Assembly: GCA_021324265.1 (NCBI GenBank)
Contig: JAJPJK010000006.1
Span: 62,001-126,000, forward strand
DNA length: 64,000 nucleotides
From: Thermoproteota archaeon
GTDB taxonomy: Archaea; Thermoproteota; Thermoprotei; Gearchaeales; Gearchaeaceae
Direction of reading: 5' to 3'
The notes under the pieces were generated by a model. The model did not search any database, was not told the origin of the DNA, and saw only the letters and a list, made by a program, of their open reading frames with translations. Positions within the stretch are counted from its first letter, which is position 1. Each line of letters opens with the position of its first letter. A program made the position numbers and the translations under genes. Shown here piece after piece: positions 1 to 64,000 of this stretch.

Positions 1-521
1 TTAGCACAGATACTGTTGATTTGACCAAATAATTCACGTTTTTCAGTAAAAACATAAATGTACTTATTAATTTCGTCCCATGGGTCTTTGCCCATAGAGG
101 GCATGGATTCGGTTAGCTTATTCAAAGCTTCATCAATGTTAGTAACGCCTGCTATGATAGGTTCAAACATGAGGCTTTCGGTCTCAGTTATCATCTCCCA
201 TCCAATCTCGCCCACAATTCTTGCTTTCAAAATGAAATCAACGAGCTTATTATAATGCTTTAAATCGTTTCTGTAATCTGGTAATTCTAAACCTACTAAG
301 TAATAATGGATCTGCCTAACAGTCACTGGCTGATTCAATTCTTTGTAAGCCCTTCTTACGAAATCAATTGCTCTTTTCTGCCACTCAGTTGTTGTGTTTA
401 ACTTTTTCCTTTTAGGTACGGTTCTAGTGACGTCTTTCTGTTTTCTCCCGTATAGCTTTTGTAGCCATCTGAGCTGATAATCAACTGTTACATGTTTAAG
501 GAGTTTATCGTTTTGAGGCAT
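1..521 (-). CDS. Unrecognised protein, C-terminus cut by the left edge
   Basis: An open frame runs leftwards from an ATG at 519-521 to the window edge without a stop, giving 173 residues of an incomplete protein. The start region is basic (many Lys and Arg to about residue 55). Near residue 68 comes TVRQIHYYLVG, followed by a helical stretch ending KARIVGEIGWEMITE. This arrangement looks like a helix-turn-helix region seen at the N-terminus of some poorly described nucleic-acid-associated proteins (pattern TxRQxxYxL), but that is recollection, not proof. The gene is divergent from the DUF429 gene, with 172 bp of very AT-rich DNA between them. Function unknown. Confidence 0.7.
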   Translation of the reverse strand, partial: MPQNDKLLKHVTVDYQLRWLQKLYGRKQKDVTRTVPKRKKLNTTTEWQKRAIDFVRRAYKELNQPVTVRQIHYYLVGLELPDYRNDLKHYNKLVDFILKARIVGEIGWEMITETESLMFEPIIAGVTNIDEALNKLTESMPSMGKDPWDEINKYIYVFTEKRELFGQINSICA

Positions 522-693
522 GGCAACTCAATTTAGGTTTTCTATTCTCCATTTCCACTATTTATTTTTTATGTTTTTCCTTGGGCTAAAAAACTCTAGA
601 AATATATCTATTTTATATTAAATATTTTTATATACAAATTATAGCGCAAAAATATTAATGTAAGAAAATATACGATATCAATGTAATGGGCAT
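522..693. promoter_or_regulatory. AT-rich divergent intergenic region
   Basis: 172 bp between two divergent starts, with no open frame of note. Runs such as TATATAC and TTTTATATTAAATATTTTTATA between about 600 and 640 could serve as TATA boxes for either direction. No clear inverted repeat was seen. Promoter assignment is inference from layout and base composition. Confidence 0.4.
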
Positions 694-1287
694 ATGTTTA
701 CTGTCTGTGGTGTGGATCTATCAGGAAGTGAGAAGAAAGCCAGCGGTTTGTGCTTTATGAGCAATGATCTTGAGATTGAAACCTTTTTGTTAAAAAAAGA
801 CAGCGAGATCCTTAACATGATTAATAAAAGAAGGCCAAAGATTGTAGCTATCGATGCTCCTCTTTCATTACCCAAGGGTCGTGTTTCCTTATATGAACGC
901 AGCAACATACATTTAAGGGAATGCGATAGGGCATTGCTTGCTATGGGTATAAAACTTTTCCCAGCTACATTAGGTCCTATGCGAATGCTTACTGAAAGGG
1001 GAATGCGAATAAAGGATTTTTTGATAAAAGAAGGTTTCGAAGTAATAGAAGTATTTCCAGGCGCTACGCAAGATATACTTGGCTTACCTAGAAAAAATCA
1101 AGGCTTGAAAAAATTACTCATTGGGCTAACTGAAATTGGTATAAAAGGCTTGAAAGAAAAGATGAATTCTGATGAACTTGACGCTGTAACATGTGCTTAT
1201 ACAGCTTTACTTTACTTAATAGGTCATTGCATAGAACTCGGTTCCAAAGAAGAAGGCATAATAGTGATCCCAAAAGCTTTTCTATAA
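694..1287 (+). CDS. DUF429 family protein (predicted RNase H-fold)
   Basis: 197 residues. The N-terminus VCGVDLSGSEKKASG and the following IVAIDAPLSLPKGR (about residues 50-63) are the two Asp-containing strands typical of DUF429, a family predicted to have an RNase H-like fold and nuclease-type active site. RECDRALLAMGIKLFP and EVFPGATQDIL further on also fit the family, and DELDAVTCAYTA near residue 160 supplies the late acidic residues. The ATG at 694 is chosen because the GVDLSG strand follows directly. The next gene begins 19 bp downstream, so the two may be cotranscribed. Molecular role is not established for the family. Confidence 0.8.
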   Translation: MFTVCGVDLSGSEKKASGLCFMSNDLEIETFLLKKDSEILNMINKRRPKIVAIDAPLSLPKGRVSLYERSNIHLRECDRALLAMGIKLFPATLGPMRMLTERGMRIKDFLIKEGFEVIEVFPGATQDILGLPRKNQGLKKLLIGLTEIGIKGLKEKMNSDELDAVTCAYTALLYLIGHCIELGSKEEGIIVIPKAFL

Positions 1288-1306
1288 CTTGTTGGAGTGA
1301 TTTCAC

Positions 1307-1642
1307 ATGAAAGTTAAACGAGTTATTTTTGTTAAGGCGAATTGGTGTCCACATTGCAGAGCTTCAGAGCAATACGTAAGGGATATCTCTGATGCTTTAA
1401 AGGCAGAAGCTATGTTCTTAGATATTGATAATAAAGATCAAGAAAAGCTTGCTGATGAAATAGTCAAAAAATATGGTGACTGGTCTCCTGATTACTTAAT
1501 ACCTCAAGTGTTCTTGGAATTTCAAAATGGGGAAGTTAAGCATATAATAACAGGTGATCCTAGAGGAGTTCAATATACCATAGAAAGATGGAAGAATTTT
1601 TTAGCAAGCGAATATTATAGAAATTTAGTTTCCTCTACTTAA
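1307..1642 (+). CDS. Thioredoxin/glutaredoxin-like protein
   Basis: 111 residues. The N-terminal strand VKRVIFVKANWCPHCRASE ends in a WCPHC dithiol motif (Cys13 and Cys16), followed by a helix and the strand AMFLDIDNKD, as in the thioredoxin fold. The later DYLIPQVFLEF contains the proline (IPQVF) that in this fold sits opposite the active site as a cis-Pro loop. It therefore probably acts as a cytosolic disulfide reductase or oxidoreductase; the partner is unknown. It lies 19 bp after the DUF429 gene. Its last 18 bp overlap the end of the convergent MMPL gene. Confidence 0.85.
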   Translation: MKVKRVIFVKANWCPHCRASEQYVRDISDALKAEAMFLDIDNKDQEKLADEIVKKYGDWSPDYLIPQVFLEFQNGEVKHIITGDPRGVQYTIERWKNFLASEYYRNLVSST

Positions 1643-4600
1643 TTTAGAGGGCCACCAATTCCATTTTTTAGCTAACAACATTATAGAAGGCACGAAGAAC
1701 TGAACTATTATGAAAGAATCGAATAAAACCGATAGCCCGATGGCGAAACCTATTTCATTCAGTAGCGGAAATCTTGGGATTAAGAGAAGTAAGAATGTGC
1801 TGCTTAGCAATAGTCCCAAAAACATAATGGTCGTACCTATTTTCTCCAATGAAACTTTAATAGCGTCTTCATCACTTTTACCTTTTACGACTTCTTCTCT
1901 TACTCTGGTAAGCAAGAATATATCATAATCCACACCTACTCCAAGCATAGTAACTGCTAGGAATATTGGAACTGCATTGATGATAGGTAGATTCATCCAT
2001 TGGCTATACACTAGATATAGTAATGCTAATGACCATGCAACACTTGAAAGGATAGTAGCTATTAACCTGAGCGGTATCAAAACTGAGATTAGTTGTAGGA
2101 AAAGAATGACCGCTATTACTGTTATCAAACTAACTATTATGCTTGGGGTAGCTGAGTCAGTAACAACTTTAGAATCATAAGAGAGTTGAGTTACCCCATC
2201 AATGAGCAAAGTAAAGTTGTTATTTCTAGGGATTAAAGCTCTTATATCTTTAAGTACGTCTATTGCCTCTAAGCTAAATGGTTGCTTATCGATGATAACC
2301 TCAATAAGTACGCTTTTGTTTGAACTACCTACAAATCTTTTTATTAGAGGCAAATACGTACTTTTAGTTGTATCATTGGCGTAGATTTCCTCGATGTTTA
2401 TCTTCTTCCCTAATGGTCTATCTAGTGTGTAAACGTATTTTACATCCTTATTGGAAGAAACAGCATCTGCAACTTGTTGGACGTAATTAAGATACGTTTG
2501 ATTTATGTTATCTCCGATTAATACATTGCCCTGTCCTTCAATGTATATGTAAATAGGGCTCATGTAAGAGCCTATTGTAGAATAGAGCAGTAAAGAGCCC
2601 TTCTGCACTTCACTATCTGGCATTAGAGGTGGTACGTCAAGCACAGTGTTTATGTTAGCAACTAATAAGAGAGAAATTAGCGTAATAGCCGTCAAGGCAA
2701 GCGAAATTTCTACTTTTCTTTTGATGTCGATCTCATATATTCTGTTTAACCTGTGCTTCCTGTTTTTGTTTTTTCTAAAAGGCCATAATGCTTTATCACC
2801 AAGTGCATAAATGATAGAGGGGAAGAAGAGCAAAGACGTTATCATTGTAGAACTTACTCCAATAGTATTGGCAATTGCTGCATCTCCAAATAAAGGAATG
2901 TTCATCATTGAAAGAATTATATAAGAAAAAAGTACAGCAAGAGAGCTTGTTAGCACTCCTCTAGAGCTCCAAAAAGTCATTGCGTGTATAGCCTCATCTT
3001 TACTCTTTCCTTCATCTCTTTCTATTTTGTATCTCCTAAGAAGATATACAGAATAATCGCTGGATAATCCTAATGTCAGAACAACAACGATTGAAGGAGA
3101 TATGAAACTAATCTGTCTATTTAACCAGAAACCCAAGATGAGATAGCCGATTGCAAAAGCTATGACAATAGATATCGCAAATAAAGATATGACTAGGGCA
3201 CCAGCTATAAAAGATCGGAAATAGAAAGTGGTGAGAAGGAAAACTACAAGCAATCCAAGTGGAATTACGAGAAATAATGCATTTTCAGCTCCTATTTTGA
3301 GTTCATAGGATAATAATGATATTCCTGTTATGTATAACTGGATATCTTTCGAGTTTATTTCATTTTTTATTTGATCAAAAATCTTTAGATCATGATCTAT
3401 TTCATTATTACTAAGTGTGTGGTTAGAGTATACTATTATCATAAATATTCCATCTTTTTCATCTATAAAGCTCGATTTCACATTATAGTTAAGATTTATT
3501 GGCATGTTTTCAAAATTATTTTCTTTTATGATTTCAGTTATAGTTTCATTTAAATCGTCATTCTCAATAATTTTTTCAACAAATATTTTAAATTCTTGAT
3601 AATTTATAGTAAAATAAGGATTATCTTTAGTTGTATTGATAACTAAATTAGTTATAAGAGTTGAAACTATATCTTTTGCTATTGATTCGTTATATTTTTG
3701 TTGATTTATTACATCTTTTATATAACTTTTTAGAATATTATCTGAATTGTCATTGATTAGTTTCTTTATGTTTGCATAGATTATGTTAAAAGTGGCATTA
3801 TCAATGCTCTCTATACCAGTTGCTACTTTTTGAAACTCCGCTATATAAGTTTGATCTATTCCGTGAATATTCGACAGCTGTGCCTTGATAAAATCAAGTG
3901 CAATACTTGAAGCTACATCTGGGAGATACCAGTTCGTAAGATTTGAATAGTTAAATATTAAGTGTATCATCTCAGCTTGGACGCTAAAGTAATTCTGGAG
4001 GTAATGTGGTCCAATTTGATCTATTATGCTCTGCGCACCAATGATATACCAAAATGGTTTTTCCTGTAGCCAAAGATTATAAAATGAGTTGAAATAGTTC
4101 AATACTGGTCCGCTTAGGTTCAAACTCTGCTCTGTCATTTTTTTAGCTATTTCAGATCTAATGTAAAAGTCGCTAACATGTATAGCCATGTAGTAATTTA
4201 GGAATACAGAGGGAGGGCCGTAAAGGAAGGAAAGAATGAGTTTTGTATTATTTAATAATAAATGATATTGGTTTAAGGTCAAAGATAGATTATTTTTAAT
4301 CTCAATTGATGCTTGATGTATTGAAAATGAATTATTATATAAGAGTCTAATTTCATCTGTATAGTTACTCATAAGATTTACAAGCAAAATTTCTATTAAT
4401 TTATAATAACTAAATGTATACTTGTGAGTTTCATTTCCAAATTTTTCGCGTATGTAGAAATCTATATTTTTAACTTCTTCAGAATAAGGATTGTTAGATT
4501 TTATAAGTATATAGTAATTATTTGCAGTTAAAGTACTTAAATATGGTTCAGTATAGTTTTTATGTGCGAACTCCGCATTAAGCTTATCAACTGTTTTTTG

Positions 4601-4750
4601 AAATTCGCTGTTTGGTAAGCTCACTTCGACATCATAAACAACTATCTGATTTATCATGGGAGCAAGCGGAGAAAGTAAAATGGCAACCGCAAGCCAAATC
4701 ACTATTATTTTCTTGTAATTTTTTCGAAGGAAGCGCGAGTAGCGCTCCAT
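1625..4750 (-). CDS. MMPL/RND-superfamily membrane protein
   Basis: 1041 residues. One membrane segment near residues 14-34 is followed by a long extracellular part of about 430 residues rich in Asn-x-Ser/Thr sites. A five- to six-helix bundle follows, then a second, shorter ectodomain and a second bundle. Each bundle carries the MMPL signature: GLSSDYSVYLL near residue 560 and GVGVDYDIFLL near residue 938. Family members are proton-driven exporters of lipids, glycolipids or drugs. The first ectodomain is unusually large compared with the second. The product sits in the cytoplasmic membrane; its substrate cannot be read from the sequence. The start at 4750 directly precedes a short charged segment and the first helix. 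Confidence 0.88.
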   Translation of the reverse strand: MERYSRFLRKNYKKIIVIWLAVAILLSPLAPMINQIVVYDVEVSLPNSEFQKTVDKLNAEFAHKNYTEPYLSTLTANNYYILIKSNNPYSEEVKNIDFYIREKFGNETHKYTFSYYKLIEILLVNLMSNYTDEIRLLYNNSFSIHQASIEIKNNLSLTLNQYHLLLNNTKLILSFLYGPPSVFLNYYMAIHVSDFYIRSEIAKKMTEQSLNLSGPVLNYFNSFYNLWLQEKPFWYIIGAQSIIDQIGPHYLQNYFSVQAEMIHLIFNYSNLTNWYLPDVASSIALDFIKAQLSNIHGIDQTYIAEFQKVATGIESIDNATFNIIYANIKKLINDNSDNILKSYIKDVINQQKYNESIAKDIVSTLITNLVINTTKDNPYFTINYQEFKIFVEKIIENDDLNETITEIIKENNFENMPINLNYNVKSSFIDEKDGIFMIIVYSNHTLSNNEIDHDLKIFDQIKNEINSKDIQLYITGISLLSYELKIGAENALFLVIPLGLLVVFLLTTFYFRSFIAGALVISLFAISIVIAFAIGYLILGFWLNRQISFISPSIVVVLTLGLSSDYSVYLLRRYKIERDEGKSKDEAIHAMTFWSSRGVLTSSLAVLFSYIILSMMNIPLFGDAAIANTIGVSSTMITSLLFFPSIIYALGDKALWPFRKNKNRKHRLNRIYEIDIKRKVEISLALTAITLISLLLVANINTVLDVPPLMPDSEVQKGSLLLYSTIGSYMSPIYIYIEGQGNVLIGDNINQTYLNYVQQVADAVSSNKDVKYVYTLDRPLGKKINIEEIYANDTTKSTYLPLIKRFVGSSNKSVLIEVIIDKQPFSLEAIDVLKDIRALIPRNNNFTLLIDGVTQLSYDSKVVTDSATPSIIVSLITVIAVILFLQLISVLIPLRLIATILSSVAWSLALLYLVYSQWMNLPIINAVPIFLAVTMLGVGVDYDIFLLTRVREEVVKGKSDEDAIKVSLEKIGTTIMFLGLLLSSTFLLLLIPRFPLLNEIGFAIGLSVLFDSFIIVQFFVPSIMLLAKKWNWWPSKLSRGN

Positions 4751-4787
4751 ATCTAGCTATTTATTGAGCCCCCTGTTTATTTATTTG

Positions 4788-5396
4788 ATGAAATATATCG
4801 TAGAGCTTCGAGAAAGAATTTTAACTAAGTGGATGCTGTTAGAACTAGAACACGCTTCTTCTATTGTGGGTAAAGAAATGCTTGCTTTTACAAATGTGCG
4901 GTTTAAAAAATGGGCACAGTTATTAGAACCGCTGGGGAAAATTTACAAAAGTAGCATTGTTAATTTGAAAGAATTTCATGACAAAATCATAATTTTGGAT
5001 CCTAAAGCTAACGAAACTTTGAGTATAGAAGAGGCTAAAGAAGCCATATTGGTAATAGGCGGTATAATGGGCAATTACCCGCCAAAAGGCAGGACATATA
5101 AATATATAACCTCTAAAATCCCATCTGTAAGAGCAAGAAATATAGGCAAGCATCAATTCTCCATAGATGGCGCCATTTTCATAGCGAAAAAAATAGCTGA
5201 AGGAAACCCTTTGGAATCGATTCCTTTCGTTAAAAGTATTCGAATTGAAATAGACCCTTTTCACGAAATCATATTGCCTTTTGCCTATCCTTTGTCAAAT
5301 GGTAAACCGCTCATTTACGATAAACTTATAGAATATTTGAAATTCGAAATTGAAATGGATGAGGAAAGAATGCTGCAAAGGGTTAAGCAAAGCTAG
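4788..5396 (+). CDS. SFM1/DUF431-type SPOUT methyltransferase
   Basis: 202 residues from the ATG at 4788. The frame opens earlier with TTG at 4764, but family N-termini begin with a strand like MKYIVE followed by LLELEHAS, which fits the ATG. The signature GGIMGNYPPKGRT (near residue 95) matches the GGIxGDxPPxxRT loop of the SFM1/COG2428 family, which belongs to the SPOUT SAM-dependent methyltransferases with a trefoil knot. In yeast, SFM1 methylates an arginine of ribosomal protein uS3; an archaeal counterpart with the same target is an inference. It is divergent from the MMPL gene, and its last 14 bp overlap the DNA ligase gene end to end. Confidence 0.75.
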   Translation: MKYIVELRERILTKWMLLELEHASSIVGKEMLAFTNVRFKKWAQLLEPLGKIYKSSIVNLKEFHDKIIILDPKANETLSIEEAKEAILVIGGIMGNYPPKGRTYKYITSKIPSVRARNIGKHQFSIDGAIFIAKKIAEGNPLESIPFVKSIRIEIDPFHEIILPFAYPLSNGKPLIYDKLIEYLKFEIEMDEERMLQRVKQS

Positions 5397-7041
5397 CTCT
5401 TTTTCTGGAATATATCTCTTTTACTCTATCCAGCGTGTCTATTTCTTCTATAGATTTATCCCATCTGATTCTTTTTATTCTTGGAAATCTGAGCGCAAAA
5501 CCGCTATCGTGTCTATCGCTTTCTTGAATTGAATCGAAGGCAACCTCCAGCACAACTTTTGGTCTAACAATTATCTTATAGCCTAAATCTTCTATGCATA
5601 AACTCCTAAGCAATTTATCCATCATTTCGATTTCTTCATCAGTTAAACCTGAATATGCTTTGCCTATAATCTTGAGTTGATCACCATTTCTTACTGCAAA
5701 AGTATAATCTGAAAAGACACCAGCTCGCTTACCATGACCGTATTCAGCTGCAACAATCACAACGTCAAGTGTATCGAATTCCTTTTTCAGCTTAATCCAA
5801 GCCTTCCCCCTTTTTCCTGGCGAATATGGAGAATCTGGGTCTTTAATCATCAAACCTTCAAATCCTTTGTTTAAGCTTTCTTCAAATAGCTTTGAAATTT
5901 CGAGTGAATTTTTTACATATTTGTAGAATCCAAGTTCAAGGTTGTCTTTGAGATCTAGTTCTGTGAGAATAACTTTTCTTTCTTTTAATGGAAGTTTATA
6001 CACGATTTTTCCTTTATAATATAGAACATCATAGACAATAGCGCGTAAAGGGATCTCCTCAAGCAATTCCTTGTCTATTTCTTTCCTTCTAAGTCTTCTT
6101 TGCAAAATATTGAATGAAACAGGTTTGCCTTGTTTAAAAGAAATGATCTCGCTATCCAGAATGAAATCATCTTTCAATTTTACTATTGAACTTTTTATCT
6201 CAGGCAGATAAAAACTAATTTCATCAAGTCTTCTAGAAAAGATCTTTACTTTATCTCCCTTTTTGTGTATCTGTGCCCTGATACCATCGTACTTAAACTC
6301 CGCAATGATCTCCTTATTGAAATAATTTGCTATTTCTTCAGCAGAAGACATAGGCTCAGCAAGCATGAAACTTGTTGGTCTGAGCAATTCCAATTCAATT
6401 TCTTCGTTAGGGTTTCTCCTTAATTTCTTAGATACCTCAGCTATATCAGGTAACAGTAAAATTTTTTCTCTTAAGTTACTAACGCTCATATTGAGCGCAT
6501 ATGCTAAAGCTTCTTCAAGCAAACCTTCTGATAACCCAATTCTTAACTCTCCAGTAATGATTTTGATGAGGTATTTTGCCTCTATAGGAGAAGCATTTAT
6601 GAATAACTCTCTGAGAGCATTTTTTCGGAAGGAATATGATCCTTCTCCTTCATATTCTGCTACCTTACGTAGAATATTAAAAACCTTGATTATAGACAAA
6701 TCCTCCTTAACCAAAGGTTGAATAACCTTACCTTGTGCTATTATCTCCTCAGCTGTATCGCCCAAATCTCCGTGCTTAAGGTATATTTCGCTAAATTTCT
6801 TCTTGCTTATTCCACTAATTTCCAACAATAATGTGGTTAATGTAGAGTAGCCAACTTGAAGCTCAACATTAGTCCATGGAGGGTGTGTAGATGATGTCAG
6901 TAATCTTAGGGCAGCAAATAAGCTTTCATCATCTAATGTTTTTAAAAAATTCCCTAGTTTGCTTATTTTCTCCAGCTTGCTATTTGTTTGTCTTATCTTT
7001 TCTAAGACCTCTGAAAGGCTCTTGAAGTCGCTACCATTCAC
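5383..7041 (-). CDS. lig: ATP-dependent DNA ligase
   Basis: 552 residues, normal for archaeal replicative ligases that seal Okazaki fragments and repair nicks. Residues 1-215 form the DNA-binding region (GELRIGLSEGLLEEALAYA). The adenylation motif I is EFKYDGIRAQIH with nucleophile Lys250. Motif III appears as FILDSEIISF, motif IV as EGLMIKD and motif V as AWIKLKKE. The C-terminal OB fold ends in FPRIKRIRWDK, the usual motif VI region. The start is a GTG at 7041 that shares 4 bp (GTGA) with the upstream PPDK stop, so translation is probably coupled. No PIP-box was identified with certainty. Confidence 0.95.
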   Translation of the reverse strand: MNGSDFKSLSEVLEKIRQTNSKLEKISKLGNFLKTLDDESLFAALRLLTSSTHPPWTNVELQVGYSTLTTLLLEISGISKKKFSEIYLKHGDLGDTAEEIIAQGKVIQPLVKEDLSIIKVFNILRKVAEYEGEGSYSFRKNALRELFINASPIEAKYLIKIITGELRIGLSEGLLEEALAYALNMSVSNLREKILLLPDIAEVSKKLRRNPNEEIELELLRPTSFMLAEPMSSAEEIANYFNKEIIAEFKYDGIRAQIHKKGDKVKIFSRRLDEISFYLPEIKSSIVKLKDDFILDSEIISFKQGKPVSFNILQRRLRRKEIDKELLEEIPLRAIVYDVLYYKGKIVYKLPLKERKVILTELDLKDNLELGFYKYVKNSLEISKLFEESLNKGFEGLMIKDPDSPYSPGKRGKAWIKLKKEFDTLDVVIVAAEYGHGKRAGVFSDYTFAVRNGDQLKIIGKAYSGLTDEEIEMMDKLLRSLCIEDLGYKIIVRPKVVLEVAFDSIQESDRHDSGFALRFPRIKRIRWDKSIEEIDTLDRVKEIYSRKRASFA

Positions 7042-9704
7042 TTCATTGCTATAGCTGCTTGTGCAGCTGCGAGTCTCGCAATAAGAACTCTATAAGGCGA
7101 AGCACTAACATAATCTAAGCCTGTCTTGTGTAGGAAGAATATACTGTTAGGTTCTCCTCCATGTTCACCGCAAATTCCTATCTTCAAATTTTTATTAGCT
7201 TTTCTTCCTTTGTTTACAGCTATTTCGATGAGGGCACCAACTCCCTTAGTATCGAGTCTTTCGAAAGGATTCCAATCTAATATCTTGTTCTCTAAGTAAT
7301 ACGGAAGGAATTTGTTTTCTGCATCATCTCTACTAAAACTGAAAGTTGCTTGAGTAAGATCATTGGTACCAAAACTGAAGAAATCGCAAATAGTAGCTAG
7401 CTCGTCTGCTACCAAACATGCTCTCACAACTTCGATCATGGTTCCAAACTTGTAGGGAACATCGATCCCTTTTTCTTTTTTCACCTCTTCATGGACTTTT
7501 TCAATCACCTCCTTTTTCATTTTAAGCAACTCATTATATTCAGCAACTTGCGGTATCATTATCTCTAAGCTAATAGGAACTTTTTCCTCAATGAGCTCTG
7601 AAGCAGCTGTAAATATTGCTCTAGCCTGTGTTTCATAGATTTCCGGATTTGTTATTCCTAACCTTACCCCTCTATGCCCCATCATCGGATTCGCTTCTTG
7701 AAGTCTCTTCACAGTTTTATAGAGCATTTCTAGTTCGCCTTTTTCTTTCTCGTCAGTAGTTTTGGCCAATCTTTCTAAAATTTCCTCAGGTTTTGGTAAG
7801 AACTCATGAAGCGGAGGATCGAAAAGTCTTATAGTTACTGGGTAAGGTGACATGGTTCTAAGAATCTCCTTGAAATCTTCCTTAAGCAAAGGAAGTAATT
7901 TCTTTAATGCCTCTCTTTTTGAATTTTCATCTTCAGCGAGTATCACATTTCTGAAGATCTCAAGTCTTCTTGGAGCTCTGAACATTCTTTCAGTTCTAAG
8001 CAGACCAATTCCTTCAGCCCCGAAGTCTTTAGCTATTTTTGCTTCTTCAGGCGTATCCGCATTAGCCCTAACACCCAATTTTCTTGTCTCATCTACATAT
8101 TTCATGAACTCTTCAAATTCTCTAATAGGTTTGAAATATGTCTTCGGTAAATCTCCTAGGTAAACATGGCCTTCAAAGCCATCGATGGTGATAACTTCGC
8201 CTTCCTTTACTACAAGATTACCAACTTTGAATAATCTTTTTTCATAATCGATCTTAATTTCCTCTGCTCCTACTACACAGGGCTTCCCTATGGATCTGGC
8301 TACAACTGCAGCATGACTCGTCATACCCCCTTTAGCCGTCAATATTCCTACAGATGCGTAGAAGCCATGTACGTCGTCAGGCTTGGTTTCTTCTCTAACG
8401 AGGATAACTTGTTCTCCTTTTCTGGACCAGTTAACTGCATCATCTGCAGTAAATACAACTTTCCCGCTTACTGTGCCTGGAGATGAAGGTAGTCCTTTTG
8501 CAATAGGCTCATCTTTCACCTTTGACTTATCTATTCTTGGATAAAGAAGCTGCAAAATATCACTAGGTTTCACTCGCATGATCATTTCTTCTTTTGTGAT
8601 TATTCCCTCTTTGTACATATCGACGCCTGTTTTTATGAGTGCTATACTGTTCATTTTCGCATTTCTTGCTTGCAACATGAATAACTTCCCATCCTCTATT
8701 GTGAACTCAATATCCTGAACCTCCTTTTCATGCCTTTCAAGCTTCTTTGCGTATTCATAGAGTTGCTTATATGTATTAGGCATGATTTCTTTTAACTCTG
8801 CTATAGGCCTAGGTGTTCTAATACCTGCTACAACATCTTCACCTTGGGCAAGTGTTAAAAATTCACCATATAACTCGTTTTCTCCTGTTGATGGATTTCT
8901 TGTGAACAAAACTCCTGTGGCAGATTTCTCATTAATATTTCCGAATACCATTGCAACAATATTGACTGCAGTTCCATCAGCGATATCTGGCGTTATCTTA
9001 TTAGCTTCTCTATAATACTTTGCTCTAGGTGATTCCCAAGAATCAAAGACCGCCGCTATTGCGAGTTCTAGCTGCTTCCAAGGATCTTTCAATGCCTCTT
9101 TCAATTCCTCTTCTTTAAACCCATTTTTAGGTGCTTCTTTTAGGATTATCTCCTTATATTCCTCACAAAGCATTTTCAAAGAGTTAGCATCTAACTCACT
9201 ATCGTATTTTGCTCCGTTCTTATGTTTGAGTTCTTCCAGCTTATCAGAAAAAAGTTTTTCATCTACTTTCAGGACTATCTTCCCAAACATCGAAAGAAAT
9301 CTTCTATATGCATCATACGCAAATCTTCCGTTGTATTTCTTTGCTATAGCTTCAGCTATTGCATCATTAATACCTAGATTCAGTACTGTATCCATCATAC
9401 CAGGCATCGATACAGCTGCGCCTGATCTTACAGATACCAGCAGAGGATTATTAGGATCTCCAAATTTTTTTCCCATTTTATTCTCTATATATTTCATCCC
9501 CTCTCTAACTTGTTCCATAAGTTCAGGGGGCAATTTTCTCCCAAGTCTATAGTATTCCTTGCATACAGTCGTAGGTATGATGATCCCAGCTGGTACTTCA
9601 AATCCTAGCTTGGTCATCAATATTAAGCTCGAACCTTTTCCTCCAAACAATTTTTTGTCTTTGTGATCAGCTTCTTCAAAAGTATAGACTAATTTCTTAG
9701 ACAC
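7038..9704 (-). CDS. ppdK: Pyruvate, phosphate dikinase
   Basis: 888 residues, full length for the family. It interconverts pyruvate, ATP and Pi with phosphoenolpyruvate, AMP and PPi, and in archaea serves gluconeogenesis or reversible glycolysis. The N-terminal ATP-grasp part begins YTFEEADHKDKKLFGGKGSS. The swivelling phosphohistidine domain has GGMTSHAAVVARS with the His near residue 464. The C-terminal TIM barrel has the PEP-binding LLRTERMF, FGTNDLTQ and the catalytic Cys in GICGEHGG (near residue 843). The start is GTG at 9704. The gene overlaps the DNA ligase gene by 4 bp, an odd functional pairing that probably only reflects shared transcription. Confidence 0.97.
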   Translation of the reverse strand: MSKKLVYTFEEADHKDKKLFGGKGSSLILMTKLGFEVPAGIIIPTTVCKEYYRLGRKLPPELMEQVREGMKYIENKMGKKFGDPNNPLLVSVRSGAAVSMPGMMDTVLNLGINDAIAEAIAKKYNGRFAYDAYRRFLSMFGKIVLKVDEKLFSDKLEELKHKNGAKYDSELDANSLKMLCEEYKEIILKEAPKNGFKEEELKEALKDPWKQLELAIAAVFDSWESPRAKYYREANKITPDIADGTAVNIVAMVFGNINEKSATGVLFTRNPSTGENELYGEFLTLAQGEDVVAGIRTPRPIAELKEIMPNTYKQLYEYAKKLERHEKEVQDIEFTIEDGKLFMLQARNAKMNSIALIKTGVDMYKEGIITKEEMIMRVKPSDILQLLYPRIDKSKVKDEPIAKGLPSSPGTVSGKVVFTADDAVNWSRKGEQVILVREETKPDDVHGFYASVGILTAKGGMTSHAAVVARSIGKPCVVGAEEIKIDYEKRLFKVGNLVVKEGEVITIDGFEGHVYLGDLPKTYFKPIREFEEFMKYVDETRKLGVRANADTPEEAKIAKDFGAEGIGLLRTERMFRAPRRLEIFRNVILAEDENSKREALKKLLPLLKEDFKEILRTMSPYPVTIRLFDPPLHEFLPKPEEILERLAKTTDEKEKGELEMLYKTVKRLQEANPMMGHRGVRLGITNPEIYETQARAIFTAASELIEEKVPISLEIMIPQVAEYNELLKMKKEVIEKVHEEVKKEKGIDVPYKFGTMIEVVRACLVADELATICDFFSFGTNDLTQATFSFSRDDAENKFLPYYLENKILDWNPFERLDTKGVGALIEIAVNKGRKANKNLKIGICGEHGGEPNSIFFLHKTGLDYVSASPYRVLIARLAAAQAAIAMK

Positions 9705-9736
9705 AAGAAAAAAGTCTATTTAGAAACTTTTAAGTG

Positions 9737-10141
9737 TTATTTGATCAACTCTAATTTTTCACGTATAAAATTTGGTATTTGTATAGCTTTGAATTTAGCC
9801 TTATCGATAAATACAATAGTTACGTATCCTTCTGCGTTTTTCTCGTTCGTCTTTGAATTCAAAATTTCAAATGAATACTTATAGTGTTTATCTCCTATTT
9901 CGCTAACCCGTAATAATACCTTAGCTTGGTCTCCGTATCTAAGAGGCTTATAATATTTGCAAAAAGCTTCCACCCTAGGTATTGCATAACCTTTTTCAAA
10001 GATTTCATTGTAGTCTATTCCTAATCTTTTAAGCATTTCAGTTTCAGCTCTTTCAAAGTATCTGAAAAAATTAGTGAAATGCACTATTCCCAAAGCATCT
10101 GTATCTACCCAATCGACTGGGAATTCCAAAACAAATGGCAT
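9737..10141 (-). CDS. Hotdog-fold acyl-CoA thioesterase (4HBT/YbgC-like)
   Basis: 134 residues, a single hotdog domain. The N-terminal DWVDTDALGIVHFTNFFRYFERAE matches the 4HBT active-site loop in which the Asp of the DxxGxxHxxxY-type motif polarises water for thioester hydrolysis. FVIDKAKFKA-like text at the C-terminus is the usual last strand. The enzyme probably hydrolyses an acyl-CoA in the cytosol; chain length cannot be read. It starts 2 bp after the CDF gene's stop and is likely cotranscribed with it. Confidence 0.85.
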   Translation of the reverse strand: MPFVLEFPVDWVDTDALGIVHFTNFFRYFERAETEMLKRLGIDYNEIFEKGYAIPRVEAFCKYYKPLRYGDQAKVLLRVSEIGDKHYKYSFEILNSKTNEKNAEGYVTIVFIDKAKFKAIQIPNFIREKLELIK

Positions 10142-10143
10142 AA

Positions 10144-11016
10144 TTAACTTACTTGCTTAACCACAATTAAGACTTTTGCTACATTGGCGAGGCCATTTTT
10201 GATCCGTTCTTCATACTTTTTAAGAACTTCATGAAGATTTTCCACAGATATATCTCCATCGACTTCTAATTCTATTTCTATAGATAACCTATAACCTACT
10301 CTTCTGCAGTTAACAGATAAGACCCTATTAATGTAAGGTAGATCTTTCGCAAATTCCTCAATTTTATTTCTCAGTGTTGGGTCATTGAATGCATCTACAA
10401 GAATCATTGAACTTTCTCTTATTACTGGTAAGAAAGCGCTTGCTAAGAATAAAGCGATAACAATGGCAGAGAGCGAATCAAAGAATATCGAAGAATTCAT
10501 AGAAAGGAATATACCTATTGAGGCAACAAATGAGCTCAATGCATCTTTTATTGAATTCAATGAGTCTGCTTTTAGCGATAGAAGCCCAAATTTCTTAGCA
10601 TATCTATATTTTTGAACGGTTAAGATCGATGATGCTATACCGAATATAATTGAGAAAGTCAGGGCGATTTCTGCATGATTTAGCGAGTATCCTGTGTAAA
10701 ACCTTTCTAGCGAGCTATAGATTAAGAAGCCTGCTAGTGGTATAGCAAGTACTGCAACTGTGAAAGCACTTAATATTTCTATTTTTAAATAATTTAAATT
10801 CCTATTCCTATAGGTAAGTTTAACGGATGTTGTAATTCCGAAAAGTACTATCAGGCTAATTACAGCATTGAAAATTGAGTCGAAAGCATCCGCTAATAGC
10901 GCATTGCTTGAGCTTATATAAGAAATTATGAACCCACCTATGGCTAAGGCTAAGTTGAGAGTTACTGATAATATGAGCAACCTTTTAACGTAAAATAACC
11001 TAGATCGTTGCCCCAT
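10144..11016 (-). CDS. Cation diffusion facilitator (CDF) family metal transporter
   Basis: 290 residues. Six membrane segments fill residues 10-205, and a cytosolic beta-alpha-beta domain (about 210-290) ends in a strand KVLIVVKQV, the CDF layout. Acidic metal-site candidates lie in helix 2 (ADAFDSIFN) and helix 5 (KADSLNSIKDAL); these are Asp/Asn-rich rather than the Zn-typical HxxxD, so manganese or iron is possible. The protein would export divalent cations across the cytoplasmic membrane. It faces the OGG1-like gene across 50 bp. Confidence 0.85.
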   Translation of the reverse strand: MGQRSRLFYVKRLLILSVTLNLALAIGGFIISYISSSNALLADAFDSIFNAVISLIVLFGITTSVKLTYRNRNLNYLKIEILSAFTVAVLAIPLAGFLIYSSLERFYTGYSLNHAEIALTFSIIFGIASSILTVQKYRYAKKFGLLSLKADSLNSIKDALSSFVASIGIFLSMNSSIFFDSLSAIVIALFLASAFLPVIRESSMILVDAFNDPTLRNKIEEFAKDLPYINRVLSVNCRRVGYRLSIEIELEVDGDISVENLHEVLKKYEERIKNGLANVAKVLIVVKQVS

Positions 11017-11066
11017 TTAGATATTCTACAATATCTTATTTTGTCATTACCATAAATAAACTTAAA

Positions 11067-11927
11067 ATGAAGAGAGGAGTAATAAAGTTGGATTCTAATC
11101 TGAATCTTGATTTAACCTTTTCTTCAGGTCAAATATTTAGATGGAAAAAGCTCAATTCTTTGTGGTATGGAATTTCCTATGGCAGTTTGATTATTCTTAA
11201 GCAAAGAGGAAGCGAAATCGAGTATAGAATTCAGGGTAAAATGAATGAGGAAGATTTATTCCTTTTTCTTGGGTTAGATCAGGATTATGATAAGATACTG
11301 AATATACTTAGTAAAGATCTTTTACTTCATAAACTAACTCATCGCTACCTTGGTCTTCGAGTCCTAAAGCAGAATAAAAGGGAATGCGCTCTTTCTTTTT
11401 TATGCGCTATTTTCAACAATATAAAACGAATAAATATGACGCTTGATCATTTTGCTCAAATCTCTAAAAGAAAATTAGAAATTGGTAATTTGGCTTTGTA
11501 TGACTATCCTAATCCTAATGAGCTTAGAAAGATAGATGAAAAAACTCTTAGAAATTTAGGTCTTGGCTTTAGAGCGCGTTACTTTATTGAATTTTCGAAA
11601 ACATTTGAAGATGACAATGACTTAGAGCAATTGAATAAACTTTCAACGATCGAGCTCGAAAGTTGTTTAATGAATATAAAGGGAATAGGTATTAAAACTG
11701 CAAGCTGCATTGCCCTTTATTCTTATGGGAGGTTTGACAGCTTCCCAATAGATACATGGATGAAAAAAATAATAGCTAGATGTTACAAAAATATTGGGAC
11801 TTTGCTTAGAAATCTTACTAGGAATTATATGACTATAAGAGACATATTCAATGAAATATTTCAGAATCATGCAGGATATGCACAACTGTTTCTATATGTT
11901 TATTCGAGAAATTATCTTAGAAGGTAA
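11067..11927 (+). CDS. ogg: OGG1-type 8-oxoguanine DNA glycosylase/AP lyase
   Basis: 286 residues. The N-terminal beta domain is followed by the helix-hairpin-helix fold. The HhH-GPD motif at residues 203-231 reads NIKGIGIKTASCIAL, with Lys210 as Schiff-base nucleophile and Asp229 (in PIDTWM) as the catalytic acid. The CALSFLCAIFNNI segment (residues 107-119) matches the OGG1 helix ahead of the lesion pocket. The protein removes 8-oxoguanine and cuts the AP site. The type closely resembles OGG1/AlkA-like enzymes with an N-terminal domain rather than the short Ogg2 or AGOG families. It overlaps the convergent phosphatase gene by 11 bp. Confidence 0.88.
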   Translation: MKRGVIKLDSNLNLDLTFSSGQIFRWKKLNSLWYGISYGSLIILKQRGSEIEYRIQGKMNEEDLFLFLGLDQDYDKILNILSKDLLLHKLTHRYLGLRVLKQNKRECALSFLCAIFNNIKRINMTLDHFAQISKRKLEIGNLALYDYPNPNELRKIDEKTLRNLGLGFRARYFIEFSKTFEDDNDLEQLNKLSTIELESCLMNIKGIGIKTASCIALYSYGRFDSFPIDTWMKKIIARCYKNIGTLLRNLTRNYMTIRDIFNEIFQNHAGYAQLFLYVYSRNYLRR

Positions 11928-12837
11928 CAACGAACTTTTCAATATCTGATGGAGAATCAAACCTATTGATTTCTATATCCAAATAGGCTGCTTTTTCGTT
12001 GAAATAAGGTCTCCCTTTCCTTGAGAAAATCGTTATGACTCTTCCTTCATGTGAAAGAAAATAGCCATTTCTTGCTGGTTCATGCCCTCTAATAAGCATT
12101 AGCAAATTGTTCCTTTTTAGGAAGTCTTCGGTTATATCTGCACCAAAAAGGAAGCCTGCACCTCTATAAGAGGCTTTAAGCCCATTATCATCCATTGGAT
12201 CATTCCAAAGGATCTCTTCAAGAAGCCTTTTCTTAGGATGTATCTTCCTTGCGATCGCTATATCATCTATCGAATATGCATTGCTGGGGATCCCTCCATG
12301 AAGCGCAATGAACTTTCCCATTAAGACAAAGGCTAAATAAAGTTTATCGAAAAGTTTTCTCAGTTTAAGATATGAATAGTATCCTTGTTGACCGAATTTC
12401 TCAATAAAATTAAGAGGTAGATCGTGGGGCTGAGCTAATAGATCTTCCGTGCCTTCATGATTTCCTCTCAATAATATTATCTTGTCTTTCAATTCAAGCT
12501 TAAGCTTGAGCAGCAAGTAATATACTTCTACAGATTTTTCGCCTCGATCTCCATAGTCACCCAAAAAAACTATCGCAAATTTTTGCTTGCTGATTTCGTC
12601 TAAGTTTACTCTCTGTAAAATTTCGCATAAGGAGTTCAAATCTCCATGTAAGTCTCCTACTATAATACATCTTTCGAGATTTGCGGGTGAAGAATAAATT
12701 AAATCTTCCTTCACATTCAATCCATTGAGCTTTCCCAATTTTCTTTCTATTTCTAATAAGGTTAGGCAATTCTCGAGTGTTTTGTCAAATTTTTCTATAC
12801 TTAAATTCTCTAATTCTGCGATTATTCTGTGCAACAC
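11917..12837 (-). CDS. PPP-family serine/threonine protein phosphatase
   Basis: 306 residues. The three metal-binding signatures of PPP phosphatases are present in order: GDLHGD (residues 61-66), GDYGDRG (where PP1/PP2A have GDYVDRG) and RGNHE. Later ALHGGIP and RGHEPA supply the remaining His ligands. The size fits archaeal PP1/PP2A-like enzymes, which dephosphorylate Ser/Thr in cytosolic proteins using two metals. There is an extra N-terminal helix of about 45 residues. No regulatory subunit is encoded nearby. The gene converges with the OGG1-like gene and overlaps it by 11 bp. Confidence 0.93.
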   Translation of the reverse strand: MLHRIIAELENLSIEKFDKTLENCLTLLEIERKLGKLNGLNVKEDLIYSSPANLERCIIVGDLHGDLNSLCEILQRVNLDEISKQKFAIVFLGDYGDRGEKSVEVYYLLLKLKLELKDKIILLRGNHEGTEDLLAQPHDLPLNFIEKFGQQGYYSYLKLRKLFDKLYLAFVLMGKFIALHGGIPSNAYSIDDIAIARKIHPKKRLLEEILWNDPMDDNGLKASYRGAGFLFGADITEDFLKRNNLLMLIRGHEPARNGYFLSHEGRVITIFSRKGRPYFNEKAAYLDIEINRFDSPSDIEKFVVTF

Positions 12838-12867
12838 AATTATATTTTAACTATCTAAATATATCAG

Positions 12868-13383
12868 ATGGGTTTTGAAAGGGAGAGCTACGATACAAAG
12901 AAATCTTACTCAAAATCAAAGTTCGTTCTCCTAGTCGGAATAGTTCTAGTTCTGTTGGCAATTTCTTTTTCAATACTTGCCAGCATTGATTACACACAGA
13001 ATAGGAAGTTCGGTAAAACCGAAATCCTTAGTAAAAATCAGATAATATCGATAGATTTAGAGGAGTCCACGCTGCTTGGTTATTCTTATGTGATAGAAGG
13101 TAAACTATACATGAATTCAACGAAACCGTTTTATGTTTTCTATGGTAACCAGTCGGGTTATTTTGAAAACCAATCTATGCTAAATTTATATGGTTCAGAC
13201 ACAATCGTAACAATTCAGGCAATATATGATAACACAACATTTACTTATTCAGCTAATTATGTACTTGAAGTAAGGCCATATCTTGGATTATCCATCCCTT
13301 CCTTTTTCATTTTAATAATTGGCACCGTTTTCACCTTTATGGGGTTATATCAGTATCTCCTGCTCAGAAGACAATTTTCATAA
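12868..13383 (+). CDS. Small membrane protein of unknown function
   Basis: 171 residues. A membrane helix lies near residues 19-42 (VLLVGIVLVLLAISFSILAS) and another near 145-165 (FFILIIGTVFTFMGLYQYLL). Between them is a beta-rich extracellular segment of about 100 residues with several Asn-x-Ser/Thr sites. The N-terminus is basic and likely cytosolic, so the middle domain faces outward. I do not recognise the family. It precedes the ABC transporter operon by 126 bp, which includes that operon's own promoter, so it need not belong to it. Confidence 0.75.
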   Translation: MGFERESYDTKKSYSKSKFVLLVGIVLVLLAISFSILASIDYTQNRKFGKTEILSKNQIISIDLEESTLLGYSYVIEGKLYMNSTKPFYVFYGNQSGYFENQSMLNLYGSDTIVTIQAIYDNTTFTYSANYVLEVRPYLGLSIPSFFILIIGTVFTFMGLYQYLLLRRQFS

Positions 13384-13481
13384 TTCATGTTGAATAATTT
13401 CCTCGAAATTAATCTTATTTTATAAACTTTTCTATTCCCAATTTTTGTTTTTCTATGAACTGTTCCTTAGGTCGACATTTT

Positions 13482-13489
13482 TTTAAATA
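13482..13489 (+). promoter_or_regulatory. Probable TATA box for the peptide ABC transporter operon
   Basis: TTTAAATA is centred about 25 bases before the ATG at 13510, the spacing expected if transcription starts at the start codon. No Shine-Dalgarno sequence lies ahead of this ATG. Inference from position and sequence. Confidence 0.55.
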
Positions 13490-13509
13490 TCAAAGCCTTT
13501 CTACTTTCA

Positions 13510-16170
13510 ATGGGTAAAAAGAAACTAGTAGTATTGTTAGCAATTGCAGTGATGCTTTCAAGTATGTTTGCGGTGCAATTCAATGTAAAGCAAGTCCAAG
13601 CGCAGCAACTAGGTCCTGCTTCAGATGTAATTTACTTCAGGCAGATATCAGATGACAACCAAGCGATGACGGCTGTAACACTAGGCGGTGATGTAGCAGG
13701 TGGTACCGATATACATTTCTATAGGGTTCCTCCACCGTTAGTAACAGAGTTATTGCAGAATCATCCTGAGGTAGGAATCATATTCAATCCACAGGGAGGG
13801 TATCTATCGTTGATCTTGAATCCTGTTCCGATGAATGTAACAGGTGTGTTTAATCCATTGGAATATAGGGAATTTAGGTATGGCCTGCAGTTCATACTCG
13901 AAAGGGAATCAAAAATTGTAACTGAAATCCAGAAAGGCTACGCGACCCCATGGTTAACACCTGTAGCTTACTATAGCTATGATTATCTCAACGTAGCTAG
14001 CACCGTAGAAAGTTTGGGCATAAGAGATGATCTAAACTATGGTTATCAGCTAATGACTGATGCACTTACAAAGGCTGGTGCAGTAAAAGGAGCTGATGGC
14101 ATTTGGAGGTATAACGGTGTACCTGTTTCATTAAAGGTATTCATTAGGACTGATGATCCGGTTAGAACTGCTATTGGTAACGATTTGGTTGCAAAGCTGA
14201 GGAATTTCGGAATACAAGTTAGTACCTTAACTGGAGACCTTTTGGCTGCATTTGCAGCTGTATATGGCTCAGATCCCAAGGATCTCATGTGGAGCATATA
14301 TACCGAAGGTTGGGGTGCCACCTCCTTAGTGAAATATCAAGACACAGCTGTATACCAATATCTTGCTTCTCCATTGGGTTACATGCCAGGCTGGGCTACA
14401 CCAGGCTTTTGGAATTATGCCAATTCGACAATAGATAAGCTAGCTACTGATTTGGTAACAGGTAATTTCACTTCTGAACAAGAAAGAAATCAGATATTAA
14501 ATACAGTAATAAAATTAGGAGCTCAAGAATCTGTTAGGATCTTTTTAGCCGAGCAGTATGATGCATACGCCTATAATAGCCGCAGAGTCTCTCCTGCTGA
14601 CTTAGTTAACGAATATGCAGAAGGTATCGCTAACAGATTCACCTTGTATAATATTAAACCTATAAATAATACAAGCGCTCCAATTGTTGTAGGCGTAAAG
14701 TATCTCTCACAAGGCGCAGCAAATCCAATAGGCGGTTTAACAGACGTATACACGGTTATGATGTACTATGCAATCTCAGATCCTGGTATTTGGAGAGATC
14801 CTCACAGCGGTGACGTGATACCTTGGAGGGAGAACTTTAAGGTAGTGTATGCTTCACCAGTAGCCAATTATAATGTACCAGCTGATGCAATTAAGTGGGA
14901 TGCCATTCATGAGAAATGGGTAACGGTAGGTAGTGGATTGAAGGCCAAATCAGTGGTAACGTATAATTTCACATTCGGCAATTGGCAAGATGGGTCTCCA
15001 AACAACATATATGATATTCTCTACGGTTTATACTTCTTATGGCAGTGGTCTGGTAATCCAAATAGTACTAGATACAGCGCTACTTACGCTTCAGCAGTAG
15101 GTCCTTTCGTAAATCAAATATTAGGCGTTAAGGTAAGTCCTGATGGAAAAAGTTTAACGCTATATTTGAACTATTGGCACTTTGATCCCAATGAGATAGC
15201 TGTGTTCTTGGATCCATGGGCCACAACACCATGGCAATTAATGGCTGCAATGGAACAACTCTATGTAAGTGGTTTTGGATCATGGTATGATTCTGAAGCA
15301 CAGGCAAGAGGCAATGCGTGGCTTAATCCTCTTGCATCAACACATGCTCAAGCTATGCGTAACGTATTGCTTCAATTCAACTCAAGCAACTTCGTTCCTG
15401 ATGCATTTACAAGCGGATGGAACGTAACAGGCTTACCGCAAATATCAATGAGTGAAGTCTATACAAGATATACTGATGCTGTAAAGTTCATTAACACATA
15501 TAATCACGCATTCTATTCAAATGGACTCTTCATATTAGCTCAATATGTTTCAGGCACACTGGCTAAGTTTATTGCCAACAGAAACGATCCATTAAATCCC
15601 AGTAAATGGCAACAATTCACAGCTGAAGATAGGGCCCATATAGATTCCATTTCATATCCTCAACTTCCAAGCTATGTGACGCAAGGCCAAACATTTACTG
15701 CCAACTTACAGATTTCAATAGCTAACATCGGTCCTGCTACAGGAGATCAGATAAGGTCTGCATATTTCCTCTATGATCCAACAGGCAAATTTATACAATC
15801 TGGTAACTTAACTTATGGAGGTACTCCAGGCTCATTCAGTGTATCATTTAGCACGGCAGGATTCATACCAGGACTTTATAAGATCACTTTCTATGTAGTA
15901 TCGAAACAAGCATTGTGGCCAGATGTGGAGAGTGTACAATTCTTGGTAAAGACTCCAACTGTAACAACTACTACTACAACTAGCATTACTGGTTCAGGTG
16001 GCACGACGACATCGATAACGATTCCTACTGGCACAACTACAAGCACGCCTACTATAACAGCACCAAGTACGCCAAGCGGTGTGGACGTTTATACAATTTT
16101 GATAATAGTTCTAGCGATAATAGTAGTTGCTGCGTTAGCTGTAGTGTTCTTAAGAAGACCTAGAGCATAG
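13510..16170 (+). CDS. Family 5 (Dpp/Opp-like) extracellular solute-binding lipoprotein-like protein, membrane anchored
   Basis: 886 residues. A signal peptide (residues 1-32) is followed by two large lobes, then a beta-sandwich-like segment (about 705-810). A Thr/Ser-rich linker and a C-terminal membrane helix ending in RRPRA anchor the protein outside the cell, as in other archaeal binding proteins. It should capture peptides or sugars for the permeases encoded next. The order of parts is unusual. The segment resembling the late lobe of family 5 proteins (EYREFRYGLQFILERE, near 120-135) comes first. The segment resembling the family N-terminus (FGNWQDGSPNNIYDILY, near 490) comes later. Substrate unknown. 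Confidence 0.85.
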   Translation: MGKKKLVVLLAIAVMLSSMFAVQFNVKQVQAQQLGPASDVIYFRQISDDNQAMTAVTLGGDVAGGTDIHFYRVPPPLVTELLQNHPEVGIIFNPQGGYLSLILNPVPMNVTGVFNPLEYREFRYGLQFILERESKIVTEIQKGYATPWLTPVAYYSYDYLNVASTVESLGIRDDLNYGYQLMTDALTKAGAVKGADGIWRYNGVPVSLKVFIRTDDPVRTAIGNDLVAKLRNFGIQVSTLTGDLLAAFAAVYGSDPKDLMWSIYTEGWGATSLVKYQDTAVYQYLASPLGYMPGWATPGFWNYANSTIDKLATDLVTGNFTSEQERNQILNTVIKLGAQESVRIFLAEQYDAYAYNSRRVSPADLVNEYAEGIANRFTLYNIKPINNTSAPIVVGVKYLSQGAANPIGGLTDVYTVMMYYAISDPGIWRDPHSGDVIPWRENFKVVYASPVANYNVPADAIKWDAIHEKWVTVGSGLKAKSVVTYNFTFGNWQDGSPNNIYDILYGLYFLWQWSGNPNSTRYSATYASAVGPFVNQILGVKVSPDGKSLTLYLNYWHFDPNEIAVFLDPWATTPWQLMAAMEQLYVSGFGSWYDSEAQARGNAWLNPLASTHAQAMRNVLLQFNSSNFVPDAFTSGWNVTGLPQISMSEVYTRYTDAVKFINTYNHAFYSNGLFILAQYVSGTLAKFIANRNDPLNPSKWQQFTAEDRAHIDSISYPQLPSYVTQGQTFTANLQISIANIGPATGDQIRSAYFLYDPTGKFIQSGNLTYGGTPGSFSVSFSTAGFIPGLYKITFYVVSKQALWPDVESVQFLVKTPTVTTTTTTSITGSGGTTTSITIPTGTTTSTPTITAPSTPSGVDVYTILIIVLAIIVVAALAVVFLRRPRA

Positions 16171-16196
16171 TTTTTTAATTAAATTTAAATTTTTTT
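16171..16196 (+). terminator. T-rich stretch after the binding-protein gene, possible partial terminator
   Basis: Directly after the stop are two runs of T (six at 16171-16176 and seven at 16190-16196). Archaeal termination often uses such tracts. A partial stop here would give more binding protein than permease. The AATTTAAATT between them could also act as a weak promoter for the permease genes. Confidence 0.4.
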
Positions 16197-16212
16197 CCAA
16201 ACACTTGTAGTT

Positions 16213-17271
16213 ATGGGGTTTTACTCCTACCTAGCAGTACGCTCTATCAATGTCTTCTTGGTGATAGTTGTTACTATGGCTTTAACAATAGGTCTCTTCT
16301 TCAATGCTTTTCATGATATTAAAGTTCAGGCTATTAAAGATGAGGTTAGGGGTATAATTTCAGGAATATGTAGAACGAATCCAGCACGCTGCCAAAACCA
16401 AACCGATATTCAAAACTATGCAAATCAGTTAACTGCAACATTAATGCATGCGCAAGGCTTAGATAAGCCATGGTATGAACAACTCTGGCCTATTTTAAGA
16501 GATATACTGAGTTTTAATTTCGGAAGAGCTCAGTCTTTACAAGCTGATAATGGCGATAATACTGTTTCAGTTATTATTGCGGAGCGCATACCTAGGACGG
16601 TATTGTTATTAGGAACAGCAGTTTTATTGACAACTATAATAGGTCTTGTTCTCGGACTATATTCAGCTAACAAACCGCAGGGAATATTAGATAAAACTGT
16701 GATCGTTGCAGGTCTTACTAGCAATGCCTTCGCAGCATGGTGGGTAGGTCTGCTTCTTCAATTCATTTTTGCCTATCAGTTAAGGCTTTTACCTCCAATA
16801 GGTATAATGGATTATACAATACCTCATAACAATTTCTTCGATGTATTCGTTGATGTCTTAAGGCATTTAACGCTCCCATTAACTTCACTTGTAATCGTAT
16901 CTGTGGGAGGTTGGGCTCTGGTTGTTAGGAATCTTCTAATTAGTACATTGGCGGAAGATTTCATAAGCGCTGCTAGATCTAAGGGAGTTCCTGAAAGAAG
17001 GATACTGTTTGGCCATGCTATGCGAAGTGCGGCACCACCCATTATTACAATAGTTGCGCTTAGCGTTGCAGGTATATTTGGAGGTGCAATAATAACTGAA
17101 ACAGTATTTCAGTGGAATGGCTTAGGTTGGCTGATATGGCAAGCGATAGGAAGGCTTGATATGCCTGTTATATTGGCGTTCTTCTATATTAGTACAATAC
17201 TAATAGTTATTGCAAACTTTATAGCGGATATGCTCTATGGCATATTTGATCCAAGAGTAAAAACAGGATAA
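16213..17271 (+). CDS. dppB: ABC transporter permease, DppB/OppB type
   Basis: 352 residues. The first helix (residues 12-30) is followed by an extracellular loop of roughly 100 residues, then five helices. The permease coupling loop is SAARSKGVPERRILFGHAMR, matching the EAA-type motif that docks on the ATPase. The C-terminus ADMLYGIFDPRVKTG is the standard DppB ending. It pairs with the downstream DppC to form the channel for peptides or oligosaccharides. Its stop codon overlaps the start of dppC by 1 bp. Confidence 0.95.
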   Translation: MGFYSYLAVRSINVFLVIVVTMALTIGLFFNAFHDIKVQAIKDEVRGIISGICRTNPARCQNQTDIQNYANQLTATLMHAQGLDKPWYEQLWPILRDILSFNFGRAQSLQADNGDNTVSVIIAERIPRTVLLLGTAVLLTTIIGLVLGLYSANKPQGILDKTVIVAGLTSNAFAAWWVGLLLQFIFAYQLRLLPPIGIMDYTIPHNNFFDVFVDVLRHLTLPLTSLVIVSVGGWALVVRNLLISTLAEDFISAARSKGVPERRILFGHAMRSAAPPIITIVALSVAGIFGGAIITETVFQWNGLGWLIWQAIGRLDMPVILAFFYISTILIVIANFIADMLYGIFDPRVKTG

Positions 17272-18695
17272 TGTCAAAATTTTTTAGTAGAAATAAGCCG
17301 CTAATTAAGGAATTCTTTAGCCGATCATTCGGTATTATAGGGGTAGCATTATTGATCTTCTATATTGCAATGAGCATTGCAGCTCCTATAGATGCACCTA
17401 ATGTTTTAAGCAACTGGATATCTATAGACGCTTGGCAAGATAATCCAAGAGCAGTACCCCCTGTTTGGTATATGCAGCTAATAAATGCACCATATTTTCC
17501 TACAATAACATTGGAAAGCACAAACCATGAGGATTCAAATTTAACAGGGCTATACCAATCAGTCATAACCATAACGTTGAGTAACACATACCAAGGCTTG
17601 CCCACAGGTTTTGTATTCTATATTACATACGAGTATTCTTCGCAAGTCCTTACCACGCTTACCGTTGTTAGGCCAGATAACAACAATATAACGCTAAATG
17701 TAGGCAATGCAATAAGCTTTCCAGTTACTAATAAAACCATATCCTACACAACTAGATTGACAAGCGATACTCCACAATTGAAGGAAGATATTTATAAATG
17801 GTTAAGTTCTCATAAAATAAATTTAACAGGCTTTCCTAGCTCGGCTAACATAATAATAGGGCATATGCTCTTTTCAAAGCTCAATCAAAACATATTATAT
17901 CGTGAAAATGCAGAGCCACTTCAGGGCATTTACAAATTCGTACTTTATGCTTTTTCATTTGCGCCGGTTTCGATCACTGATTTTAAAATTATCATAGACG
18001 GCAATGCCTATGGTATAATGGGTACAGATGGCAATAAAAGAGATGTCTGGGCTGGATTGTTATGGGGAGCACCTATAGCTTTGATGATAGGCACTCTAAC
18101 ATCTTTGTTCTCTCTCATAATAGGTCTAGTATACGGTGTGTATTCAGGTTATTTCGGTGGGCGTTTGGATGAAATTTTAATGAGAATAGTAGATGTATTG
18201 ATTTCGATTCCAGTCCTTCCTCTTCTTATACTTTTCCTTGTATACTTTGGCAGAGCTTCTTCGATCTGGATAATAATCTTTTTGATATCGATCTTTGGCT
18301 GGATGGGTATAGCAAGAGTTGCAAGAAGTAGCGCTCTACAAATAAAAGGCTATCCTTTCATTGAAGCTAGTAAAGTAGCAGGCGCTAGTAACACATGGAT
18401 AATATTTCGGCACATAATACCTCAACTTTTGCCATATGCTTATGCAAGTCTCGCTTTGGGAGTTCCAGCGGCGATATTAACTGAAGCGAGTTTGAGCTTC
18501 TTGGGGTTAGGCGATCCCAATTTACCTACATGGGGACAAATACTTAATCACGCACAGGATATTTCAGCGGTCCAATTCGGCTATTGGTGGTTGTGGATTC
18601 CTCCAGGTTTGCTTATCGCAGGAATATCCTTGGCATTCGTGTTCATCGGCCATGCTTTGGATGAAGTGTTAAATCCTAGGATAAGGAGGTTATAG
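17271..18695 (+). CDS. dppC: ABC transporter permease, DppC/OppC type, with large extracellular insert
   Basis: 474 residues against about 300 for the family. After helix 1 (residues 20-42) there is an extra segment of about 200 residues containing many Asn-x-Thr/Ser sites (NLT, NIT, NKT), so it is probably a glycosylated extracellular domain. The standard DppC core begins near residue 262 (DVWAGLLWGAPIALMIGT). It includes the EAA loop RVARSSALQIKGYPFIEASK and the LTEASLSFLGLG motif. The C-terminus LDEVLNPRIRRL is typical. It is followed 1 bp later by the first ATPase. Confidence 0.95.
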   Translation: MSKFFSRNKPLIKEFFSRSFGIIGVALLIFYIAMSIAAPIDAPNVLSNWISIDAWQDNPRAVPPVWYMQLINAPYFPTITLESTNHEDSNLTGLYQSVITITLSNTYQGLPTGFVFYITYEYSSQVLTTLTVVRPDNNNITLNVGNAISFPVTNKTISYTTRLTSDTPQLKEDIYKWLSSHKINLTGFPSSANIIIGHMLFSKLNQNILYRENAEPLQGIYKFVLYAFSFAPVSITDFKIIIDGNAYGIMGTDGNKRDVWAGLLWGAPIALMIGTLTSLFSLIIGLVYGVYSGYFGGRLDEILMRIVDVLISIPVLPLLILFLVYFGRASSIWIIIFLISIFGWMGIARVARSSALQIKGYPFIEASKVAGASNTWIIFRHIIPQLLPYAYASLALGVPAAILTEASLSFLGLGDPNLPTWGQILNHAQDISAVQFGYWWLWIPPGLLIAGISLAFVFIGHALDEVLNPRIRRL

Positions 18696-18696
18696 T

Positions 18697-19665
18697 ATGT
18701 TACTAGAAATAAGAAATTTGAAAACTTATTTCTTCACATCTAGAGGGATAGTAAAAGCTGTAGATGATGTTTCTCTCTCTTTGGATGAAGGTCAGGTTTT
18801 GGGTCTGGCAGGCGAATCAGGCTGCGGAAAAAGCACCTTAGCATATTCAATTATAAGGCTTATTCCTCCGCCTGGGCTTACCGTAGGAGGTAAAATATTA
18901 TTCGAAAATACTGATATACTTGAGTTAGACAACGATACGTTTAGGAAAGAATATAGGATGAAAAAGATATCGATGGTTTTCCAAGGAGCAATGCAAGCAC
19001 TAACTCCAGTATATACAGTTGGAGAGCAACTCTACGAAGTGTTTAAGTATCATATGGACGTGAATTATGATGAAGCTAAGTCCTTGATGGAAGAGCAGCT
19101 AAAGTCAGTAGCCTTGGATCCTTCTATTATGAGGCGCTATCCTCATGAGCTAAGCGGCGGTCAAAAACAGAGGGTTATGATAGCTATGGCACTTTTGTTA
19201 AAACCTAAGCTGGTCATAGCAGATGAGCCAACAACTGCTCTTGATGTCATAGTTCAAGCTCAGATATTGAATTTATTAAAGCAGCTTCAATCCAAGTATG
19301 GTACATCTATGATACTCATATCCCATGATTTAAGTATCATAGCTGAACTTGCAGATAAGGTTGGCATAATGTATGCAGGCAAGCTTGTAGAAATAGCTCC
19401 TGCCCTAGATATATATAAGGATCCCTTGCATCCATACACCCAAAAGCTTTTGAAAAGTATACCCAGACTAAAACAAAAAGTAGAAAAGCTGGAGTTCATT
19501 CCTGGTGTTCCTCCAGATCTTAGAAATCCTCCAAGTGGCTGCAGATTCCATCCAAGGTGTCCTTACGTAATGGATATATGCAAAAAGGTAGAGCCTCAGC
19601 TAGTCGAGATCAAACCTAATCATTATGTGGCATGTCATTTATATAGTGAAGGAGGGAAGAGGTAG
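18697..19665 (+). CDS. dppD: ABC transporter ATPase, DppD/OppD type
   Basis: 322 residues. Walker A GESGCGKST (near residue 44), the Q-loop VFQGAMQAL, the signature LSGGQKQR, Walker B LVIADEPTTALD and the switch His in ISHDLS are all present. The C-terminal extension, specific to oligopeptide importers, has the Cys-rich motif GCRFHPRCPYVMDIC, which in homologues holds an Fe-S cluster. It forms the nucleotide-binding pair with the next gene. The last 112 bp or so of shared C-terminus are almost identical in DNA to those of the DppF gene. Confidence 0.96.
   Translation: MLLEIRNLKTYFFTSRGIVKAVDDVSLSLDEGQVLGLAGESGCGKSTLAYSIIRLIPPPGLTVGGKILFENTDILELDNDTFRKEYRMKKISMVFQGAMQALTPVYTVGEQLYEVFKYHMDVNYDEAKSLMEEQLKSVALDPSIMRRYPHELSGGQKQRVMIAMALLLKPKLVIADEPTTALDVIVQAQILNLLKQLQSKYGTSMILISHDLSIIAELADKVGIMYAGKLVEIAPALDIYKDPLHPYTQKLLKSIPRLKQKVEKLEFIPGVPPDLRNPPSGCRFHPRCPYVMDICKKVEPQLVEIKPNHYVACHLYSEGGKR
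19537..19648 (+). repeat. Direct repeat copy 1 (dppD C-terminus)
   Basis: This 112-bp stretch matches 20554-20665 at 111 of 112 positions by eye (one C/T difference near 19548). The rest of the two ATPase genes is clearly diverged. The near-identity at synonymous sites points to recent gene conversion. Confidence 0.95.
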
Positions 19666-19671
19666 GCAGAG

Positions 19672-20727
19672 ATGCCAAAGCCGCTAATTATAGCTGAAAA
19701 TATAATGAAATGGTTCCCAATTACTCGAGGACTTAAAGGTGCGCTACAACGGCTACCAGTAATTTATGCGAGGGCTGTGGATAATATCAGTTTTACGATA
19801 TATCAGGGAGAAACTTTTGCTATGGTTGGCGAGTCTGGTAGCGGTAAAACTACAACTGGCAGATTACTATTAAAACTTCTTGATTTAACTGGTGGCGAAG
19901 CGTATTATGGATCAATTCCATTGAGCAAGCTTTCTGGTAATCCATTGAAAGCTTTTCGAAGACAGGCTCAAATGATCTTCCAAGATCCTTACAGTTCATT
20001 AGATCCTAGATTTACTATTGGCGCGTCACTTGAGGAGCCTTTGATAATTCATAAGATAACTAAGAGTGATGAAGAGAGAAAGGAGCTTGTCGCTAAAATT
20101 CTTGAAGACGTTAGAATGATACCACCTGAAGAATATACATGGAGATTTCCCCACCAGCTAAGCGGCGGTCAGAGACAGAGGATAGCTATTGCTAGGGCTC
20201 TTATGTTAAGACCAAAATTCATTGTAGCAGATGAGCCAGTATCTATGCTTGATGTCTCTATTAGGGCTGAAATTTTAGAACTCATGCGGTCTTTGAAAGA
20301 AAAGTACAATTTAACTTACCTTTACATTACACATGACCTTTCTACTGCAAGATTTATTGCTAATAGGATAGCTGTACTTTATCTGGGCAAGATAGTTGAG
20401 TTAGGAAATGCTGATGATGTAATAGAGGACCCCCTACATCCATACACGCAAGCTCTTGTAGCTGCAGTGCCTGAGCCTGATCCAGAACTTAGATTCAAAT
20501 TAAAAGAAATCAAGGTTGTAGGTGAGATACCAAGTTCAGTTTTTATACCGCCAGGCTGCAGATTTCATCCAAGGTGTCCTTACGTAATGGATATATGCAA
20601 AAAGGTAGAGCCTCAGCTAGTCGAGATCAAACCTAATCATTATGTGGCATGTCATTTATATAGTGGAAACAAACTCTATGAGGAGGTCGTCAAGAATGAG
20701 AAGGCTGCTAACGTTAGGCAAATTTAG
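19672..20727 (+). CDS. dppF: ABC transporter ATPase, DppF/OppF type
   Basis: 351 residues. Walker A GESGSGKTT, Q-loop IFQDPYSSLDPR, signature LSGGQRQR, Walker B FIVADEPVSMLD and switch ITHDLS are intact. The QDPYSSLDPR form is diagnostic of DppF. It carries the same GCRFHPRCPYVMDIC cysteine motif as DppD, within a stretch of DNA nearly identical between the two genes. The start ATG at 19672 lies 6 bp after dppD. It closes the operon and overlaps the convergent orphan gene by 4 bp. Confidence 0.96.
   Translation: MPKPLIIAENIMKWFPITRGLKGALQRLPVIYARAVDNISFTIYQGETFAMVGESGSGKTTTGRLLLKLLDLTGGEAYYGSIPLSKLSGNPLKAFRRQAQMIFQDPYSSLDPRFTIGASLEEPLIIHKITKSDEERKELVAKILEDVRMIPPEEYTWRFPHQLSGGQRQRIAIARALMLRPKFIVADEPVSMLDVSIRAEILELMRSLKEKYNLTYLYITHDLSTARFIANRIAVLYLGKIVELGNADDVIEDPLHPYTQALVAAVPEPDPELRFKLKEIKVVGEIPSSVFIPPGCRFHPRCPYVMDICKKVEPQLVEIKPNHYVACHLYSGNKLYEEVVKNEKAANVRQI
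20554..20665 (+). repeat. Direct repeat copy 2 (dppF C-terminus)
   Basis: Partner of 19537-19648, offset by 1017 bp and identical except for one base. It covers the codons for the Cys-rich motif and the following residues up to HLYS. Confidence 0.95.
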
Positions 20728-21080
20728 TCTGAAGAAAAGAACATTCTTTTGATCACTCTAGAGAATTTGCCTCCAAGTCCTTCTTTTGCAATCTTCCTTT
20801 CTTCTATTTTTATTCCTTCAATCATTTCACTGTAGCTGAATTTTATTGGATGCTCATAATAGTAGCTCGCGCGCATATAGAGCTCTTCGATTTCTTTGTA
20901 ATCTAGATATTCGAGGGGCAGTCCTTTTTTGTCTGCGTTTTCCCAAAGTGAATATGCCTTATTCAAGCATCTATGAACAAACGCATCCGAATAAAAAGAA
21001 AGCTTTACTTCAACGTTTTCATTTTCATCTATCATCTCTATTATATCTCTGATTAGGGCATTTTTCTTATCCGATTTCAC
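20724..21080 (-). CDS. Unrecognised small protein
   Basis: 118 residues, mainly helical by eye and highly charged, with an aromatic stretch ELYMRASYYYEHPIKFSY around residues 67-84. No metal motif, membrane segment or signal peptide is visible. It converges on dppF with a 4-bp overlap and is divergent from the next gene across 50 bp. I do not recognise the family; a helical-bundle archaeal conserved protein is the most I can say. Confidence 0.65.
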   Translation of the reverse strand: MKSDKKNALIRDIIEMIDENENVEVKLSFYSDAFVHRCLNKAYSLWENADKKGLPLEYLDYKEIEELYMRASYYYEHPIKFSYSEMIEGIKIEERKIAKEGLGGKFSRVIKRMFFSSD

Positions 21081-21130
21081 AATGGAATTATAGGATAAGA
21101 AATATATAAGAGAGGGATATCTAAAATCTA

Positions 21131-22030
21131 ATGCTTATCAGCGGTTCTAAGCCTGATTCTGGTCAATTTTTTGCATTCAATAACTCTGCATTTAGTATAC
21201 TCCTTTCAAACTCCTCCTCGGTTGCTTTAAAATGTATAGAGTATTTCGGTGATCAAACTAATACAATATGCGAAATTTATTGGAACGTAGATGATAAAAA
21301 AGAACACCTTATTTATTTACCTATGAATTCTAAACCAAGTTTTGAAGGTAAGAGAACAAGAATCAAATGGTTTATAGAAGAATATAAAGGAAAGAATCAA
21401 ATTGATCAAAAGGAAATAATAATGTTATCTTATCCCTTTGTTACTAATATAAAGGAAAGTTATGATATAAAAAAAGACGATGTAATATTCTTATTTAAAA
21501 AAGATATCAATAAAATTATTATAAATTTTGATAAAAATATTAAAGTAAAAAAAGTTAAGATTGAATTCACCGAATTTTATGATGGAGAAAAAAATATATT
21601 ATTATCAAAAGAGCAGGAATTTCTTATGAGCCCTAGGAGTATATTTTTAGAAGTCCATGGCTCGGATATAATTCAAACTTTTCGAGGTTTCAAAGCCATC
21701 CTTAAAGGAAACTTATCTATTGAAGAGAGTGAAGCTACCTATAATATTCCTATACAAACGTACGATTTCAACATCTTCGAATCTATAAAGCTAGGAGATG
21801 TTTTAGAGGCAATGATTTTTAAGCATCTCGCATTATATGGCCCCCAAACTCTTGGCATGCTAGTCTCGAATATAGCATTGAAAGAAAAAATGAGAGTTAA
21901 ATCGATAGATGTCAAGGATGCATGTAAGGAAATGAATGAGAGGAACTTACTAGAGAAAAACGATAGGGAATGGAATTCAGCGACATACTATCTGAATTCT
22001 AGAATATATGAACTATTTATTAAGAGATAA
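21131..22030 (+). CDS. Unrecognised protein with possible C-terminal winged helix
   Basis: 299 residues. Residues 1-210 are beta-rich with alternating hydrophobic strands (FAFNNSAFSILLSN and VKKVKIEFTEFYDGE). The last 80 or so residues look helical and end in KEMNERNLLEKNDREWNSATYYLN, resembling a winged-helix DNA-binding or MarR-like tail that reads 'isolate, new helix, wing'. The gene overlaps the following nucleotidyltransferase gene by 23 bp, so the two are likely translated together. I do not recognise the family and cannot assign a function. Confidence 0.65.
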   Translation: MLISGSKPDSGQFFAFNNSAFSILLSNSSSVALKCIEYFGDQTNTICEIYWNVDDKKEHLIYLPMNSKPSFEGKRTRIKWFIEEYKGKNQIDQKEIIMLSYPFVTNIKESYDIKKDDVIFLFKKDINKIIINFDKNIKVKKVKIEFTEFYDGEKNILLSKEQEFLMSPRSIFLEVHGSDIIQTFRGFKAILKGNLSIEESEATYNIPIQTYDFNIFESIKLGDVLEAMIFKHLALYGPQTLGMLVSNIALKEKMRVKSIDVKDACKEMNERNLLEKNDREWNSATYYLNSRIYELFIKR

Positions 22031-22970
22031 AGATTTCATTAGTACAGGGGATGCATTCTATCAAGTATTAGGCTATATACATCCACCCAATTATATCGTT
22101 GCAATACCTAGGTATCTAAGAACTTCTTACCCAACTTTGTGGCGGAATCATTATTACTATTCTAGGGTTTTTACCCAATACTCTTCCAAAGAATTAAAGA
22201 AGATAGAAGCTGATTTACTCAACGAAATTTTCAGATATGATCCTGTATTAGATTCAACTCTACCACAAGTGAAATTTGAAAATATAAGGAATGCATATCT
22301 AACTGGCGATTGGAAGAAATATTTGAAAAAGCGAGATTCACTTGTAGAGCGTTTCTATGAAATCGTGGAAATTCTTAAGGCTGGTTCAAACCTAGGTTAT
22401 GAAGATTTCGGGTTAACTGGTAGCATGCTCATAGGTATTTACAACCCGATATATTCAGATATCGATCTTGTGGTTTATGGGAGAAAAGCATGCGAAAAAT
22501 TAAAAGAATTCATTCAAAGCAATCTTCAATTCATATCAAGGGAAACCTCCATAATTCAAGGTTTGGATGAGAACAGCTATAGTATTTTAGCTAGGAGGAA
22601 ATGGAGTAAGTGTAAATATAAAAATAGGTCATTTTCAATCAATCCCGTGAAGAGATACGAAGAAATAGATACTAGATACGGCGACTTCAGAGTCAAAAAC
22701 ATTAAAAATATACGCGCAAAAGTAAAGATAATCGAGAAGATAGATCCTTATTTTTATCCCTTGAGATATAGAGTGACTTCAGATATTGGCATCGAGGAAT
22801 TTGTGATCTTTGAATATTACTACATGGATCTATTAGAAATAGGAGATGAGGTTGAAGTTCATGGGTTACTTCAAAAGGTTCAAGAAAAAAACAGGGAATA
22901 TGAAAGGCTCGCTTATGGCGTTAGAGAAGTTGAAGATCAGTACTTACACATACTAGGATATTATAGGTAA
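22008..22970 (+). CDS. Nucleotidyltransferase-fold protein (Pol beta-like)
   Basis: 320 residues. The motif LTGSMLIGIYNPIYSDIDLVV near residues 140-160 is the GS...DxD signature of Pol beta-type nucleotidyltransferases, with two metal-binding aspartates in SDIDL. The N-terminus (LRDKDFISTGDAFYQVLGYIHPP) resembles a family of archaeal proteins that pair this domain with a leading beta domain. The target that receives the nucleotide is unknown. Its end overlaps the convergent serine hydroxymethyltransferase gene by 18 bp. Membership of the fold is clear; whether the enzyme is active is inference. Confidence 0.75.
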   Translation: MNYLLRDKDFISTGDAFYQVLGYIHPPNYIVAIPRYLRTSYPTLWRNHYYYSRVFTQYSSKELKKIEADLLNEIFRYDPVLDSTLPQVKFENIRNAYLTGDWKKYLKKRDSLVERFYEIVEILKAGSNLGYEDFGLTGSMLIGIYNPIYSDIDLVVYGRKACEKLKEFIQSNLQFISRETSIIQGLDENSYSILARRKWSKCKYKNRSFSINPVKRYEEIDTRYGDFRVKNIKNIRAKVKIIEKIDPYFYPLRYRVTSDIGIEEFVIFEYYYMDLLEIGDEVEVHGLLQKVQEKNREYERLAYGVREVEDQYLHILGYYR

Positions 22971-24251
22971 GTATTCTTCGCTGAATTTATTAAGATCTAT
23001 ATTGAAGGTGTACTTGACTTCATGGAAATTCTTCCTAAATTCGACTACCTTACTTCTAACATCTTCAATTGGTTCTTTCTTGATCAGTGCTGAGTAGAAA
23101 AGTTCTGCAATATATTTCATTTCGCTAGTATTCATTCCCATTCTAGTCATTTCTTGAACTCCTAAACGTAATCCCGAAGGATCCCTTACCATTTCTGGTG
23201 TATCGCCGGGTATCATGTTTTTGTTTGTTATTATGTTGCACTTTTCAAGGTGTTCTGCAACTCTTGTTCCTCCTCCAAATTCTCTTACATTTAGTACTAC
23301 TTGATGAGTTTCGGTAAAACCGCGTTTTTCTCCCAGGACTTTAAAACCGTAGCTATGTAACTCTTCAGCAAGAGTTTTAGCGTTTTTTACGATTGTGGAA
23401 GCGTATTCTTTTCCGAAATATTTCATTTCATATGCAGTGATTAGTGTTGCTGCTAATCTATGCAAATGGTGGTTTGAGACGAATACTGGGAATATTACTT
23501 TCTTGTATTTTTTGTAAATCTCTTCATTATTCGTAAATGCTAAACCTCCTTGAGGACCTGGAAAGGTCTTATGTGTAGAGCTAGTAACTATATGCGCACC
23601 TTCATTTGCAGGATCTTGGAATTGCTTGCCTGCTATCAATCCAAGAACATGTGCTGCATCATATAGAATGTAACCTCCAACTTCTTCAGTTACTTCCCTA
23701 AGCTCCTTTATTGGGTGTCTAAAGAGGATCACTGTGCCACCTAGGATTACCAGCTTTGGCTTTATCTGTCTAATTTTTTTAATTGCATTATCAACGTCTA
23801 TGTTCATCTCTTCTGAATTGAAGGGCATTTCTTCTTCAGATAACCCTAATGCTCCTAAGATACCGAATCTAGTATGGCTTACATGGGACCCAGCAAAAAC
23901 TGGAAGCACCATAGCTTTATCTCCATGTGTAGCTAGAGCAAAGAAGGCTGCACCGTTAGCAGTCGTGCCAGATATAGGTCTTATATCTACGTATTTAGCG
24001 CCTAGTAATTCGCCGAGTACTTGGTTTGTTTTTTCTTCTATTTCATCAATGTAGCGCGTTCCTTGATAAAACCTTTTGAAAGGTGTACCTTCAGCATATC
24101 TATGCATTGCATCACTTAAATATACAGAATCTACCAAAGGCGATGTTACGTTTTCGGAGGCAATTAAATTTATGCATTCCTTTCTTCTCCATTTGTTATG
24201 TTGTTTTATTAAATTCAGCGCTTCATAGATTTCGTTGAAGCTCATCAACAC
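22953..24251 (-). CDS. glyA: Serine hydroxymethyltransferase
   Basis: 432 residues, normal for the PLP-dependent enzyme that converts serine to glycine and passes a one-carbon unit to tetrahydrofolate or an archaeal pterin. The N-terminus INLIASENVTSPLV is diagnostic. The PLP lysine sits in SSTHKTFPGPQGG, and the PLP-ring contact in YDAAHVLGLIAG. The sequence RYAEGTPFKRFYQGTRYIDEIE is also family-typical. In crenarchaea the pterin is often sulfopterin rather than folate; the carrier here is not known. Confidence 0.96.
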   Translation of the reverse strand: MLMSFNEIYEALNLIKQHNKWRRKECINLIASENVTSPLVDSVYLSDAMHRYAEGTPFKRFYQGTRYIDEIEEKTNQVLGELLGAKYVDIRPISGTTANGAAFFALATHGDKAMVLPVFAGSHVSHTRFGILGALGLSEEEMPFNSEEMNIDVDNAIKKIRQIKPKLVILGGTVILFRHPIKELREVTEEVGGYILYDAAHVLGLIAGKQFQDPANEGAHIVTSSTHKTFPGPQGGLAFTNNEEIYKKYKKVIFPVFVSNHHLHRLAATLITAYEMKYFGKEYASTIVKNAKTLAEELHSYGFKVLGEKRGFTETHQVVLNVREFGGGTRVAEHLEKCNIITNKNMIPGDTPEMVRDPSGLRLGVQEMTRMGMNTSEMKYIAELFYSALIKKEPIEDVRSKVVEFRKNFHEVKYTFNIDLNKFSEEYLPIIS

Positions 24252-24310
24252 TAAATATCATTCCTTTTATATTACTCTAGTTTTTTATGTAGGGCATTTG
24301 TTCTTGAAAT

Positions 24311-25618
24311 ATGGAAGAGATTTTACTGAAAAAATGCAAGTTAGTTGTTGATGCTATCAACCCAATCAGGAAAAATATCGATATTCTAATTGAAGAAGGG
24401 AAAATAAGCAGAATAGGAGAAAGCCTCTCAGCAAGTGGCATCATTATTGACTGTTCAGATTCATTGATAATTCCATGTTTTCTTAACGGCCATACTCATA
24501 GTCCTATGAGCTTATTTCGAGGGATAGCTGAAGATCTTCCCTTGCACAGATGGCTTGAAGAGAAAGTATGGCCTCTAGAACAGAAGTTGAACAATGAATT
24601 AATCTATTATGGCGCAAAGCTCTCTGCTTTAGAGATGCTTAAATCAGGTTTCTCAGGATGTGCTGACATGTATTTCATGATGGATTACGTTGCAAAGGCT
24701 TTTATAGATCTCAATTTTAGGGGTGTTCTATGTGAAGGGTTATTCGATTTTTTTGAAAAAAGTTTGACCGATAAAAAAATTAAGCTCGCGTTAGACATGC
24801 ATAAAAAATTACTATCTTTAAATTCTCCACTCATAAAATCTAGCTTTGGTCCACACGCTACTTACACGTGTTCTAAAGAACTTCTCGAGGCTATTGCAGA
24901 GTTATCCAAAGAATTTGAAGCAATCGTTCATATTCATGTTGCTGAAACAGAGGATGAGCAAATTCAATCTCTTAAACGTTATGGGATGAGAGAAGTGGAA
25001 TTTCTTGATAGAACAGGTTTATGTAACGAGAGATCCCTTTATGCGCATGGCGTTTGGTTTGATGAAAAGGAATTAAGGATACTTAAAGAAAAACATGCCT
25101 CAATCGTTCAGAATACAATATCCAACTTAAAGTTAGCAGCAGGATCCACTTGTGATCTTAAAAGGCTTATAGATTTAGGCATAAGTTGTTGTTTGGGTAC
25201 TGATGGACCAGCTAGTAATAATTCATTAGATCCTTTCGAAATGATGAAGTTTTCTTCACTTATGTTGAAGCATATGTACAAAAATCCAGCGATTATTTCT
25301 GCGAAAGATATATTCAAGCTTGCTACCTATGACGCATACAAAATATTGTTCCCTGAATTGAAGGGAGGTGCAGTATCAGAAGGCTACGTAGCTGATCTGG
25401 CCATTTTCGACCTATCAGAAATAAAGCTGCGGCCTCTATTATTCGACGATTCAACTCACATTATAAATCACATGGTTTATTCTTGTTCAGGGCTGAGAGC
25501 AAAACATGTTATAGTGAATGGAGATTTCTCGATTTTGAATTACAAGTCAACCAAAGAGGACGAGCAGGAACTTTTGAACAGATTTGATGAAGTATTCAAT
25601 AGGTTCATAAATTCATGA
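24311..25618 (+). CDS. Amidohydrolase, MTA/SAH deaminase-like
   Basis: 435 residues, a metal-dependent TIM-barrel amidohydrolase. The first metal site is NGHTHSPMSLFRG. HIHVAETEDE gives the later His and catalytic region, YAHGVWFDE another His, and LGTDGPASNNSLD the catalytic Asp. The residues after the first HxH (the Leu-Phe-Arg-Gly pattern) and the C-terminal PELKGGAVSEGYVADLAIFDL fit the 5-methylthioadenosine/S-adenosylhomocysteine deaminase group. That group also contains related guanine or triazine hydrolases, so the substrate is an inference. It is divergent from glyA across 59 bp, both genes acting around one-carbon and methyl metabolism. Confidence 0.85.
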   Translation: MEEILLKKCKLVVDAINPIRKNIDILIEEGKISRIGESLSASGIIIDCSDSLIIPCFLNGHTHSPMSLFRGIAEDLPLHRWLEEKVWPLEQKLNNELIYYGAKLSALEMLKSGFSGCADMYFMMDYVAKAFIDLNFRGVLCEGLFDFFEKSLTDKKIKLALDMHKKLLSLNSPLIKSSFGPHATYTCSKELLEAIAELSKEFEAIVHIHVAETEDEQIQSLKRYGMREVEFLDRTGLCNERSLYAHGVWFDEKELRILKEKHASIVQNTISNLKLAAGSTCDLKRLIDLGISCCLGTDGPASNNSLDPFEMMKFSSLMLKHMYKNPAIISAKDIFKLATYDAYKILFPELKGGAVSEGYVADLAIFDLSEIKLRPLLFDDSTHIINHMVYSCSGLRAKHVIVNGDFSILNYKSTKEDEQELLNRFDEVFNRFINS

Positions 25619-25623
25619 AAAAT

Positions 25624-26196
25624 CTAAACTTTCAAAGCTGAGCTGATTTGCCATTTTGGTAGTCCTATATTCCTCAGTCTTTCTATAATTTCCTTTTCGC
25701 TAAGACCTTCTTTAGACCATCTATCCCAAAGCTTTCTTATGGATTCTTTGATTTCGTAAGGATAGATAATCCATTTCGCTATCTCTTTTATATAATAATC
25801 AGGTACGTACTTAGTCCAAGGCTTTATGTATACTGTCGCAGTCTTAATTTCAAGCGGATGTTTAGCCTTTAAATATTCAAGAACTTTGAGAAGCGATTCT
25901 CCTGTATCGCTTACGTCATCAACAACCAGAACTCTTTTTTTCGATACATCTTTGCCTATATCCTCGAGTATCACTGGTTCCTTTTTAGTTTTCGCAATAT
26001 CAGTGTAAAAGGAAACATGAATATCAGTTACCTGATCGATCTCAAGTATATCAGAAACTATTCTTGCGATGACCCATCCGCCTCTAGCTATTGCCACAAG
26101 CATATCAGGTCTGTAGTTATCTTTTTTTATTTTGAAGCAAAGTTTCATAACATCTTTGTACAGTTGGGTCCATTTGAGGACGTAGAAATCGTCCAT
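25624..26196 (-). CDS. Purine phosphoribosyltransferase-like protein (COG2236 type)
   Basis: 190 residues. The PRPP-binding loop is VLVVDDVSDTGESL near residue 95, and MLVAIARGGWVIARIVSDIL supplies the PRTase core strand-helix. The sequence after residue 140 (KWIIYPYEIKESIRK and so on) is a C-terminal extension seen in archaeal COG2236 proteins. Likely a hypoxanthine or xanthine salvage enzyme transferring phosphoribose from PRPP; base specificity cannot be read. It faces the DUF371 gene across 33 bp. Confidence 0.85.
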   Translation of the reverse strand: MDDFYVLKWTQLYKDVMKLCFKIKKDNYRPDMLVAIARGGWVIARIVSDILEIDQVTDIHVSFYTDIAKTKKEPVILEDIGKDVSKKRVLVVDDVSDTGESLLKVLEYLKAKHPLEIKTATVYIKPWTKYVPDYYIKEIAKWIIYPYEIKESIRKLWDRWSKEGLSEKEIIERLRNIGLPKWQISSALKV

Positions 26197-26229
26197 ATCA
26201 TTTTTAGCTAGGTTACAAAATAAATTTAG

Positions 26230-26664
26230 ATGCTGTTAAAAGAAGAATTCAAAGCCTATGGACATCGTTTGATAAGCGCGCTCCATCCAACTACATTTGA
26301 AATAACCAAAGAGAGTCATTTAACAAAAAGAGGAGATTGCATCATAGCTATCAAATCAGAAAAAGCTTGTTTAGATTTGGATCTTGAATTAAAAAAACTG
26401 ATTAGAAATGAGGGATCAAGAATAAGGATTATTTTATGCTGTGAAGGCTATATCGAGGAGATTGAGGCTTCAGGATCACCATATTTGCTATTGACGAATC
26501 CTGTAAGCATTGTTGTTAGAAAAAGCAAATATATCGATGATAGAACTCTTGCTATCCTTTCTAATAAAGCAGCGCGAGATTTGGATCGAAAATTTGTTAA
26601 AGAGATTTCAAAAGATGAGGCAGTAATTGAAATAACGATCGAAGTTTATAATGAAAAAGTTTAA
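26230..26664 (+). CDS. DUF371 domain protein
   Basis: 144 residues, almost entirely the DUF371 domain. The signature reads GHRLISALHPTTFEITKESHLTKRGD and CIIAIKSEKA, with the TTxEITxxxxLTxRGDCIIGV pattern of the family, and ARDLDRKFVK near the end. The family is archaeal and its biochemical role is not established. The product should be a small cytosolic protein. It lies 27 bp before the tRNA-Ser gene, on the same strand. Confidence 0.88.
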   Translation: MLLKEEFKAYGHRLISALHPTTFEITKESHLTKRGDCIIAIKSEKACLDLDLELKKLIRNEGSRIRIILCCEGYIEEIEASGSPYLLLTNPVSIVVRKSKYIDDRTLAILSNKAARDLDRKFVKEISKDEAVIEITIEVYNEKV

Positions 26665-26691
26665 GCTTGGCTTACCAAAATAATATTCTTA

Positions 26692-26774
26692 GCTAGGGTG
26701 GCGGAGCGGTAACGCGCTGGTCTCGAAAACCAGTGGGCTTAAAGCCCGTGTGGGTTCGAATCCCACCCCTAGCG
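26692..26774 (+). tRNA. tRNA-Ser (anticodon CGA)
   Basis: 83 nt. The acceptor stem pairs GCTAGGG (26692-26698) with CCCTAGC (26767-26773), with discriminator G74 as usual for serine. The anticodon arm is CTGGT-CTCGAAA-ACCAG, giving the anticodon CGA, which reads UCG. The long variable arm GGGCTTAAAGCCC (about 26735-26747) confirms a class II tRNA. The T arm is GTGGG-TTCGAAT-CCCAC. No intron is seen and CCA is not encoded. The 3' end overlaps the stop codon of the convergent VTT gene. Confidence 0.96.
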
Positions 26775-27422
26775 CTGAAATATTTCTCTTATATTTCTTA
26801 AAAGGCCGCAAATACCTTCTTTTTGGGTTATCTCGTATACTTTTGTCCAGTTTATGAGCAGTAGTATGATTGTTAAAAGAATCGCCGCTATAATAGCGAT
26901 AATCGATACAGTAAGATTTAGACTCTCTCCCACATAAATACTGGCTATGTTGTAATATGCTTTAGAAATAAGTCCAACAATGACTGATAATGTAACCTTT
27001 CCAGCTAGATTTGCTATAAAGAAGCGTTTGAAATCGAATTTCCCAACTCCTATAGGAAAGTAGAGTACGTCATCAGGTAATGGTGTTAAGGCAAATAAGA
27101 AAATAGCTATCATTCCATATTTTCTGGACATCTTTCTGAAGATTTCGAGCTGTTTTCTCTTCTCAGTATTCAGCGCAAGATTGGCCCCTCTTCCCAAAAA
27201 ATAGGTTGTAAGTTTGCCAATTGAACCACCTAGCCCTGCAATCGCAGAAAGTAAGATGAGTCCCCAAAGATCATATTTACTAGCACTGATAACTATGATT
27301 ATTAAATATGGAAGGGGTAGAAAGGGAATAGAGCTAGCTATAAGTGAAATGAGAAAAATCCCTACATAACCTAGCCCGAGCAGCGTATCTATAAATGCTT
27401 CGAATGAACTTAATAGGTCCAC
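26769..27422 (-). CDS. VTT/DedA-family membrane protein
   Basis: 217 residues with five or six hydrophobic segments. The core GSIGKLTTYFLGRG and the later FLFALTPLPDDVLYFPIGVGKF match the SNARE-associated/VTT (DedA-like) family, including the conserved pattern of glycines, Phe-Ala-Leu-Thr-Pro-Leu-Pro-Asp-Asp. Family members are lipid scramblases or flippase-like in other domains. It acts in the cytoplasmic membrane; substrate unknown. The gene's stop codon (TAG, 26769-26771) lies inside the acceptor stem of tRNA-Ser on the other strand. Confidence 0.85.
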   Translation of the reverse strand: MDLLSSFEAFIDTLLGLGYVGIFLISLIASSIPFLPLPYLIIIVISASKYDLWGLILLSAIAGLGGSIGKLTTYFLGRGANLALNTEKRKQLEIFRKMSRKYGMIAIFLFALTPLPDDVLYFPIGVGKFDFKRFFIANLAGKVTLSVIVGLISKAYYNIASIYVGESLNLTVSIIAIIAAILLTIILLLINWTKVYEITQKEGICGLLRNIREIFQR

Positions 27423-27460
27423 AACATTATAAAAAAATCGATATATTAAGGAAGGCAGTT

Positions 27461-27484
27461 GGTTTACCTATATATAGGATAACC
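27461..27484. promoter_or_regulatory. Imperfect 24-bp palindrome, candidate operator for the ECF S-component gene
   Basis: The left half GGTTTACCTATA and the right half TATAGGATAACC are reverse complements except at two central-arm positions. The palindrome ends directly before the TATA-like TTTATATA at 27485-27492, a place where a bound repressor would block TBP or polymerase. It lies in the divergent region between the VTT gene and the S-component gene. The regulator and ligand are unknown. Confidence 0.5.
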
Positions 27485-27492
27485 TTTATATA
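27485..27492 (+). promoter_or_regulatory. Probable TATA box of the ECF S-component gene
   Basis: TTTATATA centred about 27 bases upstream of the ATG at 27515, consistent with a nearly leaderless transcript. A GGGGG run at 27507-27511 four bases before the ATG could help ribosome binding. Confidence 0.5.
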
Positions 27493-27514
27493 TCCAAAAT
27501 AAAGTTGGGGGCAT

Positions 27515-28177
27515 ATGGATGTGAAGAAAATCTCCATAGCAGCGCTCTTTGCAGCTTTGACTTTTGTAGTTACCTACATAACAGGCTTCATTCGCACTCC
27601 TCTACCTGGCGGTTATCTCAATGTGGGCGATGCAGTAATTTTTATATCGGGAATTTTATTCGGGCCCTCAGTGGGTTTCGTAGCTGGTTCAATAGGTTCT
27701 AGTCTCTCCGATCTCTTATACGGTTCTGTAAATTTTGCACCTGGTACTTTCGTTATAAAAGGGATTGAAGGTTTATTGGTAGGTTTGATTTTCAATTCTT
27801 TAAAGGAGAGGAAGAACATATTATCGATTCTAATCTCAGTGATTGGAATTATTGCCATATCATTCTCTTTTTTTGCTTTTCAGCAACCTAATTTGACAAG
27901 TGACAATATAAATTCATTATATGCTTTTTCGATAATAGGTTTTTCATTCCTAATTTTGGGTGTTGTGGGTGGATTTGTCAACAAGTTTAGAAATGACATC
28001 TTAGCGATTTATTCCATGATCGTAGGAGGTATAGAAATGGTTCTTGGATACTATCTGTATGAAACGTTCATTTTACAATATGCAGCTTTATTAGAGGTCC
28101 CGCTCAATGCCTTGCAAGCTGCTGTAAGCGTAGTTGTTGCATTTATAATTCTCAAGGCCTTAAGGCGAACTTCCTGA
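27515..28177 (+). CDS. ECF-transporter S component-like membrane protein
   Basis: 220 residues with six hydrophobic segments. The N-terminus KKISIAALFAALTFVVTYI begins with the Ala-rich helix AAxxxALTF used by S components to contact the shared EcfT. GGYLNVGDAVIFISGILFGPSVGFVAGSIGSSLSDLL is the loop and helix typical of vitamin-specific S proteins. The substrate, probably a vitamin or queuosine-like precursor, cannot be told from the sequence. No EcfA or EcfT genes lie nearby, so the shared energising module must be elsewhere. A palindrome precedes the promoter, suggesting regulation by ligand status. Confidence 0.8.
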   Translation: MDVKKISIAALFAALTFVVTYITGFIRTPLPGGYLNVGDAVIFISGILFGPSVGFVAGSIGSSLSDLLYGSVNFAPGTFVIKGIEGLLVGLIFNSLKERKNILSILISVIGIIAISFSFFAFQQPNLTSDNINSLYAFSIIGFSFLILGVVGGFVNKFRNDILAIYSMIVGGIEMVLGYYLYETFILQYAALLEVPLNALQAAVSVVVAFIILKALRRTS

Positions 28178-28208
28178 ATTTTTTAATCTGTCTTTCTAAA
28201 TTAACTTT

Positions 28209-29225
28209 ATGGAAAATCCTTATTTTAAAGAGAAAGTAAAGACTTTCGAGGTAAAAAATAGGAGTACTTCAAAACTTTTGGAAGATTTGAAGGATACTGC
28301 GTATCAAGGGAGAAAACTTGGAGAGGCTTTCCAAGTATATAAACAAATGCTCAAAGATGATAAGCTGACAATAATCATGGGTCTTTCAGGTTCGATGAGT
28401 ACGGCTGGTATGTGGAAAATAATTAGATGGCTAATTGAAAATAACTATATCGATGTGCTTGTTTCGACAGGCGCTAATATTTCTGAAGATGTCTATGAAG
28501 CTATGGGTTCAAGCTACTATAAAGGGTCTCCTTTAGTTGATGATGAAGAATTATTCGAATATAAAATAGATCGTTTTTACGATGTTTACGCCAGCGAAGA
28601 TGACTATAGGAGAATGGAGAAGTTGATAGAAGATTTTTCTGATACACTTGATCAGCACAGAATATATTCATCAAGAGCATATTTATGGGAGTTCGGAAAA
28701 TTTCTAGGTAGTAAAGATATACGAAGCATGGTTGAGGCAGCATATAGAAAAAGGATACCTGTCTATTCTCCTGCAATCGCAGATAGCGCTTATGGTATAG
28801 CGCTTGTTAGGTTAAAAAGAAGAAAAGGGAAATTGATTTCTATTGATGCAACTCTTGATTTAGAGGAATTAACGAAAATAGTTGCTACTAGCGAGAAAAC
28901 TGGCGTTATTTACATTGGAGGAGGGGTTCCTAAGGATTTTGTTCAGATATGCACTTATCTTACACCTGTTTTTGGAGTAGATGCAAGAAGTAAACCCCAT
29001 GAGTATGCAATACAGATAACCACAGACAGTCCTCAATGGGGCGGGCTTTCAGGTTGTACGCTTGAGGAGGCTGTTAGTTGGGGAAAGATTGCAGCAAATG
29101 CAAACAAGGTAACTTGTTATTGCGACGCGACAATAGCGTTACCAATACTTGCTCAAGCGATTTCTGAGCTAGGTATCAGAAGAAATCCTCCTCTTGACTT
29201 TGAAAAGATTTTAAAAGAAATATAG
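28209..29225 (+). CDS. dys: Deoxyhypusine synthase
   Basis: 338 residues. It transfers an aminobutyl group from spermidine to a lysine of translation factor aIF5A. The NAD-binding region contains IYIGGGVPKDFVQ and the active-site lysine is in EAVSWGKI (Lys293), with TTDSPQWGGLSGCTLEEA just before it, all standard for the family. SGSMSTAGM near residue 60 is the usual N-terminal glycine-rich loop. It is a single full-length copy. It starts 31 bp after the S-component gene and may be cotranscribed with it. Confidence 0.96.
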   Translation: MENPYFKEKVKTFEVKNRSTSKLLEDLKDTAYQGRKLGEAFQVYKQMLKDDKLTIIMGLSGSMSTAGMWKIIRWLIENNYIDVLVSTGANISEDVYEAMGSSYYKGSPLVDDEELFEYKIDRFYDVYASEDDYRRMEKLIEDFSDTLDQHRIYSSRAYLWEFGKFLGSKDIRSMVEAAYRKRIPVYSPAIADSAYGIALVRLKRRKGKLISIDATLDLEELTKIVATSEKTGVIYIGGGVPKDFVQICTYLTPVFGVDARSKPHEYAIQITTDSPQWGGLSGCTLEEAVSWGKIAANANKVTCYCDATIALPILAQAISELGIRRNPPLDFEKILKEI

Positions 29226-29233
29226 GTTTTAAC

Positions 29234-29241
29234 TTTATATA
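29234..29241 (+). promoter_or_regulatory. Probable TATA box for the hsp20 gene
   Basis: TTTATATA centred about 28 bases before the ATG at 29265. No ribosome-binding sequence precedes this ATG, consistent with leaderless transcription. The box is only a few bases beyond the deoxyhypusine synthase stop codon. Confidence 0.5.
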
Positions 29242-29264
29242 ACGTCCAGTAGAAAATTCTACAT

Positions 29265-29834
29265 ATGTCAGATGAGGAATTTTCTCCATTCTGGTGGAGG
29301 AGAAGGAAATATTTCGATGATCTCTTTAAAGAAATGGAAAGGTGGTTTGAAGAAGCGATGAAAGAAATGGAGAGGGAGTTTGAGCTAATGCCTAGAGATT
29401 TGGTTCGTGAAAAGAAAATGGGTTCCAGAACTGTCAGAGAATTTGGCCCGTTTGTTTATGGGTATTCTATAACGATAGGACCCGATGGGAAACCTATTAT
29501 AAGAGAATTCGGAAATGTCCGACCTCGTGGAGGTATTAGGCCTATAGAAGTAACTGATGAACGTGAACCTCTCGTGGATGTAATTGAAGAGCAAGACAAA
29601 GTGCGAGTTATAGCAGAAGTACCTGGAGTATCGAAGGATGAAATCAACATCGAAGTTGTGAACGACAAGCTGAGAATAAGCACAACAGGCAAAAGGAAAT
29701 ATTTCAAGGAGGTAGCGCTTGGTGCTTCTGTTGACCCAGATAGTGCAAAGGCAACTTATTCAAATGGTGTTTTAGAAGTCGTACTTAACAAGAAAGGAGA
29801 AGCAAAAGAAAGCAAAAAAATTAAAGTAGAATAA
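29265..29834 (+). CDS. hsp20: Small heat shock protein (Hsp20/alpha-crystallin family)
   Basis: 189 residues. The N-terminal region is rich in Phe, Trp, Arg and Glu (MERWFEEAMKEMERE). The alpha-crystallin domain spans about residues 95-180 with PLVDVIEEQDKVRVIAEVPG and the conserved ATYSNGVLEVVLNK. It forms oligomers that hold unfolding proteins in the cytosol. The final strand and short tail (KESKKIKVE) carry the C-terminal I-x-V anchor motif used in oligomerisation. Its stop abuts the end of hflX, with no base between them. Confidence 0.93.
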   Translation: MSDEEFSPFWWRRRKYFDDLFKEMERWFEEAMKEMEREFELMPRDLVREKKMGSRTVREFGPFVYGYSITIGPDGKPIIREFGNVRPRGGIRPIEVTDEREPLVDVIEEQDKVRVIAEVPGVSKDEINIEVVNDKLRISTTGKRKYFKEVALGASVDPDSAKATYSNGVLEVVLNKKGEAKESKKIKVE

Positions 29835-30920
29835 TCAAATTTTTTTACTTAAAATACTATTTAATAGTTTATCTATATTGTATTTGTAAAATGCAGATAT
29901 GTATATAGGTTCCTTATTAATTTTTTCTTCAACTATATTCATCTTGCTAATTAATTCTTCCTTGTCGATTAAATCAGTTTTATTCAAGACAGGTAATATT
30001 TTTTCTTTGTTTATTTCTAATTTATTCAAAATCTCCAGACTGGTATCAAGCTTAGCTTTAAAAAGTTGTTCTTCATCGCTTGCATCTAATATCAATAAGT
30101 CGTAATCTGCATCTCTGAGATCTTCAAGTGTTACCTCGAAGCTCTTTATTAGGATTGGGTCTATATCAAATGCAAAGCCTATCGTATCGATCACAATCAA
30201 TTCCATTCCACTATATTTTATCAAGAAGCTTTTGCTAGATAATGTTGTGAAAGGTATTCCTTTGATTTCCTTCTTTAAATTTGTTAATGCATTGAAAAGG
30301 GTTGTTTTGCCTGCACCATAAAAACCGCATAATGTGAAAACTAATACCCCTAGTTCTCTTCTTTTCTCCCTTTGGATTTCCTTTAGGTATCTATACTTTT
30401 CTAGTTTTTCTCTTATCTTTTTCTTCCTTTTTAAAAGTTGTGCTATTGTTCTATGATAGCCATATTCGCCTAGGCTTCTAGGACCTGGGCGATCCCTAAA
30501 ATAAAGTATTGAGGCCCTTTTCCTTACGTACGGGATCATCCTTTCAAGTCTAGCCAATTCGATTTGAAGTTTTGAGATCGCATCTCCTGCATTTTGATCA
30601 AATATTTCTAGGATAAGATCATACCTATCGAGAACACTTAGACCTAGATAATCTTCAAGGTTTATTTTTTGCATACTATTTAGGGTGTTGTACATGATTA
30701 AGCTATCAATCTGCAGCCTATTAGCTAGGATTTTAAGTTCTTCAACTTTCCCTTTTCCAAAAACATAGCTAGGATCTATCTTCTCAGAGGTTTGAACTAC
30801 CTCGTCTAAGATCTCATAGCCTGCACCTTTTGCTATTTTTGTGAATTCGTTTAGTTTCAGTCTATAGATGAATCTATCCTTTATGTCTGTTCTAACGAAC
30901 CCAAGTATGCCTCTCTTCAC
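29835..30920 (-). CDS. hflX: HflX-type GTPase
   Basis: 361 residues. The N-terminal HflX domain contains VFGKGKVEELK and NAGDAISKLQIELARL, followed by the family's RERRRGPG-like stretch, here RDRPGPRSLGEYGYHRT. The G domain has G1 GFYGAGKTTLFNAL (near residue 200), G3 DTIGFAFDID and G4 NKTD. The G1 loop is GFYGAGKT, where most HflX proteins have GYTNAGKS, so Tyr-Asn is changed to Phe-Tyr-Gly. HflX binds the ribosome and splits stalled subunits. It ends at the hsp20 stop; both are stress-linked, although on opposite strands. Confidence 0.9.
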   Translation of the reverse strand: MKRGILGFVRTDIKDRFIYRLKLNEFTKIAKGAGYEILDEVVQTSEKIDPSYVFGKGKVEELKILANRLQIDSLIMYNTLNSMQKINLEDYLGLSVLDRYDLILEIFDQNAGDAISKLQIELARLERMIPYVRKRASILYFRDRPGPRSLGEYGYHRTIAQLLKRKKKIREKLEKYRYLKEIQREKRRELGVLVFTLCGFYGAGKTTLFNALTNLKKEIKGIPFTTLSSKSFLIKYSGMELIVIDTIGFAFDIDPILIKSFEVTLEDLRDADYDLLILDASDEEQLFKAKLDTSLEILNKLEINKEKILPVLNKTDLIDKEELISKMNIVEEKINKEPIYISAFYKYNIDKLLNSILSKKI

Positions 30921-30929
30921 TTGATATCA

Positions 30930-31751
30930 TTAAAGAGCAGGTAGCTTATATCCTGAACCTATTGCTTTTAATCCTATTTGACATGCTATTGGCCCCCTTC
31001 TTTTATGTTCATTTCTCTTAACTCTTTCCTTTATTTCTTTAACAATGTTGACATCTATAAACAATTCTTTTGCAATTGCTTCCTCGCTGAGCTCGAGTTC
31101 TACAAGCCCAAATAGGATTTTATCCAAAATCTCATAAGATATACCTATCTCTACTTCAGCTTCATGGCCTGCCCAAAGTCTGGGACTGCTTTTTTTGTTA
31201 ACTATCCTTTCGTCTACACCCAAGAACTTTCCAAGTTCTCTAACTTGTGTCTTATAGAGATCTGCTATAGGTAATATATCAACTCCCCCGTCACCATATT
31301 TTGTGAAATAACCAATCAAGATCTCACTTTTATCGCCAGTACCTAACACGAGACTATTGTTAGAGTTGGCGAAATAATAGAGAATACTCATCCTTATCCT
31401 TGCGCTTAAGTTTCCTATAGCTTTTTTGTTCTCAATTTTGCCCAGTGAGCTTAGGTACGCTTCTTTTATCTCATTTATGGGAATAATTCTATAATTTATC
31501 CCTAGCTTACTACAGAGTGCTTTTGCATCTTCTATATCCTCTTCAGGCGTTATTCCTAATTCAGGTAAAATATATGCCTTTACATTGCTTCCTACTGTCT
31601 TTGCTGCTAACGTAGCACTAACAGCGGAATCTATACCCCCACTTACTCCTACAACAAATCCTTCTGCCTTTGAATTTTCGAGAGCGTAGAGAAGAAAGTT
31701 TGATATCTGCTTAACGATATCTTGGTAATTAAGCTTCGGTAATTCTATCAT
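30930..31751 (-). CDS. nadE: NAD synthetase, ammonia-dependent type
   Basis: 273 residues, the single-domain NadE that amidates deamido-NAD with ATP. The PP-loop is SGGIDSAVSATLAAK. GTGDKSEILIGYFTKYGDGG is the NadE signature covering the deamido-NAD pocket. LPIADLYKTQVRELGKFL and ARLWAGHEAEVEIGISYE (with SSPRLW) are also conserved. No amidase domain is fused, so it would use free ammonia. The divergent next gene encodes a nitrilase-fold protein that might supply ammonia. The start lies 34 bp from that gene's start. Confidence 0.95.
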   Translation of the reverse strand: MIELPKLNYQDIVKQISNFLLYALENSKAEGFVVGVSGGIDSAVSATLAAKTVGSNVKAYILPELGITPEEDIEDAKALCSKLGINYRIIPINEIKEAYLSSLGKIENKKAIGNLSARIRMSILYYFANSNNSLVLGTGDKSEILIGYFTKYGDGGVDILPIADLYKTQVRELGKFLGVDERIVNKKSSPRLWAGHEAEVEIGISYEILDKILFGLVELELSEEAIAKELFIDVNIVKEIKERVKRNEHKRRGPIACQIGLKAIGSGYKLPAL

Positions 31752-31785
31752 TAATTATTATTACATGTAGTTAGATAAATCATAT

Positions 31786-32622
31786 ATGAGTGAAGACTCG
31801 CCTACAATTTCATTGGCTCAAATCACTTCAAAGCTAGGCGATGTAGAATCTAATCTCTCCAAGATTCTAGGATTCATAAAAAAAGCTAAGTCTGACGGTG
31901 CAAGTATAGTTATTTTCCCTGAACTTTCTCTCACTGGGTATTATGTGAGAGATTTGGTCTATGAGCTCGCTGAAACTGTACCCGGAAAAAGTTTCGATCG
32001 GATTAAAGAAGAGGCTGTTAAAAACTCTATTCATGTAGTATTCGGAATGCCTGAAAGGGCTTCAAAGTATTCTGATATAATATTCAATTCCGCAGTCTGG
32101 ATAAAGCCAAACGGAGATTATTCTGTGTATAGGAAAATTCATTTACCTACATACAGGATGTTCGAAGAACAAAAGTACTTTAGACCTGGGACTAGGCCAG
32201 TATATGTCGATACGGAATATGGAAGATTTGGATTAACTATTTGCTTCGATGCTTTCTTCCCTGAGTTGACAAGATACTTAGTGATAAAAGACTGTCATAC
32301 AGTCATAAATATTTCAGCTTCTCCCAATCCTAGTAAGACCTATTTCGAAACAATATTGAGGGCAAGAGCATTGGAAAACACGATAAATATTATTTACGTG
32401 AATACTGTTGGTGTACAAGAAAGTGTGAATTTCTGGGGAGGGAGTTTTGCTTTTAGTTCAAGAGGAGAAACTTACGCTCAGTGTAAATATTACGAGGAAG
32501 ATTATCAGATTTTTAAACTTAATTTAAGCGAGATTTTGGCCATGAAGAAGAACAGACCAGTGCTCAAACATGTGAACAAAGAAATTTTCAAATTTTGCTA
32601 TGATGCGCTGAATGAACTATAA
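31786..32622 (+). CDS. Carbon-nitrogen hydrolase (nitrilase superfamily)
   Basis: 278 residues. The catalytic triad is visible: Glu46 in FPELSLTGY, Lys117 in RKIHLPTYR and Cys153 in TICFDAFFPEL. The amidase fold is complete. The surroundings of Lys and Cys (YRKIHLPTYRMFEEQKYF) resemble the glutaminase domain of glutamine-dependent NAD synthetases and some ureidopropionase-like members. The neighbour nadE is divergent, so the protein may deliver ammonia to it, but this is inference. It overlaps the phosphatase gene by 11 bp. Confidence 0.88.
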   Translation: MSEDSPTISLAQITSKLGDVESNLSKILGFIKKAKSDGASIVIFPELSLTGYYVRDLVYELAETVPGKSFDRIKEEAVKNSIHVVFGMPERASKYSDIIFNSAVWIKPNGDYSVYRKIHLPTYRMFEEQKYFRPGTRPVYVDTEYGRFGLTICFDAFFPELTRYLVIKDCHTVINISASPNPSKTYFETILRARALENTINIIYVNTVGVQESVNFWGGSFAFSSRGETYAQCKYYEEDYQIFKLNLSEILAMKKNRPVLKHVNKEIFKFCYDALNEL

Positions 32623-33298
32623 GCTGTTGTTCTTAGATATTGATGGTACAATAACTGACGAACGAGGTCTTATCGCAAATGAATCTCTAGAAGCTATTAG
32701 GCAATTGAAAAAGAATGATTACATCATTATCGCATGTTCGGCCAGCGCTTACTTTTCCGTCAGAACATTAAACAGATATTTTCAACTTTTCGATCATATA
32801 ATAGCCGAAAACGGTGGGGTGCTTGATCTGGAAGGGGATCCAGTTATATTAAGCGATAAATCATATTCACAGAAAGCTCTTGAAATGATTAAACGTAATT
32901 TCACAGTAAAAGAACACTGGAGTAATCCTATACGACTTTCGGATCAGGCTTTAGTAAGGCCTGCTCAAGATGAGGTCGTGAATAGCATTAAGGAATTTGT
33001 TAAAAATATGGGTCTAAATGTTAAAGTTTTAGATACTGGCTTCTCTCTTGTAATAACTAAAAAAGAAGTATCGAAGGTAACGGCTGCTAGACTACTGGTA
33101 GAGAAGCTTTCTTTGAAAAATATAGAAACCTATACAATAGGAGATAGCGAAGTTGATATTGAAATCTTTGATTTCGCTCATAAGCCTTTTGCTTTGAGGA
33201 ATTCTCATCCTGAACTTAAAAAGAAAGCAGTATTCATAGCTAGCGAAGCATACTATAAAGGATTTTTAGAAGTTGTAAAAAAACTTATAGAAAATTGA
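32612..33298 (+). CDS. Phosphoglycolate phosphatase-like HAD hydrolase (archaeal type)
   Basis: 228 residues. Motif I is LFLDIDGTITDERGLI with nucleophile Asp at position 8 and acid Asp at 10. Motif II is ACSAS and motif IV is TIGDSEVDIEIF. It matches the archaeal PGP/sucrose-phosphate-phosphatase-like HAD subfamily with a C2-type cap between residues 80 and 160. The true substrate is often uncertain; phosphoglycolate is the annotated activity of homologues. It overlaps the nitrilase gene by 11 bp and precedes asnS by 18 bp, suggesting one operon. Confidence 0.88.
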   Translation: MNYKLLFLDIDGTITDERGLIANESLEAIRQLKKNDYIIIACSASAYFSVRTLNRYFQLFDHIIAENGGVLDLEGDPVILSDKSYSQKALEMIKRNFTVKEHWSNPIRLSDQALVRPAQDEVVNSIKEFVKNMGLNVKVLDTGFSLVITKKEVSKVTAARLLVEKLSLKNIETYTIGDSEVDIEIFDFAHKPFALRNSHPELKKKAVFIASEAYYKGFLEVVKKLIEN

Positions 33299-33316
33299 TC
33301 ATTTAGTTTCTTATAT

Positions 33317-34600
33317 ATGAGCTTTGCTAGAGTCGAGGAAGTTTTTAAATTGAATGAAGGTGAAAGAGTAAGACTTAGAGGATGGGTATACAATGCTAGG
33401 GTTCAAGGCGGTCTTGCTTTCATCGATTTAAGGGATTCAACAGGTATAGTGCAGGTAACTATAAAGAAACATGAGTTGAAAAATCCTCCCTTTGAATCCA
33501 TTGTTAATGAACTTAAAAGAGAAGCATCATTAAGCTTGGAAGGATATGTAAGGCATGATCCTCGAGCTCCCAATGGTGTTGAAATCCTATGCGAAAGTTT
33601 AGAAATTATTGGCAAGAGTGAGGAGTATCCGATCAGGAAAGGCGTTGGTACGAAATTCTTGCTTGACCATAGGCATCTTTATTTGAGGAGGCAGAAATTC
33701 CAAGCTGTATTGAAAATAAGGGAAAAAGCTGTTGAAGCTGCAGAAGAATGGTTCAGAATGAATGGTTTTCATCTAGTCCATTGTCCAAGCTTCGTGATCG
33801 CAGCTTGTGAAGGAGGTGCTACACTATTTAATGTTGATTACTTTGGGAAAGTGGTCCATCTTACACAGAGCTCCCAACTTTATTTAGAAGCCGCTATTTT
33901 CGGTCTGGAAAAAGTATATACTATACAACCCTCATTTAGGGCTGAAAAATCTAAGACTAAGAAGCATCTTACAGAATTTTGGCATATAGAAGCAGAAGTT
34001 GCATTTGCTACGCATGAAGATATTATGAATTATGAAGAAGATTTGGTTTCCTATATTGTAAACAAAGTTGTAGATGAAAGCCAAAAGGAACTTGAACTCC
34101 TTGGAAGACAATTTGAAAAGCCGAAACGACCTTTTCTTAGGTTAACTTATGCACAAGCAGTCGAACTTGTAAATAAAAAGGGAATAAAGATGAACTTCGG
34201 TGATGATTTTGGTACTGATGCAGAAAAGCTGATAGCTAATTCAATAGATAGACCTGCATTCGTCATGTTCTTTCCTGTATCTACAAGAGCATTTTATCAC
34301 ATGCCAAATCCTGAAGACCCTAATCTTACTTTGAGCTCTGATCTTTATGCTCCTGGCGAAGGAGAAATAACCTCTGGTGGCCAAAGAATTCATGACCTAG
34401 ATCTTCTATTAAGGAGACTGAAGGAATATAACTTGAATCCAGAGGATTATAAATGGTACATTGATCTTCGCCGCTACGGTAGTGTTCCACATGCAGGCTT
34501 TGGTCTAGGTTTAGAGAGATTGGTTAAGTGGATAACAGGGGTAAACCATATAAGGAATACTGTGCCTTTTCCAAGGACTCCTTTCAGGGTTTATCCATAA
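33317..34600 (+). CDS. asnS: Asparaginyl-tRNA synthetase
   Basis: 427 residues, a class IIb enzyme. The N-terminal OB fold (LRGWVYNARVQGGLAFIDLRDSTG) binds the anticodon. Motif 2 reads PSFRAEKSKTKKHLTEFWHIEAEVA, with the EFW that separates AsnRS from AspRS (AspRS usually has Glu-Tyr-Thr there). Motif 3 is GLGLERLVKWITG. It charges tRNA-Asn directly, so the transamidation route to Asn-tRNA would not be required. The start ATG is preceded by TTATATATG at about 33311, so transcription may be leaderless or continue from upstream. Confidence 0.9.
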   Translation: MSFARVEEVFKLNEGERVRLRGWVYNARVQGGLAFIDLRDSTGIVQVTIKKHELKNPPFESIVNELKREASLSLEGYVRHDPRAPNGVEILCESLEIIGKSEEYPIRKGVGTKFLLDHRHLYLRRQKFQAVLKIREKAVEAAEEWFRMNGFHLVHCPSFVIAACEGGATLFNVDYFGKVVHLTQSSQLYLEAAIFGLEKVYTIQPSFRAEKSKTKKHLTEFWHIEAEVAFATHEDIMNYEEDLVSYIVNKVVDESQKELELLGRQFEKPKRPFLRLTYAQAVELVNKKGIKMNFGDDFGTDAEKLIANSIDRPAFVMFFPVSTRAFYHMPNPEDPNLTLSSDLYAPGEGEITSGGQRIHDLDLLLRRLKEYNLNPEDYKWYIDLRRYGSVPHAGFGLGLERLVKWITGVNHIRNTVPFPRTPFRVYP

Positions 34601-34610
34601 CTTCCATAAA

Positions 34611-34692
34611 AAAATAGATTTTTTCCCTTTTTACAACAGAATTTTCCATCAAATAATTCCTTTTTTATTTATATCAAGACACTATCTGAGGA
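34611..34692 (+). promoter_or_regulatory. Promoter region of the Cdv operon
   Basis: After the asnS stop come T-rich tracts (about 34619-34632) that could end the upstream transcript. TTTATAT at 34668-34674 is about 22-25 bases from the ATG at 34693, a likely TATA box for leaderless transcription. GAGG at 34688-34691 lies too close to the ATG to be a normal ribosome-binding site. Confidence 0.5.
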
Positions 34693-35337
34693 ATGTCAGA
34701 AAGCTTTTCCAAGAATTGGGATTATGGACCTGCACAAAAATCTCTAAGCGAAAGACTAAAGGATGCAATATATCCACAATCTCCAGTAAAAGAAAGAATC
34801 GACTACGTATGCAGGATACTTGATGTGCAAACTAGTAGGATAGACCAAATTTACAACAGGTTATATGAGAGGGATAGGAGGCTTTTCGAATATCTTGTGA
34901 GTTTCTATATGCGAAGGGATATGAGTAGGGCTAAGGTTTATGCCAATGAGCTTGCGAGCATAAGAAAGCTTGAAAAAGTCATATTGCACAGTAAATATGC
35001 TCTACAGGCTGTTAGGATGAGACTCGATCTTGTCAAGGATGTAGGAGATGTTGCAGTGACATTGGCTCCAGCCATGCGAGTAATTAGTAGTGTGAGGTCT
35101 TGGCTATCAGGTGTGCTTCCTGAAGCTGAGCGTGAACTCTCACAGGTGGGTAGCGTTATAGGTAACATGTTAACAGAAGTGGGTCATCCACCTTCATCCC
35201 AATTTGTCTTTGAAGCAGGAAGTGAAGAGGCTGAAAAAATACTGAATGAGGCTAGAATAATGGTGGAAAGAGAATTGAAGAAGACCTTTGCTGAAATACC
35301 CACAACAACCACAGAAACCGAAAAGACATCGGTGTAA
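34693..35337 (+). CDS. cdvB1: ESCRT-III homologue (CdvB-type, no winged helix)
   Basis: 214 residues. The ESCRT-III core starts near residue 20 with a basic helix (VKERIDYVCRILDVQTSRIDQI), followed by YERDRRLFEYLVSFYMRRDMSRAKVYANELASIRKLEKVI. That stretch matches the long hairpin of archaeal CdvB proteins. It ends in a Thr-rich tail (PTTTTETEKTSV) and lacks the winged helix found in the other ESCRT-III gene downstream. It probably polymerises at the membrane during division. The stop codon is 1 bp ahead of cdvA. The number in the name marks the copy, not orthology with Sulfolobus CdvB1. Confidence 0.88.
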   Translation: MSESFSKNWDYGPAQKSLSERLKDAIYPQSPVKERIDYVCRILDVQTSRIDQIYNRLYERDRRLFEYLVSFYMRRDMSRAKVYANELASIRKLEKVILHSKYALQAVRMRLDLVKDVGDVAVTLAPAMRVISSVRSWLSGVLPEAERELSQVGSVIGNMLTEVGHPPSSQFVFEAGSEEAEKILNEARIMVERELKKTFAEIPTTTTETEKTSV

Positions 35338-35338
35338 C

Positions 35339-35959
35339 ATGTATGCCAACGAATTTGCTAAATACGTAGGTTGCAAGGTAGTCAATGAACTAGATGAAAC
35401 TATAGGTATTATAATCGGCTACACAGCGAATGGTTTAGGAGAAGTATGTACAGTAATAGTTAGAAGCCCCATAGATATCCATGAAGTAAATCTTGAGAAT
35501 ATAGAAAAAGTTAGCGATGATACCTTCAAGCTTCCTTCAAATTTGTATTTCAAATATAAAGCGTTAGAGAAGAAGATAAAGAATATCTACACAAGGCTTG
35601 ACGCAATTAACAAATTTACAGACGAAACGGCCAACAAAGATGTGTTCTTAGCTATAAAAAACAGAACAGAAGAGTCATTGAAAGAAATTCAATCATCATT
35701 GGAATCTTTGAAGGTAGAGGTTCTTTCAAGATTGGAATACTTGAATAAAATTCAAACAAAATTAAATGAAGCTATGGTCGAGATAAAGCTTTCCTATATT
35801 TCTGGGAATATAGACAAAACAAGTTACGATTCAAAAGTTGATCATATACTTAGCGGAAGAAATAGAATAAACAGAGAAATTAATTATCTCCAAGAAATAC
35901 TTAACTCGGTGGAAAATCTTAACAGGACTAGCATAATCGAAGTAAGAATAGTAGGATAG
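35339..35959 (+). CDS. cdvA: CdvA, PRC-barrel/coiled-coil division scaffold
   Basis: 206 residues from the ATG at 35339; an upstream TTG frame exists but lies inside the previous gene. The N-terminal 65 residues (EFAKYVGCKVVNELDETIGIIIGY) form the PRC-barrel-like domain of CdvA. A long coiled coil then spans about 65-195. The C-terminus ends in a hydrophobic strand, SIIEVRIVG, which could be the peptide that binds the CdvB winged helix. CdvA binds membrane and recruits ESCRT-III to the division site in Sulfolobales. Here it sits between two ESCRT-III genes. Confidence 0.85.
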   Translation: MYANEFAKYVGCKVVNELDETIGIIIGYTANGLGEVCTVIVRSPIDIHEVNLENIEKVSDDTFKLPSNLYFKYKALEKKIKNIYTRLDAINKFTDETANKDVFLAIKNRTEESLKEIQSSLESLKVEVLSRLEYLNKIQTKLNEAMVEIKLSYISGNIDKTSYDSKVDHILSGRNRINREINYLQEILNSVENLNRTSIIEVRIVG

Positions 35960-35968
35960 TTTTTTATT

Positions 35969-36736
35969 ATGAAATTTTTCAAAAGAGAACCAGCGTTAAG
36001 GGAGAAACTCGGTAATATATTGTCTACTGTAAAAATTCATCATTCAAGACTTCTTCTGATAAAGCAAAGGTTGGTAGCAAGAGAAAGAACTCTTTTCGAA
36101 AAGCTACAACTGACGCGAAATAATGAGATGTCAAAGATACTGGCAAATGAGATTGCTGAAATAAGAAAACTCCAAGGCAATATAGATAACATCATAGTAG
36201 CTCTTGAGTCATTCATACTTAGGGCTGAAACTATATTGAGCCTAGATGAATTCACGCAGGCAATAACGCCAATACCGAGGATGATAACCTCCATAAAAGA
36301 GGATGCTAGCAAAATATCACCATATCTTAGCGGGGAAATAGAGGAACTTTTCAATAGCATTGATAATCTTAGAGTATACTATCCTGAGAACAATAATATA
36401 GAAGTTACGATGACTGAGGAAGCTGAAGCGATTTTGAAAGAGGCTGCAGAAATGGCTTCGAGTAACGTTGCAAGAAAACTTCCTGAAATTCCTTTGGCGA
36501 GTCAAGAGAAAAAGGTTTCACATGCTGCTTTACTCGAGGCTGAAGGTTACGGGAATGTTAAAACACAAGGTAGGGAACTAAATCCGTTGGAAGATAAGCT
36601 GATAAGATATATATTGGAAAATAGAGGAAGAATAGATCTTAAGCGGTGCAGTGAAGAGCTTGGAATACCACAAACAAACTTGAACAAACTTCTCGATGAT
36701 CTCATAAAGCAAGGAAAATTGCAAAGGCTAAAGTGA
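35969..36736 (+). CDS. cdvB: CdvB, ESCRT-III with MIM2-like motif and winged helix
   Basis: 255 residues. The ESCRT-III core (residues 10-165) shares the RLVARERTLFEKLQ and EIAEIRKLQGNIDN hairpin with the first copy. A short linker carries ARKLPEIPLAS (residues 168-178), similar to the proline-rich MIM2 motif that binds the MIT domain of CdvC/Vps4. The last 50 residues are a winged helix (LEDKLIRYILENRGRIDLKR and so on), which in Sulfolobus binds the CdvA tail. The stop is 1 bp from the cdvC start. This is the division ESCRT-III most like canonical CdvB. Confidence 0.9.
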   Translation: MKFFKREPALREKLGNILSTVKIHHSRLLLIKQRLVARERTLFEKLQLTRNNEMSKILANEIAEIRKLQGNIDNIIVALESFILRAETILSLDEFTQAITPIPRMITSIKEDASKISPYLSGEIEELFNSIDNLRVYYPENNNIEVTMTEEAEAILKEAAEMASSNVARKLPEIPLASQEKKVSHAALLEAEGYGNVKTQGRELNPLEDKLIRYILENRGRIDLKRCSEELGIPQTNLNKLLDDLIKQGKLQRLK

Positions 36737-36737
36737 A

Positions 36738-37862
36738 ATGTCATACAATACTACAGCTACTTATCTCCAGAATGAAGCCGCAAGGCTGATCGAAGATGCA
36801 ATAAAACTTGAAAAAAGCGGTAATTATGCGAAAGCTATAGAGAAATACAAAGACGCGATAGATTGCTTATCAAAACTTATTGAATTAGATCCAACTTATC
36901 AGCTGAATAAACTTTACATTCAACGCATAGCTCAATGCCAAGCTAAAATCAATGAACTAAAACAGATGATGGAAGGGACTACGGCAGAATATGCTGTCTC
37001 AGATACAGTTTATAATCTTGTTTTGAATGAAGCACCAGATGTAAAATGGGAAGATGTCATTGGCCTTGAAGAAACTAAACGTGCATTAATAGAATCGATA
37101 ATCTATCCTTCTAAGAGACCAGAGCTATTCCCGCTAGGGTGGCCTAGGAATATATTGCTATATGGTCCTCCAGGATGCGGTAAAACATTATTGTGCGCAG
37201 CTGTAGCCAGTGAGATAAAATCCGTCTTTTTCAATGTCGATGCAGCTTCTTTATTTTCCAAGTGGCTGGGTGAGTCGGAAAAAAATGTAGCAAAACTTTT
37301 CAATGCAGCTAGGAAATATGAGAGCGAAAATAAGGTTGTTATAATCTTCATCGATGAGGCAGATTCGATATTTGGAGTAACAAATTATGAAGTTGGCGGC
37401 GAGATTAGGTTAAGGAATCAATTTCTTAAAGAAATGGATGGGCTTGTGGAGAAGAACGTTAATAGGAAAATATATTTGATTGCAGCAACCAACAAGCCTT
37501 GGTTGATGGATCTAGCCTTTATAAGGAGATTTCAGCTAAGACTCTATGTTCCTCCTCCAGACTTCAAAACAAGAGTAGAGCTATTCAAATACTATTCGAA
37601 GGCATTGAATCCTTTACAACTTGATTTCGAAAAACTTGCAAGTGCTACTGAAGGATATAGTGCAAGTGATATTAAGGATATCTGCGTTATGGTTCAGAAT
37701 AGCTTAGCCAGAGAAGTATTCGAACAGATGGGTATGGCTAGCAAGCCAAGACAACCTACAACCGAGGATTTCTTGTTAGCAATAAGTAAGCGAAAACCTT
37801 CAATAACACAGGAGATGATAAAAAGGTATGAAACTTGGTATCAAGAATTCAGAAGTTACTAA
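36738..37862 (+). CDS. cdvC: CdvC, Vps4-type AAA ATPase
   Basis: 374 residues. The N-terminal MIT domain (about 8-78, three helices: EAARLIEDAIKLEKSGNYAK) is followed by the AAA module with Walker A GPPGCGKT (143-150), Walker B IIFIDEAD (202-209) and the sensor AATNKP. The C-terminal helical domain carries SASDIKDICVMVQNSL. It disassembles ESCRT-III filaments during constriction. The final bases overlap the DUF35 gene by 4 bp, end to end. All key ATPase residues are present. Confidence 0.96.
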   Translation: MSYNTTATYLQNEAARLIEDAIKLEKSGNYAKAIEKYKDAIDCLSKLIELDPTYQLNKLYIQRIAQCQAKINELKQMMEGTTAEYAVSDTVYNLVLNEAPDVKWEDVIGLEETKRALIESIIYPSKRPELFPLGWPRNILLYGPPGCGKTLLCAAVASEIKSVFFNVDAASLFSKWLGESEKNVAKLFNAARKYESENKVVIIFIDEADSIFGVTNYEVGGEIRLRNQFLKEMDGLVEKNVNRKIYLIAATNKPWLMDLAFIRRFQLRLYVPPPDFKTRVELFKYYSKALNPLQLDFEKLASATEGYSASDIKDICVMVQNSLAREVFEQMGMASKPRQPTTEDFLLAISKRKPSITQEMIKRYETWYQEFRSY

Positions 37863-38314
37863 ATAGGTCTGAAATAGAGGATATCTTCTAGGCTACCAAT
37901 TCTTTCTTTAGATTCTTTAAATACAGGTTTAACTTTCATTCCTATTTTAGGTTCCTTGACTTCTCCTAGCTTGTGAAGCAATCCACCTTCCACATTCCTG
38001 AACTTTATGTAGGCTAGATAGAAGGGCTCTTTAAGCTCTTTCCCAAAACTATCTAACTTTACTTTTGAAAAAGATTCAACAACACCTTCTTGGTCTATTT
38101 CTCTTAATTCATTCACTTCTTTCCCACAGAACGTACAAAAACTTCTCACTGGTAAAAAGAGTCGACCACAATTTTTACAGTATGCAGCCTTTATTTTACC
38201 TTCATTTTTAATACTGAGTAAAAATTGTTCAGCTAACGGGCCTACTGTATAGAGATATGACTCAGCCTCCATGTCGCCTGGATACCTCAACAATCTGCTA
38301 GTTCTGTTTTCCAT
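37859..38314 (-). CDS. DUF35/OB-fold acyl-CoA-associated zinc protein
   Basis: 151 residues. The rubredoxin-like zinc ribbon is YCKNCGRLFLPVRSFCTFCGKE (two CxxC pairs), followed by an OB fold, the layout of DUF35 proteins such as ChsH2. In archaea these bind next to thiolases or HMG-CoA synthase and hold the CoA channel. It follows 1 bp behind the second DUF35 gene and two thiolase-fold genes on the minus strand, so it is very likely a subunit of that complex. The start ATG at 38314 is well placed. Confidence 0.88.
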   Translation of the reverse strand: MENRTSRLLRYPGDMEAESYLYTVGPLAEQFLLSIKNEGKIKAAYCKNCGRLFLPVRSFCTFCGKEVNELREIDQEGVVESFSKVKLDSFGKELKEPFYLAYIKFRNVEGGLLHKLGEVKEPKIGMKVKPVFKESKERIGSLEDILYFRPI

Positions 38315-38315
38315 A

Positions 38316-38819
38316 TTATGACTTCACTAGTTCAAAATATAATATATCGTTAACATCACCTACGCGTTCCTCACTTTTCTTCCATACAGCTCTAACTCTT
38401 TTACCGAATACTGTCTTTTCAACTACTTCTTTTGGATCGACATTTATTCTATGGAAAATTCCTTGGCCAGGCGCATCGATGAGTTCAATAACACCTACTA
38501 CTTCAGGTCTTTCTGCTTTCCTAGCATCTTGAGTTATATAGCTAACTACTGCTGTATTGACAATTCCTTCATCTCTGACATATACCCATTCATCAGTCAT
38601 TCTAAAGCACTGTTCACAATAAAGCCTAGGAGGTACAAGTATTCTATTGCATTTATTACACTTCCTTCCTATTATTCGACCGTTCTTTAATTCTTGAAGG
38701 TATCTGCTCAATGCTTGACCGGCTGAAAACTCGTATCTTATGTAAGGCTTGTAATATATCGTGATGATTCTCTTCTCTTCCTCTACTCCAACTGCAATAG
38801 ACTTGTAAACTTTTGTCAT
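38316..38819 (-). CDS. DUF35/OB-fold acyl-CoA-associated zinc protein, second copy
   Basis: 167 residues from the ATG at 38819, which overlaps the thiolase-fold stop as ATGA; the longer frame to 38864 would overlap by 49 bp and is less likely. The zinc ribbon reads RKCNKCNRILVPPRLYCEQC and is followed by an OB fold. It has a longer N-terminus than the first copy. The two differ clearly, so they probably pair with different partners of the complex rather than being redundant. Function in the complex is an inference. Confidence 0.85.
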   Translation of the reverse strand: MTKVYKSIAVGVEEEKRIITIYYKPYIRYEFSAGQALSRYLQELKNGRIIGRKCNKCNRILVPPRLYCEQCFRMTDEWVYVRDEGIVNTAVVSYITQDARKAERPEVVGVIELIDAPGQGIFHRINVDPKEVVEKTVFGKRVRAVWKKSEERVGDVNDILYFELVKS

Positions 38820-39994
38820 GTCTTGGTTATAACAACTGTACTTACTTGCATTAAGTCGCCCCAAGCCTGGGCAAGACCGTATCCACGCTTGATTCTAACC
38901 TGTCTTTTTCCAGCTTCATATCTATGCTGCCAAAATAGTTCGCATACCTTCATCATACCGGCTGCAGCTATCGGATTTCCAACTCCCAACAATCCTCCGC
39001 TTGGACATATAGGTAGATCTCCATCTCTCTGCGTGACTCCTTCCTTAGTTAATTTAGGAGCTTCACCCTTATTAGCTATTTGTAATCCTTCCATGTGATG
39101 GAGCTCTTTATAATCAAATGGATCATAGACCTCTGCAAAATCGAGCTGTTTCCTAGGATTTTCTATGCCGGCCATTCTATAAGCCATATTACCTGCTTCT
39201 TCTAAATATTTAGGATACGCAAGTTCTCTTGAAGTCCAGTGGGTGGAATCCAAATTCCAGCCAACGCCCTCAATCCATACAGGCGAATCGGTAATCTTTC
39301 TAGCAACCCTCTCACTTACAAGAACTACTGCAGCAGCGCCTTCAGAAACAGGGCTGATATCCAGTCTTTGGACAGGCCATACTAAAACCTCGCTTTTTAA
39401 TACGTCGTCAACGCTAATATTCGCTGCCGCTTGTGCTGCTGGATGATCTAGTGCATTTCTCTTATTCTTTACAGACACAAGTGCTATGTCTTCTTTCTTG
39501 ATATTGTACTTATACATATATCGATGCATCTCCATGGCAAAGATCCAAATTAAGTTTGGATTCAAGGGCCTTTCTACGATGGGATCCCATATATACTTAA
39601 ACAAGCCTTGAGGATGGGGTCTAGCATTGCTCATCTTTTCTTCTGCGACTGCTAAAACTATGTCGTAAAGCCCTGAAGCTATATGCCACCATCCTGCAAT
39701 AGCTGTAAACACGCCTGTAGCTCCTCCTACAAATACGCGTTTCACTGGCTTCATATATCCCATCGATCCATCGCTGAGATGCTCTCCTTTCATATGAAAG
39801 CCATCGAAAGCATCTGGCGCAGATCCTATCACAACGGCCTCTACATCTTTTACATCAAGTCCAGCAGAGTCTAATGCAACCCTACTTGCTTCGAATGCCA
39901 ATTCTTGTGGGGTTTCCTTCAATCTCCTTCTAAATAATGTCATACCCGCGCCAACTATCGCAACTCTATTCTTTATGTTAATGTTTGTTTTCAT
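38816..39994 (-). CDS. Thiolase-fold protein lacking catalytic Cys and His (SCP-x/Ltp2-like)
   Basis: 392 residues from the ATG at 39994; an earlier frame start at 40069 would add a 25-residue tail not seen in thiolases. The thiolase fold is plain: RVAIVGAGMT at the start, IYDIVLAVAEEKMSN as the mid-strand, and a C-terminal GGLLGVGNPIAAAG. The nucleophilic Cys normally in a CASG-like motif is replaced (RVFVGGATG, Gly91 by alignment). The GHP His is Asn340, and the late Cys is also absent. It resembles Ltp2-type aldolases and other degenerate SCP-x proteins that act with DUF35 partners. The reaction is unknown. Confidence 0.85.
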   Translation of the reverse strand: MKTNINIKNRVAIVGAGMTLFRRRLKETPQELAFEASRVALDSAGLDVKDVEAVVIGSAPDAFDGFHMKGEHLSDGSMGYMKPVKRVFVGGATGVFTAIAGWWHIASGLYDIVLAVAEEKMSNARPHPQGLFKYIWDPIVERPLNPNLIWIFAMEMHRYMYKYNIKKEDIALVSVKNKRNALDHPAAQAAANISVDDVLKSEVLVWPVQRLDISPVSEGAAAVVLVSERVARKITDSPVWIEGVGWNLDSTHWTSRELAYPKYLEEAGNMAYRMAGIENPRKQLDFAEVYDPFDYKELHHMEGLQIANKGEAPKLTKEGVTQRDGDLPICPSGGLLGVGNPIAAAGMMKVCELFWQHRYEAGKRQVRIKRGYGLAQAWGDLMQVSTVVITKT

Positions 39995-39996
39995 GT

Positions 39997-41142
39997 TTAT
40001 GCACCATTGCTTAATGCACAAACTGCATATGTTGAGGTAGGTATACCACGCCAGCTTGCGATAAGACATCTGTTTGCATTTTTCAACTGCATCTGTCCTG
40101 CCTCATTCCTGAGCTGTAAAAATGCTTCATAAACTCTTGCTAGTCCTCCTGCATCTAAGGGCACACCTGTAGCGAGATAGCCTCCACTTGCATTTACAAT
40201 TCTATCTCCTTCTTTTGAAAATCTACCTTCTCTCAAATCCTTTTTTATTGTATCTTTGTTTGAAACTTTTAGCGCTTCTATATGCATCAATTCTCTATAG
40301 CTGAATCTATCATCTATCTCGAAGAAATCAATGTATTTCGGATTTAAGTTTGTTCGATCATAAACCTTCTGTGCAGCTAGTTCTAACGCATTTGTAGAAA
40401 AGCCCCTTAGAGGAGTAAGGCTGCTTTCTGAACACCAGTATAATCCTTCAATCCAAACTGGCTTATTTGAAAGTTTCTCAGCCTTTTCTTTAGAAGCCAA
40501 AACCACCACTACGAATGCATCAGTATATTGCGCAATATCATATTCAGATAATGGATCGAAAATTTTTTCGCTCTTTTTTACAGCTTCTAAATCAACAGTA
40601 ATACTATAGCTCGCTCTCGGGTTGAGGAGACCGTTTTCCTTATTTTTCTTAATAATCAATGCTAGATCATCATTAGAGATGCCTCTTTTTTCCATATAGT
40701 TTCTTGCTTCTAATGAGGCTAAGTAGTTTGGATGGAAGTTTAGGAAGCGTTCATAAACTGGATCCATTGCAAATTCTAAAATCTTTTCGGGCGATACTAA
40801 ATTGCTGGCCTTGGAGTGTGCTTCTACTACAACAATATCGCATAGTCCGGATTTGATCAGCATATAACCGCTAGCCAAACCAATAAGACTCTCGCTTGTG
40901 ACGGTAGAAACGGGCTTTAAAACACCTCCTAGTTGATCAACTGCGAATTCATTAGAAATTGCTATTCCTACATTGAAATCTTCTTCACATGCGATGAAAC
41001 TATCAACGTCTTTTCGCGGATCTATGTTGCATTGTTCATAGGCTCTCATCGCTGCAAGGAATGTTCCTTCTCTGAAAGATACCTCATCAGTTATTGGTTT
41101 AAATCCATAATAGCCAGCTCCTATAATGGCTACTTCGCTCAT
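39997..41142 (-). CDS. Second thiolase-fold protein lacking catalytic Cys and His
   Basis: 381 residues. The N-terminus EVAIIGAGYYGFKP and the central SGLCDIVVVEAHSKAS follow the thiolase fold. The Cys position is occupied by STVTSESLIG without cysteine, and the GHP loop reads GGYLATGVPLDAGG. It is more diverged than its neighbour and has fewer family residues, so it may be a non-catalytic partner. It starts the four-gene minus-strand operon, with 2 bp to the next gene. In SCP-x/DUF35 complexes, heteromers of this kind are plausible. Function unknown. Confidence 0.8.
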   Translation of the reverse strand: MSEVAIIGAGYYGFKPITDEVSFREGTFLAAMRAYEQCNIDPRKDVDSFIACEEDFNVGIAISNEFAVDQLGGVLKPVSTVTSESLIGLASGYMLIKSGLCDIVVVEAHSKASNLVSPEKILEFAMDPVYERFLNFHPNYLASLEARNYMEKRGISNDDLALIIKKNKENGLLNPRASYSITVDLEAVKKSEKIFDPLSEYDIAQYTDAFVVVVLASKEKAEKLSNKPVWIEGLYWCSESSLTPLRGFSTNALELAAQKVYDRTNLNPKYIDFFEIDDRFSYRELMHIEALKVSNKDTIKKDLREGRFSKEGDRIVNASGGYLATGVPLDAGGLARVYEAFLQLRNEAGQMQLKNANRCLIASWRGIPTSTYAVCALSNGA

Positions 41143-41171
41143 TGAAATATAATCAGTGAAACTCTTAAAAA

Positions 41172-42362
41172 CTAATCCCTAAGAGCTGCTTTCCTCTTTA
41201 GAATTTCTAGAAATTCTTCGATCTTTATATCACTTAACTGCTTACCGTCCCTTTCTCTTACAGTTATGGTTTTGCTTTCCATTTCCTTTTTACCTACAAT
41301 GACAATGTATGGAACCTTTGCCTTTGTGGCGTTAAAAATTTTCTTGTCTAAAGTTGCATTACTGTCATCCAATGCTACCCTGAATTGGGAGAGTTTTTCC
41401 TTTACTTGTTTAGCATAATCGATGAATTTTTCTGATATTGGTAGGACTCTGACTTGCTCTGGAGCACACCAAAAAGGTAATTTTCCTTGATAATGCTCTA
41501 ACATGATACCTATGAAACGTTCCAATGAACCGAGGATTGCTCTATGTATCATTACAGGCACCTCAGGCTTCCCATCGCTACTTATATATGTGAGCTTGAA
41601 TCTTCTAGGCAAATTGAAATCGAGCTGTATTGTAGTGCATTGCCAGTATCTACCTAGCGAATCCTTTGCATCTATGTCTATTTTAGGTCCATAAAATGCT
41701 CCTTCCTTTTCCTTGATTTCGTATTCCAACTTGTTTCTATCTAAGCAATTCTTAAGTGCTTTTGTTGCTCTATCCCAAAGCCTAATACTACCTATATATT
41801 GATCAGGCCTAGTAGAGAGTTTGATCTTGAAATCCTTAAGACTAAATAATGAGAGAATCTCGATAGCATTTTTTAGTAATGAATTCACTTCTTCTTCTAT
41901 TTGATCTTCTCTTAGAAAAACATGGCCATCATCTTGTGTTATCGATCTAACTCTTAATAATCCAAGTAATTCACCCGATTGTTCATTTCTATAGACCGTT
42001 CCGAATTCAGAAAATCTTATTGGTAGATCACGATAGCTTCTGATCTCGCTTTTGTAAAGCAAGCAATGTCCTGGGCAATTCATCGGTTTTAAAGCATAGC
42101 GTTCATTACCTTTACCCACTATGAACATCCTGTCCTTATATTTTTTAAGATGTCCGGATATTTTCCATAGATCGATTTTAAATAAGTGTGGAGTCCAAAC
42201 CTCTTGGTAGCCAGCTTTTGTATTTACCTCTCGCATTAGCTTCATGAGTTCTTCCCTAATTATGAAACCGTTTGGTTTGAACAAGGGCAATCCTGAGCCA
42301 CTCTCGTTAGGTATTACAAAAATCCCTAGTTCCTGTCCTAGTTCTATATGATTTTTAGACAT
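41172..42362 (-). CDS. thrS: Threonyl-tRNA synthetase, catalytic-only form
   Basis: 396 residues against about 620 for full-length enzymes. It begins directly with the class II catalytic domain (HIELGQELGIFVIPNESGSG), so the TGS and N2 editing domains are missing. The zinc ligand Cys96 is in LKPMNCPGH, and motif 2 is FSEFGTVYRNEQSGEL. The anticodon-binding domain starts near residue 300 (APEQVRVLPISEKF). Crenarchaea often split ThrRS into catalytic and editing proteins; the editing partner is not in this window. The enzyme still charges tRNA-Thr but would leave Ser-tRNA-Thr uncorrected on its own. Confidence 0.92.
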   Translation of the reverse strand: MSKNHIELGQELGIFVIPNESGSGLPLFKPNGFIIREELMKLMREVNTKAGYQEVWTPHLFKIDLWKISGHLKKYKDRMFIVGKGNERYALKPMNCPGHCLLYKSEIRSYRDLPIRFSEFGTVYRNEQSGELLGLLRVRSITQDDGHVFLREDQIEEEVNSLLKNAIEILSLFSLKDFKIKLSTRPDQYIGSIRLWDRATKALKNCLDRNKLEYEIKEKEGAFYGPKIDIDAKDSLGRYWQCTTIQLDFNLPRRFKLTYISSDGKPEVPVMIHRAILGSLERFIGIMLEHYQGKLPFWCAPEQVRVLPISEKFIDYAKQVKEKLSQFRVALDDSNATLDKKIFNATKAKVPYIVIVGKKEMESKTITVRERDGKQLSDIKIEEFLEILKRKAALRD

Positions 42363-42440
42363 ACTTTATAGAACTAGAATGATAATTTTAAAGTTGTTTT
42401 GGATTAATCTTAATATTAAGGTTGAATAAATATAACACGG

Positions 42441-43499
42441 ATGAAAGAAGCCGTTCTATACGAAAAGCTACCAAATGACCGTGTCAGATGTACTGCTTGC
42501 GCTAGATATTGTAATATACCTAAAGGTTTAATCGGGCTATGCGGTATCAGACAGAATATAGATGGAAGACTACATTTACTTGTTTATGGAAAAGTTATAG
42601 CCAGCCATATAGACCCTATAGAGAAAAAGCCATTGGTTCATTTCCATCCTGGATCTAGAGTATTATCGATAGCAACGACAGGCTGTAATTGGATGTGCCA
42701 ATATTGCCAAAATTTCGATATAAGCCAGAGAAGAAAGGTTGAGGGCGAAGATGTAACGCCTGAAGAAGTCGTTGAGACAGCACTGAAGATGAGATGTGAT
42801 GGTATAACTTATACTTATAATGAACCCACAATATTCATTGAATTCGCACATGATATAGGCGTTCTGGCCAGAAAGGAGGGCCTTTTTAATACTTTCGTTT
42901 CAAATGGTTATCTAACTCCTGAAGCTATAAAGATGCTGGGTAATTTTTTAGATGCCATTACAGTTGACTTCAAAGGAAATGGCGAGAAAAACTTCATGCA
43001 AAAATACATTTTTGTACCGGGTCCTGAGCCTATATTTGAATCTTTGTTGGAGTTGAAGAAGACTAATATTCATGTTGAAATAACAGACTTAGTTGTACCT
43101 CAAATAGGTGATGATCTGGAAGCAGCTAGGAAGCTTGTCAGATGGATTTACGATAATCTTGGGCCCGACATGCCCATACATTTCCTACGTTTCCATCCTG
43201 ATTATAGATTAATGAACTTACCATATACGCCTATAGAAACTTTAGAGAAACATTATGAAGTTGCGAAAGAAGAAGGTATGCGATATGTTTACATAGGTAA
43301 TGTGCCTGGACACCCTTATGAGCATACTTATTGCCCAGGATGCGGGAAAATAGTGATCAAAAGGTATTCCTTTGATATACTTGCTTGGAACTTGGATGAG
43401 CAAAATAGATGCAAATACTGCGGTTATCAAATACCTATTATAGGCAAATTGAGCAGAAACGTATCTAAGATGCGATTCCTACCAGTCTTTTTCAGTTAA
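42441..43499 (+). CDS. AmmeMemoRadiSam-type radical SAM protein (PflA-related)
   Basis: 352 residues. The Fe-S motif is [14 protein letters not shown] (CxxxCxxC), near residue 78. The N-terminal [21 protein letters not shown] and the sequence [17 protein letters not shown]-like block are the pattern of the AmmeMemoRadiSam system radical SAM enzyme. A C-terminal zinc ribbon follows (CPGCGKIVI and CKYCGYQIP). This system also involves Memo and AmmeMemoRadiSam-A proteins, not seen here. Its reaction is unknown; modification of a protein or lipid is suspected. It precedes the glycosyltransferase gene by 6 bp. Confidence 0.88.
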
Positions 43500-43505
43500 A
43501 AAAGA

Positions 43506-44645
43506 ATGCTTCTAGAAATCCTATTGATAGTCTACACAATTTTCTTGATACTAATAAATTTAGGACAACTTTATCTTTTCAAAATATTACCGTCTCTGCA
43601 CTCAGACCGCATAATTGAAAGAGAGCCAAGGGTTTCGATAATTATACCTGTAAGGAATGAAGGAAAGAAACTAAAAGAAAGTCTCGAATCAATTTTAAAC
43701 CAAGATTATAGTAATAAAGAAATTATCGTTGTTGAAGGCGGTTCAACCGATAATACAAGAGAAATACTTGGCTTTTTCAAGGACAGAATAAAGATTGTGA
43801 ATGAACCCCCTTTACCAAATGGATGGGTGGGCAAGAACTGGGCCTGCTATGTCGGCTACCATGAGGCCAAAGGTGAGTATCTATTATTCACTGATGGTGA
43901 TACGATTCATGATAGAAACTTACTTAAAACAGCGATTTCTAAAATGGAGGAAGAGAAGGCAGACTTTCTTACGCTTATTCCATCTTTGGAGATGAAAAGT
44001 ACTACGGTCAAAATGGTTTTGCCTATAATAGGTCAGTTTATATACGTTGTGAATTTAGCTCCATATTTCAATACGAGTAGCAGATTCGGGATTTTTGGGA
44101 ACGGGCAATATATGCTGATAAAAAGGGATGCATATGCAAAGATAGGAGGTCATGAAGCGGTCAAAAGCAAAATAATTGAAGATTTCAATTTGGCTAAACT
44201 TTTGAAGAAATCCAATTTTAGAGTAAGGCTCTACAATGGTCTATCGTTATTTAAGGTAAGGATGTATGATGACATGAAAGAGATGCTTGAGGGTTGGGGT
44301 AAAAACCTTTACATTGGTCTTAGAGCAAAATTGAGTTACTTATGTTTGGCAATACTTTCTTTAATCTTTATTTACTTATTTCCTTTTTTCATGTTTACAT
44401 ACGATGTTTATAATTGGTTTTTTGGTTCTCAAATGATTTTCTTTCCTTTTTCTTTTGTCCTCTATTTATTTTATATCTTAAGATTTGGTATTATGTATTA
44501 TAAGCTTAATACAAATTTTCTTTTTGGCTTTCTATATTTTATTCCTATAATTTTAACGATATATCTATTGATTTACTCATATATAAAGTATAGAAAAGGA
44601 ATAGTCTGGAAGGGAAGGATTTACAAAGGTAGCGAGATAATCTAA
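43506..44645 (+). CDS. Family 2 glycosyltransferase, membrane-bound
   Basis: 379 residues. An N-terminal helix (residues 3-26) is followed by the GT-A domain with VSIIIPVRNEGKKLKESLESIL, the nucleotide-binding VEGGSTDNT and the metal-binding FTDGDT (DxD-like). The acceptor region has GGHEAVKSKIIEDFNLAK, typical of GT2 synthases, then several C-terminal helices. The overall layout is like bacterioruberin or dolichyl-related GT2 enzymes, but the acceptor is unknown. It is probably cotranscribed with the preceding radical SAM gene. Confidence 0.88.
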   Translation: MLLEILLIVYTIFLILINLGQLYLFKILPSLHSDRIIEREPRVSIIIPVRNEGKKLKESLESILNQDYSNKEIIVVEGGSTDNTREILGFFKDRIKIVNEPPLPNGWVGKNWACYVGYHEAKGEYLLFTDGDTIHDRNLLKTAISKMEEEKADFLTLIPSLEMKSTTVKMVLPIIGQFIYVVNLAPYFNTSSRFGIFGNGQYMLIKRDAYAKIGGHEAVKSKIIEDFNLAKLLKKSNFRVRLYNGLSLFKVRMYDDMKEMLEGWGKNLYIGLRAKLSYLCLAILSLIFIYLFPFFMFTYDVYNWFFGSQMIFFPFSFVLYLFYILRFGIMYYKLNTNFLFGFLYFIPIILTIYLLIYSYIKYRKGIVWKGRIYKGSEII

Positions 44646-44652
44646 CGTAAAG

Positions 44653-44661
44653 CATATATAA
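44653..44661 (+). promoter_or_regulatory. Probable TATA box for the IscA-like gene
   Basis: CATATATAA centred about 26 bases ahead of the ATG at 44683. No ribosome-binding site precedes the start, so leaderless transcription is likely. Confidence 0.5.
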
Positions 44662-44682
44662 CCTATAGAATAAACTATACCT

Positions 44683-45027
44683 ATGGCAATCCAAACGCAG
44701 GAACAAATAGTTACCTTTACGCAGAAGGCAATTGAAAAAGTCAAGGAATTCCTTAAGGAGGAAAACGATCCAACGCTAGGTTTAAGAATTTACATTGCCA
44801 GCGGTGGCTGCGCTGGCTTTACATATGGGATGACCTTCGATGTTCCTGGGGAAGAGGACTATGTTTACGAGATTGAGGGTGTTAAAGTAATCATAGACAA
44901 GTATAGCGCTAAATATCTCAAGGGAGCAAATGTCGATTATGTAGAAACTTTGATGGCTACAGGCTTCAAAATAGATAATCCGAACTCTACTTATTCTTGT
45001 AGCTGCGGTTCTTCCTTCTCTGTTTAA
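44683..45027 (+). CDS. HesB/IscA-like Fe-S assembly or carrier protein
   Basis: 114 residues. The A-type carrier fold has the three conserved Cys: one in SGGCAGFTYGM and two in the C-terminal CSCGSSF, ligands for an Fe-S cluster or iron. The start of the conserved domain (VTFTQKAIEKVKEFL) is standard. It delivers clusters to apoproteins in the cytosol. Single gene with its own promoter; it overlaps the convergent membrane protein by 4 bp. Confidence 0.94.
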   Translation: MAIQTQEQIVTFTQKAIEKVKEFLKEENDPTLGLRIYIASGGCAGFTYGMTFDVPGEEDYVYEIEGVKVIIDKYSAKYLKGANVDYVETLMATGFKIDNPNSTYSCSCGSSFSV

Positions 45028-45254
45028 GCGAGTTTTTTAGTTTTCAATTTTTTTATAAAATATCCTATGCTGAACAATATTATGGAAGATATTAAAAGTG
45101 CAGGTAACCAAAAGTTTATCAAAATAGTTGTAGCATCTTTGTTGATCACCACATCGAACTTAGAAAAAAGGCTGATTTGATGCTGGCTTTGTGAGGTTTG
45201 AAGCGGTATCATTGAGAGAAGGAAAAATAAACTAATGTAGAGAAGTAATCTCAT
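45024..45254 (-). CDS. Small membrane protein of unknown function
   Basis: 76 residues. A signal-like or membrane segment covers residues 3-17 (LLLYISLFFLLSMIP), and a second membrane helix covers about 48-68 (LPALLISSIILFSIGYFI), with a basic KKLKTKK tail. A short polar segment lies between them. This arrangement suggests a small single- or double-pass membrane protein. It follows the zinc-ribbon gene on the same strand. The two short ends and the low content of recognisable residues make it only moderately secure. Confidence 0.5.
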   Translation of the reverse strand: MRLLLYISLFFLLSMIPLQTSQSQHQISLFSKFDVVINKDATTILINFWLPALLISSIILFSIGYFIKKLKTKKLA

Positions 45255-45285
45255 AAAATAAAAAGGATTCGACCTAATTTAAAAC

Positions 45286-45420
45286 TTAAGGCGGTAATAA
45301 AACAACATTCTTGCATATAATGCACCTATAAACAGCCCATACTCCTTCCATACCTACTTTTTCCTTTTCAGTAACTTTATGGCAATATGGGCAAAATGAT
45401 TTTACCTTCTCATTTGCCAT
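45286..45420 (-). CDS. 44-residue zinc-ribbon protein
   Basis: A short frame from ATG (45420) to TAA (45286-45288). The product has two CxxC pairs, CPYC near residue 10 and CIIC near 33, spaced as in a zinc ribbon. It overlaps the last 11 bp of the upstream regulator gene, so translation is probably coupled. The pairing with a COG2522-type regulator suggests a shared regulatory or RNA-polymerase-related role, which is inference. Size and clean cysteine spacing make it a real gene rather than chance. Confidence 0.7.
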   Translation of the reverse strand: MANEKVKSFCPYCHKVTEKEKVGMEGVWAVYRCIICKNVVLLPP

Positions 45421-45859
45421 GCTTCCTAATAATATTTACTATATTATCTTCGCCCAATAACGAATATCTCTCAAAGCATATATTGCATTCATTAACTCTT
45501 AAATCCTTTTCATAAACTTGATGTATGGAACAGAGAGCCTTTGTTTTAGTCATATAATCTACAATTTTGACAATTCCAATAACTAACTGATCTCTGTCTA
45601 TCTTACCCCTTACGAAACTATCAGCAAGCTCATTTACCTTTACTTCAAGCTCATTACTTACGTAAAACTGTTTAATAACGGCTCTTTTATCTGAAAGATA
45701 ATAACTCACAGCAGCTTGCGTTATTCCCAAGATATCTGCAACCTCTTTTTGGTTGTAATTATACTTCTCAATTAGCCTCTTGGCAATCATCGCTCTAATC
45801 ATAGGATAAACTGCCCTTGATATGATCTCATCAGGCATTAAGCGAGGTACAGTCACCAT
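45410..45859 (-). CDS. COG2522-type transcriptional regulator (HTH plus Cys-rich tail)
   Basis: 149 residues. A helix-turn-helix occupies about residues 22-60: YNYNQKEVADILGITQAAVSYYL followed by SDKRA. The central EVKVNELADSFV is an archaeal COG2522 feature. Near the C-terminus CSIHQ and CNICFERYSLL give three to four cysteines that could bind metal, as in related regulators with a zinc- or Fe-S-binding tail. The protein is expected to bind DNA. The target is unknown, but the neighbouring zinc ribbon and membrane protein share its direction. Confidence 0.82.
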   Translation of the reverse strand: MVTVPRLMPDEIISRAVYPMIRAMIAKRLIEKYNYNQKEVADILGITQAAVSYYLSDKRAVIKQFYVSNELEVKVNELADSFVRGKIDRDQLVIGIVKIVDYMTKTKALCSIHQVYEKDLRVNECNICFERYSLLGEDNIVNIIRKHGK

Positions 45860-45946
45860 TGTAATATATGCTCTACCTGTTATTAAGCTTGATTAAAAAT
45901 GGCTCTATAAAAATTTAAGATGTAGTTGAATCATTAATTGTAAGAG

Positions 45947-46825
45947 ATGGCATACACCTTAAATTTATATTTGAAGGCAGCTTTCTTAATGGCCTTGCTA
46001 GGCGCCATACTAGTAGGAATAGGTTATTTGATAGGTGGACTGATGATAGCCTTCATTTTCTTAATAATGGCTTTTATAGTGAACTTAATTTTCTACTTCT
46101 TTTCTGATTCAATGGTACTATACAGTACTGGTGCGAGGATAGTAAGTGAGGCTGAGGCTCCAAGGCTTCATAGGATAGTAGAAAGAGTCGCAGCGAAAGC
46201 TGGTATAAAAAAGCCCAAGGTTGCAATAGTCAATTCACCACAACCAAATGCCTTCGCTACTGGGAGAGGGCCTGGTCATGCCGTGGTAGCTGCTACTACA
46301 GGGCTATTAACTTTGATGAATGATGATGAGCTTGAGGCAGTGTTCGGTCATGAGTTGGGCCATGTAGTTAACAGGGATGTATTGGTTGCTACAATTGCAG
46401 CTGCAATGGCCAGTGCAATAACATGGTTAGCATATGTTGTTTTTTGGATAGTCCTAGCTAGAGGTAGGAACGGAGGAGAGATAGCTCTTGCATTCGCTAC
46501 GTATTTGCTAGCTCCTTTAACAGCTTCTCTAATACAACTTGCAATTTCAAGATCCCGCGAGTATCTTGCAGATTATACTGGTGCAAAGCTGACAGGAAAG
46601 CCTCAAAGCCTTATAAGTGCACTTACCAAAATCGAAAATTACATAATGTCAGGAGTTAAGCTCGATGCCCCTCAAACTACAGCCTCGCTATGGATTGCTA
46701 ATCCTTTTAGAAAGGGGATAACTTCAGATGATGTGCTAGAATGGTTCTCTACACATCCTTCTACAAAGAAAAGAATTGAACGTCTAAAGCAGGTTGCAAA
46801 GGAAATGGGAATCTACATAATGTGA
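45947..46825 (+). CDS. htpX: HtpX-type membrane metalloprotease
   Basis: 292 residues. Two membrane helices lie at residues 12-50, and the zinc site HELGH at 135-139 in VFGHELGHVVNRDV; the third ligand Glu is in SREYLADYTGA. Two further helices follow near 150-190. HtpX degrades damaged or unfolded membrane proteins with its active site facing the cytosol. The stop overlaps the GTG start of the ubiquitin-like gene by 4 bp (GTGA), so both are made together. Confidence 0.94.
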   Translation: MAYTLNLYLKAAFLMALLGAILVGIGYLIGGLMIAFIFLIMAFIVNLIFYFFSDSMVLYSTGARIVSEAEAPRLHRIVERVAAKAGIKKPKVAIVNSPQPNAFATGRGPGHAVVAATTGLLTLMNDDELEAVFGHELGHVVNRDVLVATIAAAMASAITWLAYVVFWIVLARGRNGGEIALAFATYLLAPLTASLIQLAISRSREYLADYTGAKLTGKPQSLISALTKIENYIMSGVKLDAPQTTASLWIANPFRKGITSDDVLEWFSTHPSTKKRIERLKQVAKEMGIYIM

Positions 46826-47127
46826 GGTTAAGAATAAACGAAACTTTTATTTTTCAGGATAAAGTTTCTTACCTCGGTTTCGGTAAGAAGATAACCGATG
46901 TTGAAGTAACCCCTAACGATAACGTATTAGAGCTGAAGAAAAGAATCCTAAGAAGGTATAAGCTTGACGATCATCCAGAGCTCTTTTCTATAATCTATAA
47001 GGGTAATGAACTTCTTGACGATAGGAAAATATCTGACCTTGGACTTAAGGGTAATGAAGTTCTTCATATTATCTGCAAAGAAACCTCAAAGCTCAACGAA
47101 GTATTGAGAAGTAAAGGCATACTTTAG
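46822..47127 (+). CDS. Ubiquitin-like beta-grasp protein coupled to HtpX
   Basis: 101 residues starting at GTG 46822, which overlaps the htpX stop. The sequence follows ubiquitin closely: ITDVEVTPNDNVLELKKRI resembles ITLEVEPSDTIENVKAKI, and YKGNELLDDRKISDLGLKGN resembles [20 protein letters not shown], ending in VLHIICKE for the last strand. There is an N-terminal extension with FIFQDKVSYLGFGK, and the tail (KLNEVLRSKGIL) has no di-glycine, so conjugation by a normal E1 is unlikely. It could be an adaptor that feeds or regulates HtpX. Function is inference. Confidence 0.82.
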   Translation: MRLRINETFIFQDKVSYLGFGKKITDVEVTPNDNVLELKKRILRRYKLDDHPELFSIIYKGNELLDDRKISDLGLKGNEVLHIICKETSKLNEVLRSKGIL

Positions 47128-47177
47128 CTTTTTTCGTTTTTTCTAAATGATACTGCAACTTACTAATCAGTAATGGT

Positions 47178-48203
47178 TTAGCTCGCCTTTATTATAGTTT
47201 TAATAGCATCGCCTCTTCTAGTTATTTCTAGAGCATCCACTGATTGTTCAAGTCTAAATCTATGTGTTATCATATGTTCTGGGGCGATTATACCCTTTTC
47301 CAATAATGATATAGCCTGATATATTTCGTATTCAGTTGTTGAATACGTGGGAATTATCTTAATTTCATTTATGAAAATATAACTCAAATCCAATGGGATC
47401 TCAGCCCCTTTTTTAGGACTTCCAAATAAACATAATTTACCTCCTTTTCTTAGTGTCTTTATAGCCTGTTTCGTCGCTTCAGTACTTGAAGTAGCGACGA
47501 TTGCAATATCAACTCCTCTATCATTTGACCATGCTTTTATAGTATTTGAGATATCTCTTCTAGTTGGATTAATTGTTAAAGCTGCTCCGATCTTCTCTGC
47601 TTTGTCTAATCTTAAATCATTAATATCTATAGCGGCAACATCGGTGCCATAAATCCTAGTCAATAGCATTAATAATAGCAAGCCAGCTGGCCCCGATCCA
47701 TAGATTGCAATCTTATCACCAATCTGCGGTGAAATCTTATTTACAGCCCTAATACAACAAGCTAGTGGTTCTATAAATGTAGCCCGCTCTGTATCGATAT
47801 TGTTGCTTAGCTTGAATACTCCCTTCCTTTCTATTATTTGTGAGGGGACTCTAAAGTATTCAGAAAGACCGCATGGATCCAGATTCACTTTTGAAAACTG
47901 GTCGCAAAGCGTAAAATCTCCTCTTAAACAGTAATAACAAACTCTACAAGGGACATGATGATGCACAAATACCCTACTACCTTTTTCCAAACCCTCAACT
48001 TTCTGGCCTATTTCTTCAATCACTCCTACTACTTCGTGACCTAAAACTGGTGGGGTTATAAAATCTCCCTCATATTTTTCGAGGTCTGTACCGCATATGC
48101 CGCATGCAAGTAATCTCACTAGTATTTCGTTATCAGCGATCTTTGGCCTTTCGAGTTCTACAATCCTAACATCCCTTTTTCCAAATAAAAGAGCCGCTTT
48201 CAT
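47178..48203 (-). CDS. Zinc-dependent alcohol dehydrogenase (MDR family)
   Basis: 341 residues. The catalytic zinc site is CGICGTDLEKY and GHEVVG. The structural zinc has the four-Cys pattern CRVCYYCLRGDFTLC. The Rossmann motif is YGSGPAGLLLL. It resembles threonine dehydrogenase- and sorbitol-dehydrogenase-like archaeal MDRs, but the substrate is not clear. It overlaps the macro gene by 4 bp and closes the minus-strand run SCO1, membrane protein, macro domain, ADH. Confidence 0.9.
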   Translation of the reverse strand: MKAALLFGKRDVRIVELERPKIADNEILVRLLACGICGTDLEKYEGDFITPPVLGHEVVGVIEEIGQKVEGLEKGSRVFVHHHVPCRVCYYCLRGDFTLCDQFSKVNLDPCGLSEYFRVPSQIIERKGVFKLSNNIDTERATFIEPLACCIRAVNKISPQIGDKIAIYGSGPAGLLLLMLLTRIYGTDVAAIDINDLRLDKAEKIGAALTINPTRRDISNTIKAWSNDRGVDIAIVATSSTEATKQAIKTLRKGGKLCLFGSPKKGAEIPLDLSYIFINEIKIIPTYSTTEYEIYQAISLLEKGIIAPEHMITHRFRLEQSVDALEITRRGDAIKTIIKAS

Positions 48204-48730
48204 GAGAAAATTTTGTTAGCGACATTGATAAAATCCTCATAAGCTTCTTCATCTCTTAATACAATGCAAATCGTTTGAATAGTAGCCCCCGCATCTAATT
48301 CCTCCTTTATTGCCCTAAGCATTGCAGATGCTGCATCAATGTAGGAAACTCCACCAACGCCAGTGCCCATTGCAGGGAATGCTATACTTCTAATCCCTCT
48401 TTTTTTGGATTCTTGGAGCGCAGCTTTTGTGGAAAGATATACTTTCTCCTTGTTTGTTAGCATTGCAGGCCTTTCCATTGTAGGCGAATGCACTACATAT
48501 TTAGCTTTGAGTCTTCCAGCATTGGTTATTATGGCTTTTCCAACTTCTACAGGTGCTTTGCTCATTGCTTCTTGCTCTATTTCCTTTCCTCCCTTGTTCT
48601 TTATTGCACCCGCTACACCACCACCCATTATCATAAGAGAATTCGCTGGGTTTACTATCGCTTCTGTATCTTCATTAAGAAGATCTCCGATTTTTATTTC
48701 TATTTTTGTCCCTTTGTAATGGGCTTCCAT
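48200..48730 (-). CDS. Macro-domain protein (ADP-ribose binding/hydrolase)
   Basis: 176 residues, a stand-alone macro domain. The first loop is VNPANSLMIMGGGVAGAI, with the Asn and Gly-rich phosphate loop. The second is SIAFPAMGTGVGGVSYIDAA. These residues bind ADP-ribose and, in MacroD-like and AF1521-like proteins, remove ADP-ribose from proteins or deacetylate O-acetyl-ADP-ribose. Its start lies 31 bp inside the end of the upstream membrane protein gene. It is coupled to the ADH gene, although no mechanistic link is clear. Confidence 0.92.
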   Translation of the reverse strand: MEAHYKGTKIEIKIGDLLNEDTEAIVNPANSLMIMGGGVAGAIKNKGGKEIEQEAMSKAPVEVGKAIITNAGRLKAKYVVHSPTMERPAMLTNKEKVYLSTKAALQESKKRGIRSIAFPAMGTGVGGVSYIDAASAMLRAIKEELDAGATIQTICIVLRDEEAYEDFINVANKIFS

Positions 48731-49332
48731 GAAATATTGAGGTTCTTTTGCTTATTTATCCTTCTAAGTTGGATGAAAAGCAGTACGAGATTAATTACTA
48801 TCCCTGTTATGAATATGGCATTACTAACGCTTGTAAAGAGCGCTGAGAAACTTACAGTGTAACCAGTCACTGCAACTATAACTGCTTGGGCCATGACAAA
48901 GGCCGTCGCAGTTCCGCATGAGGGGCATGCAGATATGGCAGACGTTATGAGAGATAATCCTGCAATACCAGTGAATGTTCCGCAGGCAGCGCCGCTCTTA
49001 CTAATTTTTGCATAGTTTGTAAGAGCGAAGTTGAAAGCGCCTGTAAAAGCCAAAATTAAGAGCAAGATGAAAGTAGTAGCATCAATTATTACCAACCATT
49101 CAAAGCCCGACACGCCTGCAATGGAATATTGAGAGCCTATCCATAAAATCACGAAATCATCGTAGTTTGGCAGAAATTTTGTTGAGCTTGGTGCATATAG
49201 CAGGCCGAAGCTTGAAGGAGGATTGCCGCTAATCAGCCATTGAATTAAAATCAAAGATAAAATGTAAGAAAGTACTATGGCAATGAATGTGAATATGAAC
49301 AACTTACTTCTAAGTAATCTTGCATATCTCAT
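48700..49332 (-). CDS. Integral membrane protein with a CPSCG motif
   Basis: 210 residues with four to five hydrophobic segments. The third carries SACPSCGTATAFVMAQ, a CxxC inside or beside the membrane. N-terminal helices are at 13-34 and 75-100, and the last near 160-185. It starts in a 4-bp overlap with the SCO1 gene (ATGA), so the two probably work together. The CxxC could transfer electrons or copper to or from SCO1. I do not recognise the family by name. Confidence 0.75.
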   Translation of the reverse strand: MRYARLLRSKLFIFTFIAIVLSYILSLILIQWLISGNPPSSFGLLYAPSSTKFLPNYDDFVILWIGSQYSIAGVSGFEWLVIIDATTFILLLILAFTGAFNFALTNYAKISKSGAACGTFTGIAGLSLITSAISACPSCGTATAFVMAQAVIVAVTGYTVSFSALFTSVSNAIFITGIVINLVLLFIQLRRINKQKNLNISWKPITKGQK

Positions 49333-49952
49333 TGCCTAATTAATATTAGCATATCGTTCAATAAATCGTTAGGCGTCCATTGGCTTGCGATAATTGTAGG
49401 ATTACCGAAAGATACAACTCTTCTAAGCTCTTTGTCTATTAAGAATACTATCGCAGTATGTGTAACAGTATAGTTTGTACCGTTTCCATCTTTTTCAACT
49501 AATATTCCATATGCATACCAAACACTTTTTAGTGTGGATTCAGGCCCAACTAGGTAATGGATGTTGCTCGGGGCTCCAAGACTTTCGAGATATGCCTTTG
49601 CTTGGTACTTATCTCTCTCGGGGTCTACGGATATCAATAACATCACATATTGGTTAGAATAACCTTCACTGTTCAACGTTTTTGCAACCGTCACAAAATT
49701 TCTAATTATTACTGGGCAGACATTCGGACAATTTACATATACGAATGACATTGCTATGACTTTCCCGTAGAATTGATTAAGTTCGATAGATTGGTTGTTC
49801 TGGTCATACAATACAAAGTCGGATGTATTTAATGGAGGATTGAAAACATACCCCTTGAATTTAGGCTGTTGATTAAATGCTTGCAAAACCAGCACCGATG
49901 CAACGATCGCAATTACCACTATACCGATCAAAATGTAATAGATTCTTTTCAT
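49329..49952 (-). CDS. SCO1/SenC-type copper or thiol-disulfide protein
   Basis: 207 residues from the ATG at 49952. The longer frame to 49976 adds eight residues ahead of the helix, but a TATA-like box (complement of about 49976-49984) sits 27 bp before 49952 and favours the shorter form. A signal anchor covers residues 3-25. The SCO core has FVYVNCPNVCPV (CxxxC) and the later TVTHTAIVFLID with the copper His. SCO1 inserts CuA in heme-copper oxidases or acts as a thiol oxidoreductase. This suggests the host can respire oxygen or nitrogen oxides, an inference. Confidence 0.88.
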   Translation of the reverse strand: MKRIYYILIGIVVIAIVASVLVLQAFNQQPKFKGYVFNPPLNTSDFVLYDQNNQSIELNQFYGKVIAMSFVYVNCPNVCPVIIRNFVTVAKTLNSEGYSNQYVMLLISVDPERDKYQAKAYLESLGAPSNIHYLVGPESTLKSVWYAYGILVEKDGNGTNYTVTHTAIVFLIDKELRRVVSFGNPTIIASQWTPNDLLNDMLILIRQ

Positions 49953-50013
49953 TGAGGGAAAAGTGCATCGTCGCATATATAAATCTAAATATTTAAAATT
50001 ATATAAATATATA

Positions 50014-50502
50014 TTATACCAAATTATATAAATACGGTAACAATAGATCCTTAATTCTCTGCTTTTGGTCTTTACTTAGATATTTAAAACCTTTTATAAA
50101 TTTAATACAATTTTTTGAATTGCATGAACAAACAAATGCATCAACTCCCATATCATATTCGCTTGTATTGTAGTTATAACATAGTTCTTCATCTTTTCTT
50201 ATATCTCTTAGTGCAATTAAGAATAGCTGTTTATTTGATAATAAGAGTTTGCAATTTGGTTCGCAGGAATGATTTATGAACTTTCCTTCTCCTGAAGGTA
50301 GTAAGTAAAGCGAAAAATCTAGTTGTAAGGCATAAGGGCTATGTATATTGGTCAAATCTGCTTTTATTAGATCTCCATGAAAAACTAGGATTATTTCATC
50401 CTTTTTTATATCCTTATTCGCGAAGACGCCTTTGCCATTGCAAAGGTTTGAATTTGAGATATAAACAGTCCCTCTCTCCGAGAGGGGTTTTAGCCTTTGC
50501 AT
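50014..50502 (-). CDS. SET-domain protein lysine methyltransferase with post-SET motif
   Basis: 162 residues. The SET core is GKGVFANKDIKKDEIIL, then GKFINHSCEPNC (NHSC at 77-80) and RDIRKDEELCYNYN (106-112), forming the pseudoknot where SAM binds. A post-SET-like CxCxxxxC motif follows at Cys125, Cys127 and Cys132, which with Cys80 could hold zinc as in eukaryotic SET enzymes. It is likely to methylate lysines in chromatin or other proteins. SET domains are rare in thermophilic Thermoproteota, so transfer or an old retained gene should be considered. It stands alone with its own promoter. Confidence 0.9.
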   Translation of the reverse strand: MQRLKPLSERGTVYISNSNLCNGKGVFANKDIKKDEIILVFHGDLIKADLTNIHSPYALQLDFSLYLLPSGEGKFINHSCEPNCKLLLSNKQLFLIALRDIRKDEELCYNYNTSEYDMGVDAFVCSCNSKNCIKFIKGFKYLSKDQKQRIKDLLLPYLYNLV

Positions 50503-50598
50503 TTACGGTCTTTAAATATGAAATTATTGAACTGCTTATAAATTTTATTGCCTCAGATACCCCTGGGAGATATCATTGTTCAAGCTGAAACCTTGTCA
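50503..50598. other. Short intergenic region with SET-gene promoter
   Basis: 96 bp between the SET gene start and the next gene's end. On the minus strand a TTTATAA-like box lies about 38 bases before the SET ATG, and another AT-rich stretch lies nearer to it. No other feature is seen. Confidence 0.4.
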
Positions 50599-53013
50599 TC
50601 ATCGGTCATTAAATTTACTTTTTAATTTGCTTATAAACTTCTTAGTGAGCGTAGCAACTTTCAAAGCACTTTCATATTCTGTTGAAGAAGCTATGATATC
50701 TAATCCAGCTCCAAAAAGGGAAGGCATCACTCCGCATTTCGCTTCTTCATATTCAAATATTAGCTTGCTGCCCAGGCTCTTCGCCTTTTCAGCACCAGCT
50801 AGTTCATGTAGGATTTTTGGTATCTTATCAATTGTGACATCTTCAAATTGGGAGACCAAAAAATGATTCGGAAGTTCCTTCATCAACTTTTCAAGAGTTG
50901 TTTTATTATTTCTCAGATATGCGCCTAATAGAATCGAATTCGTTAGTCCATCGAAATAAGGCAGTGGGTGGAATGCAGTTCCGAAGTTTGGATCAAATAA
51001 AGCAACATTATTCCTCGTAAGTATTCTCGAATAATCTCTAAACGGTATATCTTCGGTTTTAACTGATAAACCCAAGTCCTTAATATCATCAATTATTTCG
51101 TCACAAATGTAAGGTGGGATAAACACTTCTTTTTTATTCGCTATTTCATTTCCAGCGAGTATCTCTAGCAACATCTTTTTTCCTTCATCAATTTTTTCAT
51201 AATGTTCATTATATACTTCTATCTTGCTTAATTCATGATTTGGCTCAACAGTAATAAAAGAATCCTTTTTTTCTTTTGGTAGTTCTGCCAATTCATATAT
51301 ATAAAATATAGGATACCCTTTATCTCTAATTTTTTCTAAGATATGTCTAAGCTGAAAATCTTTACCGATTAAAAAGTATATCTCAATACTACTATGATTA
51401 TTTATAACTTTATTCAATAATTCAATGTAAGCTTCTATTAAATCATTTATTGCTAAAGTATTTAATTTTCCAGTTTCTCTTATATCTACTAATCTAAATT
51501 CCTCTCGATAAAATATATTTTCGATCTTTTTCTCTATTTTTTCATTAATACTAATACCTTCTTCATCAAGTAAATAAATCATGATTTCTGAAATGCTTTT
51601 ATTACTACTTGTTATATATAAATTATATTTTATTTTAGTTAATCTGTTTATAATTCTTGACATAACAGCAGATATAATCCCGCCGTTTTCTACATTAACA
51701 CCAGTTGAGATTATCCCTGAAGAAATCGGAAAACCTATGAGATTTGCTAAAGTTTTAGAAGATGTTGAAAGAGCTATTGCGTCTTTATTCTTCACAGTAC
51801 TTGCTATTGCCCTACCAAATTTTGCGGAAAGTTCAGGCGTGATTTCTGTATTTATGGCAAATCTTGCAACACTTTGAGTGAACATTGGTCTTGGGATTCT
51901 AATCAGTGTGACTATGTTTGAAGTAACCGTAAGATTTTCATCTATTACTTTATCTGGCCAAATTCTAATATTAGGTCTTATCTCTACTCCTCTGTTTACG
52001 ACGGTCCTTTCTCCTATTACACAATTCTCAAATATTGTCACTTTATCATCTATTTTCGCATATCTATCTATAATGCTGGAAGCTATTGAGCACCTGTCAC
52101 CGATATAAACTCCTTTACAAATTAGGCTATACGTCAGAATTGTATTTTTACCTATAGTCACTTCTTCGTCTATGACTGTAAAAGGACCTATCTTAGCTCC
52201 TTGTTTTATTGTAGCATTTCCGTTTATTAGTGATGGTTCGACAATATCTCGATAATCTTTTGCGATAGTTTGATTCTTGGTTGCTATTTCATATAACTCC
52301 TTTGAAGCTCCTGCTAAAAGCTCATGGTTACACTTCAAATATTGTTCTATGGTTCCTATATCACGCCAAAAGGCTTCAGAGTAAAATCCGAAAATGGCCT
52401 CTCCCTTTGAAAGCAGAATAGGTATGAGGTCTCTACTGAAATCGAATTCAGTAGAACGAGGTATAAGCTTCAATACTTCCGGTTCAAGAATATACATTCC
52501 TGCATTAATGAAATTACTAAAAACTTCTGAAGGGGAAGGTTTCTCAAGGTATCTAGTTATTCTTCCTTCTTCATCTAGTTTAGCGATGCCAAATTGATAA
52601 GGTTCTTCCGAATAACTCAAAGCTATGGTCATCGCTGCACCTTTCTTTTTATGGAATTCTAGCATGTTTGATAGGCTTAGATCTGTTATCAAATCACCGC
52701 TAACAACAATAACCCTTTCTGTTGTTTCGCCAAGTGCCTCTCTCACTCCGCCTGCAGTCCCTAATGGTCTTTCTTCGATTGAATACCCTATGTTTAAATT
52801 TAACTCAGAACCATCTCCATATTCCGAAATGATTAATTGAGGGAGATAATGTAGGGTTACCTTTACATCTTTAATTCCTATATTCCTAACCCTAGTCAGA
52901 TTATAGGTAAGCACTGGGACGTTTAAAACCCTTACAAGTGGTTTTGGTTTCGTGACTGTTAGCGGTCTCAATCTCGTTCCTTCGCCACCGGCTAGTAATA
53001 CAGCTGTTGTCAT
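50599..53013 (-). CDS. Sugar-1-phosphate nucleotidyltransferase fused to a degenerate phosphohexomutase-like domain
   Basis: 804 residues in three parts. Residues 1-235 are a nucleotidyltransferase with LAGGEGTRLRPLT and KPKPLV, likely mannose- or glucose-1-phosphate type. Residues about 250-380 form a left-handed beta-helix of hexapeptide repeats. Residues 380-804 resemble a phosphomannomutase. The mutase phosphoserine loop (normally TASHNP) appears as TSSNKS, and no DGDxDR metal loop is visible, so this half is probably not a mutase. Such fusions occur in cyanobacteria and archaea. It overlaps the reverse gyrase stop by 4 bp. It makes NDP-sugars for glycans. Confidence 0.85.
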   Translation of the reverse strand: MTTAVLLAGGEGTRLRPLTVTKPKPLVRVLNVPVLTYNLTRVRNIGIKDVKVTLHYLPQLIISEYGDGSELNLNIGYSIEERPLGTAGGVREALGETTERVIVVSGDLITDLSLSNMLEFHKKKGAAMTIALSYSEEPYQFGIAKLDEEGRITRYLEKPSPSEVFSNFINAGMYILEPEVLKLIPRSTEFDFSRDLIPILLSKGEAIFGFYSEAFWRDIGTIEQYLKCNHELLAGASKELYEIATKNQTIAKDYRDIVEPSLINGNATIKQGAKIGPFTVIDEEVTIGKNTILTYSLICKGVYIGDRCSIASSIIDRYAKIDDKVTIFENCVIGERTVVNRGVEIRPNIRIWPDKVIDENLTVTSNIVTLIRIPRPMFTQSVARFAINTEITPELSAKFGRAIASTVKNKDAIALSTSSKTLANLIGFPISSGIISTGVNVENGGIISAVMSRIINRLTKIKYNLYITSSNKSISEIMIYLLDEEGISINEKIEKKIENIFYREEFRLVDIRETGKLNTLAINDLIEAYIELLNKVINNHSSIEIYFLIGKDFQLRHILEKIRDKGYPIFYIYELAELPKEKKDSFITVEPNHELSKIEVYNEHYEKIDEGKKMLLEILAGNEIANKKEVFIPPYICDEIIDDIKDLGLSVKTEDIPFRDYSRILTRNNVALFDPNFGTAFHPLPYFDGLTNSILLGAYLRNNKTTLEKLMKELPNHFLVSQFEDVTIDKIPKILHELAGAEKAKSLGSKLIFEYEEAKCGVMPSLFGAGLDIIASSTEYESALKVATLTKKFISKLKSKFNDR

Positions 53014-56000
53014 GCGCTTAGCTCTATTGGAAGAGGCTGTTTCAATTCATAAAATCTTACAAAGAATTCGTCTAACTTTTTCATCACATCTGCTTCGGTT
53101 ATCTCTCCTTTCTCTATTTTGTCCATAGTTTCTTCAAATTCCCTTGTCAATGCAGTATCGATTATCCAAGGATGTATCTTTTTAAGTCTCGCAATCAAGT
53201 CTAGACCTGTTCTTGTAGGTATGAACACCTTTTTGTTAGGAGACTTAAAAACGTAACCATGGCTGATTAGCCTGCTAAGGATAATAGCATAGGTGGAAGG
53301 ACGTCCAATTCCTTCTTTTTTCATCATTTGGATAATTTCTTCTTCTGTAAAAAGTCTTCTCCCTTTCTTTAAAATTCTAATATCTTCAATTTCCAAACTC
53401 TGTCCTTGGGCAATATTCTTGAGCGAAGGAAAAACTTGCTTTGGATAAATTTTAACAAAACTATTTTCATCTATGCTCACTAGGAGTTTTATCGGTGATA
53501 GTTTGATCGTTTTTCTCTCATTTTCTGCTAGCTCAAGATCGATAGGTTGAAATTCTAAGATGCATATTTCGGCTCTTGCAGGGGTCATTTGTGAAGCGAC
53601 GAATGATCTGAATATTATGTCATATAGCAGGTAGTGTTGGGGCGTAAGAGTGATCGGTACTCTGACTTGCCCAGTAGAAATTGCACTTTCTAATTCCTGT
53701 CTATCAAGTGGTCTCGTTGGCCTAATGCATTCATGGGTTCCTTCTTTATCATATTGCTTTTTTACGAATAGTGAAGAGAGATTTTTTTCTTGAAGATATT
53801 TTCTTGCTATTTCAAATCCTGCATAACTTATATATCGACTATCAGTTCTGTGGTAAGTTATCAATCCAGCTTCGAAAAGCTCCTGAGCAATTCTCATAAC
53901 AGCATCTGATGAAATCTTCAATTTAGGAATCGCTATTGTTAGCATATCTATTGTAGACAATGGAACTGGAGGTTTGATCACTTTTTTCTTCGTGCTAACT
54001 TTTGATATGACTAGTTTTGAATTTCTGAGTAACTTCTTCAACTTCCTAGTCGTCGATGATTTCCAGCCTTTGATCTTAATGGCCTTAGTACTTATTCTTA
54101 GTCTGATTTCACCAAACTTTGCTTGTAGTATAACTCTTCTGTTTTTGTCTGAACGCAGATAATTCTTTACTATCCAGTTCAGCACTGGTGTTTGTACTCT
54201 TCCTACCCCCATTGATTTTCTTTGGAATTCATGCTGCATAAGTGAACTTAAACTGAAACCTACCCATCTATCTCCAATTCTTCTAACAACTTGAGCTATC
54301 GCTAAGCGATCATTTACTTCTCTTAAATCGGCCATCGCGTTGAGAAATGCTCTAAGTGTAATCTCGTGCATTTCAGCTCTCTTTATTTCTTTGGCGAAAG
54401 GTCTTATTGCAAGGAAAACGTCCTTAGCTATTTTCTCTCCTTCTGAATCAGGATCTGTTGCAATAATTACCAAATCGCATTCCTGTGCGAGTTCTTGTAA
54501 CGCCTCAACAGTTTGTGTTTGGTCATCAACCTTGTTGCTTCCACAGAAATTGCAGATCCCTTTTTGTTTTGTGTATTCGGTGAATTGTTCTTTACAATTC
54601 CTGCATTTCTTAATTGTACTATAGATTGGTACATAAATACCATAATTCTCCTTTGCTATTCCATAAAAATAGCCTTTGTTGGGGTCATGCGTATATGCTA
54701 GATCGAATAAATGTCCTCTTGTCGCAGTTATATAAAGGATATACCTATCTGTAAGGCATTCATAGACTCTCAATCCCTTCACTAGTCTTAAAACTGGCCT
54801 ACCAAAGAAGGAGGATATTGTTTTTGCTTTTGTTGGCGACTCTACAATGAACAATGCGGTCTTTAGTTCGAGCTTCCTAAGCTCTTTTAAAACCTGTTCA
54901 TCTCTCTTTTCAATTGCATTCCTTTCAATATTTATGAGGTTAACGACTTTTTCCTTTTCTTTTCTGAATTCTTCGAAAGTATGAAATTTAAATAGCTCAC
55001 TTCTTAAGCTAAGCTGATATTTTAAACCCTCGAACACCACAGGATCGTCCACAAGAATTATGGACAAACCTGTAGTTATACCACCATAAAAAAGTCTGCT
55101 TGTTCTACCAGATGCTTGGATATATGTCAAGGAGTCTGGTATCAAAAAATATTTTTCCTGTGCTTCGATAAGCATCCTTAATCTCCTCTTTTCTTCTAAC
55201 TTCTTAACCAGATTCTCATTCTTCAACGCATCGGAAAGTTTATCATAAAGTGCCTTGGTTAGATCAAAAAGTCTCAAACCTTTTCGTGATTCGCTAAGAT
55301 GTGATAGTGCCCTTAGCGCTTCAGGTGTATATTTTTGTATCTCGTTTCTTAGTTTGGCTGAAATATCAAGAATACTTCTTCTTAAATTAAATTCCTCTAT
55401 GTAGTCTACTATAAGTCCTGCTAACCATAGTGTTCTTAAAGGATTGTTTTCGAATATTTTGAATGAAAACTTAAATTTAGGTACGCCGAGAAAAATCGCG
55501 TATTTTATCTTGCTAGGCAAGTCTATTCCTCTTACAAGGGGGCCATAGAAGGTTGCATATCCTATTAGAATATCAAGCTCTCCCTTCTCGAACTTTTCAA
55601 GGATCTTTCTGGCATTTGTTTTAGAGCTTACGACTTCTGCATTAATATTGTATTTCTTTAATCTTTTTCTTAATTTCAAGATCAAATCTTGGGGTTTATC
55701 TATAGGCACAAATATTAGACCACCTTTACCTAGTTCTCGTATTAGTTTAATCGCTGTTCTAACGAGTCCTTTTTCACTCGAAAATTTAAATACTTCATAA
55801 ACGTTTCTGAATATTTCCAAAGAAGAACCCGGTTCAAAATTGAGGGTATATCTCAATAATCTTATCCTTGAGCTCGTATATCGTGTAGTTGCACTTGAAA
55901 AAATTAGTTGACCTATCTTCCTTGTGCTTTTGTATAAAGCAATTTCCTCGATAGCCCTTGTCTTCTCATTTTCATCTTCCTTAGAAGTTCTTTTCGTCAA

Positions 56001-56726
56001 CACTCTTAGCCTTGTCTGAATCTCATCATCAAAACCTAGCAAGTTAAGAACAATATCGATCGATTTAGAGCTTTTTATTAATGCATCGACGTCATCTACA
56101 AAGATAAGATCCGCTAATCCGGTGTAGTTTTTTCTCATGAGGATATTCTTGTTGTTGATAAGAAACCTTGGAGTTAATACCGCTATATTGAAATTTTTGT
56201 TGTCAAGAGAATTGATGATGTTATTTTTCTTATCTCCTGATTTGATTATTTTGATTTCAAGTCCGTACTTTTTTGCGTATTCTGCAAGGATTTCACTTAT
56301 CTTTTGAACTAACATTCTTGTTGGCACTATGAAAAAAATCTTTGTTTCCATGTTCTTCGAGAGTTTATACAATGAATAAAGCACTCCAAAAGTCGTTTTG
56401 CCCAATCCTGTGGGGTATGTTATGGCGAAACTTTCATTTCTAGAAGCTTTCATAAACCAACTTCTTTGGGCAGAAGTTAACTCCTTGAAAATTTTTTTTG
56501 AGAAACTTTCGAAATCATCCAACTTCTTTCTAAGATTATAGTATTCTTTTAATTTACCTGATAGTCTTCCTTCCTTTTCCAAATATATTATTTGGTCTTC
56601 ATAAGTTTTGATCGAAAGAACGCGATCTTCAGGTAAACATGATTCACAAACTAGCCCCTTCTCAAGTCTAGTTGAGCTTATATCGTTTAGATCATTGGGG
56701 CATGTCTCTTTGTAAATAAATTTCAC
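53010..56726 (-). CDS. rgy: Reverse gyrase
   Basis: 1238 residues, complete. It introduces positive supercoils and is the hallmark of hyperthermophiles. The helicase-like half has Walker A TYPTGLGKT (Lys110) and DDVDAL in place of DEAD. The topoisomerase IA half has Toprim FIVESPTKAKTI and a second zinc finger (CRNCKEQ ... CNFC). Its catalytic Tyr958 is in LITYHRTDSRY. The N-terminal zinc finger keeps only three of four ligands (Cys9, Cys27, Cys30; Asp12 where Cys is usual). No intein. The start is GTG at 56726, with a TATA-like box 28 bp upstream. Confidence 0.97.
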   Translation of the reverse strand: MKFIYKETCPNDLNDISSTRLEKGLVCESCLPEDRVLSIKTYEDQIIYLEKEGRLSGKLKEYYNLRKKLDDFESFSKKIFKELTSAQRSWFMKASRNESFAITYPTGLGKTTFGVLYSLYKLSKNMETKIFFIVPTRMLVQKISEILAEYAKKYGLEIKIIKSGDKKNNIINSLDNKNFNIAVLTPRFLINNKNILMRKNYTGLADLIFVDDVDALIKSSKSIDIVLNLLGFDDEIQTRLRVLTKRTSKEDENEKTRAIEEIALYKSTRKIGQLIFSSATTRYTSSRIRLLRYTLNFEPGSSLEIFRNVYEVFKFSSEKGLVRTAIKLIRELGKGGLIFVPIDKPQDLILKLRKRLKKYNINAEVVSSKTNARKILEKFEKGELDILIGYATFYGPLVRGIDLPSKIKYAIFLGVPKFKFSFKIFENNPLRTLWLAGLIVDYIEEFNLRRSILDISAKLRNEIQKYTPEALRALSHLSESRKGLRLFDLTKALYDKLSDALKNENLVKKLEEKRRLRMLIEAQEKYFLIPDSLTYIQASGRTSRLFYGGITTGLSIILVDDPVVFEGLKYQLSLRSELFKFHTFEEFRKEKEKVVNLINIERNAIEKRDEQVLKELRKLELKTALFIVESPTKAKTISSFFGRPVLRLVKGLRVYECLTDRYILYITATRGHLFDLAYTHDPNKGYFYGIAKENYGIYVPIYSTIKKCRNCKEQFTEYTKQKGICNFCGSNKVDDQTQTVEALQELAQECDLVIIATDPDSEGEKIAKDVFLAIRPFAKEIKRAEMHEITLRAFLNAMADLREVNDRLAIAQVVRRIGDRWVGFSLSSLMQHEFQRKSMGVGRVQTPVLNWIVKNYLRSDKNRRVILQAKFGEIRLRISTKAIKIKGWKSSTTRKLKKLLRNSKLVISKVSTKKKVIKPPVPLSTIDMLTIAIPKLKISSDAVMRIAQELFEAGLITYHRTDSRYISYAGFEIARKYLQEKNLSSLFVKKQYDKEGTHECIRPTRPLDRQELESAISTGQVRVPITLTPQHYLLYDIIFRSFVASQMTPARAEICILEFQPIDLELAENERKTIKLSPIKLLVSIDENSFVKIYPKQVFPSLKNIAQGQSLEIEDIRILKKGRRLFTEEEIIQMMKKEGIGRPSTYAIILSRLISHGYVFKSPNKKVFIPTRTGLDLIARLKKIHPWIIDTALTREFEETMDKIEKGEITEADVMKKLDEFFVRFYELKQPLPIELSA

Positions 56727-56749
56727 TATGAATGTTTACATTACAGTGA

Positions 56750-56757
56750 ATATTTAA
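56750..56757 (-). promoter_or_regulatory. Probable TATA box for the reverse gyrase gene
   Basis: TTTAAATA on the minus strand, centred about 28 bases upstream of the GTG at 56726. In-frame codons before that GTG reach a stop (TAA) within a few codons, so the GTG is the likely start and the transcript is likely leaderless. Confidence 0.5.
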
Positions 56758-56764
56758 AACTTGG

Positions 56765-57007
56765 TCATTCGGTTACTTTTCTGATTTCCGTTACTCTGAT
56801 TCTATTTGAAAAAACAATATTTCTTCTGGGAATAGCTGTGTTGCTTGCTGCATTTATGGATATTTTTCTGTAATCGAAGGACAATCTCTTAAGACAACTA
56901 GGACATTTAAAGGAATATCTTCTCAGTATATCTGCAGGAGATGTGACATCTTCTCGATCACTGAAGAATTTGAAGTTGCATACGCTACATTTTATCGTGC
57001 AAGGCAT
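56765..57007 (-). CDS. Small zinc-finger protein of unknown function
   Basis: 80 residues. Cys3 is followed by CSVC (Cys7, Cys10) and CPSC (near 35 and 38), forming a zinc ribbon. A basic C-terminal half (NAASNTAIPRRNIVF) follows. It lies 38 bp upstream of the reverse gyrase start, on the same strand, and ends before its promoter, so it may be a separate unit. A nucleic-acid-binding role is a guess based on size and charge. Confidence 0.65.
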   Translation of the reverse strand: MPCTIKCSVCNFKFFSDREDVTSPADILRRYSFKCPSCLKRLSFDYRKISINAASNTAIPRRNIVFSNRIRVTEIRKVTE

Positions 57008-57015
57008 GGTTAGAG

Positions 57016-57153
57016 TTATTTTTTGTTTAAAAGCACTTTTTGATCGAGTTGATCCAATAAAGTCTCATTTTTATTTTTGGAAAAAGCTATAAAGCCTCCC
57101 AGTGCAGCAAATACTGTTTGAGTGAGAAAAAGATAATGGAGGGATATTTGCAT
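57016..57153 (-). CDS. Possible 45-residue membrane protein
   Basis: A short frame from the ATG at 57151-57153 to TAA at 57016-57018. The start has a hydrophobic run (HYLFLTQTVFAALGGFIAF) followed by a charged tail (NKNETLLDQLDQK). It lies just upstream of the zinc-finger gene in the same direction, 8 bp away, which supports it. The start codon sits inside a palindrome. Without conservation data this could be chance. Confidence 0.4.
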   Translation of the reverse strand: MQISLHYLFLTQTVFAALGGFIAFSKNKNETLLDQLDQKVLLNKK

Positions 57154-57165
57154 AGATATGCAAAT
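57146..57165. repeat. Palindrome in a short intergenic region
   Basis: ATTTGCATA and TATGCAAAT are perfect complements separated by two bases. It may be an operator or a small hairpin for the small genes downstream, or a start-region control element for the 45-residue frame. No binding protein is known. Confidence 0.5.
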
Positions 57166-57206
57166 GAATACTTAAAATATTCTTTAACTTAATTAAAAAT
57201 CGTTTA

Positions 57207-57467
57207 TCATTCAATAACAGAGACTTTTCCTTTTTTCATAACACTTATGCTTAGTTGTCCTCTGAATTTATAGGCATATGCTCGTTCTATTTTTAATGTA
57301 GTGCCCACTGTGTATCTTTCTCTAGAGAGCAGCGAAACTTTTCCTGTACCATCTTCCAGCAGGAGTTTGAATTTTCCTTCTTGTAGACTTTCATTCTCAA
57401 GTACCCTTGCAATTAGAGAAACGTTTATCATCCCTTCTTGGATCTGATTTATTTTAAGATATGGCAT
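57207..57467 (-). CDS. Single OB-fold nucleic-acid-binding protein (SSB-like)
   Basis: 86 residues, one OB fold. The leading LKINQIQEGMINVSLIARVLE is like the N-terminal strand region of crenarchaeal single-stranded DNA-binding proteins, and GTGKVSLLSRERY forms the L23 region. No zinc ribbon or acidic tail is present, unlike the full crenarchaeal SSB (about 148 residues). So it may be a truncated or specialised form. It would bind ssDNA or RNA in the cytosol. Its stop is 54 bp upstream of the small frame above, in the same direction. Confidence 0.75.
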   Translation of the reverse strand: MPYLKINQIQEGMINVSLIARVLENESLQEGKFKLLLEDGTGKVSLLSRERYTVGTTLKIERAYAYKFRGQLSISVMKKGKVSVIE

Positions 57468-57515
57468 TGCAAGAGTTGAGTTTTTTATATTAGCTGGTTT
57501 TCTTTTGTGACATAA

Positions 57516-57545
57516 GTAATACCTATCACGAATAGCCGGTATTAC
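57516..57545. promoter_or_regulatory. Inverted repeat upstream of the isochorismatase-like gene
   Basis: GTAATACC (57516-57523) and GGTATTAC (57538-57545) are exact reverse complements with 14 bases between. The repeat ends just before the AT-rich box CTTAAATTTA (57551-57560) that lies about 25 bases before the ATG at 57581. The position suits a repressor or activator site for this operon or the divergent OB-fold gene. Confidence 0.45.
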
Positions 57546-57580
57546 GTAAACTTAAATTTATCTTCGATCAATAGTGAAAC

Positions 57581-58174
57581 ATGTCAGTTGAGGTTCCTGC
57601 TATTAAATTGGCAGACAATGTTGTACTAGAGAGCAAGTCTACTGCTCTTATCATTGTGGATATGCAAAACGATTTCTCACACCCTAAAGGGAAATTGTTC
57701 GTTCCTAAATCTATTGAGACAATCCCGGTAATAAAAACCCTGATAGAAAAAGCGAGGAGAAAAAAGGTACTAGTAATATTCACGCAAGATTGGCATATGA
57801 AGAATGACCCTGAGTTCGCAATATGGGGGGAGCATGCAATCCAAAATACTTGGGGTGCTGAAATCGTCGAAGAGCTTAAACCTTTGGAAAGTGATGTGAT
57901 AATAAGAAAGTTAAGATATGATGCCTTTTATGGTTCCTCTTTGGATCATATTCTCAGATTGAACGCTATAAAGAATTTAGTAATCACAGGAACGGTCGCT
58001 AATATTTGTGTTCTTCATACCGCTGGGAGCGCTGCCTTACGTTGGTATAAAGTCATTGTGCCAGTTGATGCTATTTCTGCACTTACTGATTTCGATTATT
58101 ACTCTGCTTTAAGACAAATAGATTTCCTTTACAAAGGTATATTAACGAAAGCTTCGAATATTGATTTCGTATAA
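57581..58174 (+). CDS. Isochorismatase-fold cysteine hydrolase (nicotinamidase-like)
   Basis: 197 residues. The triad is Asp27 in IIVDMQNDF, Lys110 in IRKLRYDAF and Cys143 in VANICVLHTA, with the cis-peptide loop TGTVANIC. This superfamily includes nicotinamidases, N-carbamoylsarcosine amidases and ureidoacrylate hydrolases. The nicotinamidase metal site is not clearly matched, so the exact substrate is unknown. Its TAA and the ATG of the next gene share one base, suggesting a two-enzyme operon that degrades an amide-containing compound, perhaps a pyrimidine or nicotinate intermediate. Confidence 0.85.
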   Translation: MSVEVPAIKLADNVVLESKSTALIIVDMQNDFSHPKGKLFVPKSIETIPVIKTLIEKARRKKVLVIFTQDWHMKNDPEFAIWGEHAIQNTWGAEIVEELKPLESDVIIRKLRYDAFYGSSLDHILRLNAIKNLVITGTVANICVLHTAGSAALRWYKVIVPVDAISALTDFDYYSALRQIDFLYKGILTKASNIDFV

Positions 58175-59004
58175 TGGAGATAATAGATTTCCACGTTCAT
58201 CCACCCACGAAGGAATTCGTAAATGCACTTGGGCAGTATTATCAAACAACATTGAGGTATTTCAGATCTGATTCTAAACTCCTAAGTACCAAAGAATTCG
58301 CGGAGGATTTAAGAAATCAAGGTGTCAGTAAGGCTGTACTGTTACCACTGACCTCATCATTGCCAGGTTATAGTTCAATCCCAAATGATCATATAAAAAG
58401 TCTTATTGAAGTAGATCCAGACCTATTTATAGGGTTTGCAGCTTTTAATCTGGATAGGCCTCTTGAAGATTTGAAGTATGCGATAGAAGTATTGGGGCTT
58501 AAGGGCATAAAGATACATCCTCAGCTGTTAGGGGTTAAGCCTGATGAAGATTCTTTAAATAAAGTTTATGAATATGCAGGAAAAAAAGAATTGCCCATAG
58601 TTATTCATACAGGAACTACAGGGATCGGCGCAGGTAATAGGGGCGGAGGGAAAATAGTTCTCGACTTAGGAAGGCCAATATATGTGGATAAAATAGCCGC
58701 AAAATTTGATAATGTAGATTTCATCATGGCTCATTTCGGGTGGCCTTGGTATGAGGAAGCACTTGCAATAGCTTATCATAAAGAGAATGTATTTATAGAT
58801 ATTAGCGGGTGGTCACCTCGATACATTCCACAGGTTGTCCTTCGCTATATAGATTCCTTAATACAAAACAAAACACTTTTCGGCAGTGATTACCCAATGC
58901 TTAATCCAAAAAGGATAATTGAAGAGCTAAAACAAATCAAACTCAAAGATGAAACTTTTAAAAAGGTATTTTTTGAAAATGCACGAAGAGTATTGAAGAT
59001 TTAA
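58174..59004 (+). CDS. Amidohydrolase of the ACMSD-like (COG2159) family
   Basis: 276 residues, a TIM-barrel metal hydrolase or decarboxylase. The first metal site is FHVHPP, with GIKIHPQLLGV mid-way, VIHTGTTGIG further on, HFGWPWYEEAL and finally FGSDYPMLNP with the catalytic Asp. Family members act on aromatic or acyl carboxylates and lactones. It starts with a 1-base overlap behind the isochorismatase-like gene. The joint substrate is unknown. Confidence 0.86.
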   Translation: MEIIDFHVHPPTKEFVNALGQYYQTTLRYFRSDSKLLSTKEFAEDLRNQGVSKAVLLPLTSSLPGYSSIPNDHIKSLIEVDPDLFIGFAAFNLDRPLEDLKYAIEVLGLKGIKIHPQLLGVKPDEDSLNKVYEYAGKKELPIVIHTGTTGIGAGNRGGGKIVLDLGRPIYVDKIAAKFDNVDFIMAHFGWPWYEEALAIAYHKENVFIDISGWSPRYIPQVVLRYIDSLIQNKTLFGSDYPMLNPKRIIEELKQIKLKDETFKKVFFENARRVLKI

Positions 59005-59033
59005 CTTTAATACATTAAAATCTTTATAATTTT

Positions 59034-59531
59034 GTGAACGAAGAAAAATTAATTTTTGAATTAAATACTGGTATAATACCTGCTGCAATCTACGCTCTCA
59101 AACTACGAAGATCAGCTCTTGCGATTTTAAAAAAGGAGGTTCCTGTGAAAACTATCATTCGAGATATTGCAGAGCTGAATAAGATATTATATTCTAAAAT
59201 TGTTGAAGAGCTGAAAATAGGCAAATCAGATCCTATAAGAATCACACTGAAGATGGAATACGATAAGAGTAATGACAAGCTGAACTTCTTAGATGTAAAG
59301 GTTCTTCGATATGTTGAGGAGGAGCAATTAAAGAAAAAGTACGAAGAGGAAATCAAAAACCTAAGTGAGCAAGTAGCGAGGCTAGATAAAATGCTAGATG
59401 ATCAAAGGAAAAACTATGAAGCTGAATTAAATGTATTGAATCGCGATCTTGAAACTTTGAGAAAAGAAAATGAGAAGCTCAGAGCTTTATTATCGAAAGT
59501 TTTGGAAGAAATCAGGATTTTGATGAGTTAA
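59034..59531 (+). CDS. DUF2258-like coiled-coil protein
   Basis: 165 residues, start GTG at 59034. The first half (GIIPAAIYALKLRRSALAILKKEV, then RDIAELNKILYSKI) resembles the DUF2258 family of crenarchaea, as I recall it. The second half (about residues 98-160) is a long heptad coiled coil (EEEIKNLSEQVARLDKMLDD), so the protein probably forms a dimer or binds a partner through it. No enzymatic residues are seen. It ends 20 bp inside the convergent small gene. Confidence 0.7.
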   Translation: MNEEKLIFELNTGIIPAAIYALKLRRSALAILKKEVPVKTIIRDIAELNKILYSKIVEELKIGKSDPIRITLKMEYDKSNDKLNFLDVKVLRYVEEEQLKKKYEEEIKNLSEQVARLDKMLDDQRKNYEAELNVLNRDLETLRKENEKLRALLSKVLEEIRILMS

Positions 59532-59790
59532 TTTTCTTTATAGTTATCGCAAACATATTTTCAGCACTATTAACAGGAACGCATTCCAGTTCTACTCCCA
59601 ATTTATCCTTAGCATATTTTTCTAATTCTTCTATGTTGAGCTTTCCCAATGGGACTATCAACTTTTTAAAGCCTCCTCGTTCCTTTGCTAACTCTATCCT
59701 TTTCAGATATTTTTCGAGCAAAGGTTCTAATTCTTGTTCCTCCAATTTCACCTTTCTAGCGCTAATATCTGAGCGTTTTTCTATATGCAT
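59512..59790 (-). CDS. Unrecognised small basic/acidic protein
   Basis: 92 residues, rich in Lys and Glu, with two helices (ELEPLLEKYLKRIELAKERGG and NIEELEKYAKDKLG) followed by the strand LECVPVNSAENMFAITI. It may be a small alpha-beta regulator or RNA-binding protein. It lies 14 bp from the start of the divergent dehydratase gene and overlaps the previous coiled-coil gene by 20 bp. I cannot recognise the family. Confidence 0.6.
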   Translation of the reverse strand: MHIEKRSDISARKVKLEEQELEPLLEKYLKRIELAKERGGFKKLIVPLGKLNIEELEKYAKDKLGVELECVPVNSAENMFAITIKKINSSKS

Positions 59791-59804
59791 ACTTAAATTA
59801 TGTT

Positions 59805-60773
59805 ATGCCTGAATCTATTTTAACTCTATCCGAAATTCAGGAAGCAAGAAAAAGAATTCGAGATATAGCCATCGAAACTCCATTAATAAAAAGCCATGTT
59901 TTATCCCAAGAACTTGGCATTAATCTTTATTTCAAATGCGAATTCATTCAAGAAGTTGGATCTTTTAAAGTGAGAGGTGCCTCGAATAAGGTGTTATCTA
60001 TGTTCGAAAAAGGTTATGAGTATAACACTTTCGTAACAGCTTCTAGCGGCAACCATGGAATTGCCGTATCTTATATAGCTAAAAAGATGGGTAAAAAAGC
60101 ATTTGTTTTTGCACCTAAAGTGGCTACTTCTCATAAACTTGCCCTCATAAAACTATTTGGTGCCGAAGTAATTTTCAAAGGAGATTATTCAGATCAGGCT
60201 GCGCAGTATGCAAAAGAGTATGCTGAAAAAAACAATGCGTTATTTATACATGCTTTCGATGACCGAGATGTAATTGCAGGTCAAGGAACTATAGGCTTAG
60301 AGCTAATCGAGCAGCTGGACGAAATCGATTACTTACTCATACCCGTAGGTGGAGGAGGTTTGATAGCAGGAATATCGTTTGTTATAAAAAGCATGAATAA
60401 GAATGCTAAAATAATAGGAATTCAGCCGGCAGGTAATCCTTCTTTGCATGATGCGCTCAAAATGGGAAAGGTGGTTACAACTCTTGGAACCAATACAATC
60501 GCAGAAGGCCTCGCGGTAAGGAAAGTTGGAGATTTGGTATTCGATATTGTTCGTGATAAGGTGGATTTTGTTGCGTTGGAAAGTGACGAAAATATATTAA
60601 AGGCAACTAGATTGATCTTTGAAAAAGAGCGCATATTACTGGAGCCTAGCGGTGCAGCAGCCTTTTCTTATTTATTAGATCATAAAGTAGAGAAGGGAAG
60701 TAATGTGGTGGTTATCTTAACTGGTAGGAACATATCACAGGACAGATTAGAAAAAATTTTCTACTCCGGCTGA
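59805..60773 (+). CDS. Threonine/serine ammonia-lyase (PLP-dependent)
   Basis: 322 residues, fold type II PLP enzyme. The lysine is in EVGSFKVRGASNK, the phosphate loop is VGGGGLIAG, and the substrate loop is SSGNHGIAVSY. No C-terminal ACT regulatory domain is present, so it is the short, catabolic form (tdcB- or serine racemase-like). It would make 2-oxobutyrate from threonine or pyruvate from serine. A TATA-like stretch near 59775-59780 falls inside the divergent gene. It overlaps the MBL hydrolase gene by 13 bp, end to end. Confidence 0.9.
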   Translation: MPESILTLSEIQEARKRIRDIAIETPLIKSHVLSQELGINLYFKCEFIQEVGSFKVRGASNKVLSMFEKGYEYNTFVTASSGNHGIAVSYIAKKMGKKAFVFAPKVATSHKLALIKLFGAEVIFKGDYSDQAAQYAKEYAEKNNALFIHAFDDRDVIAGQGTIGLELIEQLDEIDYLLIPVGGGGLIAGISFVIKSMNKNAKIIGIQPAGNPSLHDALKMGKVVTTLGTNTIAEGLAVRKVGDLVFDIVRDKVDFVALESDENILKATRLIFEKERILLEPSGAAAFSYLLDHKVEKGSNVVVILTGRNISQDRLEKIFYSG

Positions 60774-61426
60774 AGTATCTTAACTTCTATTTCTTTAGGC
60801 ACGTTATTTTTAAAGAACAAAGCGTCTTGCTCTGAACCCACAATCGCTCCGTAATGCATAGGAATGGCAATTTTAGGCATTATATCTTTAGCTGCTTGGA
60901 CCGCTTCTTCCTTAGTCATCACATATGTTCCGCTTACAGGGAGCAATGCTATATCAGGCCTTAGCCCCTTAACTTCTGGTATATTGTCCGTATCACCAGC
61001 ATGATAAATGGTAACACCGCCTAGATTAAGAACAAAACCAATCTTATTATCCTCTTTAGGATGGAAAACTACGCCTGGACTTCTGAACTTATTTGTATTG
61101 TACGCAGGGACAGCTTTTATTTTGATCCCTTCAACATCAACCTCCTGACCTGGCGTTAAATAAATCTTCTTATTGTTTTTAAATTTCTCGAACTCGTTAT
61201 TGCATTCGTTAGGCCCAATAAGTACAGTTTTGTTTGAAACCAGTTTTTTCAAATCGTTTGGACTTAGATGATCAAAGTGATTATGTGACACACATATTAT
61301 ATCTGCAGGCTCATAATTCTTCTTCAGATTGTATGGGTCTATGTAGATTGTTTTCCCACTATACTTAATTTTGAAAGAATCATGGCCTAGCCAAGATATG
61401 CTAACTCCTTTATATTCAAGTGGCAT
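60761..61426 (-). CDS. Metal-dependent hydrolase, UPF0173/MBL fold
   Basis: 221 residues. The metallo-beta-lactamase HxHxDH motif is SHNHFDHLSPND. ITVYHAGDTDNI and IPMHYGAIVGSE supply the remaining His and Asp ligands. The size and layout match the UPF0173 family, whose substrate is not established. It probably acts on a phosphoester or thioester in the cytosol. It converges on the dehydratase gene with a 13-bp overlap and follows mdh by 30 bp on the same strand. Confidence 0.9.
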   Translation of the reverse strand: MPLEYKGVSISWLGHDSFKIKYSGKTIYIDPYNLKKNYEPADIICVSHNHFDHLSPNDLKKLVSNKTVLIGPNECNNEFEKFKNNKKIYLTPGQEVDVEGIKIKAVPAYNTNKFRSPGVVFHPKEDNKIGFVLNLGGVTIYHAGDTDNIPEVKGLRPDIALLPVSGTYVMTKEEAVQAAKDIMPKIAIPMHYGAIVGSEQDALFFKNNVPKEIEVKILQPE

Positions 61427-61456
61427 ATTATCTCAATATTTTGTCAAAATTTATCT

Positions 61457-62389
61457 TTATTCTATTACCTTGAGAGTCAGCAATTCATCTATTGCTTTTC
61501 TCACAGCTGCTGCACTGTTATTAAATCTCGCTCGTTCTTCTTCATTTAAATCCAATTCTATGATCTTTTCTATTCCGTTTCTTCCAATGATTGCAGGTAC
61601 GCCTAAGCAAAGATCTTTTAGGCCGTATTCACCATTTAAGTATGCTGACACGGGCAGCAGGTCCTTCTTATCTTTTACAATGCTTTCAATGAGTGTAGTG
61701 ATACAACTTATCGGAGCGAATACGGTCGCTCCTTTCAACGCAATAACTTCTGCAGCTATTTTTCTAGTCCTTTCCTCAGCCTCCTTTAGTTTTTCTTGAC
61801 TTAAGAGGTCAGAAACCCTGCTATATCCAGCATAAGAAAATCTAGGGATCGGGAACATTGTTTCACCATGCTCACCTATCACCAATGCTCTCACCGAAGA
61901 CCTTGAAACACCGAGCATCTGGCTTAATATTTCCCTATATCTTGCAGAATCTAATTGGCCACCCATGCCTATAACTCTATTTCTTTCGAATTTGCTTGTC
62001 TTTAATGCTACATAGGTCATTACGTCCATGGGATTTGAGACTACAATAATTATAGAATCTTTCGCATATCTTACGATCTCTTTAGTAACGTCGCGTACGA
62101 TCGGTGCGTTAGTTTTCAAGAGATCCATCCTAGTCATGCCTGGTTTCCTTGCAACTCCAGCTGTAACAACCACAACAGAAGAGCCTTCAATATCTTTATA
62201 ATCATTGGAACCCACTACGTATATGCTTTTACCTTTTTCTGATGCCATTTGATTAAGGTCCATAGCTTCACCCTGAGGCAGGTTTTGTATTATATCTACT
62301 AGGACTATTTCGTTTGCTAACTCTCTGTTTATAATTTCAAATGCAGTAGTGCTTCCTAACCTGCCAGAACCAATTACGGATATTTTCAT
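61457..62389 (-). CDS. mdh: Malate dehydrogenase (LDH-like type)
   Basis: 310 residues. The NAD-binding Gly motif is GSGRLGSTTAFEI. The specificity loop reads AGVARKPGMTRMDLLKTN, with the Arg that marks malate dehydrogenase rather than lactate dehydrogenase. The catalytic His is in VIGEHGETMFPI. It interconverts malate and oxaloacetate with NAD(P) in the cytosol and belongs to the [LDH-like] MDH group. It ends 30 bp before the MBL gene and starts 30 bp downstream of fixX. Confidence 0.94.
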   Translation of the reverse strand: MKISVIGSGRLGSTTAFEIINRELANEIVLVDIIQNLPQGEAMDLNQMASEKGKSIYVVGSNDYKDIEGSSVVVVTAGVARKPGMTRMDLLKTNAPIVRDVTKEIVRYAKDSIIIVVSNPMDVMTYVALKTSKFERNRVIGMGGQLDSARYREILSQMLGVSRSSVRALVIGEHGETMFPIPRFSYAGYSRVSDLLSQEKLKEAEERTRKIAAEVIALKGATVFAPISCITTLIESIVKDKKDLLPVSAYLNGEYGLKDLCLGVPAIIGRNGIEKIIELDLNEEERARFNNSAAAVRKAIDELLTLKVIE

Positions 62390-62419
62390 CGATAAAGAAT
62401 CTTTTCAGTATAGATAAGC

Positions 62420-62692
62420 TTAACCGTATCTATATCCTATTCCTTTTCCCCATCGAGGATAGCTGAATTGGATGTTTGCATATGGGCATACTATTCTACA
62501 TGAACCACATTCAACGCAATTGTCGTAGGATACGATCAATCTATCGTCTTCCCAATGATAGACCTCTGCTGGGCAAACTATTATACAAGGTTTGTTCTTG
62601 CATTTCAAGCATTTCTGATTATCCAGAATCACAAGGTGTGACTTGTCATCCCTTTTATATCTAGCTAGGAATAGCTTAGCTTCTACTTTCAT
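62420..62692 (-). CDS. fixX: FixX-type ferredoxin
   Basis: 90 residues from the ATG at 62692; the frame runs further upstream but those 62 residues overlap fixC and lack family similarity. The 4Fe-4S motif appears as CVECGSCRIVCPYANI near the end, with an earlier diverged cluster site CLKCKNKPCIIVCPAEVY. FixX passes electrons from the FixABC flavin bifurcating complex to ferredoxin or quinone-type acceptors. fixC lies 57 bp upstream in the same direction. fixA and fixB would be outside the window. Confidence 0.9.
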   Translation of the reverse strand: MKVEAKLFLARYKRDDKSHLVILDNQKCLKCKNKPCIIVCPAEVYHWEDDRLIVSYDNCVECGSCRIVCPYANIQFSYPRWGKGIGYRYG

Positions 62693-62748
62693 GCTAGGTC
62701 TTGTTTGCTGCTGTTGCACGTTAAAATAACGTTGATTCGAGTATTTAT

Positions 62749-64000
62749 TTATAAGAAGAGTGCTCTTGCTACTGCTAAAGAATCTCTTATCAACTGAGCA
62801 ACATTCCTTCTGCTTAATATCGCTTTCCTCATTTCTTTCATCTTCAATTCTTTTGGTTTGCCATCTACAGTGTGCCAAATATACAGTAGATCGTTAAGTA
62901 TTTCAGGATACTCTGTTAAGAGTGCCTTATTATTCCTCATCAAAGGAGGCACATTTCTGAATTTTCTAAGGTCTCTAAGAACAAAGCAATTCTTCAGTTT
63001 TTCTTCATAATTTCTTAGTGTTTTCATGCTGAAATCCCCTAGTTTATGGGCCTCAATAGCAGTTTCACCTGCATGGATCCCCGATTCTACAGCAAAGTTT
63101 GTTCCTTCCCATCCTACCACATTTACAAGCATTGCTGCATCACCTACGACCATGAAACCATTTGTGTATAACTTAGGAATTGAATAATAACCTCCTTCAG
63201 GTATCAAGTGAGCAGAATACTCCCTTAATGTGCCTTCCTTTATGTAAGGTGAGATTGAAGGATGTCTTTTGAATTCTTCTAATAATTCGTTCGGTCTTTT
63301 CCTATTTGCGGTAATATCACTTAGTAAGGCACCAACGCCAATTGAAAGTGTCTCTTTATTAGTGTACAAGAACCCCCCACCTGTCATACCTTTAACTGGG
63401 CCGCCGACAATGGTAACTGCAATACCTTCATCTTGGCCTAGTTTAAAAGTATCTTCAATTTTAACTCTGCCGACCTCAACAACTTCTTTGACTCCTAAGA
63501 CCATTTCATGAGGTTTCCATTCCTCATGTAGTCCTATTTGTTTAGCAAGAAGCGAATTTGCGCCATCTGCTGCAATTACAACGTTTCCATAAACCTCGCC
63601 TCTGTCTGTTTCGACTCCAATAACCTTATCTTCTTGAACTATTGGTTTCAATGCCTGTGTCCTGGTGACAACAATTGCTCCTGCTTCTTCTGCTTTCTTA
63701 GCGTACCATGGATCGAATTTTGCGCGCAACGCAGTATAGCCGCTTGGTGATTTGGATAATCTTTCATCTCTATACACTATCTTAATATGTCCTGTATCTG
63801 TGAGGATCCAATACTGGTATTCCACGACCTTTCTTTCTAGCGGTGCGATCTTTACGAAATCTGGGATTAGCCTTTCAAAAGCGTTTTTCCATATTACACC
63901 TCCAAACATGTTCTTTTCGCCTGGTATACCTCCTCGCTCTATTACTATTGTGTTGAGTTTAGCTCTAGCAGTTGTTATCGCAGCGGATATGCCCGCAGGT
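62749..64000 (-). CDS. fixC: FixC-type flavoprotein (ETF-quinone oxidoreductase family), N-terminus cut by the right edge
   Basis: 417 residues visible of about 430 expected; the frame stays open to the edge. The visible N-terminus begins PAGISAAITTARAKLNTIVI, the helix after the usual GxGxxG FAD motif, and includes ERGGIPGEKNMFGGVIW. Typical FixC features are VVGDAAMLVNVVGWEGTNFA near residue 280 and the C-terminal helical part. With FixX it oxidises an electron-transfer flavoprotein and reduces a membrane quinone in flavin-based electron bifurcation. The remaining genes of the operon should lie to the right. Confidence 0.9.
   Translation of the reverse strand, partial: PAGISAAITTARAKLNTIVIERGGIPGEKNMFGGVIWKNAFERLIPDFVKIAPLERKVVEYQYWILTDTGHIKIVYRDERLSKSPSGYTALRAKFDPWYAKKAEEAGAIVVTRTQALKPIVQEDKVIGVETDRGEVYGNVVIAADGANSLLAKQIGLHEEWKPHEMVLGVKEVVEVGRVKIEDTFKLGQDEGIAVTIVGGPVKGMTGGGFLYTNKETLSIGVGALLSDITANRKRPNELLEEFKRHPSISPYIKEGTLREYSAHLIPEGGYYSIPKLYTNGFMVVGDAAMLVNVVGWEGTNFAVESGIHAGETAIEAHKLGDFSMKTLRNYEEKLKNCFVLRDLRKFRNVPPLMRNNKALLTEYPEILNDLLYIWHTVDGKPKELKMKEMRKAILSRRNVAQLIRDSLAVARALFL

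Follow-up and report, generated by a model that had tools for sequence, protein, structure and literature searches.

The htpX gene of the window (the whole stretch of 64,000 nucleotides analysed, from a Thermoproteota archaeon) runs directly into a gene for a small ubiquitin-fold protein without Gly-Gly, here called UbL, and the occurrence of this pair within a single small family of archaea from hot environments suggests, from its genomic context, a lineage-specific helper or regulator of HtpX. Our leading reading, drawn from the genomic context and given about an even chance, is that UbL is translated together with HtpX and would serve it in the cytosol as a non-covalent adaptor or regulator. 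The idea of the first-pass annotation, an adaptor or inhibitor of the protease, is thereby retained as a hypothesis from gene order, narrowed to a single archaeal family. That UbL, itself closest to E1 ubiquitin-fold domains, is a dedicated non-covalent subunit of HtpX, the two forming a protease-UbL module that works without ubiquitin conjugation, is to us possible rather than probable. Compared with the first-pass annotation of this DNA, the present analysis adds the affinity of UbL to the ubiquitin-fold domains of E1 enzymes and the variation in the small gene that follows htpX.

The htpX gene (45947..46825, + strand) encodes an M48 membrane metalloprotease of 292 aa with the HExxH motif HELGH (PF01435, 147.8 bits); against the NCBIfam HtpX models its best score is 281.5 bits, which is below the equivalog cut-offs. 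UbL (46822..47127, +; 101 aa) starts with GTG within the htpX stop, as had been proposed, and the GTGA of 46822..46825 (+) is common to both genes, leaving no gap for a separate promoter. In the sister genus the overlap is TGATG, or TTGA. A T-rich stretch on the same strand just 3' of the UbL stop (47128..47146, +) is a possible archaeal transcription end of the htpX-UbL unit, as read from the sequence; a pattern scan found no hairpin terminator there, the scan being of the bacterial promoter and terminator type and thus uninformative for an archaeon. The C-termini of HtpX proteins look alike with and without a UbL gene behind, which counts against UbL as a partner of HtpX. A second, distant HtpX paralog with 32% identity is encoded elsewhere in the window's genome (G000:C10:94664-95368, - strand).

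An ortholog of UbL was found in Thermoprotei archaeon isolate CPBay_Spr30G08_23 (L002 1498-1803 / L048 2427-2732), which represents a different genus of the same family. The two UbL proteins are 39% identical over their full length, compared to 65% for the two HtpX proteins, and they begin at the same residue (MRLRINETFIF and MKIKVDETFIF). Differences per codon position (0.48/0.31/0.65) resemble those of the neighbouring HTH gene and indicate a real gene under protein-level selection. The gene order HTH(-), htpX(+), UbL(+), dehydrogenase(-), macrodomain(-), SET(-) is common to both genera, with the macrodomain and SET-domain genes thus near htpX-UbL in each. In the window the HTH regulator-like gene is divergent (45410..45859, -; PF01381, 25.6 bits; 40% identical to the L048 neighbour), the zinc alcohol dehydrogenase family gene is convergent with UbL (47178..48203, -; PF08240/PF00107; synteny kept, 60%) and the macrodomain gene overlaps the dehydrogenase gene by 4 nt (48200..48730, -; PF01661, 108.3 bits; synteny kept, 58%). 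In the window, two additional genes, for SCO1/SenC and a membrane protein, are inserted between the macrodomain and SET genes, and the segment with all of these spans 48200-50502 (-).

Because some of the flanking genes are just as syntenic, gene order alone does not single out the link between UbL and HtpX. The two could be chance neighbours in a compact genome, with a coupling that goes back to the ancestor of the family and no functional link, as the pair occurs in only two genomes and the HTH, dehydrogenase and macrodomain genes are syntenic too, and as related htpX genes manage without UbL. We consider this rather improbable, because the stop-start overlap, although it differs in length, has been kept while 61% of the UbL amino acids changed. 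The overlapping order retained in two genera that have diverged this far in both proteins counts for a link to HtpX.

The adjacency extends beyond the window's genome to a second genus but is confined to one family: the coupling was seen in only two genomes, belonging to two genera. A profile of the two orthologs, searched against 398 genomes from the phylum, gave no further ortholog. The third family member, with a genome that is 67% complete, gave no UbL match and also lacks the corresponding htpX; the order's other family and the remaining genomes of the class and of the phylum sample gave none either. None of about 28 related htpX genes (50-59% identity), from about 28 other genomes, has UbL behind it. 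A wide occurrence of the pair was rejected after searches of the class, the phylum, the genome contigs and viral contigs.

Which small gene occupies the slot behind htpX varies between lineages. In family f18, a small DUF2116 gene often comes shortly after htpX (-4 to +34 nt) and sometimes overlaps it by the identical 4 nt (L104-L107, L109-L114, L116, L117, L119-L122). Like UbL, the DUF2116 product is small and encoded right behind a related htpX; it is a treble clef with a transmembrane segment and is unrelated to UbL in sequence. Its position makes small accessory partners at that slot plausible. In another family (L098, L099), an unrelated ORF of 379 aa with an N-terminal hydrophobic stretch lies at +1 nt after htpX; the first 70 residues of its product gave no match in Pfam.

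The first-pass annotation had described UbL as a ubiquitin fold of the eukaryotic type rather than a ThiS/MoaD or SAMP protein, and this is borne out by profile and structure comparisons. Residues 21-87 match Pfam PF00240 (E 2.5e-11, 43.6 bits, cut-off 25.4), while the ThiS/MoaD family PF02597 gave no match in the Pfam search even at E<=10. In single-sequence phmmer against the PDB, UbL matched NEDD8/RUB1 (1.9e-5 to 1e-4), the Rad23 UbL domain (1.7e-4) and ubiquitin (4e-4); the larger figures for polyubiquitin sum repeats, single-domain chains being at ~1e-4 to 1e-5. The sister UbL alone has no Pfam ubiquitin match. The loops YKGNELLDD and ISDLGLKGN, earlier regarded as diagnostic, are present in the window's UbL but are not conserved in its only ortholog. 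As claimed, Gly-Gly is absent, and this holds throughout both orthologs. By eye, I58, H82 and I84 of UbL align to I44, H68 and V70 of ubiquitin, and S89-K90 to its Gly-Gly. UbL is a single domain in which no hydrophobic segment was seen.

An AF2 model of UbL, built on the two-sequence alignment with the ortholog (pLDDT 79, pTM 0.67), has the beta-grasp order: beta 2-6, loop 7-23, beta 24-28, helix 35-44, beta 55-59, a short helix 70-73, beta 80-85 and a last helix 88-97. Foldseek placed ubiquitins as its top matches (TM <=0.92, normalised to target), with the Caldiarchaeum ubiquitin 6fnn among the matches. The sister UbL folded from its single sequence gave a poor model (pLDDT 56), which was left out of structural conclusions. 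The modelled UbL has the topology of ubiquitin, but its beta1-beta2 loop is long and a C-terminal helix takes the position of the Gly-Gly tail. The similarity to ubiquitin begins at about residue 21, and the unusually long loop (codons 7-23, 46840..46890, +) carries the conserved ETFIF at codons 7-11, with low model confidence at 12-20. The predicted helix that replaces the tail (codons 88-97, 47083..47112, +) is conserved as xxxLxExLRxxG. Residues conserved between the orthologs thus cover the fold core and both family-specific additions, the loop and the C-terminal helix.

Among the ubiquitin folds, the sequence of UbL appears nearest to the non-conjugated ubiquitin-fold domains of E1, by a clear but modest lead. 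After the orthologs, nearly all matches of the two-ortholog profile in the 398 phylum genomes were the C-terminal ubiquitin-fold domain of E1 enzymes of roughly 390-400 aa in Ub-E2-E1 operons. The window's UbL scored 40.9 bits with an HMM of this domain, 31.7 with one of four eukaryotic UbLs (typed from general knowledge, not fetched), 22.8 with N-terminal UbLs of another E1 type, 15.2 with archaeal ubiquitin and 0.4 with ThiS-like Ubls. For the sister UbL the scores in the same order were 15.8, 5.1, 10.6, -1.1 and 0.5, and with the first E1 model shuffled copies scored no more than 7.2 and 5.2. The E1-domain HMM is a broad detector, giving 32.7 for yeast Rad23 and 28.5 for human ubiquitin, which keeps the lead modest. 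In a tree of ubiquitin folds the UbL pair is on its own long branch, with E1 domains as the nearest rows by path; the tree carries too little signal to fix the origin. Thus the likeness to ubiquitin noted earlier holds for the fold and profile, although the sequence is closer to the E1 domain than to ubiquitin itself.

The archaeal E1 C-terminal domain (e.g., L132 550-1737, residues 319-377) is, like UbL, a ubiquitin fold without Gly-Gly, and the two have the motif V-P---VL-LKK-I-------DPEL-----L-DD-K--DL-(V/L)K in common. Unlike this domain, UbL is a free-standing ORF of 101 aa coupled to htpX, with the long beta1-beta2 loop, an extra C-terminal helix and no E1 body. The best HMM match in both orthologs could mean that UbL is a detached E1 domain still serving an activation cascade in trans. 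This is highly improbable, as no E2 was found for it to bind, the E1 of the window's genome has no Pfam ubiquitin domain and the tree does not put UbL inside the E1 domain group.

In eukaryotic E1, the ubiquitin-fold domains are established as non-covalent binding modules. That the best relatives of UbL are such binding domains was counted for a non-covalent binding role. As an adaptor or regulator of HtpX, UbL would be co-translated with its partner, in fixed proportion to it, and would remain in the cytosol on the side of the catalytic domain; the proteolytic domain of HtpX has been described as cytoplasm-facing (PMC9263693). Its binding surfaces would probably be the hydrophobic patch I58/I84, the ETFIF loop and the C-terminal helix, and as a protein-binding module it could deliver substrates or tune the protease. 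Alternatively, UbL may be a stress protein transcribed together with htpX but acting elsewhere, perhaps binding non-covalently, in the manner of Rad23, to the proteasome or an AAA ATPase. We regard this as unlikely, though not negligible: Rad23-type UbLs, domains without Gly-Gly, are among its matches, it carries the I58/I84 patch, and archaeal operons often combine unrelated genes of one response. However, Rad23 has UBA domains and UbL has neither these nor any other second domain, and the htpX overlap is tight in both genera.

If UbL controls HtpX, ubiquitin folds have been recruited to archaeal membrane proteolysis without conjugation chemistry, and the pair would offer a simple setting for the fold acting purely as a binding module. 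UbL would also be a first candidate partner of HtpX in archaea, where little is known about the substrates and regulation of this protease. We found no report in the literature of HtpX paired with a ubiquitin-like protein.

The pair is distinct from conjugation operons, as the first-pass annotation had suggested, with no E1, E2 or JAMM gene at the locus. The window's genome has one ordinary Gly-Gly Ubl beside an E1 on a separate contig (C3:26478-27405). No E2 was found in this genome or that of the ortholog in a search with working positive controls (E2 was detected in three other Ub-carrying genomes, with a weaker match in a fourth); an E2 search limited to the order, in which no positive control was detected, was uninformative. 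There was no JAMM match in these two genomes (G000 and G001), whereas the sister family does have one. Membership of the locus in a conjugation operon was therefore rejected, given the lack of E2 and JAMM in the genome and at the locus.

Of the known systems, the Caldiarchaeum-type ubiquitin (CsUb) is from the same phylum and has the same fold (hhalign probability 70%), but proteins of this type have a C-terminal Gly-Gly and are encoded beside E2, E1 and Rpn11, and UbL has neither feature. NEDD8, also a sequence match, is conjugated through Gly-Gly. SAMP, Urm1, ThiS and MoaD share the beta-grasp fold, and the member of this group in the window's genome is a gene separate from UbL; membership of UbL was rejected on the lack of a PF02597 match and of Gly-Gly and on the 0.4 bits against ThiS-like Ubls. 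UbL could still be a degenerate or processed modifier (ubiquitin, SAMP or Urm1) that is attached after C-terminal trimming, given its fold, the E1 in the genome and the known C-terminal processing of archaeal ubiquitin precursors (PMC6043591). This we find very unlikely, since UbL has no Gly-Gly and a helix in its position, the E1 adjoins its own Gly-Gly Ubl, and neither genome has an E2 or JAMM match.

Other arrangements of ubiquitin-like domains were seen in the searches. Two other genomes of the class encode an N-terminal ubiquitin-like domain fused to an E2 domain, at L004 850-1725 (-; PF00240 31.0 bits, PF00179 51.4 bits) and L005 1423-2136 (+; PF00240 27.3 bits, PF00179 28.6 bits); the ORF after the latter is JAMM-like by eye, with no Pfam match. 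In several archaeal families (L140, L146, L150, L155), E1-like proteins carry an N-terminal ubiquitin-like domain without Gly-Gly before the ThiF-like part.

Follow-up and report, generated by a model that had tools for sequence, protein, structure and literature searches.

A small SET-domain protein gene in an operon-like run of a Thermoproteota archaeon

The window is the 64,000-nucleotide stretch of a Thermoproteota archaeon (family Gearchaeaceae) that was analysed here. On its minus strand, at 50014-50502, lies an open reading frame of 162 amino acids with an ATG start. The frame matches the Pfam SET family (PF00856) at 70.1 bits (cut-off 22.4, E 2.4e-19) over model positions 1-105 of 105, i.e., a complete SET domain. 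No other PF00856 match occurs in the host genome. Relatives with 49-50% identity to it are open frames in two other genomes of the host family, although in one the contig ends within the gene. These open relatives, and a structure model that matches solved SET domains, argue that the frame is not a chance one. The gene is apparently intact and probably encodes an active class V (SET) SAM-dependent methyltransferase of a prokaryotic SET group. A preliminary description of this DNA, which gave no strand for the gene, had proposed a SET methyltransferase with a zinc motif, and both parts are borne out.

The SET signature residues are all present in the protein (G23, G25, N77, H78, C80, and Y111). 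GKG at residues 23-25 (50428-50436, minus strand, as for all features of the gene) is a GxG that we take, from established SET biochemistry, to be part of the SAM site. NHSC at residues 77-80 (50263-50274) contains the SAM-binding Asn-His pair and a probable zinc ligand, Cys80; in alignment A3, N77, H78, and C80 are invariant and S79 is nearly so. The SAM-binding residues on which the preliminary description depended are present. YNY at residues 109-111 (50170-50178) holds Tyr109, presumably at the switch position of SET enzymes, and the catalytic Tyr111; the KMT2A and KMT2D rows have YDY at these columns. CSCNSKNC at residues 125-132 (50107-50130) supplies the post-SET cysteines, invariant in alignments A1 and A3. 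The C-terminal tail KGFKYL...LLLPYL, residues 137-162 (50017-50094), has a predicted helix at 144-161. Every host-family row that spans the SAM-site, catalytic, and zinc positions retains these residues.

The SET gene belongs to a run of minus-strand genes. It is accompanied by a SCO1/SenC protein (49329-49976, by Pfam), a probable membrane protein judged by eye and without a Pfam match (48700-49332), a Macro-domain protein (48200-48730, by Pfam), and a zinc-dependent medium-chain dehydrogenase (47178-48203). The nearest NCBIfam model of the dehydrogenase is L-threonine 3-dehydrogenase, with a score under the cut-off of that model. Gaps and overlaps from SET to dehydrogenase are 4-37 bp, and the SET-(SCO1-membrane protein)-Macro-dehydrogenase run is operon-like. 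Macro is found in the SET gene run, with the dehydrogenase directly after it, in 3/3 family genomes. Macro and dehydrogenase overlap by 4 bp in all three; in the two relatives, SET and Macro are 7 and 4 bp apart, and neither has SCO1/SenC at this place. One relative (G001) has HtpX, the ubiquitin-fold gene, dehydrogenase, Macro, SET, and reverse gyrase, in this order. The window agrees with it except in two places: SCO1 and the membrane protein separate Macro from SET, and a nucleotidyltransferase-phosphoglucomutase fusion separates SET from reverse gyrase. The other relative (G002) has a contig that begins within SET and continues with Macro and dehydrogenase. The domain, its residues, their conservation, and this gene order are observations; zinc binding, activity, and a lysine substrate are inferred.

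Several smaller observations concern this neighborhood. The fusion at 50599-53013 joins a nucleotidyltransferase, hexapeptide repeats, and a phosphoglucomutase-like domain and is absent at this place in G001. A Macro match is found in 25 of 26 genomes searched, one as a fragment only. Six Macro contexts opened outside the host family had no SET gene adjoining Macro; a seventh, L058, yielded no Macro ORF. A terminator-like hairpin of 7 pairs lies on the minus strand at 50470-50486, within the first codons of the SET gene. Two terminator-like sites were found in the 801 bases scanned, with 0.3 expected. A promoter scan was at chance level (4 found, 4.4 expected).

SET matches occur in 3/3 host-family genomes, which represent two genera, and in none of the 58 other genomes of a 61-genome relative set. 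In the phylum, 10 of 398 Thermoproteota genomes have a match, two of the ten being partial or stop-broken. The Thermoproteota family f16 has 9 matches in 151 genomes. SET proteins are uncommon in Thermoproteota, as the preliminary description had stated. In its available text, a 2022 survey places the archaeal SET proteins of its sample in Euryarchaeota and one Asgard genome only (PMC9018016). The Methanosarcina mazei SET protein was said in 2010 to be limited to a few methanogens, according to the accessible part of that paper (PMC2929605). SET has been treated as a eukaryotic innovation with lateral transfer (PMC1282579), and SET genes have also been argued to be of bacterial and archaeal descent (PMC3980110). 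A literature search found no SET protein reported for Thermoproteota, which is no proof of absence. The host-family gene is a clear family-wide case in this phylum, in a genome that also has reverse gyrase and an aKMT-like enzyme.

Other SET genes met in these searches vary in state. At the f16 loci L034, L035, and L037, from different genomes, SET types A (with tail) and B (without) occur among neighbors that appear similar on inspection by eye; genome G179 (L035) has both types in tandem. The SET match of G363 in family f53 (L018 and L039) is broken by one TAG and one TAA, and this gene has probably decayed. A Streptomyces sp. NBC_00724 plasmid (L028, 3001-3475) has a SET-like stretch with a frame switch, annotated as a hypothetical protein and probably broken. 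The LegAS4/AnkI NCBIfam match scored 18.7 bits, far below its cut-off of 550, and was rejected as remote SET similarity.

The NHSC and CxCxxxxC arrangement of the window protein had been called eukaryote-like. CxCxxxxC is present in 27/31 prokaryotic SET rows, a biased census in which rows were gathered by likeness to the query or by PF00856 and one scan used KFINHSCE among its patterns. The 31 rows are 26 tabulated ones with L019, L022, L023, L024, and the second SET-like ORF of L003. The motif is missing in the cyanophage row, L019, L024, and the second ORF of L003, and is also found in the BurB fragment, outside this count. Row L028 was omitted because its SET reading changes frame, and 6 of the 29 matched plasmid records were fetched and 5 used. 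Given the 27/31 rows, the zinc tail is not eukaryote-specific. The count shows CxCxxxxC to be ordinary in free-standing prokaryotic SET proteins. The arrangement is thus not diagnostic of eukaryotic-type SET domains (KMT2/NSD/SET2), and the post-SET motif is no argument for eukaryotic affinity.

Other motifs separate the window protein from the eukaryotic rows. Y-x-[TSM]-x-E, starting at the catalytic Tyr, is found in 11/27 prokaryotic rows (26 plus BurB) and 0/4 eukaryotic rows. A tail with F/Y at 139 and L at 142 is found in 12/27 and 0/4, respectively; three of the four eukaryotic fragments stop before the tail, so its absence there says little. Y-x-[TSM]-x-E and the KGFKxL...PYL tail helix link the window protein to a prokaryotic set that includes BurB. 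The eukaryote-like label does not hold, although KMT2 enzymes top the PDB lists by sequence and fold, and one tree puts the host family and eukaryotic rows on the same side of a weak branch. We read the window protein as an uncommon member of its family and not as a eukaryotic link.

A phylogeny was among the checks proposed in the preliminary description. The nearest rows after the host family are two f16 SET proteins, L016 (37% identity) and L013 (35%). In the 31-row tree, the host-family SET group (f1), the f16 SETs of type A with tail (f16A), L027 from Streptomyces, and a long phage row were grouped (84/90), and the eukaryotic rows stood apart from f1 with six prokaryotic rows (94/95). In the tree without the phage row, f1 was a single group (94/89). 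Here f1, f16A, L027, four eukaryotic rows, and six prokaryotic rows shared a side of the weak branch (68/84), and, f1 and f16A aside, no row lay nearer to the query than KMT2A. Constraining f1 with the four eukaryotic rows cost 20.9 log units (p-AU 0.059), and with f16A 2.2 log units (p 0.16). Bacterial and other archaeal sampling consisted of 8 loci of one genome-contig scan with plasmid and phage records. L019, L022, L023, L024, and the second SET-like ORF of L003 stood outside the tree; of these, L022 and L023 have CxCxxxxC. The host-family sequences form one group, and a sister relation to the eukaryotic rows is disfavored without being rejected by the test. No eukaryotic sister group was recovered in either tree; both are largely unresolved, and no branching order is claimed.

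The AlphaFold model of the protein was built on a nine-sequence alignment (A4) and has a pLDDT of 74.7, with values below 50 at residues 1-6, 115-121, and 158-162. It matches solved SET (beta-clip) folds; the superposition with 7w6l_E covers 123 residues at Z 16.6 and rmsd 2.2. The top fold matches are MLL3 and ASH1L (Z 16.6), and Foldseek gives E 4e-11 to MLL1. Five of the nine A4 sequences (L002, L004, L005, L007, and L008) stand beside KMT2 rows in the trees, so the likeness of the model to KMT2 may be biased. By sequence, the first PDB match is KMT2D for the window protein, L010, and profile A2. Lysine methyltransferases top the PDB lists for the window protein by sequence and by fold.

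The KMT2 (MLL) SET domains (4z4p and 7w67) are the best PDB matches by both measures. They share GxG, NHSC, equivalents of Y57, Y109, and Y111, and the post-SET cysteines. They differ in having no Y-x-[TSM]-x-E and no tail in the fragments, which stop at or just past the post-SET. Eukaryotic KMT2 proteins are large complex subunits. In SET lysine enzymes, columns 57, 109, and 111 form an aromatic lysine channel, and the window protein has Tyr at all three, the same as the KMT2 rows. Tyr at column 57 is found in 2/2 host-family rows with data and 4/4 eukaryotic lysine-enzyme rows, and also in L002, L004, L005, L007, and L027; relatives from family f16 have Thr or Asn. Tyr at column 109 is found in 3/3 host-family rows, both KMT2 rows, L002, L004, and the phage row; NSD2 and Set2 have Phe.

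Given the agreement of Y57, Y109, and Y111 with lysine enzymes, the most likely substrate is lysine in one or a few cellular proteins. The gene would then encode a catalytically competent SET lysine methyltransferase of a prokaryotic group, kept in an operon-like run, a reading held tentatively at slightly under an even chance. SAM would be bound at GxG and Asn77-His78. A structural zinc, most likely bound by Cys80, Cys125, Cys127, and Cys132, would close the post-SET over the active site, and Tyr57, Tyr109, and Tyr111 would line the lysine-type channel. The SET score, the kept residues, the lysine enzymes atop the PDB lists, and the absence of all four named BurB side chains count for a lysine substrate. 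A precedent is Go1-SET of M. mazei, also an archaeal SET protein, which methylates MC1-alpha according to the available text (PMC3980110); the two are likened by description, not by sequence, and differ in that Go1-SET acts on this chromatin protein. Against a lysine substrate, the sole characterized protein that shares the motifs, BurB, is not a lysine enzyme, and the Macro and dehydrogenase neighbors look metabolic and do not suggest a protein substrate.

The host also has a second candidate lysine methyltransferase. The 175-codon frame L066, found via PF13847, scores 160 bits to PDB 5fa8 and 157 bits to 5jwj, whose entry name is Protein-lysine N-methyltransferase; both entries are presumably Sulfolobus aKMT. 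The aKMT type resembles the window protein in being concerned with lysine methylation in Thermoproteota, and differs in being a class I (Rossmann-fold), non-SET methyltransferase. Since the host already has this aKMT-like enzyme, the SET protein seems to be supplementary and not the general lysine methyltransferase, and it would act as a specialized extra. Cren7 and Alba matches are found in 5/5 genomes of the order of the host, and a histone-fold match in 0/5 (3/14 controls were positive). In Sulfolobus, aKMT methylates Cren7, as stated in the accessible part of PMC8927968, and bulk Cren7 methylation in the host is more likely due to the aKMT-like enzyme than to the SET enzyme.

BurB, a methionine S-methyltransferase of Burkholderia thailandensis (PDB 9l4t and 9l4v; PMC12542666, available in part), suggests another possible, less probable reading. 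The window protein would be a BurB-like small-molecule methyltransferase acting on the sulfur of methionine or on a related compound (a thioether or an amine), and the dehydrogenase of its gene run may belong to the same pathway. Both are small single domains of SET fold with CxCxxxxC, Y-x-[TSM]-x-E, and, after the post-SET, G-x-K-x-L; an F-x-C-x-C stretch is also common to the two. Y-x-[TSM]-x-E and G-x-K-x-L also occur in other bacterial and archaeal SETs without an assigned function. BurB is the first PDB match of L016, the closest relative outside the host family, and of L027. With the whole window protein it ranks 41, and with residues 95-162 third. Its alignment to the model spans residues 3-148, more than the KMT2 rows cover, at Z 14.3 and rmsd 4.3, and the model is weak at 115-121, a region that adjoins the substrate in BurB. 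A Tabrizicola piscis plasmid (L026, 1124-3828) has a same-motif SET gene whose run also includes genes for a GHMP kinase, a PLP-dependent enzyme, and a DMT-family transporter, which suggests a small-molecule pathway.

Other comparisons argue against a BurB-like activity. BurB has LHSC for NHSC, Met for Tyr109, and His72 for Tyr57. H93 and Y124 of BurB correspond to H78 and Y111, and its R42 and A44 fall outside the printed alignments. The named side chains His72, Ser88, Arg133, and His138 are Tyr57, Gly73, Asp121, and Ser126 in the window protein, with 0/4 kept. In the available text, BurB contacts SAM through R42, A44, H72, H93, R133, and H138 and methionine through the main chains of R70, T73, and M132, with V130 via water (PMC12542666). 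The side-chain test is weak: main-chain atoms make the methionine contacts, and the S88A variant retains >60% activity (PMC12542666). The tree does not join f1, f16A, and BurB; constraining them together costs 7.7 log units (p-AU 0.165). A match to PF02574, homocysteine S-methyltransferase, is found in 0/5 genomes of the order (9/14 controls were positive); this enzyme is a usual consumer of S-methylmethionine.

A recent acquisition of a bacterial or eukaryotic SET gene, with no settled host role, is improbable. The patchy distribution given above, the single match in the host genome, and a G+C content of 31% against 36% in the window are in its favor. The gene is present in every family genome, across two genera, at 49-50% identity and with the same neighbors, and there is no mobile-element gene among the neighbors that could be named. 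An old transfer into the ancestor of the host family is likely. A viral or plasmid origin was rejected: none of the 70 pattern hits of profile A2 in a viral-contig scan was confirmed as a relative, 1 of 50,697 phage records matched weakly, and 29 of 72,556 plasmid records matched, all with <60% identity. Just as improbable is a chromatin-modifying role, in which the enzyme would methylate Cren7 or Alba much as eukaryotic enzymes methylate histones: these proteins are present throughout the order and Go1-SET offers a precedent, but two sister-family genomes have both proteins and no SET match, the host has no histone match, and its aKMT-like enzyme is at hand for Cren7.

The conserved gene order allows a broader proposal, unlikely but a little less so than these last two. 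SET, Macro, and dehydrogenase on one transcript in a histone-less archaeon may couple methylation to ADP-ribose/NAD-linked metabolism, with an enzyme that stands between the lysine- and methionine-methylating SET branches and combines BurB-type scaffold motifs with a lysine-type channel. At 162 amino acids, it is a small protein for asking where lysine and methionine substrates diverged in the SET superfamily.

The preliminary description had also pointed to an ESCRT-III system, a ubiquitin-like protein, and an SFM1-like enzyme in the window. The SFM1-like enzyme (4764-5396) and a ubiquitin-fold ORF (46822-47127) are present. Of the ESCRT-III system, CdvA (35288-35959) and Vps4/CdvC (36738-37862) were confirmed, but the CdvB-like candidates (34693-35337 and 35969-36736) have no Pfam match and are named by position only. 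No evidence was found in the window that links these genes to SET, whose neighbors kept in 3/3 genomes are Macro and dehydrogenase. The ubiquitin-fold protein does not end in Gly-Gly, which makes simple conjugation doubtful. Its gene shares 4 bp with the end of the HtpX protease gene (45947-46825), and G001 has the two side by side as well.
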